DNA of 32,911 nt from Blastocatellia bacterium. GTDB taxonomy: Bacteria; Acidobacteriota; Blastocatellia; UBA7656. Under the pieces are notes generated by a model, which had not been told where the DNA came from, made no database searches, and saw nothing but the letters and a program-made list of their open reading frames with translations. Both the position numbers and the translations under genes were made by a program. The DNA lies in assembly GCA_017883315.1 (NCBI GenBank), contig JADGNW010000462.1:1-32911 (forward strand), read 5' to 3'. Positions 1 through 32,911 of the stretch are shown here, one piece after another (within the stretch, counting starts at the first letter, position 1; the number at the start of each line of letters is the position of its first letter).

Positions 1-1238
1 AGTCCTACTCCGGCGAAACCATACGCGAGCTTCTTCGCCCTGTCCGACCTTGCGGCGATCTTCTGCAACAGCAGAACAGTAAACAAACCAAAGCTCATCA
101 TGGGCAGGTAGAGATAATGATCTGCAAGAAGTTCGTGATGCGGAATGATCTGACTGACGGGCAGTAGCAGCACAAAGTAAGACAGAATCGCGAAGGACAT
201 CAGGCGGTCACGATTGAGCAACACTAATCCGGCAACGAGCACTGTCAAGACTACCAGGATCGACAGAATCACGTGCCAATCCAAAAGAGTTGTAGCTATC
301 TCGAACGCTCCGAGGTACTGAACTACAGGAGTCGGAAAAACGAGCTGCTTCAAGTACCACGCATGCACTGTGATGACGGTCAGCATGTTGGAAAAAAAGC
401 TGCCGCCCCAGAACTCGACACCAGTGATCTGCACGCGAGTCGAGCCGCCCTTGATGAAAACCATATAGTAAGCGTAGAGAGGAACGGCAAGAGACAGCGT
501 TATGTAGAGCCACTTGTCTCGCATGAATGCGCCACGAGACGCTTCCCAGGTCCGTCGCCACCAGGATCCGGTTCGCTCGCCCCAAAGATCGCAGAAAGTC
601 CAAACGAATATGAAGGCCGGAAGGCTAGCGGCCATTTCTTTTGACATCAGGCTCAGGCCCCAGCAGACGAGGAACAGAACGAGGTAGATTAGAGAACGGC
701 TGCGGCGGTAATTGAGATAGCTGTAGAAACTCGACAGGTAGAACAAGGTGAAGAGTACATCACGCCTTCCGGAGATGTAAGTTACTGCATCGGGCTGAAG
801 CGGATGCACTACAAAGATCAGTGCAGCAATCGTCGCAGTTGTGACGACTCCGGTCAGCCGGCGAACAATCACAAAGACAAGAATCGCATTTGCGGCGTGG
901 AGCAAAACGTTCGTGAGGTGAAATCCGAACGGCCCTTCGCCCCAAATCGCAAAGTCGAACATTAACGAGAGATCCCGCAGCGGGCGATACGAAGCAGTTA
1001 GTACAGCGAAGATGTTCGAAAGGCTCCTGAGCATCTTGTTGCTGAGCACTTGAAAGTTGTCATCGAAAACGAAATCATTTCCCAGGGCGTTCGCATAGCA
1101 CAACAGGACCGTCGCCAGGATCGCACCAATCGCGATCGTAGAGGCGCTGATGTTAAGGCCAACAGGCAGCCGGCGCACCGATCTAGAGGCCGCAACAGAC
1201 GGAGACTTTCTCTTCTTGCGCCCGGTGACGCTTACCAT
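1..1238 (-). CDS. GT-C membrane glycosyltransferase, TMTC-like (3' end outside window)
   Basis: An open frame runs from an ATG at 1238 leftward off the edge of the window, giving about 412 visible residues; an in-frame TAG at 1257-1259 fixes the start region and GAGG lies about 9 bases upstream of the ATG. After a basic N-terminus comes a first membrane helix (about 30-50) and then the acidic pair D59-D60 in FVFDDNFQVL, the usual first-loop position of catalytic acids in GT-C enzymes. The stretch HPLQPDAVTYISGRRD near residue 140 is typical of the TMTC/Dpy19-like group of dolichyl- or polyprenyl-phosphate-sugar dependent O-glycosyltransferases, which often end in TPR repeats. At least eight hydrophobic helices follow. 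It would act in the cytoplasmic membrane, taking sugar from a polyprenyl phosphate. It is divergent from a polyprenol-type GT2 that could make such a donor. The shorter minus-strand frames here are fragments in the wrong phase. The acceptor is unknown. Confidence 0.85.
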   Translation of the reverse strand, partial: MVSVTGRKKRKSPSVAASRSVRRLPVGLNISASTIAIGAILATVLLCYANALGNDFVFDDNFQVLSNKMLRSLSNIFAVLTASYRPLRDLSLMFDFAIWGEGPFGFHLTNVLLHAANAILVFVIVRRLTGVVTTATIAALIFVVHPLQPDAVTYISGRRDVLFTLFYLSSFYSYLNYRRSRSLIYLVLFLVCWGLSLMSKEMAASLPAFIFVWTFCDLWGERTGSWWRRTWEASRGAFMRDKWLYITLSLAVPLYAYYMVFIKGGSTRVQITGVEFWGGSFFSNMLTVITVHAWYLKQLVFPTPVVQYLGAFEIATTLLDWHVILSILVVLTVLVAGLVLLNRDRLMSFAILSYFVLLLPVSQIIPHHELLADHYLYLPMMSFGLFTVLLLQKIAARSDRAKKLAYGFAGVG

Positions 1239-1325
1239 CTCGACGACCTCGTCAGGCTAGCACGGCTCTGGGTAAACTCTAAAAGCACAGCAGATGTTTG
1301 GTTCGATCTAGCAGGGAGCATTCCT

Positions 1326-1430
1326 ATGAAGAGCTTGTTCGCAAAATTCATTTGTAATCAGCCCCATAGCGGCTATATCTTATCGAAGCGCGGGCCATCG
1401 CGCAATTATTCCACTGTTAGAGCCTTATGA
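1326..1430 (+). CDS. possible 34-residue leader or small protein coupled to the GT2 gene
   Basis: An ATG at 1326 has a strong ribosome-binding site (AGGGAG at 1313-1318, 7-base spacing) and opens a 34-residue frame beginning MKSLFAKFICNQ. Its TGA at 1428-1430 overlaps the ATG of the downstream glycosyltransferase (1427) as ATGA. The glycosyltransferase has no convincing ribosome-binding site of its own, so translation of this short frame could feed it. I do not recognise the peptide; it is basic and has no clear membrane segment. A candidate promoter inside it (1352-1379) would argue against it being translated from that transcript. Treat as a hypothesis. Confidence 0.3.
   Translation: MKSLFAKFICNQPHSGYILSKRGPSRNYSTVRAL
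1352..1379 (+). promoter_or_regulatory. candidate sigma70 promoter for the GT2-GT4 pair
   Basis: TTGTAA (1352-1357), a 16-base spacer and TATATC (1374-1379) resemble -35 and -10 boxes. A transcript would begin near 1386, about 40 bases before the glycosyltransferase start. The match is only 4 of 6 in each box. Confidence 0.3.
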
Positions 1431-2455
1431 AGAGCGATCGCGGACAAAATGTTTCGCTTTACCCCACAGTTTCGGTTGTCGTTCCCGTGTTAAACGAGCG
1501 CGCTTCGCTGGATGCGCTCTATAGCCGGTTGGTCGCGGTGCTTGGCGAGATCTCGACAAGCTTTGAAATCATCTTTGTAGACGACGGAAGCACCGACGGG
1601 TCGATTGAAAAACTTAGGGAGATCAGCGCGATTGATGGCTCGGTGAGATACATACGTTTTCGAAGAAACTTTGGCAAATCGGCGGCGCTGGCGGCGGGTT
1701 TTCGCGCTGTGCGATACAGCATCATCGTTACTATGGATGGCGATCTCCAGGATATTCCCGAGGAGTTGCCGCTGCTTCTTGCGAAACTGGATGAAGGTTA
1801 CGACCTGGTTTCGGGCTGGCGTTACAACCGGCGCGATAAGATCGCTAAACGAATCGGCTCGAAGATTTATAATTGGGTAACCTCGCTGCTTACCGGAGTG
1901 CGCCTGCACGATATTAATTGTGGCCTCAAGTGCTATCGGACCGAAGTATTGGACGAGGTGATGGTGTATGGCGAGCGCCATCGCTACATTCCCGTGCTGG
2001 CGAGCTATCGAGGATTTCGGTTGGGCGAAGTGAAGATAGAACACGCCGCGCGAGAGCATGGCGAATCCCGATATGGTCTGGAGAGAGTATTAGGCGGCGT
2101 CTTCAGCCTGCTCACTGTCATTCTCATGACTCGCTACACCAACAAGCCGCTGCACTTCTTCGGTCTGATGGGGCTCTTGCTGGCGGGCCTCGGCTCTGCG
2201 ATTGACCTGTATCTGATCATCGCGCGCGTGTTCTTCGACTACTGGCTAACCAATCGTCCGTTGCTCATCATCGGGACGTTGCTGGCAATAGTCGGTGTGC
2301 AACTTGTCCTGTTTGGACTTCTTGCCGAAATGGTGGCGTTCTCATACAGGCGAGAAAGTGACTATTCAGTCGTCGAAGCAAGCGAGGAACCCGAATCAAC
2401 TTCAAGCACGCGCGACCGAGCGGCCGCAATAGGGCGGAGTAAAACGGCTGAATGA
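1427..2455 (+). CDS. GT2 glycosyltransferase, polyprenyl-phosphate sugar synthase type (DPM1/ArnC-like)
   Basis: The 342-residue protein has an N-terminal GT-A domain and two C-terminal membrane helices (about 237-262 and 275-310). Family motifs are clear: VSVVVPVLNE at the start, nucleotide-binding FVDDGSTDGS near 50, TMDGDLQDIPEELP near 102 carrying the metal-binding acids, and DLVSGWR near 127. This architecture is that of enzymes transferring a sugar from a nucleotide donor to polyprenyl phosphate on the cytoplasmic face of the membrane; GtrB and ArnC are relatives. The product could supply the divergent GT-C enzyme at 1-1238, which is an inference from position. It overlaps the next gene by four bases (ATGA), a sign of translational coupling. 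The sugar cannot be read from the sequence. An unusual acidic and serine-rich tail follows the last helix. Confidence 0.88.
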   Translation: MKSDRGQNVSLYPTVSVVVPVLNERASLDALYSRLVAVLGEISTSFEIIFVDDGSTDGSIEKLREISAIDGSVRYIRFRRNFGKSAALAAGFRAVRYSIIVTMDGDLQDIPEELPLLLAKLDEGYDLVSGWRYNRRDKIAKRIGSKIYNWVTSLLTGVRLHDINCGLKCYRTEVLDEVMVYGERHRYIPVLASYRGFRLGEVKIEHAAREHGESRYGLERVLGGVFSLLTVILMTRYTNKPLHFFGLMGLLLAGLGSAIDLYLIIARVFFDYWLTNRPLLIIGTLLAIVGVQLVLFGLLAEMVAFSYRRESDYSVVEASEEPESTSSTRDRAAAIGRSKTAE

Positions 2456-3549
2456 GAGTCAGCATAATCGGTCCGGCCTACCCCCTCAGAGGTGGCATCG
2501 CCCACCACGTTTACTGGATTCAGCAACAACTCACCGCCCGCGACCATACAGTGCAGGTTGTCTCCTTTCGCAAACTCTACCCCGGCATGTTTTTCCCCGG
2601 CACTACGGAGCTCGACGGCAGTCGATTGAAACTTGACGCAGGCGCGCTGCGCATACTCACGCCGCTGAATCCCGCGACGTGGTTGCGCGCTTTCAAGCTG
2701 GTCAGATCCTTTTCCCCTGATGTGGTTGTCTTCGAGTGGTGGCAGCCATTCTTCGCGCCGCTCGTCGGCACATTGGCGAGATGCTTTCGGAGGTCAGGCT
2801 TACGATGCCTCATCGAATGCCATAACATCTTTCCACACGAACGCAGCCCGCTTGATCGCACGCTGGTTAGCTTCGCTCTTTCGGCTGCGGATCATTTGAT
2901 TACACACTCGACGAACGACCGCGAAGAACTGCTAGCGCTCGTTCCCGGCAAGACAGTGAGCGTCTCGCCGTTGCCGGCGCTCGATGAATTCTCAACTCCC
3001 GGCACCGGAGCCCGTGAGGGGCGAACCATCCTGTTCTTTGGAAAAGTTCGCAAGTATAAAGGGTTGGACGTGCTGCTCGCCGCGATGCCGAAGGTCCTGT
3101 CGAGAATCGAATGCGAGCTGCTCGTAATCGGAGAGTTCTACGATTCGATAGAAAAGTACCAACAACTCATCCGCACGCTCGGCATTGAGAAATATGTGCG
3201 CATAGATAATCGCTATGTGCCGAACGAGGAAGTGCCGGCGATTTTTGACCAGGCCGACCTGCTGGTCTTGCCTTATCTGAGTGCTACTCAAAGCGGAGTG
3301 GCGCGTATCGCCTTATCAAACCGGCTGCCGATCATCGCATCAAGGACGGGAGGTCTTTCGGAATCGGTAATTGAAGGCTTCAACGGGATGCTCTTCCCGC
3401 CCAGCGATCCCAGCGCGCTGGCCGACAGAATCATAGAATACTTTAGCGCCAATCTGGGTCCGGCCTTCGCCAAAAACATGCTGACTTCGTCAGACACAAG
3501 ACTGTGTACGATCATTGACACCATTGAGCGGCTAGCTCGACACGAATAG
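2452..3549 (+). CDS. GT4-family glycosyltransferase
   Basis: This 365-residue protein has the two-Rossmann (GT-B) layout. The N-terminal half opens with IIGPAYPLRGGIAHHVYWI, the usual glycine-rich acceptor-side loop of GT4 enzymes, and contains EWWQPFFAPL and LIECHNIFPHE. The C-terminal half has the donor-side elements ILFFGKVRKYKGLDVLL and the region from 3290 encoding SNRLPIIASRTGGLSE, where the second acidic residue of the EX7E motif lies. It starts within the stop of the upstream GT2 gene, so the two are made together. No signal peptide or membrane helix is seen; it should act in the cytoplasm or on the inner membrane face, building an oligosaccharide. The donor and linkage are unknown. 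It is convergent with the next gene, with a 22-base gap. Confidence 0.88.
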   Translation: MRVSIIGPAYPLRGGIAHHVYWIQQQLTARDHTVQVVSFRKLYPGMFFPGTTELDGSRLKLDAGALRILTPLNPATWLRAFKLVRSFSPDVVVFEWWQPFFAPLVGTLARCFRRSGLRCLIECHNIFPHERSPLDRTLVSFALSAADHLITHSTNDREELLALVPGKTVSVSPLPALDEFSTPGTGAREGRTILFFGKVRKYKGLDVLLAAMPKVLSRIECELLVIGEFYDSIEKYQQLIRTLGIEKYVRIDNRYVPNEEVPAIFDQADLLVLPYLSATQSGVARIALSNRLPIIASRTGGLSESVIEGFNGMLFPPSDPSALADRIIEYFSANLGPAFAKNMLTSSDTRLCTIIDTIERLARHE

Positions 3550-3571
3550 CGCACAGGACGAGGCTTTGGGA

Positions 3572-4879
3572 TTACCGCGTTTCATCCTGGAGATTTTGGA
3601 GATGCTCTAGCACGAGTTGCACGCGCGCCTTCCACGCGTTTTCACGTCCAAGGCTTCGCAGCCGCTCGCGAAACTGGAGATCCTCTCCCTCTGTTTTCGC
3701 CCTGTCCAGCGCAAGAGAAAACTCTTCAGCGTTTCGCGCAATGTGCACTTCGGCGAATGCTTCGCACTCAGGCATGGGTGTCGATATGACTGGCTTTCCC
3801 CCTGCGAAGTACTCAAACAGCTTGAGCGGAGAAGTGGCGAGCGTGATGTCATTGATCACAAAGGGAACGGTGGCAACGTCGAATAGCTGTAGATATCCAG
3901 GAAGCTCCTGGTAGTCGCGAGGACCTATCCAGCGTACGTTCGAACGCTTCAGCATCGATCGGCCTCGCTCGCGCAAGCTGTTGTCATGCATTGGCCCTAT
4001 TAAGAGAAAATTCCAGTCTGGGCGCAGCGCCGCGACTGCATTGAGCAAATCGTAATCAAACCATTCGGCCATCGCGCCGTAGTACCCGGCAAGCGGTTTT
4101 CCACTCATCCACGACGGATCAATATCAGAATCATCGGGCAGCTTAATGGACTGGCCGGCAAAATGATCGTACTCAACTCCATTTGGAAGGTAGAGCGCGT
4201 CCGGCCGCGCGGCGGTCACCCTGTCGTGGAGACGGCGCGCAACGCTCGCTACGAGGTGGGCCTCTTTCAGCCCTCGCTCATGAGTCCTATCGAGGAATGC
4301 ACGATCGAACTGAAATACGTCCAGGTCATCAATCCAATCGTAAACGGTCCGGGCTGAACTCACGTAGGCATCAGTCCGGTCGAAGTTGTAAGTGAACGCC
4401 CAAAGAATCGGATTTGCGATTTCAGACAATACCTTGTCGGACCCGCGAAATAGGAACACGTTCGGTTCGACTTCCTTAAACCCGCTCACGTCATCGTACG
4501 AGTTACTGCTGTCGAAGATTGCCACGTATCCCTGATTTGCGAACTCCCGGGCGAGATGATTCGTCCGTTGGGTGTTGACAATCTCCCAGCCCACGGACGG
4601 CAGAAAGATCACCGCGCCTTTTTTTTCTTTAAGCCGCTCGGTTACTGCTTTCAGTTGATCCGAATTCGAAGAGCGAGTCAGTAAGGTAGACAACGCTTGA
4701 GCACTGCGCAGCGTTCTCGACAGTCCCAAGGTGCCGAGCGGCATTCGCTGCGAAGGCAAGAGCCCCAGTGCGCGATAAAACGGCAGCAAGTAGCGGTACT
4801 TGATTTCTCCGTAGCGACTCAACAAACGCCACATCAGCGACGCCAACCTCGATCCTATGCTTATTGAGTGCTCTTGCAT
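3572..4879 (-). CDS. GT4-like glycosyltransferase
   Basis: The 435-residue product begins at an ATG at 4879. The central part reads as a GT-B glycosyltransferase: FLPSVGWEIVNTQRTNHLA near residue 93 is the start of the N-terminal Rossmann fold, YDWIDDLDVF near 184 is typical of the TuaH/GT4-like group, LYLPNGVEYDHF near 250 marks the domain boundary, LAGYYGAMAEWFDYDLL begins the donor domain, and TSPLKLFEYFAGGKPVIST carries the E-x7-E region. The N-terminal 70 residues are an extra helical segment that is probably membrane-associated. It sits alone on the minus strand, divergent from the GT2 at 4998 across a 118-base gap holding AT-rich TATATCTATATA (4971-4982). It likely acts in exopolysaccharide or cell-surface glycan synthesis; the exact sugar is not readable. 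Confidence 0.82.
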   Translation of the reverse strand: MQEHSISIGSRLASLMWRLLSRYGEIKYRYLLPFYRALGLLPSQRMPLGTLGLSRTLRSAQALSTLLTRSSNSDQLKAVTERLKEKKGAVIFLPSVGWEIVNTQRTNHLAREFANQGYVAIFDSSNSYDDVSGFKEVEPNVFLFRGSDKVLSEIANPILWAFTYNFDRTDAYVSSARTVYDWIDDLDVFQFDRAFLDRTHERGLKEAHLVASVARRLHDRVTAARPDALYLPNGVEYDHFAGQSIKLPDDSDIDPSWMSGKPLAGYYGAMAEWFDYDLLNAVAALRPDWNFLLIGPMHDNSLRERGRSMLKRSNVRWIGPRDYQELPGYLQLFDVATVPFVINDITLATSPLKLFEYFAGGKPVISTPMPECEAFAEVHIARNAEEFSLALDRAKTEGEDLQFRERLRSLGRENAWKARVQLVLEHLQNLQDETR

Positions 4880-4997
4880 GCGTTACATGCCGCGTTGTGC
4901 ATCTGTGCAGCCTGTCTGAACCTATTAGAGTTAATGACGGCCTGTCAATCTTGCCTTCCGTGAGTCGAGACTATATCTATATACCTGAGCCTCAGTG

Positions 4998-5897
4998 ATG
5001 CGAAGCCGCGAACCCATCGTATCTGTCATTGTACCCTGCTTCAATTCGGAGCAGACCATACGACGTTGCTTGAGTTCGATACTCGAGCAGAACACTTCTA
5101 TACCTTACGACGTGACCGTAGTCGATAGCTCGGTGGATGAAACGCCACGGATCGTCGAGAGAGAATTTCCGGCGGTCCGGCTCATCCATCTCGATACGCG
5201 CACCTTCGCCGGCGCCGCTCGAAACATTGGAGCGCGAGCCACGCGGGCGCCCTTCTGTCTGATGATCGATTCAGACTGCATCGCGCGGCGTGATTTGATC
5301 GAGCGAATGATCGCTCGGCATCGCGAAGAGGCATACGCTGCAGTTGGGGGCTCAATGCGCAACGGTACCCCAAAGAGTCTGAGCGGCTGGACGGGATACC
5401 TTCTTGAGTTCAAGGAGTTCATACCGAGCGCGCCCGAAGGAGTTGTAAACACCGTCCCAACAGCCAACGTCACGTATCGCCGTGAGGCCCTGGAACGGCA
5501 CGGCTACTTTGACGAGGATATGTGGTTAGCCGAAGACATTCTTTTCAATTGGAGAATGTGCAGAGCAGGCGAGCGCATTTTGTTCGATCCGGCGATCGAA
5601 GTGACTCATCTGAATCGCACGGGATGGAGAGAAGTCTTATCCTATCAAGTCAGCCTCGGCACATGCTCGGCTGAAGCTCGAAGACGGGGCGCGCTCCCAG
5701 GCGACGTGTTGTTACGGTATCCGGCGTTGATACTCCTGATGCCTCTTGTGCGGCTGGTGAGAGCGGCCATTTGGCTTGCAAGAGTCGATCGGCGAGTCTT
5801 TCTCAGGTTTCTTATGATTTCACCGATGTACTTTATCGGAGCTTGCTTCTGGTCGGCGGGGTTTTTCAAGGGGGCGACAAGCGAAATGATGGGCTAG
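4998..5897 (+). CDS. GT2-family glycosyltransferase with C-terminal membrane segment
   Basis: The GT-A domain begins IVSVIVPCFNSEQTIRRCL; the donor-site acids lie in TVVDSSVDET and the metal-binding motif is MIDSDCIARRD near residue 92. VGGSMRNGTP, PTANVTYRREAL and FDEDMWLAEDILFNWRM (near 180) match the EDxxxxxR catalytic region of rhamnosyl- or exopolysaccharide-type GT2 enzymes. The tail from about 240 is hydrophobic (ALILLMPLVRLV and MISPMYFIGACFW) and should anchor it in the membrane. A GTG at 4995 directly precedes the ATG; neither has a strong ribosome-binding site, and I chose the ATG. The gene converges on the AAA+ regulator with a 23-base gap. Substrate unknown. Confidence 0.85.
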   Translation: MRSREPIVSVIVPCFNSEQTIRRCLSSILEQNTSIPYDVTVVDSSVDETPRIVEREFPAVRLIHLDTRTFAGAARNIGARATRAPFCLMIDSDCIARRDLIERMIARHREEAYAAVGGSMRNGTPKSLSGWTGYLLEFKEFIPSAPEGVVNTVPTANVTYRREALERHGYFDEDMWLAEDILFNWRMCRAGERILFDPAIEVTHLNRTGWREVLSYQVSLGTCSAEARRRGALPGDVLLRYPALILLMPLVRLVRAAIWLARVDRRVFLRFLMISPMYFIGACFWSAGFFKGATSEMMG

Positions 5898-5920
5898 AGA
5901 AGAGCATCGACTTTGCGGTC

Positions 5921-6940
5921 TTACCTGAATGCTTCGACGTCGATCCCGTAGCGCTGGATCTTCATGAAGAGCGTCGTGGCTTTGATCTGAAGAAGTCTCG
6001 CGGCTTTGGTTTGCAGCCCACGACTATGTTTCAGCGCCTCGCATATAAGCTCTATCTCACGCCGTCTTATTTCATTGCTCAGATCAACCCCAGAAACGGG
6101 AAAGAGATCAGCATCACAACCATTTCGATCGCGCACATAGGCGGGAAGAAACGAAACTTCTATCGAAGGGGGACGAGTCTGGTTGACCAGCCTACAGACC
6201 AGCGTTCTCAGCTCGAGGACGTTTCGCGGCCAGTCATACGCACGCAACGCCTTCAGCGCTTCAGGTGAAACCGTCCTCACCTCCTTTCGCGTTTGCGCAC
6301 AGCGCTGCTTCACGAAGTGCACAATGAGCGCTTCGATATCGTCGGGCCTTTCGCGGAGTGGTGGAATTGCAATGCTCTCGAAGTCGCGAGCGTTCCTTAT
6401 GCCGCTCGGTACCTTTGAATCATGAGAGCCTGGCTGGATGTCCCACCCAAGCATTATGCGAGCGCGGTCCTCACGTCGACTGTTGAATCGTGACTGTCTT
6501 CGCAGGTTCACGATGTGCTCAACCACTGAAGAGGCCGAATCCGAGAGCCCCTCAACATAGAGCGTTCCTTCTCGTGCCTGCTCAATGAGTCCTTTCTCGT
6601 CTCGGAGCTCTTCAGGTGATAGCGATGAACCAAACAAGACCGAGCAGGCCACATCGGCAGAGGCTGAACCAAACGTGAGGGAAACAAACGGACCCTCGCG
6701 TCGCGCGCTGCACTGATGTATCAACGCTGCGAGAAACGCTTTTCCTGTGCCCGGCTCGCCTTCCAGGTTCACGGTGTCGTCGTGAGACGCGTGCCGAGCG
6801 ACAAGTCTGCGGGCGTTTTCTGCCCATCCACTGACTCCGATCAGACGCTTCTCGATTAGCTGAGACGCATCATCCGCAGGCGTCTCGATTGCGAAGTGCG
6901 TCTCAGTCGGGAAATTGTATTTAACAACTTGCATACCCAT
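5921..6940 (-). CDS. NtrC-family AAA+/Fis regulator with degenerate ATPase motifs
   Basis: The 339-residue protein starts at 6940 behind a good ribosome-binding site (GAAGGA, 7-base spacing). It has a short N-terminal extension rather than a receiver domain, an AAA+ domain (about 33-265) and a C-terminal Fis-type helix-turn-helix (about 295-333, ICEALKHSRGLQTKAARLL). The P-loop GEPGTGKA (61-68) and the IPPLRERPDDIEAL motif place it among sigma54 activators. However, the GAFTGA loop that touches sigma54 is absent (the segment runs VLFGSSLSPEELRDEKG), Walker B reads GTLYVEGLSD instead of GTLFLDEIGE so the catalytic Glu is Gly131, and the sensor-II arginine of NVREL is Leu. By family knowledge such a protein cannot act as a classical sigma54 activator; it may bind DNA as a repressor or a nucleotide-gated switch. 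Its place beside five glycosyltransferases suggests control of surface polysaccharide. Confidence 0.85.
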   Translation of the reverse strand: MGMQVVKYNFPTETHFAIETPADDASQLIEKRLIGVSGWAENARRLVARHASHDDTVNLEGEPGTGKAFLAALIHQCSARREGPFVSLTFGSASADVACSVLFGSSLSPEELRDEKGLIEQAREGTLYVEGLSDSASSVVEHIVNLRRQSRFNSRREDRARIMLGWDIQPGSHDSKVPSGIRNARDFESIAIPPLRERPDDIEALIVHFVKQRCAQTRKEVRTVSPEALKALRAYDWPRNVLELRTLVCRLVNQTRPPSIEVSFLPAYVRDRNGCDADLFPVSGVDLSNEIRRREIELICEALKHSRGLQTKAARLLQIKATTLFMKIQRYGIDVEAFR

Positions 6941-7171
6941 GCGCTCATCCTTCGCCGATTAGACTTGTGACATACGCGCTGGACGTTGTGTCTCTGTTGC
7001 GCGCGTCAAATATCATCGGGCGTCCGCGGAAATTCAATTCGGGAAAGAGAGTTTAGCCTGGCTGGTTCATGCTGAGAATTGCTTTGGGATGAGCGCCGAT
7101 ATCAGAGTGACGAACGGGACGAAAACCGGGACAAGATTGATAGGAAAGACACGTTAGCCGAGCTTTATCTT

Positions 7172-7199
7172 TATGAAAGAGCCGCTCGCTGGAGCGGCA
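7172..7199 (-). terminator. Rho-independent terminator of the tRNA-Thr unit
   Basis: Read on the minus strand, GCCGCTC and GAGCGGC form a perfect 7-bp stem with a 4-base loop (plus-strand arms 7181-7187 and 7192-7198), followed by TCTTTCAT. It lies 20 bases downstream of the tRNA 3' end. Confidence 0.75.
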
Positions 7200-7218
7200 T
7201 TACCCTGTCGTTTATTGC

Positions 7219-7294
7219 TGGAGCCAGCGAAGGGACTCGAACCCTTGACCTCCGGTTTACGAAACCGATGCTCTACCAACTGAGCTACGCTGGC
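7219..7294 (-). tRNA. tRNA-Thr (anticodon CGT)
   Basis: The minus strand folds as a complete 76-base tRNA. The 7-bp acceptor stem pairs GCCAGCG (5' end at 7294) with CGCTGGC. The D arm contains GCTCAGTTGGTAGAGC, the anticodon stem is TCGGT/ACCGG (with one G-U pair) around loop TTCGTAA giving anticodon CGT, and the T arm has the standard TTCGAGT loop between AAGGG and CCCTT. Discriminator base T and an encoded CCA end the gene. Anticodon CGT reads the threonine codon ACG. It is a single gene with its own promoter and terminator. Confidence 0.97.
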
Positions 7295-7323
7295 CTCCTG
7301 GTCTGTGATCCCGAAGGAACCTG

Positions 7324-7353
7324 ACAATAGCGAATGCCATGAGCGAATGTCAA
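7324..7353 (-). promoter_or_regulatory. sigma70 promoter of tRNA-Thr
   Basis: On the minus strand a consensus TTGACA (plus-strand 7348-7353), an 18-base spacer and TATTGT (7324-7329) lie about 30 bases upstream of the tRNA 5' end. Confidence 0.7.
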
Positions 7354-7496
7354 GTTTTGTTGCTTTTTCGCCTCAATCGGTCGTATTCTGGAGCGCACCA
7401 AAAGAAATAGAAGTAGAAATCTAACGTCTCTGAATCCTTCCTGGGTCCATTTCCATCGTGCAAATTTGTGGGGGGTATTCCCTCGGGAGGAAAAGT

Positions 7497-8291
7497 ATGA
7501 ACCGCTATCCTCAGCTCAGGAATGAAGCAGCAGCTATGTTGCTGCTATTTGTTTTTACTTCGCACGCCGCTGTTCACGAGAACCCGAAGCCGGCCGCGTC
7601 GAGCGGTTCGGGAACCGCCAGAATACAGCCGTCTGCCAAACGCCTCACGTTCTCTAAGGCGTTTGTAGTTGATGACCGGCTGTCGACTCTGCGACATGAA
7701 CCGGGCCTGCAGTCTGAAGTGATCCATCGGCTTCGACTTGGACGCCCTGTGTACATCATCGGCTCGGCCAAGCCTAAAGCAGGGCCGCGGTTTTGCCGGG
7801 TCGCAGTGACGAGGCGCACGCGCGGTTGGATCCTCGAATCAGCTCTCGCAATGCAAGGGAAGACCGGCGAGGACCAGCGCATAATGAAACTGATAGAAGG
7901 CGCAAAAGATGGGCTCGATCGAATATCTCTTTGCCGGCTCCTCACTGAGCGCTTCGGCCAGTCGCAACTCGTACCGCGCTCTCTCTTGCTGATGGGTGAA
8001 GAAGCCGATCGCGCTGCGCAGATGCTCACGCAGCGCGCGCGAAAGCGGCTTGCAGACGCCTCGGACGAGAATTGGAACGCGAGCTCGCGCGACTACTTTC
8101 TGAATGATGCTGGTCTGGACCGCTACAGCAAGCTCCACATAGTTTTCGACTTCAACGAATCTACCTCGGAATACGTTTACGATGGACGAGCATATGGCGA
8201 CATCGTCAGGCGCTTTCCAAATCATGAAGAAGCAGGACTCGCGCAACAACGAATCGAGCTCGTCAAGCAGAAGATGGCCAGGCGTCAGTGA
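7497..8291 (+). CDS. secreted SH3-like domain protein of unknown function
   Basis: I place the start at the ATG at 7497 because GGGAGG lies just upstream (7-base spacing); a longer frame from a GTG at 7458 lacks this. The 264-residue product has a signal peptide with hydrophobic core AAAMLLLFVFTSHAA. Residues about 55-125 look like a bacterial SH3 domain: RLSTLRHEPGLQSEVIHRLRLGRPVYII followed by FCRVAV and TRGWILESAL, the repeat of short strands ending in a GW(I/V) pair typical of SH3b. The remaining 140 residues are helical and charged without a recognised fold; DIVRRFPNHEEAGLAQQRI resembles the end of TPR-like proteins that assess segment spacing. It would be exported to the periplasm and may bind cell wall or a protein partner. 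Not recognised beyond the SH3 call. Confidence 0.78.
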   Translation: MNRYPQLRNEAAAMLLLFVFTSHAAVHENPKPAASSGSGTARIQPSAKRLTFSKAFVVDDRLSTLRHEPGLQSEVIHRLRLGRPVYIIGSAKPKAGPRFCRVAVTRRTRGWILESALAMQGKTGEDQRIMKLIEGAKDGLDRISLCRLLTERFGQSQLVPRSLLLMGEEADRAAQMLTQRARKRLADASDENWNASSRDYFLNDAGLDRYSKLHIVFDFNESTSEYVYDGRAYGDIVRRFPNHEEAGLAQQRIELVKQKMARRQ

Positions 8292-8352
8292 AACAGAAGC
8301 ACGAAGGTAACCTCGCAAGAGAGCTCGCCTCTTGGTGTTTGCGTTGCGCTTC

Positions 8353-8382
8353 TTGCAAATCCTCTGCATTTCGGTTTAGATA
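8353..8382 (+). promoter_or_regulatory. weak candidate promoter for the LysW-like gene
   Basis: TTGCAA (8353-8358), an 18-base spacer and TAGATA (8377-8382) precede the small carrier-protein gene by about 60 bases. Box matches are poor; offered only because the 152-base gap should hold a promoter. Confidence 0.2.
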
Positions 8383-8443
8383 TTTTTCGTTGATGCTGGC
8401 TGGAATAAAAACGTAATGAAAACAACCACGGAGGCTGACTAAG

Positions 8444-8617
8444 ATGCCAAGAGGTACGTGCCCGGAATGTGACGCCGAAGTTCAAGTGGATGAAGATACC
8501 GACAAGGGCGACGTTGTCGAATGCTCTGACTGCGGCACTCATTTGGAGGTCGTGGGTTTGGATCCAATCGAACTGGATGTAGCGGTTGAGGAAGAAGAAG
8601 AGGATTGGACCGAGTAG
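8444..8617 (+). CDS. lysW: LysW/ArgW-type amino-group carrier protein
   Basis: This 57-residue gene is below ordinary size cut-offs. It has a strong GGAGG (8430-8434) nine bases before the ATG. The protein shows the LysW pattern throughout: a zinc knuckle of CPEC (6-9) and CSDC (27-30), an alternating acidic middle, LEVVGLDPIELDVA, and an acidic C-terminus ending EEEEEDWTE. In the LysW family the C-terminal glutamate side chain is joined to the amino group of aminoadipate or glutamate by LysX or ArgX, and the protein then carries the intermediate through lysine, ornithine or arginine synthesis. The usual ending is EDWGE; here Gly is Thr, next to the attachment residue. None of lysX, lysZ, lysY, lysJ or lysK is in the window, so it is an orphan here. 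Its last 79 bases overlap the thioesterase gene on the other strand. Confidence 0.85.
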   Translation: MPRGTCPECDAEVQVDEDTDKGDVVECSDCGTHLEVVGLDPIELDVAVEEEEEDWTE

Positions 8618-9048
8618 CCGCTAAGACTGTCTCCTTCAAGCTGACTTATGCGCTCACGCAGACGATCGGGCACGGGCGTTGACCTCATCGTCTTCGGGTC
8701 GATGCAAACATAGAGCGAGGTCGCTGAACCAACAAGCCGCTCCTCACCTTCCGGATAGATCTCGAATTCGAACGTCAAGCTGGTCGTTCCTATCCTCGAT
8801 ATCCTCGTATAGATCTCCAGCACCTCATCGAACCTTGCGGGTGATTTGAATTCCATTGTGGTGCGAGCCAGCACTGTATCGACTCCGAGCGCGAGCAGGT
8901 CTTTCCATTCAAAGCCGACCGCTCGAAAGTACTCGGTCCACGCCACGTCGTAGTAAGTCAGGTAATTGGCATTGAAGACGATGGCTTGCAGATCGGTGTC
9001 GGCGAATCGCACCCTGATGTCGTGATGGAATTTGAAGTCTGATTTCAC
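8539..9048 (-). CDS. hot-dog fold acyl-CoA thioesterase (4HBT, YbgC-like)
   Basis: I use the GTG at 9048, where family homology begins (KSDFKFHHDIRVRFADTD); the frame continues upstream to 9171 but that part runs into the promoter region of the divergent synthetase. The 169-residue product has the 4HBT signature RFADTDLQAIVFNANYLTYY with its catalytic Asp, then EYFRAVGFEW, TTMEFKSPARFDEVLEI and SLTFEFEIY, ending in the strand SATSLYVCID. It should hydrolyse acyl-CoA or another thioester in the cytoplasm. The last 26 residues form a serine-rich tail that is simply the antisense of the LysW acidic tail; the first in-frame stop is at 8539. The divergent neighbour is an acyl-CoA synthetase, so the pair may act in opposite directions on acyl-CoA. 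Confidence 0.85.
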   Translation of the reverse strand: MKSDFKFHHDIRVRFADTDLQAIVFNANYLTYYDVAWTEYFRAVGFEWKDLLALGVDTVLARTTMEFKSPARFDEVLEIYTRISRIGTTSLTFEFEIYPEGEERLVGSATSLYVCIDPKTMRSTPVPDRLRERISQLEGDSLSGYSVQSSSSSSTATSSSIGSKPTTSK

Positions 9049-9132
9049 GGAGCAGAATGATGCCCGAAAAGTGGATTGGTTATCAAACCGCCGACGGGTG
9101 TCGCGATGTACTGCAACAAACGGACCACGATT

Positions 9133-9162
9133 TTGGCGAACACGGAATGCCTGTGCTATGCT
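9133..9162 (+). promoter_or_regulatory. candidate promoter of the acyl-CoA synthetase gene
   Basis: TTGGCG (9133-9138), an 18-base spacer and TATGCT (9157-9162) sit 46 bases before the GTG start. The GTGC just before the -10 box resembles other candidate promoters in this window. Confidence 0.35.
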
Positions 9163-9207
9163 CTGCCGCATTCAGCCAGTTCAGCTCGCAGCTCCGGAGG
9201 CTTCAGC

Positions 9208-10803
9208 GTGATCGTTCCTCTCAATGAATACGACTTTCTCAAGCGTGCGCTGGTCGCACATTCAAACAGGGACGCGATTGTTTGCGGCGATGTAAGGCTT
9301 ACCTATCGCCAGTTCGGCGAGCGCGTCAACCGCTGGGCAAATCTGATGCGCAGTCTCGGCGTTCAGAAGGGCGACCGGGTGGCGATTCTTTCACAAAACT
9401 GTCATCGCGTGCTTGAAGCTTTCTTTGGCACGCCTCTCTTGGGGTCAATACTGATGCCGCTGAACTTTAGGCTAGTCCCCGATGATTTTGATTACATACT
9501 CAATCACGGCGGCGCGAAGGTGCTCGTTGTCGAAGAAGGTCTAACGCACTTGATCGATCCGATCCGAGACAAGCTGGAAACTGTCGAGCACTTCATCCTT
9601 GCGAGCGATTTGAATGCGAGCGAAGAAACGTGGCTCGACTATGAATCGCTGCTCTCCGAATCCTCGGTTGAGCAGCCGCCGCCGGTCGAGATAGATGAGA
9701 ACGAAACGTCGGCCTTGCTTTACACTTCGGGCACTACCGGCCGCCCGAAAGGCGTGATGCTCACGCACAGGAATCTCTACATCAACGCGATGAATTCGAT
9801 CTGCGAATTCGGCATTCACGAACGCGACGTTTATCTGCACACGCTCGCGCAGTTTCACTGCAATGGCTGGGGAGTCGGCTACGCCGTGACGGGCATGGGC
9901 GGGACTCATGTGATCATCAAGAAGTTCGAGCCAGCCGCGTTTTTCGATCTGATCACGCATGAAAGAGTGACCTTCGCCTGCATGCCACCTACGATGATCA
10001 ACATGGCTTTGAATTATTTGATGGACGCCGAGACCCTCGAGCGCTTGCCGCGAGACGTGCGAATCGGAACGGCGGGTTCAGCTCCTCCGCTTGCGACCAT
10101 CCAGGGCGCGCAGGAAAAGTTCGGATGGAAGGTCATTCAAATCTACGGCCTGACCGAGACCTCGCCGTTCATGACGGTGTCGAAGATCAAACCGCATATG
10201 GATAACTGGCCCGACGAACAAAAGCTCCGCGTGCAAGCTAAGACCGGCTACCCAATGATCGGCGTCGACATTCGAGTGGTGACCGATGAAGGTCACGACG
10301 TCAAGCCTGACAGCGGCGACGTCGGCGAGGTGATCACTCGCGCGAACGTAGTGATGAAAGGTTACTGGCGCCAGCCGGAAGCGACGGATGCGGTGATTGT
10401 CGACGGCTGGTTTCACACCGGCGACATGGCGTTGCTCGATAGCGAAGGCTACATCGAAGTCGTCGATCGCAAGAAAGATCTGATCATCTCGGGAGGCGAG
10501 AACATCTCTTCAATCGAAGTCGAGGGGCTGCTCTACAAACACCCGGCAGTGCTCGAGGCGGCGGTCGTTGCAGCTCCCGACGAGCGCTGGGGTGAAGTGC
10601 CTTATGCAATAGTTGTATTGAAACCGGGGGCTACCGCGGCTGAATCTGAGCTCACCGACTTCTGCCGCGAACATCTTGCGCATTATAAGTGTCCGAAGCG
10701 AATCGACTTCATTGATGTTCTGCCGCGCACTGCAACCGGCAAGATTCAAAAGAACGTTTTGCGAGAACGTTTCTGGAAGGGCAAGACTAAACACGTGGGA
10801 TGA
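9208..10803 (+). CDS. long/medium-chain acyl-CoA synthetase (AMP-binding)
   Basis: The start is the GTG at 9208, preceded by GGAGG at 9196-9200; the longer frame from 9076 has no ribosome-binding site. The 531-residue protein carries the full set of ANL-superfamily motifs: LLYTSGTTGRPKGVMLTH (P-loop-like phosphate loop), YGLTETSP (adenine-binding), HTGDMALLDSEGYIEVVDRKKDLI (ribose Asp and hinge) and PRTATGKIQKNVLRE with the catalytic lysine. QFHCNGWGVGYAVTGMGG and GGENISSIEVEGLL are typical of fatty acyl-CoA ligases of the AlkK/FadD-like group. It activates a carboxylic acid via acyl-AMP to acyl-CoA in the cytoplasm; chain length cannot be read. It is divergent from the thioesterase, a plausible functional pairing. 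Length matches the family. Confidence 0.93.
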   Translation: MIVPLNEYDFLKRALVAHSNRDAIVCGDVRLTYRQFGERVNRWANLMRSLGVQKGDRVAILSQNCHRVLEAFFGTPLLGSILMPLNFRLVPDDFDYILNHGGAKVLVVEEGLTHLIDPIRDKLETVEHFILASDLNASEETWLDYESLLSESSVEQPPPVEIDENETSALLYTSGTTGRPKGVMLTHRNLYINAMNSICEFGIHERDVYLHTLAQFHCNGWGVGYAVTGMGGTHVIIKKFEPAAFFDLITHERVTFACMPPTMINMALNYLMDAETLERLPRDVRIGTAGSAPPLATIQGAQEKFGWKVIQIYGLTETSPFMTVSKIKPHMDNWPDEQKLRVQAKTGYPMIGVDIRVVTDEGHDVKPDSGDVGEVITRANVVMKGYWRQPEATDAVIVDGWFHTGDMALLDSEGYIEVVDRKKDLIISGGENISSIEVEGLLYKHPAVLEAAVVAAPDERWGEVPYAIVVLKPGATAAESELTDFCREHLAHYKCPKRIDFIDVLPRTATGKIQKNVLRERFWKGKTKHVG

Positions 10804-10819
10804 AACGTGCTCCGTGATC

Positions 10820-10849
10820 GGCCCTATAGGTCGCATTGGTCCTATTGCC
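10820..10849. repeat. three-unit 9-bp periodic intergenic repeat
   Basis: Three 9-base units follow one another: GGCCCTATA, GGTCGCATT and GGTCCTATT, then GCC. They fill most of the 64-base gap between the converging synthetase and barrel-protein genes. The element can fold imperfectly (ATAGG with CCTAT), so it may help end transcription from either side. It has no stop codon in some frames, so spurious frames run through it as repeated Gly-Pro-Ile. Confidence 0.65.
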
Positions 10850-10867
10850 ACGCATCACGCATCACTC

Positions 10868-11482
10868 TCAGAACCTCAACACAATGCCGCCCGATATCAG
10901 CACATTGTGTTGCTTATCACCAATCACGTTGATGTTGAATCTCGGAGTGCCGGAATAGAAATCTCGCAGTTCACCTCGAACGCTGATAAACGGGAACACT
11001 TTCCAATCAACCCCGCCGCCGAAATCCACAGCACCGCGAGTGGCTGACTGGTCCCCGAAATTGGGCAGCCCGTTGGCAAGAGTCGAGCCCGAATGAAATC
11101 GCGCAATGCCTGCGCCGACGAAACCATATGGCGAGATGGGCGCAACCGGCAGCAGCTTGAGCTTGAGTCCCGGCGTGAAGAAGAAGGAAGAGTAGTCGCT
11201 CGGAGAGAATGGGATCGAAGATGTAAGACCGGTCTTGGGCGTGCCCGCAAAAGGAACTTCGACATAGAGCGCGGCAAGGTGCACGTTGTAGAGCCGCGCC
11301 GCAAAGTTCGCCTCATAGGCGAAACCGGTGTCAGCCTTTATCGTTCCTGTTGTCGGCAGGTCGTGCCCTCCGCTCTTTAGACCTCCGACCGTTAGCCCAA
11401 GTTCAAACCGCTGAGCCTGCGCGGATTCTGCAATCAAAAACAGCACGGCGAGCATTCCGAGAACAATAGTCGAGCGCTTCAT
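10868..11482 (-). CDS. outer-membrane beta-barrel protein (OmpA/OmpW-like fold)
   Basis: The ATG at 11482 is chosen because GGAGG lies seven bases upstream and a clean signal peptide follows (MKRSTIVLGMLAVLFLIAE, cleavage after SAQA). The mature part of about 180 residues alternates polar and hydrophobic residues and has typical barrel strands: FELGLTVGG, AYEANFAARLY, LAALYVEVPF, FFFTPGLKLKLL, PYGFVGAGIARF, RGAVDFGGGVDWKV and SVRGELRDFY, ending NVLISGGIVLRF with the terminal aromatic residue recognised by the BAM machinery. I count about eight strands, consistent with a small OmpA/OmpW or PF13505-type barrel. It lies downstream of aroK with a 129-base gap and a possible promoter of its own. 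Ligand or role unknown; its presence supports a two-membrane cell envelope. Confidence 0.85.
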   Translation of the reverse strand: MKRSTIVLGMLAVLFLIAESAQAQRFELGLTVGGLKSGGHDLPTTGTIKADTGFAYEANFAARLYNVHLAALYVEVPFAGTPKTGLTSSIPFSPSDYSSFFFTPGLKLKLLPVAPISPYGFVGAGIARFHSGSTLANGLPNFGDQSATRGAVDFGGGVDWKVFPFISVRGELRDFYSGTPRFNINVIGDKQHNVLISGGIVLRF

Positions 11483-11534
11483 ATCCAAACCTCCACTGAG
11501 CCTCCGCTGAGAATGTACCGTCCTGCATTCATGA

Positions 11535-11563
11535 CTTGTAACAGACCGCCTTGGAGCGATCAA
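11535..11563 (-). promoter_or_regulatory. candidate promoter for the barrel-protein gene
   Basis: On the minus strand TTGATC (plus-strand 11558-11563), a 17-base spacer and TACAAG (11535-11540) lie about 50 bases before the ATG. Each box matches 4 of 6. Confidence 0.3.
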
Positions 11564-11611
11564 CCGCAGGCAAGTAAGCAGGAGTCTCGACGAAGCAGTG
11601 GCCGCCGGCAC

Positions 11612-12145
11612 TCAACTATTCAGTAATCTCGCTATCTCGATCACAAGTTGTTCGGGGGAAAGTTCGCCGGTATGCACAACGTAGTTCGCCTGAGCGTAAG
11701 ACGCCCGCCTTTCTTCAAGCAGCTCGCGCATTTCGTCTTCATCGCCAAGCAACGGTCGCGACGTATCCCCGCCGATTCTTCGAAGACAAATGTCGAGCGG
11801 ACAGTCGAGCCATACTGTCCTGCCAATCGTTCGCATCAGCGTTCGGTTCTCTTCTGACACGTAAGCGCCGCCGCCGAGCGCGATCACCGCGCGCGACCGC
11901 TCGCTGCACGCGCGAATAGCTTCGTGTTCGAGGCGGCGAAACTCCGCTTCGCCGAGTTCAACGAAGATTGCTTGAACCGATTTGCCGGCCCGCGCCTCGA
12001 TCAGCTCGTCCAGATCGAAGAAATCATATTCGAGGTATTCGGCAAGAGCGCGACCGACTGTCGTCTTGCCGGCGCCCATAAAGCCGACCAAAAAAATCGG
12101 CGCGTCTTTGTGATGAGTAAGAGGTGTGTCGCGTGACTGACTCAT
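11612..12145 (-). CDS. aroK: shikimate kinase
   Basis: The 177-residue product has all landmarks of shikimate kinase: the Walker A loop GFMGAGKTTVG near residue 21, the shikimate-binding DFFDLDELIEARAGKSV segment (DxD region and following arginine), IFVELGEAEFRRLE, the ALGGGAYV motif that contacts shikimate, and the lid RRIGGDTSRPLL. It phosphorylates the 3-hydroxyl of shikimate with ATP, the step directly before EPSP synthase. The start is two bases downstream of the aroA stop (12148-12150), so aroA and aroK are one operon in unusual pathway-reversed order. The first 14 residues are a non-conserved polar extension. Soluble and cytoplasmic. Confidence 0.96.
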   Translation of the reverse strand: MSQSRDTPLTHHKDAPIFLVGFMGAGKTTVGRALAEYLEYDFFDLDELIEARAGKSVQAIFVELGEAEFRRLEHEAIRACSERSRAVIALGGGAYVSEENRTLMRTIGRTVWLDCPLDICLRRIGGDTSRPLLGDEDEMRELLEERRASYAQANYVVHTGELSPEQLVIEIARLLNS

Positions 12146-12147
12146 CG

Positions 12148-13512
12148 CTATCGATTACCTAAGGTCTGCACCGCGCCATCGGGCGAGGTCAACATCGCCA
12201 GCGACTTGTAGAACTCGGGGAATGAAACGCTTGCGCAATCAGCCCCCTCGATCTCGGTCATTCCATCGGCTATCAAGCCAGCGATCGAAAAGGCCATCGC
12301 GATCCTGTGATCACCCGCACTATTGACGCGGCCACCGATAAGCCGCTGCGGCCCGCTGATCGAGAAGCCGTCTTCCTTTTCTTCGATCTCACCGCCGAGC
12401 GCTCTTATACCCTGGGCCACAGTTCGTATGCGATCGCTTTCTTTGACGCGCAGCTCCTTTGCATCGCGCACCTCGACTCGGCCTTCGACTTGAGTGGCGA
12501 CGACGGCCAGCATCGGGATCTCGTCGATGATGTTGGGAATGATCGCGCCCGAGAGAATCAGGCCGCCCTCTTCGGTGGTAAGCTCGGTAGTGAGTTGATG
12601 GCTTGAAACCACGAGGTCACCGACCAGCTCGCCGTGTTGTTCGCGAACGTTCCGCCGTTCGATGCGCGCGCCAAGCTCGGCCAATACATCGAGGAAGCCG
12701 GTCCGGGTCGGATTGAGATTCACATCGTTGAGCAAGAGTGTCGAGCCGGGCAATATGGTTGCGGCAGCGATAAAGAACGCTGCGGACGAGATGTCGCCCG
12801 GCACTCGGTAGTCGATAGGATTCAACTCGTGCCGCCCTTCGATGAACACGGAGCCCGACGATTGAATGTCAATGGATGCGCCTAGTTCTTTCAGCATCAA
12901 CTCGGTGTGATTGCGTGAAAGCGCCGGTTCAGAAAAGCTGGTGCGCCCCTCGGCTAAGAGTCCGGCAAGCAGCACGCAGGTCTTCACCTGTGCGCTTGCG
13001 ACGCGGCTCGCGTAGTCTATCGCTTTGAGCTTCTGACCGTGTATGGTAAGTGGCGGGAAGTCCCCATCCAACTTCCCATGCGTGGCTTCGATTTGCGCGC
13101 CCATCAAGCTGAGCGGTTCGACTATTCGCCCCATTGGTCTGCGGCGCAGGCTCGCATCGCCGTCGATCCGAGAAGTGAAGCGTTGCGCTGCGAGCAGCCC
13201 GCTGAGCATCCTTATCGTTGATCCCGAGTTGCCGGCGTTGAGATCGACGAGGGATGCGGCCGGGCGATACCCGAACAAACCCTGGCCGTGTATTACAAGC
13301 TCCGCACCATTATCTTCCACTGCTACTCCGAGCTTACGAATGCAATCGAGTGTAGCCTTGCAATCGGCGCTGGAAGCCAGTCCTGTGACTCTGGAAGTAC
13401 CGCTCGCGATGGAAGCCAGCATCGCGATTCGGTGTGAAATCGATTTATCTCCGGGGACCGACAGCGACCCTTCGACGCGCGCCGGGCCCTTGATTCTCAT
13501 CGATCTTGACAT
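12148..13512 (-). CDS. aroA: 3-phosphoshikimate 1-carboxyvinyltransferase (EPSP synthase)
   Basis: The ATG at 13512 has GGAAAG five bases upstream; a longer frame to 13536 is less likely. The 454-residue protein matches EPSP synthase in length and motifs: LSVPGDKSISHRIAML (phosphoenolpyruvate and shikimate phosphate binding), NAGNSGSTIRMLSGLLA (the loop whose sequence separates class I from class II enzymes), RVASAQVKTCVLLAGLLA, VPGDISSAAFF, LRVKESDRIRTVAQG with the catalytic Lys-Glu, and GDHRIAMAFSIAG. It joins phosphoenolpyruvate to shikimate 3-phosphate in chorismate synthesis. The GNSGSTIR form of the glycine loop resembles class II enzymes more than the GNAGTAMRP form of E. coli. It heads the aroA-aroK operon and is divergent from the RsbW-like gene. 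Confidence 0.96.
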   Translation of the reverse strand: MSRSMRIKGPARVEGSLSVPGDKSISHRIAMLASIASGTSRVTGLASSADCKATLDCIRKLGVAVEDNGAELVIHGQGLFGYRPAASLVDLNAGNSGSTIRMLSGLLAAQRFTSRIDGDASLRRRPMGRIVEPLSLMGAQIEATHGKLDGDFPPLTIHGQKLKAIDYASRVASAQVKTCVLLAGLLAEGRTSFSEPALSRNHTELMLKELGASIDIQSSGSVFIEGRHELNPIDYRVPGDISSAAFFIAAATILPGSTLLLNDVNLNPTRTGFLDVLAELGARIERRNVREQHGELVGDLVVSSHQLTTELTTEEGGLILSGAIIPNIIDEIPMLAVVATQVEGRVEVRDAKELRVKESDRIRTVAQGIRALGGEIEEKEDGFSISGPQRLIGGRVNSAGDHRIAMAFSIAGLIADGMTEIEGADCASVSFPEFYKSLAMLTSPDGAVQTLGNR

Positions 13513-13624
13513 CGCAACTTTCCGTATGTTACACAATGACGCGCCTTGAGACCACCTTGCTTGTTACAGTGCGCGGTTTGACCGGCGGTTGGTAACGTTC
13601 AGACGAAAGGCATCCCGCGAGCCG

Positions 13625-14044
13625 ATGACAGAGACCATCGAGCTTTCAATCAATAGCAAACTCGAGTTTGTTGACCTGGTCGCATCGGTTACCAAAAGCG
13701 TTACAGCCAAGATGGGGTTTAGCGAAGATGACGCAAGCTGGATCGAGCTGGCGGTACACGAGGCGGTGATAAACGCTATAATGCACGGCAACAGAAACGC
13801 TGCCGATAAGCAGGTGGATGTTCGATTCGTTACCGAAGAAGAAGCGCTCACGGTGTACGTCAGGGATCACGGAGCAGGGTTCGACCCGGCGCACTTACCC
13901 GATCCTACCGACTCGGATCATTTGCTAAACCCGAGCGGCCGAGGCATTTTTTACATGCGCACTTTCATGGATGAGGTCGAGCATTCGATTCATCCGGAGG
14001 GCGGAAGCGTAGTGCGAATGAAAAAGAACAAACGCGGAAATTAG
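13625..14044 (+). CDS. RsbW/SpoIIAB-like anti-sigma kinase (HATPase_c)
   Basis: The ATG at 13625 begins MTETIELSINSKLEF, the usual start of the fold; an in-frame TTG at 13589 is a weaker choice. The 139-residue single-domain protein has the GHKL ATP-site boxes: N box ELAVHEAVINAIMHGN (with the catalytic Glu and Asn), G1 box RDHGAGFDP and G2 box PSGRGIFYMRTFMDEV. Family members bind a sigma factor or a response partner and phosphorylate the serine of a STAS antagonist. The gene is followed after 37 bases by exactly such a STAS protein, so the two form a partner-switching pair. No sigma factor or PP2C phosphatase is in the window, so the target and the reactivating phosphatase are elsewhere. 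Divergent from aroA. Confidence 0.92.
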   Translation: MTETIELSINSKLEFVDLVASVTKSVTAKMGFSEDDASWIELAVHEAVINAIMHGNRNAADKQVDVRFVTEEEALTVYVRDHGAGFDPAHLPDPTDSDHLLNPSGRGIFYMRTFMDEVEHSIHPEGGSVVRMKKNKRGN

Positions 14045-14081
14045 ATCATCAAATTTGTAGCAACCGAAAAGGAGACGTGCC

Positions 14082-14429
14082 ATGGCTAATCTTAATATCA
14101 AGGACCGTCAGACGAATGACGTAACCATACTCGATCTTTCCGGCAAGATCACGATTGGTGAGGGAAGCGTGCAACTGCGCGAAGCCGTCCGCCGCCAGCT
14201 CGACGAGGGACACAAAAAGATATTGCTCAACCTCGGCGATGTGTCGTATGTGGACAGCTCGGGCATAGGCGAACTGGTCAGCTCTTATACCACAACGAAC
14301 CACAACGGAGGACAATTGAAGCTTCTGAATCAGACAAAGAAGATTCACGACCTCCTCACGATCACCAAGCTTCTGACTGTGTTTGAATCGTTCGACAACG
14401 AAGAAGCTGCGGTGGCCAGTTTCAAGTAA
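14082..14429 (+). CDS. STAS-domain anti-sigma factor antagonist (RsbV/SpoIIAA-like)
   Basis: The start has an excellent AAGGAG seven bases upstream, stronger than the kinase gene's, suggesting the antagonist is made in excess. The 115-residue protein is a single STAS domain: [41 protein letters not shown] and the terminal [20 protein letters not shown]. The phosphorylatable serine is in DSSG (Ser59 or Ser60). By family knowledge the unphosphorylated form binds the anti-sigma kinase and frees its target; the kinase inactivates it by phosphorylation. It lies in the same transcription unit as the kinase at 13625 and is followed by two hairpins, so the unit probably ends here. Confidence 0.93.
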
Positions 14430-14440
14430 GAAAGAGCAAG

Positions 14441-14515
14441 GCCCTGAGTGAGGGCGAACGATGTTGAAGCTATTAAGGGCGCAGGCCTCTACGCAAAGTA
14501 GAAGCTAGCGCCCTT
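14441..14515 (+). terminator. two hairpins after the STAS gene
   Basis: A short hairpin (GCCCT 14441-14445 with AGGGC 14451-14455) is followed by a long one. The long hairpin pairs 14475-14492 with 14498-14515: 16 of 18 positions pair around a GCAAA loop, with outer arm AAGGGCGC/GCGCCCTT. Only a short T run follows (TTTCCC), so it may be a terminator, a transcript-stabilising 3' end, or a structured leader of the next gene, whose start is 16 bases away. Confidence 0.5.
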
Positions 14516-14530
14516 TCCCATCTTGTATTC

Positions 14531-16777
14531 ATGCTCATACCAATGCCGAAGAAGCTGCACGCGCTTGTAATCTGCCTCGCACTGGCATTAACGGCCCGCG
14601 CGCAGCAACCCAACCAGACGCCAAAAACCTGGGCCGTCATCGTTGGCGTGTCAAAGTATCAGAAACTGCCAGGAGGTCAGCAGCTTCAGTTCGCCGATCG
14701 AGACGCTGCGTTGTTTGCAGACGCAATCGAGAAGCGAGGGGTTAGTGCGCAAAACGTCCGGCTGCTCACCGGCGCCGAAGCGACTGCGGCGGCTATCAAA
14801 TCCGCGATTGGCAACTGGCTCGCGAAATCAGCTTCTGAACAAGACACTGTCCTCATATTCTTTTCCGGCCATGGTTTCTTCGAGCGCGAGTTCGGGGAAT
14901 CTTATCTACTCGGTTACGACTCTGATCCGAAGGACACGTATGGCACTGCGTTGTCGGTAAGCGAAATTAGTCAGGCGCTCAGCCGCCGGGTTCACGCCGC
15001 TCGCGTGCTGTTTATCGCGGACGCCGTGCGGCGCGACTTCTTCGATCCGGAGGTCGATCCCAGCTCAGCCAAAGCATTTGAGCAGGCGTTCGATCAACTG
15101 ACTGCTTCTCGACCTGGGGTGTCAACCATTATTGCAAGCGGGCCGGGCGAGTTCTCTCGCGAAGGACAGAGGTGGGGAGGTCACGGCGCGTTTACAAAGC
15201 ATCTGGCTGATGTGTTGATCGATGGAGCGGATCCAAGTGTTAATGTCGCAACTAGTACCGATGAGCTTTTTGAGCTGTTGAAGGCTCGACTTGCGGAAGA
15301 CACATCGAACAAACAGCATCCCTGGAGAAGCGGGGGCGCTCTCGCGCAAATCGGCGTGGCGCGACAGCGGCAGACTGTTCCGGCGATAAACGATCAGTCG
15401 CTTTCCAGGACAACTGCGCCGAAGACCATCGCCGAGTCAAGGCCCCCCGAGGCCAAAGCCGAGCTCAAAGCCGAACAAAAGACGACAGCGCCGCCCGTGG
15501 TGACTGAAAAGAAACTCGATCCTTCAACGATCTCGAAGAAAGTTGACACATCAACTACTTCAATAGAAACGAAACCGGCATCTGGTGTCGTTTCAGCTCG
15601 GGAGCCGAAGACAGAGATCACCCATAAGCCGATCCCTGCTAAGCCGTCGGGCCCGGTTGCCACAACGGTCAAACCGGCCGAGACCCCGGCTGACACTCCA
15701 ACTGGGGCCGCTCCCAAACCCGCACAACCCGCGCCGGCAAAATCCTCTTCAACGCGCGGGCCGAGTCCGCCCATGACCGAGAGCGTTCGTGCAACTCAGC
15801 CTGGAACGCCGCCCACACGCGAACCAGTGCCGGTTGAAATGACGACTCCGGCGATTCCAGCTCCGCCCAAGCCGTCGGTCAATCCACCGAACGTTGGGGC
15901 CGTCTCATCGGAACGCGCGACTACTCAGCCTGAGACTCTCTCCGCTTCGGTCCCCGTTGCGCGGCCGGAAGCCGCGCCCTCGCCGTTGGTTCTGCAGCTC
16001 GAAGCGGCGATAGCTTCGAAGAACTTGCTCGAGCCAAGAAACGCGAGTGCGTGGGACATCTACACGCGGTTGGCTTCGGATCCCGGCACGGCGGCGGATG
16101 CAGCGCGACTAAAACCGCTGCTGGCTGAAGCGCTGGTTAAACAGGGGCGACTGATTGTCAGCGGCGACGTTCGTAGCGATAACATCTCCGACAAAGTCGA
16201 TGAGTTCAAGCGGGCGGGGCAGATGTTCGTGCGAGCGCGCGCGCTTGCGCCCGAGAATGGAGATCTTGCCGCGCTTGAAAAGCTAAGCGCGTCTGAGGCG
16301 TTAATATCATTACAATTCTATGACGAAGCGGAGCGCGCGCTAACGCAGCTTCAGAGCGCAAAGCTGGCTTCGGTCGAGAATGCACTCGGCCTGGTTTATC
16401 AAGGCAAGCTTGATACGTGGCGTGCGGAGCGCTCGTTCAAACGCGCGATCGAGCTGGACGGGAAGTGGGCGGCGCCGCATTACAATCTCGCGTCGCTTTA
16501 TCACAGCCAGCAGAATCAAGACTCGCTTTCGGAGTTTGAAGCCGCCGCCGCGCTCGATGAAAAGAATGTGAACCTCATGGCTGCGCTGGGCGAAGAGTAC
16601 TTCGCGCGGCAACAGTGGAAGCAAGCTGCTGAATCATTTCGCAGAGCGATTGCGCTCAAGCCTTCCGACGACACGCTGCACATGAAACTCGGGCACGCGC
16701 TCTACAGTCAGGGACTTCAAGATGAAGCGAATCGCGAGTACCGGAAAGCCAGCGAGTTGCGAGCGAAGCAGCCTTAG
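14531..16777 (+). CDS. secreted caspase-fold/TPR protein with missing catalytic cysteine
   Basis: The 748-residue protein starts at ATG 14531 (a second ATG at 14543 is possible; neither has a clear ribosome-binding site). A signal peptide ends near residue 25 (LALALTARAQQ). Residues about 32-280 match the C14/metacaspase domain: KTWAVIVGVSKYQKLPGGQQL, FADRDAALFADAI, VLIFFSGHGFFE with the catalytic His114, YLLGYDSDPKD, and FIADAVRRDFF where active enzymes have DACxSG. The catalytic Cys position is Val166 (codon GTG at 15026-15028), so proteolysis by the usual mechanism is not expected. Residues 285-490 are a Pro/Thr/Lys-rich linker and about 495-748 are TPR repeats (GLVYQGKLDTWRAERSFKRA, AAPHYNLASLYHSQQN). 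Likely a periplasmic scaffold. It follows the RsbW/STAS pair in the same direction. Confidence 0.88.
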   Translation: MLIPMPKKLHALVICLALALTARAQQPNQTPKTWAVIVGVSKYQKLPGGQQLQFADRDAALFADAIEKRGVSAQNVRLLTGAEATAAAIKSAIGNWLAKSASEQDTVLIFFSGHGFFEREFGESYLLGYDSDPKDTYGTALSVSEISQALSRRVHAARVLFIADAVRRDFFDPEVDPSSAKAFEQAFDQLTASRPGVSTIIASGPGEFSREGQRWGGHGAFTKHLADVLIDGADPSVNVATSTDELFELLKARLAEDTSNKQHPWRSGGALAQIGVARQRQTVPAINDQSLSRTTAPKTIAESRPPEAKAELKAEQKTTAPPVVTEKKLDPSTISKKVDTSTTSIETKPASGVVSAREPKTEITHKPIPAKPSGPVATTVKPAETPADTPTGAAPKPAQPAPAKSSSTRGPSPPMTESVRATQPGTPPTREPVPVEMTTPAIPAPPKPSVNPPNVGAVSSERATTQPETLSASVPVARPEAAPSPLVLQLEAAIASKNLLEPRNASAWDIYTRLASDPGTAADAARLKPLLAEALVKQGRLIVSGDVRSDNISDKVDEFKRAGQMFVRARALAPENGDLAALEKLSASEALISLQFYDEAERALTQLQSAKLASVENALGLVYQGKLDTWRAERSFKRAIELDGKWAAPHYNLASLYHSQQNQDSLSEFEAAAALDEKNVNLMAALGEEYFARQQWKQAAESFRRAIALKPSDDTLHMKLGHALYSQGLQDEANREYRKASELRAKQP

Positions 16778-16786
16778 TCGGCTTGC

Positions 16787-17968
16787 TTACTTTTTCTTCT
16801 TCTCCTCGAATGGCTGACTGAGGTCCATCACATACAACTCGTTCTCTCGATCGCGATTCGAGCCGAAGAATATTTCTGTGTTTGAAACAAACATCGGCGA
16901 GTGCGTGTTGCCCGGCTTGAAGGTGAGCTGTTTGATTTGCGCAGTCGCCGAGTCGTACAGAAAAAGTTGCGAGCCGAAGTTCGCGGGTCCCACGAACGCG
17001 ATGAACTTGCCGTCCGGTGAAAGCGCCGGACCGACCTTGGGCAGATCGGGCTCAGGCAGCTCGCGCACCTGACCGTTCCTGGGATCGAGCAAGTAAATGC
17101 TGTCTTGCTGCTCGACCTCTTCTTGCGCCCAAAGCACAATCAAGCCTCCGGCTGCTCCCGTAATGTAGCCGCGAATGCGCGCGAACTTCGATTCAGTGAG
17201 GTCGCGTTGAGCCTTTCCGTCAAAGCCATATTGCCAAAGCGAATGCCGGCCGCTTGCATCGCTTACCTTAACGAGCAAGACGCTTTTCCCGTCAGCCGCG
17301 ATGCCGGGATGAATCGACGAGCATTCATCTTCGGTGAAGAAGGCGGGCTTCCCTCCGGCGACCGCAATCGATGCGATGTGCAGGATGCCGAATGCTGCGT
17401 CGGGCAGCGGGCTTTCATCGGAGGTATAGAGTACACGCTTTCCATCCGGCGTGAACACTGGCTCTTTGTCACTGAAGGCATTCTTTGTAAGCTGTCGTAC
17501 CGTAGTTGTTCTAACGTCGAGAACGAATATCTCGTCGAAGCTCGCCGTTTCATTGAAGCCGGCAACCGCGATCGACTGACCGTCGGGCGACCATTGCGGA
17601 GTGGCCACGCCCCACTTCAATTTTGTCAGCGGTGGTCGGATAGAATGATCGGCAAGGTTCATCATGTAGAGATTCGGCGCTGCGTCCGGCTTCTGCGCGA
17701 TCAGCAGGATTGACTGTTTATCCGGCGACACCGGGCCAATCGCGTAAAGGCCCATTCCCTGAGTGAGCTGCCGAACCTTGAAGGCATCTGGCTTCTTCTC
17801 TTCTTTTTTCTCTTCTTTGGTTTTCGGTTCTTGATTCGGTGTACCCGTTGCTGATGACAGTTGAACTACCAAACTTACAAGAAGGTTCACCAGAAGGATT
17901 ACCAGAAGCATTGCACACGCGCGCGTCGTCAATGGCGCGTCACTCTTGGGTTTGGAGAAGAGTCTCAT
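16787..17968 (-). CDS. TolB-like beta-propeller protein (PD40 repeats), membrane-anchored
   Basis: The 393-residue protein has an N-terminal hydrophobic segment (CAMLLVILLVNLLVSLVV, about 18-36) serving as signal or anchor, then a charged Lys/Glu linker (EPKTKEEKKEEKKPDAF) and a propeller of PD40/WD40-like blades. Blade signatures are ATPQWSPDGQSIAVAG, KEPVFTPDGKRVLYTSD, VGPALSPDGKFIAFVG and SPMFVSNTEIFFGSNRDRENELYVMDL. TolB family proteins of this kind sit in the periplasm and bind protein or peptide partners. The C-terminus is polylysine (EEKKKK). It follows the alpha/beta hydrolase on the minus strand after a 74-base gap and converges with the caspase-like gene, with nine bases between stops. 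Partner and function are unknown; it is not the canonical TolB of the Tol-Pal operon, because no tol genes are near. Confidence 0.82.
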   Translation of the reverse strand: MRLFSKPKSDAPLTTRACAMLLVILLVNLLVSLVVQLSSATGTPNQEPKTKEEKKEEKKPDAFKVRQLTQGMGLYAIGPVSPDKQSILLIAQKPDAAPNLYMMNLADHSIRPPLTKLKWGVATPQWSPDGQSIAVAGFNETASFDEIFVLDVRTTTVRQLTKNAFSDKEPVFTPDGKRVLYTSDESPLPDAAFGILHIASIAVAGGKPAFFTEDECSSIHPGIAADGKSVLLVKVSDASGRHSLWQYGFDGKAQRDLTESKFARIRGYITGAAGGLIVLWAQEEVEQQDSIYLLDPRNGQVRELPEPDLPKVGPALSPDGKFIAFVGPANFGSQLFLYDSATAQIKQLTFKPGNTHSPMFVSNTEIFFGSNRDRENELYVMDLSQPFEEKKKK

Positions 17969-18042
17969 CGGTTCCCGATCGGGTGATCAAGCAACGGAAT
18001 CCTATCACGGAAGCTTCAGGAGAACGAGAATCGGGGTTGAAC

Positions 18043-18840
18043 CTAAGCTTGCTCAATCGATCCGATGAACTCAATCAACTCTGAGTTGAAGTGTTCCGGC
18101 TGCTCGAGGTTGGACAGATGGCCGGCATTCTCGATGACGCGCAAGCGGGCGCCCGGTATGCCGCTTCGGAGACTCTCGGCTTCTTCGGCCGGAGTCAGCT
18201 CATCTTCGGAGCCGACGATAATCAAGACAGGAAAATCGATCCCGGGAAGTATGTAAGTTGAATCACGACGCGCGGCCATTGCGCGTTGAGCCCCGGCGAT
18301 TCCATGAGAGGAGTTCGCTTGAATCATTTCTCGCACTCGCCCGACAATCGAAGGCCGCGTCTCTCTAGTAGTGCGCCCGAGAAGTAACGGGACCGTATCC
18401 TCGGCGATCGCGCCGCTGCCTTCCTGCTCAGCCTTAGCGGCGGATTTGATCCGGCGGCGGCGCGCCTCGTGTGTGTCGGCGCTTGCGCGAGTGTCGGCCA
18501 GCACCAGTGCACGCACCGCGTCGGGATAATTTCGATAGAACGCAAGAGCTATGTAGCCGCCCATCGAAAGACCCACAATCACGGCTTGATCGACGTTCAG
18601 AAGAGACATCAACGCACGAACGTCAGCCGCCATCTGGTCCATCGAGTAAGGACCTGGCGGCGCATCTGAATTACCGAACCCGCGAAGATCGAGCGTGATA
18701 GTGCGACATTGATTTCTCAGCGCAGCCACCTGACCATCCCACATTGTTTGATTGAGCGGGAACGCGTGAATGAAGATCACCGGAAGCCCCGAGCCTTCGT
18801 CGCGATAGTCAATGCTAATTCCATTTACTGTGGTCTTCAT
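18043..18840 (-). CDS. alpha/beta hydrolase
   Basis: The 265-residue protein has the complete hydrolase triad: nucleophile Ser92 in GLSMGG, acid Asp213 in VGSEDELTP, and His241 in ENAGHLSN. The oxyanion-hole motif is FIHAFPLN near residue 24. Strand and loop order (VNGISIDYRDEGSG, LDLRGFGNSDAPPGPYSM) match the small esterase/haloperoxidase-like group that includes 3-oxoadipate enol-lactonases and MhpC relatives. No signal peptide is present, so it is cytoplasmic. Substrate is not deducible; no aromatic degradation genes are adjacent. It may share a transcript with the TolB-like gene downstream. The start at 18840 has only a weak ribosome-binding site. Confidence 0.9.
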   Translation of the reverse strand: MKTTVNGISIDYRDEGSGLPVIFIHAFPLNQTMWDGQVAALRNQCRTITLDLRGFGNSDAPPGPYSMDQMAADVRALMSLLNVDQAVIVGLSMGGYIALAFYRNYPDAVRALVLADTRASADTHEARRRRIKSAAKAEQEGSGAIAEDTVPLLLGRTTRETRPSIVGRVREMIQANSSHGIAGAQRAMAARRDSTYILPGIDFPVLIIVGSEDELTPAEEAESLRSGIPGARLRVIENAGHLSNLEQPEHFNSELIEFIGSIEQA

Positions 18841-19289
18841 TGCTCGCCATTCGTAACGGGCTCAATCGCGATTGTATGAGGCCGCGCGCTTTGCCTTGTG
18901 CACCGGTTTGAAATCGGCGGCGGTGCTTCAATTCAAAAGGAAGCTTGAATACATGCGCCCCGACTTCTCTTTCGCTGAGTGTCTCGGTTCACACGTCAGA
19001 CACTCGTGCAGAAATCAACACTTAGAGAAAGTGCGGCAAACGCAAGAAATTTGCAAGACTCGTGTTAAGCCTTTTCGCTTTGGTAAGTAATCGGCACGAA
19101 CAGTCCGTTGGCGCTGTCCGCTCGATTTGGACCAGGCTTGACTCTCGATTCTGCGTGTTATACTCGCCGTTCGTCATTATGAAGCGCGCCGCATTGAAAG
19201 TTGACGTTTGCAGGTCTGGACGAGGCGAGACTCCTCGTTTCATCGACCCGATTCGGCGCTTGTCTTTGCATGATCAGTCAGGAGAGAGA
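18841..19289. other. 449-base divergent intergenic region
   Basis: This gap separates the hydrolase (minus) from the 3D-domain gene (plus). The only clear element is the plus-strand promoter at 19138-19164. Frames crossing 18872-19090 and 19022-19243 have no family resemblance and no ribosome-binding site, and I treat them as non-coding. Confidence 0.6.
19138..19164 (+). promoter_or_regulatory. extended -10 promoter of the 3D-domain gene
   Basis: TTGACT (19138-19143) and TGTTATACT (19156-19164) form a promoter with a TGn extended -10 and TATACT core. The spacer is 15 bases, short but acceptable with an extended -10. Transcription would start near 19171, leaving a 5' untranslated leader of about 120 bases. 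Confidence 0.6.
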
Positions 19290-20027
19290 ATGACCCGGTT
19301 ACCTCGCAGGAGAACCACGAAAGCCCTCACCTCGTTTCTGTATACCCTAACAAGCTTCGCGATTGTTCTTTCTGTTACGGGCGCAATCAACACGACGTTG
19401 GCCGCCGACAATCCCAAATCCACCAGCGCGATATCTTCTCAAACTGACGAGCTCGACATACCCGGTTCGTTCAAAGATCTGTCCGACGCCAAGGATCCTG
19501 TAACGGCGAAGCGTTCGCCCGAAAAGATCGCGGCCGCAGTGGCTAACAACGCGGGATCGATAGCACTCGAGATTGACGCAGAGAAAGCCGCAGCGAGCGG
19601 TGGCGCCAAGATTGAGAGAGCGGCAGCGAGCGGCGGCGCCAAGATTGAGAGGGCGGCAGCGAGCGGCGACGCCAGGACAGTTGTAGAGACTTATGTCGAG
19701 AGCGAATTGGTTGATTTCAATGCTACCGCCTATTGCTTAAAAGGCCGCACCGCATCCGGGGTTGGTGCGAGGCCGGGAATGATAGCCGCCGATCCTCGCG
19801 TGCTGCCGCTCGGCACGGTCGTGCACTTGAGGTCGGGTTCGTACACCGGAACGTACAAGGTGATGGACACCGGCGGCCGCATAAAGGGCTGGCGAGTTGA
19901 TGTCTACGTTGCGACGCACAGAGAAGCGATTCAGTTCGGACGGCGGCAAGTCAAGATCAAGGTCCTCGGACACAGTTCGGCCAAGACGGACCGCGCGAGC
20001 AAGAGTCTGGTTGCGTCAGAACAGTAG
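19290..20027 (+). CDS. secreted 3D-domain cell-wall protein
   Basis: The ATG at 19290 lies behind AGGAGAG and downstream of the promoter; the frame upstream of it is not expected to be translated. The 245-residue product has a membrane segment or signal peptide (about 13-38), a low-complexity linker with 11-residue tandem repeats (100-130), and a C-terminal 3D domain (about 141-226). The three aspartates that name the domain are seen: Asp168 in IAADPRVLPLG, Asp193 in VMDTGG and Asp204 in WRVDVYV. The fold is the double-psi barrel of RlpA, MltA and YocH/Rpf-related lytic transglycosylases, so a role in peptidoglycan cleavage or binding outside the cytoplasmic membrane is likely. It ends before a strong terminator. 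Confidence 0.88.
   Translation: MTRLPRRRTTKALTSFLYTLTSFAIVLSVTGAINTTLAADNPKSTSAISSQTDELDIPGSFKDLSDAKDPVTAKRSPEKIAAAVANNAGSIALEIDAEKAAASGGAKIERAAASGGAKIERAAASGDARTVVETYVESELVDFNATAYCLKGRTASGVGARPGMIAADPRVLPLGTVVHLRSGSYTGTYKVMDTGGRIKGWRVDVYVATHREAIQFGRRQVKIKVLGHSSAKTDRASKSLVASEQ
19587..19673 (+). repeat. 33-bp tandem repeat inside the 3D-domain gene
   Basis: Two full 33-base units (19587-19619 and 19620-19652) and a 21-base partial unit (19653-19673) encode AAASGGAKIER twice and then AAASGDA. Units 1 and 2 differ at only a few third positions, so duplication is recent. Such repeats usually vary in number between strains. Confidence 0.9.
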
Positions 20028-20053
20028 GGTAGTTTTCTATTTTGGGTGCAAAG

Positions 20054-20095
20054 AAGCCCGCAGCTAACTAATCGTTGGCTGCGGGCTTTGTTTCT
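20054..20095 (+). terminator. Rho-independent terminator of the 3D-domain gene
   Basis: AGCCCGCAGCTAAC pairs with GTTGGCTGCGGGCT (20055-20068 with 20074-20087) around a 5-base loop, and TTTGTTTC follows. A long GC-rich stem with a T-run is a textbook terminator. Confidence 0.9.
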
Positions 20096-20100
20096 TACGA

Positions 20101-20178
20101 GTACCGTAGACTGTCCAGTCTGCGGAGAGACTCGCTCGGCCTTGACGCATCCGCTGCAGACTCGACAGTCTACGGTAC
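20101..20178. repeat. REP-like inverted pair (BIME-type palindrome)
   Basis: The left arm 20101-20125 and right arm 20151-20178 are inverted copies sharing GTACCGTAGACTGTC, then one mismatch, then AGTCTGC. Each arm is also a hairpin by itself: the left one pairs CCGTAGACT with AGTCTGCGG around GTCC. This structure of two inverted small palindromes is that of bacterial interspersed mosaic elements. It lies between converging genes, downstream of a terminator and 15 bases from the 3' end of the gene at 20194. Confidence 0.8.
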
Positions 20179-20193
20179 CCCTTGAAAGGCGCG

Positions 20194-22062
20194 TCACTGA
20201 TTCAGCGAGGCATCGAGCGAACCGCGTCCGCCTGTCGCCGTCGAGAAATATTTAACAATCGCGTCGCGGTAGCCGGAGAGCTTGTCGAGTTGGCTGCTCG
20301 AGATCGTCGAGCCCTGTTCGGTCAGCACGACGAAGGCCACGCGGAATACTTTCGGTGAGGTTGTCACATCGGGAACGCGCGGTCCCTCACGATCTACGAT
20401 TTGAGCTACCGAAGTAGTCTTCCGCACCGCGGTCAGTGAGAAGCCGGCGGTCGGAGATTTCTCGTGCAGGAATTCTTTCAGTTGAGGGTCGGTCACGAGG
20501 TAAGGTATGTCTCCGACTTCGTTCGCCGCGCGCAGACCCATCAGGTATTGATCAAGTGGCGTGAAGTAATTCACTGCGGATTCAACCGTAGTGAATATGC
20601 CGCCGCCCGAATCGCGCCACGCGTTTCCTTCCATCAATGACGAGTAGCCTCCGTCGGCGCTTGTTCGTGTATCGGCCAGGAAGCTCCAATGCGAATTCTG
20701 ACGCCCGAGTAAATCGTCTTTCACCTGGTTGTCCGCATCGAAGTGAATGTATGCCAGCCAGAGATGACCTTGCTCGTGGCAGACTATGCTTATCGCCGAA
20801 TTCAATCCGGCCATATGGACGTCCGGATTCTTCGGCCAGTCACCTGCGTTACCCATCGCAATGAGTGAACCGAGATGAGCGCTTCCGTACGCCGGACCGT
20901 GATCGAAGAGTGGCAGCCCGATGCCTTGAATGTCGTTCCGAATGTTGAACGTATGCGCGACGAACAACCCGTTGTCGAAAGCAAAATTAGTCCACACATA
21001 CACCGTGTCAAAGCTGTCCGAATGGGTGCTGTAAAAGGCTCGCAAGATTGCCGGCAGATCCAGCCGCTTCTCCTTCGCGAAGGTTTCAAACAGCGGACCG
21101 GTTAGTCTTTCTGTCGGCGGGGTTGAAAAATCAACCGGTTGCGGGCCCGCCACGGAGTTGCCGGGTGAGATCCCTACGAGCGCGGCTTGCGCATTTACTT
21201 TCTTGTAGACGAAGGCGATTCGCCCGTCGTCATACAGCACGGCTTGAAAGGTGCTGATTCCGTCGTACGAAGGCTGACCGGCCTTGTTCCAGGTGATGAT
21301 GTGTCTGTCATTGAGCCGAGTGTAATAGACATTCCCCGAGTCCACTTCCTCCAGATCGGCCCAGAGCGGCGCGATGCGAGGCAGTTCGGTGGCAAGCGCC
21401 GAGGGAGATATGCGAGCGGAGGTATCGCCTCTGTTGAAGGTTATGTAGCCATTAGTCCCGACGTAGATCGTATCGTATGCAACACCGAAGAATGGAAACT
21501 GCGCGCCTTGCAGGTTAATGTCGCGATAGCCATTGTCCGCGTCGTCAAGCTCTCCATCCAAGCCCAGGAAAGATCCAAGCCTGGAACCGAAGTCGCTGTT
21601 GAAATCGATTTCATCGGTTGAGATTCGGTATCCAAACCCATCGGGGGCGCCATCGGGCGTGAAGAGTATCGAGCGGTTCTTGAGGTTGAACTTCGCCGGG
21701 GGAATAACAAACGTTCCGTCGTCCTGAAAGACGGCGGTGTCGTTAATATCTTCCGCCGATGGGCCGCGCTTCTGAAGTAACGATAGAGCGACAGAGCGTG
21801 TGGCGTCCGGTTCACCGCGTCGAAGAGCGTTCAGCCTGTGATTGCTCAACTCGTCTTCAGCGCCTCGCGCGTCGTATCCGCAGTCGAGCCGTTTACCGGA
21901 TGAATGCAAGCCGCTCGCGGCGTCCAGACCCGCGCGGGCCCGCGCGAAAGGCACAGTCAAAGTCGCGGCGAGAAGGGCGACCGATAGAAGTGGCCAGACG
22001 CTAATCACTTTTCGGCGATCTTGCGTCACTCGACTCAGGGAAGTCTTGTCAGAGACTCGCAT
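20194..22062 (-). CDS. secreted nidogen-like/HExxH putative metalloprotease
   Basis: The 622-residue protein has a basic N-terminus and signal peptide (VWPLLSVALLAATLTVPFA, about 22-40). Residues about 185-300 look like a nidogen-like (NIDO) domain: FPFFGVAYDTIYVGTNGYIT, RIAPLWADLEEVDSGNVYY, TFQAVLYDDGRIAFVY and LVGISPG. The C-terminal half carries a zincin motif IVCHEQGHLWLAYIH with HEQGH at 429-433; downstream SLMEGNAWRDSGGGIF and NYFTPLDQYLMGL are conserved-looking and may hold a third metal ligand (for example Glu478). I know of secreted proteins with the same LMEGN-W-D-G and LDQYLMGL pattern but no characterised member. It would be exported and could cleave proteins or act in adhesion. 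A good promoter lies upstream. Confidence 0.82.
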   Translation of the reverse strand: MRVSDKTSLSRVTQDRRKVISVWPLLSVALLAATLTVPFARARAGLDAASGLHSSGKRLDCGYDARGAEDELSNHRLNALRRGEPDATRSVALSLLQKRGPSAEDINDTAVFQDDGTFVIPPAKFNLKNRSILFTPDGAPDGFGYRISTDEIDFNSDFGSRLGSFLGLDGELDDADNGYRDINLQGAQFPFFGVAYDTIYVGTNGYITFNRGDTSARISPSALATELPRIAPLWADLEEVDSGNVYYTRLNDRHIITWNKAGQPSYDGISTFQAVLYDDGRIAFVYKKVNAQAALVGISPGNSVAGPQPVDFSTPPTERLTGPLFETFAKEKRLDLPAILRAFYSTHSDSFDTVYVWTNFAFDNGLFVAHTFNIRNDIQGIGLPLFDHGPAYGSAHLGSLIAMGNAGDWPKNPDVHMAGLNSAISIVCHEQGHLWLAYIHFDADNQVKDDLLGRQNSHWSFLADTRTSADGGYSSLMEGNAWRDSGGGIFTTVESAVNYFTPLDQYLMGLRAANEVGDIPYLVTDPQLKEFLHEKSPTAGFSLTAVRKTTSVAQIVDREGPRVPDVTTSPKVFRVAFVVLTEQGSTISSSQLDKLSGYRDAIVKYFSTATGGRGSLDASLNQ

Positions 22063-22112
22063 GTGTGCGCCTTGAACTGTGATACTGAACCTCCTACTAC
22101 ACTGGGGGCTAC

Positions 22113-22141
22113 ATTATATGGAGCGCGACTGCGCATCACAA
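22113..22141 (-). promoter_or_regulatory. promoter of the nidogen/zincin gene
   Basis: On the minus strand TTGTGA (plus-strand 22136-22141), a 17-base spacer and a perfect TATAAT (22113-22118) lie 51 bases before the ATG at 22062. Confidence 0.6.
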
Positions 22142-22185
22142 CTATTACTTTTGCGCTCGTCGAGTGTGGTTGATGCGCATTTTGC

Positions 22186-22213
22186 TTGACAAACAAACTG
22201 CCTATGGAATAAA
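22186..22213 (+). promoter_or_regulatory. promoter of the Clp-like ATPase gene
   Basis: A perfect TTGACA (22186-22191), a 16-base spacer and AATAAA (22208-22213) would give a leader of about 210 bases. A perfect TATAAT also occurs at 22283-22288 without a good -35 and could be a second, nearer start. Which one is used cannot be decided by eye. Confidence 0.5.
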
Positions 22214-22428
22214 AGGGCATTACGAGTTGGCCCCGGTTTGCGAGCAAAGGTATTAACGTGGCAGGTCGCACGTGGTCAGGGTTATAATTTAGCCGAGATA
22301 ACTTCTCTAACATTCCGACGCTTCTCCGCAGCCAAGGAACAGGTTGTTTGTAAAACAGGAAGGTTGGCAGAAATGCCAAAGGCGCTTCTTGCCTTGCATT
22401 GCTATGCGCCTGCCTTCCGGAGGTTGGA

Positions 22429-23622
22429 GTGAAAAAAGTGGACGAAATTCGAGAGAAATCGCACAATCGTGTACCCTTGAATCCGGACCTCAAGAGCCCG
22501 CGGGCGCAGGAGTTCGAGACTAAGCTCAGCTCGCTGATCGTCGGGCAAGAGCGCGCAGTGCGCCGAATATCCGGACTTTATCAAATATATCTTGCCGGCA
22601 TGCAGAACCCCGGCCGGCCTCTTGGAACTATGCTGTTTCTGGGGCCGACCGGTTCTGGCAAGACACGCGTGGTCGAAGCCGCCGCAGAGGTGTTGTTTGC
22701 CGAAACGAACGCGGTAGTCAAAATCGACTGCGCGGAGTTTCAGCACTCGCACGAGATCGCCAAGCTGATCGGCTCTCCGCCCGGTTATCTTGGACACCGC
22801 GAGACGGCTCCGATGCTGACTCAGGAGAATCTCGACAAGTACCACACCGAGCAGGATAAGCTGACCTTTGTTCTGTTCGACGAGATCGAGAAAGCATCCG
22901 ACGCGTTGTGGCAACTGCTGCTCGGGATTTTGGACAAAGCAACGCTGACGCTTGGCGATAATCGGAAAGTCGACTTCTCAAAGTGCATGATATTCCTCAC
23001 ATCGAATCTCGGCGCGAAAGAGATGAGCGAGTTGATAACAGGCTCGATTGGATTTGCTCCGGCGCGCGGCAAGCGAATGCTTGAAGACGACGTCGACCAG
23101 AAGATCTATCGCACCGCTTCCGAAGCAGCCAAGCGCAAGTTCTCACCCGAGTTCATGAACAGGATCGACAAGGTTGTCGTGTTCCGCAGTCTGAAAGAGT
23201 ATCACCTCAAGCAGATTCTCGATCTGGAGCTGGCTCAGGTCCAGAACCGCATAATGCGAGGCACCGGTGAGAAATTCGTTTTCAAGTGCACCGAGGAAGC
23301 GAAGAAGTTTCTTTTAGACGAAGGGATCGATTTCAAGTACGGCGCGCGCCACTTGAAACGTGCGATCGAGCGGTTTCTTGTGTATGCGATTTCGAACCTC
23401 GTGGCGACGCAGCAGGTAGAAACCGGCGATCTCGTGATCATCGACTATGATTCCGAGACCGGGAAACTAACGTTCACCAAGTCGGAAGGCGGAGCGCTGG
23501 TCGACCCGTATCGCGGAGAGTACAGCGAGATGTTCGACGATGCGCAGGAGGAACGCGCCGTCGCCGCCGAAGCGAGCGATAGCGGGCTTACTACCGCGCC
23601 GCTCAAGGCGATTGAGAAATAG
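22429..23622 (+). CDS. single-ring Clp/Hsp100 AAA+ ATPase with ClpP-type loop
   Basis: I take the GTG at 22429, five bases after GGAGG; the frame opens earlier (22399) without a site. The 397-residue protein is one AAA_2 module of the ClpA/ClpB second-ring type: Walker A GPTGSGKT (72-79), pore loop GYLG (119-122), Walker B LFDEIEK with Asp151-Glu152, sensor 1 LTSNLG, arginine finger in FSPEFMNRID (Arg245), and sensor 2 GARHLKRAI in a C-terminal small domain. It lacks the N domain, the first AAA ring and the ClpX zinc domain. The loop after sensor 1 reads SIGFAP (IGF at 207-209), aligning with the IGL/VGF loop by which ClpA and ClpC dock on ClpP. A role as an unfoldase is likely. The acidic C-terminal tail is non-conserved. 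Not recognised as a named gene. Confidence 0.9.
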   Translation: MKKVDEIREKSHNRVPLNPDLKSPRAQEFETKLSSLIVGQERAVRRISGLYQIYLAGMQNPGRPLGTMLFLGPTGSGKTRVVEAAAEVLFAETNAVVKIDCAEFQHSHEIAKLIGSPPGYLGHRETAPMLTQENLDKYHTEQDKLTFVLFDEIEKASDALWQLLLGILDKATLTLGDNRKVDFSKCMIFLTSNLGAKEMSELITGSIGFAPARGKRMLEDDVDQKIYRTASEAAKRKFSPEFMNRIDKVVVFRSLKEYHLKQILDLELAQVQNRIMRGTGEKFVFKCTEEAKKFLLDEGIDFKYGARHLKRAIERFLVYAISNLVATQQVETGDLVIIDYDSETGKLTFTKSEGGALVDPYRGEYSEMFDDAQEERAVAAEASDSGLTTAPLKAIEK

Positions 23623-23652
23623 CCCCAGGTCAGATAGTATTTGGAGCCAGAC

Positions 23653-23690
23653 AAGCCCGGCGGGAATGATCTCGCCGGGCTTGCGTGTCT
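23653..23690 (+). terminator. terminator after the Clp-like gene
   Basis: AAGCCCGGCG (23653-23662) pairs perfectly with CGCCGGGCTT (23673-23682) around a 10-base loop. The following sequence (GCGTGTCT) is only weakly T-rich, so termination may be partial; the stem lies directly before the next gene and could also affect its translation. Confidence 0.6.
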
Positions 23691-24896
23691 ATCAAGCTAA
23701 TGAATGTTCTCGCCGCTTTAGTGCCGCTGCTTTTTCTCGCGCCGCCTGACTCCAGGCCGGATGACGTTCGCATTGGATTGTTCACGTTGTTCAAACCGGA
23801 GGCGCTTGAGGTGCGCGTTGCCTCGGGCGAAGGAGCTAGTCTCGCAGCGCCGGGCGTTCAGAGCAGTCGTTCGATCGGGCGCGGCGAATTGGTCACGATT
23901 CGATTCTCGGGTAATCAACTTCACATTACGCTGGACGCCAGGCGATCGCTTGTGGCAACGGAGGCGCGAATCATACCGATCGGTTCAGCAGCGCTGGAGT
24001 TGAGTCTGCCGGGGAAAATCAAACGGACTGTACGCGGCGAATTGTTAGTTGACACGGGCACTGGGGGGCGAGGTCCGCTTCGAATAGTGCTGACGACCGG
24101 TCGAGAAGCCGCGGTTGCTTCCATAGTGGCGGCCGAGACAAGCCGCCGAGAAACCGAAGCCCTGAAGGCGCTCGCAGTCGTCGTGCGAAGTTTCATGCTT
24201 GCGCACCCGGGCCGCCACTTGAGTGAAGGTTTTGACTTTTGCGACACCACTCACTGTCAGTTCTATCGAGGCGAACAAGATCTATCGGAGATCGTTGCTT
24301 CGGCGGAAATTGAAAGAGCGGTTGAGAAGACGCGGGGAGAAGTCCTGGCCTTCGAAGGGCGCACCGTCGAGGGCTACTACACAGCGGCCTGCGGGGGAAT
24401 GACAGTGACACCGTCGATGCTCTGGGGCGGTACCACGAGTTACCCTTATCGCCGCGTCTCGTGTCGCTGGTGCAAGGCTTCGCGTTTCGACAAGTGGGAA
24501 CGCTCAGCCGGCATCGGGCAGGTTCTCGGAGCGCTTTCCGAGTTCTTCGGGTCCAGGTTTTCGGTTTCGACAGAACTGGCGATTGACCGCGACCACGCGA
24601 GCGGATTTGTGCGATCGATCACTGTAGCTGATGGAACAACGCGTACAACCCTAACGGCCGATGCTTTTCGTCGCGCGATCGGGCTGAAGCTCGGATGGAA
24701 CACCGTGCTGAGCCCGACTTTCACGGTCGAGCGTCGCGGGCAACGGTTCATCTTTCGCGGTCGCGGCTTCGGCAGCCAGATCGGGCTGTGCGAGGCGGGC
24801 GCGATCGCGCAGGCGGCCGCCGGTCGAAGCTACCGCGAGATCTTGAGCTTCTACTATCCAGGCGCAGGGATCAGCGAGCCACCCGCACATGAATGA
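23685..24896 (+). CDS. SpoIID/LytB-domain secreted protein
   Basis: The frame begins at a GTG (23685) five codons before an ATG (23700); the longer form gives MSIKLMNVLAALVPLLFLA, a better signal peptide, so I keep it. The 403-residue protein has the SpoIID domain in the C-terminal two thirds: IVAAETSRRETEALKALAVVVRSF with the catalytic-type Glu151, FCDTTHCQFYRG (186-195) with the conserved Cys pair, EGYYTAACGG, YPYRRVSCRWC, and the closing RGRGFGSQIGLCEAGAIAQA. SpoIID relatives are lytic transglycosylases that trim denuded glycan strands; in non-sporulating bacteria they act in cell-wall remodelling or division. The N-terminal 130 residues are a beta-rich domain of the LytB/SpoIID type. It overlaps the DedA gene by eight bases. 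Confidence 0.9.
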   Translation: MSIKLMNVLAALVPLLFLAPPDSRPDDVRIGLFTLFKPEALEVRVASGEGASLAAPGVQSSRSIGRGELVTIRFSGNQLHITLDARRSLVATEARIIPIGSAALELSLPGKIKRTVRGELLVDTGTGGRGPLRIVLTTGREAAVASIVAAETSRRETEALKALAVVVRSFMLAHPGRHLSEGFDFCDTTHCQFYRGEQDLSEIVASAEIERAVEKTRGEVLAFEGRTVEGYYTAACGGMTVTPSMLWGGTTSYPYRRVSCRWCKASRFDKWERSAGIGQVLGALSEFFGSRFSVSTELAIDRDHASGFVRSITVADGTTRTTLTADAFRRAIGLKLGWNTVLSPTFTVERRGQRFIFRGRGFGSQIGLCEAGAIAQAAAGRSYREILSFYYPGAGISEPPAHE

Positions 24897-25587
24897 AACC
24901 GGCTTAGTACTCTTTGGAATCAAGAGCAGTCTTCAAGCCTTGCTTGAATGGCTGAAAGCCTTCGGTCCTTTCGGATTGTTTGGCATATCACTCGTCGACT
25001 CAGTCGGCGTGCCACTTCCCGGAGGCCCGGACTCTGTGATGATCCTTCTGAGCGCCAACACTCCGGCGCTGATGCCATTTTATGCTTTGGCTGCCACCGC
25101 AGGTTCGTCAATTGGATGCACGTTGTTGTATATGGCTGCGCGTCGTGCGGGTGTCGCTGCGCTGAAACGCGTGTCGCCTGAGAAACGGAATTCCATCGAG
25201 AACCTGCTGGGCCGCTATGATCTGATAGCAGTGATGGTGCCCGCGGTGCTGCCGCCGCCGTTTCCGTTCAAGCCTTTCGTTCTGTGCGCCGGGGCTTTCA
25301 AACTAAAGACCTGGAGGTTCATCACCGCGATCTTCATTGGACGCGCGGTGCGTTTCTTGATCGAGGGATGGCTTGCAATCAGGTTCGGTGAGGACGCGGG
25401 ACGCATAATCAAGCAGCACGGATGGAAAGTTCTAATCGCTGTTGTTGCGATAGCTGGAGTCGTAATCGGCTTGAGCTTCTTGCGCGCCCGACGGCGACGT
25501 TCACGAGCCGTATCCGCTGAGCGTACGACGGACGAAGACCTGGTGGCGCCGATCGATGCTGCTAATGAGAGCTCTCGCGGGTTGTAG
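24889..25587 (+). CDS. DedA-family (VTT-domain) membrane protein
   Basis: The 232-residue integral membrane protein overlaps the SpoIID gene by eight bases, so it is probably translated by coupling. The VTT (SNARE-associated) domain is seen: FGPFGLFGISLVDSVGVPLPGGPDSVMILL with the re-entrant helix, GSSIGCTLLYMAARRAG, FPFKPFVLCAGAFKLKTWRF and FIGRAVRFLIEGWLAIRFG, which holds the conserved arginine; a final helix at about 182-197 is followed by a basic tail. DedA proteins of this family flip phospholipids, and some recycle undecaprenyl phosphate. Pairing with a cell-wall enzyme makes a role in envelope lipid-carrier recycling attractive but unproven. The tail ends in a polar Asp/Glu segment. 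Confidence 0.9.
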   Translation: MNETGLVLFGIKSSLQALLEWLKAFGPFGLFGISLVDSVGVPLPGGPDSVMILLSANTPALMPFYALAATAGSSIGCTLLYMAARRAGVAALKRVSPEKRNSIENLLGRYDLIAVMVPAVLPPPFPFKPFVLCAGAFKLKTWRFITAIFIGRAVRFLIEGWLAIRFGEDAGRIIKQHGWKVLIAVVAIAGVVIGLSFLRARRRRSRAVSAERTTDEDLVAPIDAANESSRGL

Positions 25588-25700
25588 AGAAAGACGCTAA
25601 CGAAGAGCTACGCGGATGCTGTGGCGCGCATCAATTAGAATTGGCCTCGATAGATCCATATCGTTCGATTGGTAGCTCGAAAGCTTGCAGGAAATGGAAC

Positions 25701-25730
25701 TTTTCGATGCGCGCGGGCGTGTGGTAGCAT
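25701..25730 (+). promoter_or_regulatory. candidate promoter for the small secreted protein
   Basis: TTTTCG (25701-25706), an 18-base spacer and TAGCAT (25725-25730) preceded by GTGTGG. A start near 25737 puts the GGAGG site a few bases inside the transcript and excludes the upstream TTG at 25669 as start codon. Confidence 0.35.
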
Positions 25731-25752
25731 TTACAAGTTCGGAGGAATAGGT

Positions 25753-26292
25753 CTGGGTTACAATAGAAAGGTTTTGTTGGCAATAGCGCTGTCGGTGTTG
25801 GCTTTGCCGGGATTCGCGCAGTCGAATAACTGTCTGCGAGTCATGCCCATTGACGAGTTGACGCGGCAGTCAGTCCTCATCGCTCGCGTTAAAGTTCGTC
25901 GAGTAGACAGGGCTAACTATAAAGGCGAGTACAATCAGCTAGCGGTGTTGACGCCAGTTGATGTAATCGACGGCGATTTCACGCTCAAAGAGTTGAATGT
26001 GCTGGCACGGTCCAGCGTGAGGTGTGCCGAAGACAACTACGCCAAGGACGAAGAGATGCTGGTGTTTCTGGAACCGCAAGACAGCTTGTTTCACACAGTG
26101 GACTATCAGTACGGCCAGTTCCCGATCGTAGGTGAAATCGTCAAGGGGTGGCGGGACAAAGCGAACAAGCCCATTGATAAACCGTACGCGGAAGTACGAG
26201 CCCAGATACAAGCCTGCGTTGCCGCCGCGCACACGCCGAAGCCTGAGGGCGAACAGCCGCCAAAACCTCCGCCCGTGAAGCCGCCCAAATAG
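25753..26292 (+). CDS. small secreted protein of unknown function, apparent CTG start
   Basis: The frame extends upstream to a TTG at 25669, but a proper ribosome-binding site (GGAGG, 25741-25745) is followed seven bases later by CTG at 25753, and starting there gives an ideal signal peptide: a short basic start (MGYNRK) and core VLLAIALSVLALPGFAQ. I therefore propose CTG as start, giving 179 residues. The mature part has two cysteines near its ends (NNCLRV and QACVAA) and one in the middle (RCAEDNY), a strand-rich body (SVLIARVKVRRV, LAVLTPVDVIDG, EEMLVFLEP) of an OB-fold-like or NTR-like pattern, and a proline-rich tail (PPKPPPVKPPK). I do not recognise the family; similar secreted proteins with a metalloprotease-inhibitor-like fold (TIMP/NTR) share the pattern but this is weak. 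Confidence 0.7.
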   Translation: MGYNRKVLLAIALSVLALPGFAQSNNCLRVMPIDELTRQSVLIARVKVRRVDRANYKGEYNQLAVLTPVDVIDGDFTLKELNVLARSSVRCAEDNYAKDEEMLVFLEPQDSLFHTVDYQYGQFPIVGEIVKGWRDKANKPIDKPYAEVRAQIQACVAAAHTPKPEGEQPPKPPPVKPPK

Positions 26293-26349
26293 TCTATTCT
26301 AATCGTTGGCGAATACACTCTAACTTCGAACTGAGTCCGTGGTCTCGTA

Positions 26350-26365
26350 GCGACTGTTACGTCGC
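26350..26365. other. small hairpin between converging genes
   Basis: GCGAC (26350-26354) pairs with GTCGC (26361-26365) around TGTTAC in the 81-base gap between two converging genes. There is no T-run. It may help end transcription or be part of a repeated element; only one copy is seen here. Confidence 0.35.
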
Positions 26366-26373
26366 GGTATCAA

Positions 26374-28647
26374 TCAACCAAACTCGCCAGCGCCGCGATC
26401 GCTTATTAGCCGCCACGGCATGCGGTGAGCTTTGCATCTGGGGCGGCGCACAACTCTTCGCGCAAGGTTCAGTCTGATGCCACACGTTTCGCACTCGCCG
26501 GCGGTCCGGCGCGCGGCCCTTACGATCTCAAGCGCGGCTTCGTCTTTTTCGATTCGCCTGAGCTCGGCAAGCTCGCGAGCCATGCTTTCGGCGTCCTGTC
26601 GCATCAGCTTCGCGCGCTCTTCGCCGGCCTTCACTTCGGCGTATTCCTCTTCGGTCAGCAGCGCTTTCAACCAGAGCTGAACGTCTCGGCTTGCCAGCGC
26701 CATCCACTGTCCCTTAGGACTGAACGCAACCGGATGCCAACTGATTTCGCTGAACCACAACGTCTTCACCAAACGTCCGGTCGATAGATTCCATATCCTG
26801 ATCGTCTGACCGAGGCTGCCCCCGGCGACCAACTGGCCGTTAGGACTGAACGCCACCGAAGTCACATCGTTGATGTGTCCCGTGAGTGTGCGGATCTCGC
26901 GAGCGGTGGCAACATCCCAGATCCTCACCATCTTGTCTTCGCCGCCCGATACCAGCAGGCGGCCGTCCGGACTATAGGCGAGCGATGCTACGCCGGCGGT
27001 GTGGCCTTCGAACCTCTTCACTTCGCGACCGGTGTCCGCGTCCCAGAGCTTGAGCGTTCGATCCAGGCTACCCGAGGCTATGTACCGGCCATCGGGGCTG
27101 AACACAGTTGAGGTGACCGGCCCTTCGTGACCTTCCATCGGTTGCACTTCCTGGCCGGTGATCACTCTCCACAGCCTGACAATCGAGTCGGTGCTGCCCG
27201 AGGCAAGCCACAAACCATCAGGGCTAAAGGTCACCGCGCGCACTTCGCCGCAGTCTCGAGCATCAAGAGTTCGAATCTCGCGGCCGGCGTAAACGTCCCA
27301 CAGTTTGATTGTGCGGTCGCGGCTGCCCGACGCCAGACACTGGCTGTCGGGACTGAACGCAATTGAGTTGACGCTTGCGGTGTGTCCGCGAAGCGCGCGC
27401 AGCAGCACTCCGCTGTCTACCTCCCAGATCTTTATTCCCTCGTAAAGAAACCCCGAAGCGATAAGGCGCCCGTCCGGACTGATTGCAACCGATCTCACAT
27501 AATCGCGCGTGCCTATCTCATACTGCTTATAGAAGAGATCGTAGATGCCTCGCAGTTCTTGTTGAACCTGCGAATGGGTCTGCATGAACTGCAGACCCGA
27601 GCGGTATGTTTTCGCCGCTGCCAGTTGGTCTTCGACATTCTGAAACATGATTGACAGCGTCTGACGTTTTTCCGGGGTAGCGATGACGAACCTCTTGAGC
27701 ATGCTTGCATCGCGGCTCAGTTCGGCAAGCTTTTCTTGAACAGGTTGCATCAACCCGTCGAGCAGTTGCTGCACCGGCGCGCGAACGCGATCGAACGCCT
27801 CGTCGCTTCTCGCGCGTTCGTAGTATCGCGGATCTCCCTTTATGGCGGGCTCCAGGCTCGCGACCGCAGCGACGGGGTCGTTCACAATCGCCGACAAGCA
27901 AGCTTTCTGATAATGCGCTTCGAACAGCTCGGGGTTTAGCGTTATTGCCTCACTGAAATGACCAAGCGCAGACTCGGAGCCTTGCTGCAGCGCGCACACA
28001 ACGCCGGCGAAGTAGTGCGCTTCGGCGGATTGCCGCGCATCGCTTGGGCGTGAGTACTTCGCGGACTTGCAAAAATACTCGAGCGAGCCGGCCAGATCGA
28101 TCAGGTGATAGAGACGTATGTTCGCTATCGATCGAAGCACGGCGAAGTCGGGATAGTTGCGCTGCTCTGCTTCCAGGAAGTCCGCGAGCGCTTCGGCGTA
28201 CCAGCCATTCAGGTAAGCTTTCTCGGCTCGGCTTCGATATGCGCGAGCTTCTCTCTCGAACTCAGCGAGTCGAATTTCATGCAGGATGTTGCTGAGAGCC
28301 TCGTCGTGCATCTCGAGCTTCCAGATGACGTCTCCCAGCAGGAGGTTGAAGTCCGCGTTAAGCCGATCGATTCCACTGGCGAGCTTGTCAAACCGGAACT
28401 CGATACTGTAGCTCGAATCACTGATTCCATAACTCATTCCTGCGCCGAGCGCGCCCAGCCCCGACTCGAGCGCAATGTGATAGTCGCGCTGGCTCAATGC
28501 GACTCGGATTGCGCCCGGAATTGCAAGCGATTCATCAACCAGGGCAGCCTGCTGCTCGACGGCCTTCTCGAAGCTTGCGATCGACTGACGATCGCTGATG
28601 AAGTCTTCCCAGTTCTGGTTGCCCAGATAGATTGACGAGAGTCCCAT
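26374..28647 (-). CDS. TPR-WD40 repeat protein with C-terminal CxxC/CxxH motif
   Basis: The 757-residue protein starts at ATG 28647 behind AAGGA. It has no signal peptide. Residues 1-130 are helical without a known match, 135-275 contain TPR-like repeats (AYLNGWYAEALADFLEAEQ, AHYFAGVVCALQQGSESALGH), about 300-380 are a coiled helical connector, and about 383-665 are seven WD40 repeats (for example SIAFSPDSQCLASGSRDRT and IKLWD), enough for one closed propeller. The tail from about 670 is a Glu/Arg-rich coiled coil followed by C719-x2-C722 and C738-x2-H741, a possible zinc site. Repeat scaffolds of this type join protein complexes in the cytoplasm; no kinase, NACHT or protease domain is fused. 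Its N-terminal region mentions no nucleotide-binding motif. It is convergent with the small secreted protein. Confidence 0.88.
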   Translation of the reverse strand: MGLSSIYLGNQNWEDFISDRQSIASFEKAVEQQAALVDESLAIPGAIRVALSQRDYHIALESGLGALGAGMSYGISDSSYSIEFRFDKLASGIDRLNADFNLLLGDVIWKLEMHDEALSNILHEIRLAEFEREARAYRSRAEKAYLNGWYAEALADFLEAEQRNYPDFAVLRSIANIRLYHLIDLAGSLEYFCKSAKYSRPSDARQSAEAHYFAGVVCALQQGSESALGHFSEAITLNPELFEAHYQKACLSAIVNDPVAAVASLEPAIKGDPRYYERARSDEAFDRVRAPVQQLLDGLMQPVQEKLAELSRDASMLKRFVIATPEKRQTLSIMFQNVEDQLAAAKTYRSGLQFMQTHSQVQQELRGIYDLFYKQYEIGTRDYVRSVAISPDGRLIASGFLYEGIKIWEVDSGVLLRALRGHTASVNSIAFSPDSQCLASGSRDRTIKLWDVYAGREIRTLDARDCGEVRAVTFSPDGLWLASGSTDSIVRLWRVITGQEVQPMEGHEGPVTSTVFSPDGRYIASGSLDRTLKLWDADTGREVKRFEGHTAGVASLAYSPDGRLLVSGGEDKMVRIWDVATAREIRTLTGHINDVTSVAFSPNGQLVAGGSLGQTIRIWNLSTGRLVKTLWFSEISWHPVAFSPKGQWMALASRDVQLWLKALLTEEEYAEVKAGEERAKLMRQDAESMARELAELRRIEKDEAALEIVRAARRTAGECETCGIRLNLARRVVRRPRCKAHRMPWRLISDRGAGEFG

Positions 28648-28725
28648 CGGGGTTCCTTGTATTACAGGGTCAAGTCAGGCGGGCACACTGGCGATAGGAT
28701 AGGACAGAACGCGCCGCGCGTCTAG

Positions 28726-28908
28726 CTGCGATCGCTGAGCCCGATCATGCCGTGGAACTTCTACCGTAACATGACCGATGAAGACTTGAAGGCGATGTTC
28801 GCGTACCTTCGAACGCTCAAGCCGGTGAAGCACACGGTGGACAACGCGGAATCACCGACACCCTGCAAGTTGTGTGGCATGAAGCATGGCGGCGGGGAGC
28901 GGAACTGA
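28726..28908 (+). pseudogene. C-terminal remnant of a c-type cytochrome
   Basis: A frame open after a TAG at 28723-28725 encodes about 60 residues including LSPIMPWNFYRNMTDED, LKAMFAYLRTLKPVKHTV and CKLCGMKHGG, ending at a TGA at 28906-28908. The MPW-Y-NMTDEDL-A-YLRTL-PV pattern is the usual end of secreted mono- or diheme cytochromes c. The heme-binding CxxCH, the rest of the domain and any start are missing, so this is a fragment. It sits next to another gene fragment, indicating deletion and recombination. Confidence 0.7.
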
Positions 28909-28926
28909 GAGGTGAATCAAAGAGTA

Positions 28927-29151
28927 CTATTCGACCTCGCGGCGAAACGGAATTCCGCGTAACAGGAACTCCTTCGCCAATGCTTCTTGATAGACTGGCT
29001 CGAGAAATCCGCAACCGAGAACGCGATGGACTTCCATGGCTGCGCCGATGATGGCGTAAGTCTGTGGGTTGCGCATCTTCTCCAGAGTTCTATCCGCCGA
29101 TGAGGCAGAGTCCGCAGACTGTCCGGCCTGCGGGAACTTACCTGGCTTCAT
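28927..29151 (-). pseudogene. truncated GxxExxY-family gene
   Basis: An ATG at 29151 has a perfect AGGAGG seven bases upstream, lying in the tail of the GT9 gene whose stop is two bases before. The 74-residue frame contains the N-terminal half of the GxxExxY family: [35 protein letters not shown] (the G-x2-E-x2-Y motif) and [12 protein letters not shown], then a stop. Complete proteins are about 125-140 residues and continue with a nuclease-like core, which is absent here; the following DNA instead carries the cytochrome fragment. GxxExxY proteins have a PD-(D/E)XK-like fold of unknown role. Residues between the start and the domain are encoded by a REP-like palindrome (29112-29134). Confidence 0.75.
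29112..29134. repeat. REP-like half palindrome within the GxxExxY remnant
   Basis: CCGCAGACTGTCCGGCCTGCGGG resembles the arm of the palindrome at 20101-20125 (18 of 22 positions by eye) and is itself a hairpin (CCGCAG with CTGCGG). It is translated as part of the N-terminus of the remnant protein. A second copy 9 kb away supports a dispersed repeat family. Confidence 0.5.
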
Positions 29152-29153
29152 CG

Positions 29154-30737
29154 CTATTCCTCCTGTCCATTCTGTTGTCTTTTCATCTGTGTAATCTGCG
29201 CAATCTGTGGATCGTCGTCCTCTTTGCATAATGACTGCTGGCTTGCGTGTTGTAGCACCCTCTCAACTAGCTCGATCTGGTTGGTAGCGCTTGTCGGGTC
29301 AACGGCTACGACTCGAACAGGGGCCTTTCCTGTTGGGCGCCAGCGGTCGAGCATGCGCGGCGAGCTCGATCCAGCGAACACGTCAATACACGGAACTCCA
29401 AGCGCAGCCGCGATGTGTTGTCCCGCAGAGTCGTATCCGATGTAAAGGTCACTCTCGCCGATCAAGGCGGCAAGCATACCTATTCGCCCGTTCCAGACCA
29501 GAATATCGGCGTCGAGATGTTCGGAGTTCAAAACGTCCATCACGTTGTGCGCACCGATCTCGATTACTCGCGCGCGGGAACCGCCGCGGTCGATCCGACC
29601 GGTTTCGGCGCGAGTGGCCTCGGCGAGAACTGCCTCAGCTCGTCTGGCTTCTTCATCGCCGGCTCCCTTATCGAATACAACTGCAAACCCTTCTTGAACC
29701 AGATGAGCGACAATCGTCGCTTCGAAGTCGCCGGCGACGCGCTTGAGGTGGTTTTCGCCGATTCCGAAATTGATTGCTACAATCCGGCGCGCGACGCCAC
29801 CTCTGAGTGCACTTGCCAGCTTTCGCGCCGATTCGATATCGGTTTGACTGAGGCTGACGCGAGGGTATGCCGGCGCGCTTTCGCCGAACACTTCATCAAG
29901 CCACGCGCAGGTCAGCTCGGCGAGTGCGAGCGACGTGCCGCTGCCGTACTCGCGGCTCGGGAAGAAGATGTATTCGGATTTCTTCGGTGAGTAGGAGCCA
30001 AGCTGTGGGTCAAGCCAGTCATCAGTCTCTGTCAAAGGTAAGAGCCCTAGCTGCGTGAGCCTGGTGTCGGGATCAACTAACAGATACTCGCCGCGGTTCA
30101 AGCCATTTGTAATCGTGCGCACGCAATCAAGAAGCTCTGTCCATGCAAGTAGTCGCTCGGTCGTCGTTCCGCCGCGCCGATAGCCGATCTCTTTGAGGCG
30201 CAGTCGGGGGTCGCCGCCGAACAACTCGACGCTTTTCCTTCCGCCCAGCAGCACGATTTCAGCGGCAGGAAAGAGATGCTTTATCCGCTCGAGTATCACG
30301 CTCGTGATAGCAACGTCGGCACCCAACGTGACTCGCGATAATACGAGCACGCACTGAAGCGTTTCGGCCCAGTCGCGCGGCGCGGCCAGCCGCGATACAC
30401 GGCGGAGACTCTCAGCGCGCGCGACCATGTCTTCTTCGCTGACGAGTCCGAGATTAGTCAGCTCTGAATCGAGCAGCCTTGCTCCAGCATCCAGGCGCCA
30501 GATTTGAGTGAGCTGTGAAAACACGCGGTTGTAAAGCGAGACGCCTTCGGGCTCGAATGAGTCCGCTAGCCGCTCGATAAGCGAAGCGAAGATTGCTCTG
30601 GTGGCTGATTCCGCAACACCTGAATCTTCTGAAGCGGCGAGCTGTGCCAGGCGGGATATCCGGCCGCGAAGGTAAGTCCTCGAGAGCTGATACTCGCTCA
30701 GAAATTCAGCGACCAGTTGTTCAGGAGAAGCGTCCAT
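29154..30737 (-). CDS. GT9-like (heptosyltransferase-fold) glycosyltransferase
   Basis: The ATG at 30737 is preferred over a TTG at 30746; neither has a strong ribosome-binding site. The 527-residue protein has a 130-residue helical N-terminal region absent from ordinary family members, then a GT-B core: [39 protein letters not shown], and the C-terminal donor domain [58 protein letters not shown]. The [16 protein letters not shown] segment corresponds to the GNDTGPMHLAAALG motif of GT9 enzymes, which transfer heptose or another sugar to lipopolysaccharide-type acceptors. The Gly-Pro of that motif is Ala-Gly here. Its last 20 residues are encoded by a 9-bp repeat. It is followed after two bases by the GxxExxY remnant. 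Confidence 0.8.
29185..29211. repeat. three-unit 9-bp repeat at the end of the GT9 gene
   Basis: On the plus strand ATCTGTGTA, ATCTGCGCA and ATCTGTGGA follow one another. The reverse strand is the 3' end of the GT9 gene, encoding [11 protein letters not shown], so the glycosyltransferase tail is repeat-derived. In another frame it would encode [10 protein letters not shown], a well-known false N-terminus of predicted proteins. Such 9-bp periodic elements are common between genes in many bacteria. Confidence 0.75.
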
Positions 30738-31187
30738 CCAACTCAACGTCTGTTCACCGCCGGAGCCTGATTATCCCAACGGCGGTAGCATCTCACAAGC
30801 GACCGGTTGAATATCGACGAAAGTATTCCCAGAATCAGAAGCCATCCTGCGATAGCGGATGACCTCAGCAATGACGATCGTTCGCTGGCACACTCGACGG
30901 AGCTCTGTTTCATGAGATATCATGCCACTTCGGTTTTGATCATCGATCCTTTCGGGTCGATCCTGCACATGGCTGCGGCCTGTTGTTTTGACAGCTCTTG
31001 GAATGCAGGTGTCCGATGGCATTACGAGGAGTTGGTCGGTATTCGACTCGTGCCTGGGCACGATCAGTTAGGGCCTGCGGATCTGAAGTCTCCCACCGTG
31101 CTGGAACCTTAAGCGAAAGACGGCAATCAAAGTCACCAGTGTGACGAGCGGATCGATTTTGGTCCGCGTTGTCTGTGAGGAGCAACC
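30738..31187. other. 450-base divergent intergenic region
   Basis: This region lies between the GT9 gene (minus) and the monooxygenase (plus). Two overlapping frames (30807-31112 plus, 30771-31061 minus) have no family match and no ribosome-binding site. A small dyad occurs near its right end (31132-31145); otherwise I see nothing definite. Confidence 0.5.
31132..31145 (+). promoter_or_regulatory. possible operator dyad before the monooxygenase gene
   Basis: GTCAC-CAGT-GTGAC is a 5-bp inverted repeat with 4-base centre, 42 bases before the GTG start. Its size and position suit a small regulator, but so short a dyad can occur by chance. Confidence 0.25.
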
Positions 31188-32327
31188 GTGTCTGTAGCAA
31201 ACATTGGCATCATCGGCGGAGGAATCGGTGGAGTCGCCGCGGCAGTGGCGCTTCATCAAGTTGGCATTGATGCGGTGGTGTATGAGAGGGCGCCGAGGCT
31301 CCGCGAAGTTGGGGTGGGCATGATGCTATGGCCGAATGCCACCCGGGTGTTGCGTGACCTGGGCTTGCTGGAACAGGTCCTGGCGCGCAGTGGTCCGAAC
31401 ACTCACTTCCTCGTGCGAGCGCGTGGCGGCGAGGTGCTGATGAACATCGCGCTGGGTGACTTTGACGTCCCAGCTATCTGCGCGCGAAGAGCTGATCTCC
31501 TCGCTGTCCTCATTGCCGCACTACCACCCGAGAGTGTTCGCTTAGGGCGCGAGCTCCACCATTTTGAGCAGGTCGGAGATAAGGTACGCGTCTTTTTTGC
31601 GGGCGGCGTTGTGAAGGAACATGACGCGGTTATCGGCGCCGACGGTATTCGGTCTCGCGTGCGCTCAGAGCTATTTGGGGTCGCAGATCCAATCTATCGC
31701 GGCTATACGATCTGGCGCGGCATGGCGTCATACGACGGCAGTGCCGCAAGGTCTGGCGCGAATAGCGAGACGTGGGGAGCCGGACACCGCTTCGGAATCC
31801 TCAACACCGGTCACGACAGGTTCACCTGGTATGCTACTGCGAATGTGGCTGCAAACTATCCTGACGCTCCCTGCGGTCGGAAGGGCGAGCTGCGGCGGAT
31901 GTTCGCCAGTTGGCACGCTCCTATCCCCGAATTAATCGAGGCAACCGATGAGGCAGCGATTCTGAAGAATGGCGCCTATGACCTTGCGCCGTTGCGACGC
32001 TGGGGTGATCGGCTGGTAACGCTGCTCGGTGATGCTGCGCACCCGTGCACTCCCAATCTTGGACAAGGTGGAGGTCTCGCGCTTGAAGACGCGCTGGTGC
32101 TCGCCAAGTGCCTCGAAAAGGGGACGTCCCTGGAGGCGGCGCTGCGCCGCTACGAATCGTTGCGCTGTCATCGCACCGCCCACATGCAACAACGGGCTCG
32201 GCTTATGGGCCAGGTTGGACAGTGGGAGAACCGCGTCTTTGTGGGGGTACGTCAGGCAGTGACGAGTGTGCTTCCGGCCAGGCTCTTCGAACATAATTTG
32301 AGGAGAGTGTATTCCTATCAGACCTAG
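31188..32327 (+). CDS. FAD-dependent monooxygenase (aromatic hydroxylase family)
   Basis: The GTG at 31188 is preceded by GAGGAG. The 379-residue protein has the three motifs of class A flavoprotein monooxygenases: GIIGGGIGGVAAAVAL (residues 7-22) for the FAD Rossmann fold, VIGADGIRSRVR near 147 (DG motif, FAD and NADPH) and LLGDAAHPCTPNLGQGGGLALEDA near 278 (GD motif, FAD ribityl). ERAPRLREVGVGMMLWPNA is typical of the salicylate hydroxylase/zeaxanthin epoxidase/TetX-like branch. It likely uses NAD(P)H and O2 to hydroxylate or epoxidise an aromatic or polyene substrate in the cytoplasm. A methyltransferase follows after 27 bases in the same direction, so they probably act on the same compound. 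Substrate unknown. Confidence 0.9.
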   Translation: MSVANIGIIGGGIGGVAAAVALHQVGIDAVVYERAPRLREVGVGMMLWPNATRVLRDLGLLEQVLARSGPNTHFLVRARGGEVLMNIALGDFDVPAICARRADLLAVLIAALPPESVRLGRELHHFEQVGDKVRVFFAGGVVKEHDAVIGADGIRSRVRSELFGVADPIYRGYTIWRGMASYDGSAARSGANSETWGAGHRFGILNTGHDRFTWYATANVAANYPDAPCGRKGELRRMFASWHAPIPELIEATDEAAILKNGAYDLAPLRRWGDRLVTLLGDAAHPCTPNLGQGGGLALEDALVLAKCLEKGTSLEAALRRYESLRCHRTAHMQQRARLMGQVGQWENRVFVGVRQAVTSVLPARLFEHNLRRVYSYQT

Positions 32328-32354
32328 ATTAATCGACGAGAGGACGCGCTCAGC

Positions 32355-32911
32355 ATGAGCCAATCGACGCAGTTCCAGGTTGATGTCAATCACGTACGCG
32401 AGCATTACGATCGCCTGTCATTCTTGTATCGGATGTTCTGGGGAGAACATCTTCATCATGGCTATTGGGACGCGGACGAAACGGTCGCGCAAGCCCAGAT
32501 TCGCCTGATGGAACGACTTGCGGAACGCGCTGGCGTCCCCCGAGGCGCAGTTGTGCTGGACATAGGTTGTGGGCTTGGCGGCTCCGTTCTCTGGCTGGCC
32601 GAAAATTTCGACTGTCAGGTAACGGGCATCACAATCAGTCCGGTTCAAGCCAGAATGGCTGCCAAGAAGGCAAAGGCTCGAGGGCTGAGCGATCGGGTTC
32701 AGTTCCAGGTGAGCGACGCAAATAAGTGGGAGCCCCAACCCGAGAGCGTCGACATAGTTTGGATAATGGAAAGCAGCGAACATTTCGAGAACAAGAAAAG
32801 ATTTTTCGAACGCTGTGCCGCTGCATTGAAACCCGGAGGCGTGCTGGCGGTTTGCGCATGGCTCCGCCGTGATGGACCAATGCCCGAAGGCGAAGAGAAG
32901 TTGGTAGCGAC
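32355..32911 (+). CDS. SAM-dependent methyltransferase (class I, 3' end outside window)
   Basis: The frame starts at ATG 32355 and runs off the right edge with 185 visible residues. It has the class I methyltransferase motifs: VREHYDRLSFLYRMFWGEHL and HHGYWDADETVAQAQ (the entry region of the tocopherol- and sarcosine-type small-molecule methyltransferases), motif I VVLDIGCGLGGSVLWLAE near 76, the SAM-contact ITISPVQARMA, motif II region RVQFQVSDAN, and motif IV VDIVWIMESSEHFENKKRF followed by LKPGGVLAVCAW. The WGEHLHHGYW signature recalls gamma-tocopherol and other C- or O-methyltransferases of the UbiE/CrtF-like group. With the upstream FAD monooxygenase it looks like a pair of tailoring enzymes. 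Confidence 0.88.
   Translation, partial: MSQSTQFQVDVNHVREHYDRLSFLYRMFWGEHLHHGYWDADETVAQAQIRLMERLAERAGVPRGAVVLDIGCGLGGSVLWLAENFDCQVTGITISPVQARMAAKKAKARGLSDRVQFQVSDANKWEPQPESVDIVWIMESSEHFENKKRFFERCAAALKPGGVLAVCAWLRRDGPMPEGEEKLVA

Follow-up and report, generated by a model that had tools for sequence, protein, structure and literature searches.

The gene at positions 14531-16777 of the window (the whole stretch of DNA that was analysed, 32,911 nucleotides) encodes a protein that, going by its active-site residues, is a lineage-specific pseudo-orthocaspase, a class known from Cyanobacteria and Alphaproteobacteria. We consider it probable that this protein is exported and has kept the caspase fold as a non-catalytic binding module tethered to TPRs, acting as a periplasmic scaffold or sensor. 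Its open reading frame of 748 amino acids starts with a signal peptide and continues with a Peptidase_C14 (caspase-fold) domain, a linker rich in Pro, Thr, Ala and Ser, and a C-terminal TPR domain, with the following features:

14531..16777, + strand: pseudo-orthocaspase-TPR gene (P0001), 748 aa as called, 744 aa from ATG 14543
14543..14602, + strand: predicted Sec-type signal peptide, MPKKLHALVICLALALTARA followed by QQ (sequence features)
14627..15331, + strand: Peptidase_C14 (caspase p20-like) domain, residues 33-267 (Pfam, AlphaFold2, Foldseek)
14702..14704, + strand: Asp58 (FADRDA), putative equivalent of S1-pocket Asp95 of T. brucei MC2 (motif position)
14870..14872, + strand: His114 of SGHG, the kept catalytic histidine (alignment of 7 orthologs)
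15020..15022, + strand: Asp164 of D-A-V, two residues before the Cys position, putative equivalent of S1-pocket Asp211 of T. brucei MC2
15026..15028, + strand: Val166 (GTG) at the catalytic Cys position (V/I/M in orthologs, Cys in the other C14 domains read)
15368..15970, + strand: disordered Pro/Thr/Ala/Ser-rich linker, residues 280-480 (composition, full-length model, dN/dS)
15971..16774, + strand: conserved C-terminal alpha-solenoid (SPL-domain and TPRs), residues 481-748 (Pfam, model, hhalign to active paralogs)

Because it fits the N-termini of the orthologs better, ATG 14543 (MPKKLH...) is more probably the true start of the gene than ATG 14531. A hydrophobic core and a cleavage-like A-Q site, judged from sequence, recur in 7/7 orthologs, in agreement with the export proposed in the preliminary description of this gene. 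Pfam matched PF00656 Peptidase_C14 over residues 33-267 (E 2.5e-16, over the cut-off) and also the C-terminal TPRs, to which the domain had been said to be fused, and the linker of 201 aa (19% Pro, 14% Thr, 12% Ala and 10% Ser) corresponds to the Pro/Thr-rich stretch of about 200 residues noted there. In the L039 (G003) ortholog the SPL-domain, which lies between linker and TPRs, is short of about 85 residues. An EF-hand-like DxDxDG loop, found in most orthologs and paralogs at the position of residues 231-245 of P0001 (about 15221-15265), is degenerate in the window protein (ADPSVNVATSTDE) and in G001.

The AlphaFold2 model of the C14 domain, based on the seven-row alignment, reached a pTM of 0.81 and a mean pLDDT of 74.5, and its best Foldseek matches were MALT1 paracaspase, metacaspases, GSU0716 and legumain, at a probability of 1.00. 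The PF00656 match and these caspase-fold structural matches together place the domain in the orthocaspase/Peptidase_C14 fold, so that the caspase fold suggested earlier is recovered in the predicted structure. Searching PDB sequences with the domain profile returned EF-hand proteins only, via a short DxDxDG-like stretch, and was uninformative for the fold. The full-length model contains two confident domains with a disordered linker between them (pLDDT 31-41 over most of the linker); as its pTM is 0.42, no fixed mutual orientation of the two domains is predicted.

The ortholog set covers all seven genomes examined from the source family (G000-G006), one of which is the Chloracidobacterium sp. 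UBA7656 assembly, Acidobacteriota. All seven carry an ortholog at the equivalent locus, and the catalytic Cys position is taken by V, V, V, I, V, M and V, encoded by GTG, GTG, GTG, ATA, GTT, ATG and GTT, respectively. Cys is present in the approximately 50 other C14 domains from the source genome, family, class and phylum that are readable at this position; a few partial matches are gapped there, and one weak second alignment of L134 falls outside the real C14 domain. Since 7/7 orthologs but none of the other readable C14 domains are in the non-Cys state, a chance origin of this state is excluded. L134 (G379) is a 1243-residue open frame whose C14 domain has ACHG at the histidine motif and keeps the Cys.

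The catalytic His is kept in 7/7 orthologs, and of the His-Cys dyad of active orthocaspases His114 thus remains while the Cys is replaced by V/I/M. In the L071 (G006) ortholog, the gene of which ends at the contig end, the histidine motif reads SGHA in place of SGHG. Downstream of the Cys position, HSG/HAG is changed to R[RKQ][DE], with the arginine invariant across the pseudo clade. Two trivial explanations had been raised for the missing nucleophile. A sequence error at 15026-15028 is ruled out by the agreement of seven genomes on a non-Cys residue, and a substitute cysteine elsewhere by the composition of the protein, the sole Cys of which (C15) lies within the signal peptide, leaving the mature protein without any. 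The earlier claim that the usual Cys/His mechanism is impossible therefore holds.

The acidic residues of the substrate pocket are retained. Basic substrate residues are held in T. brucei MC2 by Asp95 and Asp211, and both of these acidic pocket residues persist in bacterial pseudo-orthocaspases (PMC6426788). Asp58 and Asp164, which are their putative equivalents by motif position rather than by structural superposition, are invariant in the alignment of the seven orthologs, in line with the acidic specificity pocket of that class. The Asp58 column is Asp in every C14 match where the column aligns, and conservation of the S1 Asp may have a structural cause.

In the IQ-TREE phylogeny the seven pseudo proteins with their substituted p20 dyad are monophyletic (support 100/100), with one Cys-loss change on the tree. 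Since the seven form one clade, the Cys is reconstructed as lost once, in the ancestor from which one acidobacterial family descends. The stem branch of this clade measures 0.82 compared to 0.32 for the neighbouring active clade, and the fork uniting it with the active C14-TPR proteins L042-L045 has a support of just 80/80. A class-wide profile search of 162 genomes separated the orthologs (416-445 bits) from all other matches (<=222 bits); no ortholog outside the family was found by it in these class genomes, nor in a sample of 396 phylum genomes. The dN/dS of the caspase domain, a rough value as dS is near saturation, is about 0.055 (window vs G001) or 0.07 (G003 vs G006), the lowest among the three regions, compared to about 0.28 for the linker, where dS is likewise near saturation. 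By these estimates the caspase domain is under strong purifying selection; the C-terminal domain is conserved equally well. Alignment of the relatives at the DAC position and this constraint bear out the earlier expectation that the loss is selected.

The nearest relatives of the seven are active-type C14-TPR proteins of the class (L042-L045) that keep the Cys and have a collinear C-terminus. They share with the pseudo protein the order of C14 domain, SPL-domain and TPRs but retain DAC-H-[SA]-G where the latter has V/I/M at the Cys position, and they carry a shorter stretch in place of its 200-residue Pro/Thr linker. By hhalign (probability 99.3%, E 1.1e-20) the C-terminal part, including the SPL-domain before the TPRs, has a homologous counterpart in the active paralogs. 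Hence, the pseudo protein looks as if it derived from the layout of active C14-TPR proteins, with the stretch in the middle turned into a long linker.

In the family, the pseudo-caspase gene is preceded by aroA and by genes for an RsbW-like ATPase and an RsbV-like STAS protein. In the window the region from the RsbW-like gene onwards is organized as follows:

13589..14044, + strand: RsbW-like HATPase_c_2 gene, conserved neighbour, paired with the STAS gene class-wide
14082..14429, + strand: RsbV-like STAS-domain gene, conserved neighbour
14475..14515, + strand: terminator-like hairpin between the STAS gene and the pseudo-caspase gene, in 7/7 orthologous loci

The order rsbW-rsbV-pseudo-caspase on one strand is found in 7/7 family genomes. 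The rsbW-rsbV pair itself occurs class-wide, beside aroA in many genomes; 23 non-family loci, read over about 1.5 kb on either side of the STAS gene, had no caspase gene there. As the pair exists across the class without a caspase, the pseudo-caspase gene joined an old locus. The hairpin is GC-rich with a T-rich tail and shows compensatory changes in 8/17 pairs over the seven loci; the start of the pseudo-caspase lies some 10-40 bases beyond it, so that a promoter of its own would hardly fit in between. Ahead of the STAS gene a ribosome-binding site of the AAGGAGA type is clear, and none was recognisable by eye ahead of most pseudo-caspase genes in the seven loci. Rfam gave no match within 13500-17000 and a sigma-70 consensus scan no promoter within 13400-17000. 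The conserved hairpin weakens a simple operon with rsbW-rsbV as an explanation, as does the occurrence of the rsbWV locus across the class with no caspase beside it; the gene may be expressed by read-through, from an overlapping promoter or from a leaderless message. On the other side, a PD40 beta-propeller gene follows in convergent orientation (16787-17968, - strand), the product of which has a hydrophobic N-terminus; this gene adjoins the pseudo-caspase in 3/5 other family genomes checked. Further away, 26374-28647 (- strand) encodes a 757-residue protein with many WD40 repeats.

An aliphatic replacement of the cutting residue, kept since the family ancestor, suggests binding rather than cutting. 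We infer from these features that the pseudo-orthocaspase is exported in practice, is inactive, binds peptides and serves as a scaffold or sensor. In such a scenario, an active, secreted C14-TPR-type ancestor would have undergone a single loss of the nucleophile prior to the diversification of the family, and the caspase fold would thereafter have been retained as a non-catalytic binding module. The kept His and acidic S1-type pocket, which lack a nucleophile and hence predict binding without cleavage, could hold basic (Arg/Lys) peptide ends or partner proteins, while the long flexible linker would tie this module to the TPR solenoid binding a second partner, the whole acting as a periplasmic scaffold or sensor. 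This role, already put forward in the preliminary description, is plausible but unproven.

That the kept His114 and pocket residues would be needless in a purely structural relic might also be taken to mean that catalysis persists through an alternative nucleophile. This is very hard to reconcile with aliphatic replacements in a Cys-free mature protein, and the ortholog alignment has no conserved Ser/Thr/Cys at or beside position 166. The same residues, kept in 7/7, together with the low dN/dS of about 0.055, make it improbable that the caspase domain is a mere folded spacer or relic and that function lies wholly in the TPR part, even though the latter is conserved as well. A less remote but still unlikely explanation is a regulator like cFLIP or TbMC4, in which the dead p20 would have an active, likewise exported orthocaspase of its own cell as pairing partner, processing enzyme or competitor. 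The family genomes do encode Cys-containing C14 proteins, some with signal-peptide-like N-termini and TPR-like tails, G004 and G005 have close active paralogs with a collinear C-terminus, and eukaryotic precedents are cited in PMC6426788. However, among the seven family genomes the closest active paralog was found in two only, which leaves the pseudo gene without a fixed accompanying partner, and bacterial pseudo-orthocaspases have been argued to act mostly independently of active ones (PMC6426788).

Gene order might instead suggest that the pseudo-caspase is the input or output arm of the upstream RsbW/RsbV-like partner switch. The invariant arrangement in the family favors this, but the pair occurs class-wide with no caspase near the STAS gene in the 23 non-family loci, the terminator-like hairpin separates the genes in 7/7, and the pseudo-caspase, unlike the cytoplasmic RsbW/RsbV proteins, has a signal peptide; we regard such a function as doubtful. 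It would be similarly surprising if the non-cutting caspase domain were a periplasmic receptor for basic peptide ends whose production depends on conditional read-through of the conserved hairpin downstream of an RsbW/RsbV stress switch; if true, an envelope sensor would be linked to that switch by RNA-level control. We favor the exported, non-catalytic binding module tethered to TPRs as the reading of this protein.

Among known systems, the closest are the bacterial pseudo-orthocaspases, which make up 858 of 9,994 orthocaspases, 90% of them from Alphaproteobacteria and Cyanobacteria (PMC6426788). Common types are YS, YA, FS, YN, YG, QC and HA (PMC6426788, Klemencic et al. 2019); FS types in Rhizobiales are TPR-fused, and cyanobacterial YS types carry a TAT-like export signal (PMC6426788). 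Neither acidobacterial pseudo-caspases nor an exported protein of this phylum with an H-[VIM] dyad were found in the running text of the papers searched, although an example may have been overlooked. The family described here would be a further, independent case in which catalytically dead caspase domains arose and were conserved, and since active paralogs with a collinear C-terminus survive in it, the change from protease to binding module is open to direct comparison. With the bacterial proteins it shares a C14/p20 domain with a broken His-Cys dyad, a kept acidic pocket, TPRs (as in FS) and an export signal (as in YS, there TAT-like), but it differs in the kept His, the change of Cys to V/I/M, its occurrence in Acidobacteriota, the predicted Sec-type signal peptide and the long disordered linker. 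SyOC of Synechocystis, the knock-out of which leads to higher oxidative stress tolerance (PMC7889975), is likewise a pseudo-orthocaspase but has another substitution and belongs to another lineage than the acidobacterial protein. Human cFLIP-L and T. brucei MC4 (cited in PMC6426788) are also dead caspase or metacaspase domains, with regulatory roles; in contrast to the protein analysed here, they are eukaryotic and paired with known active enzymes.
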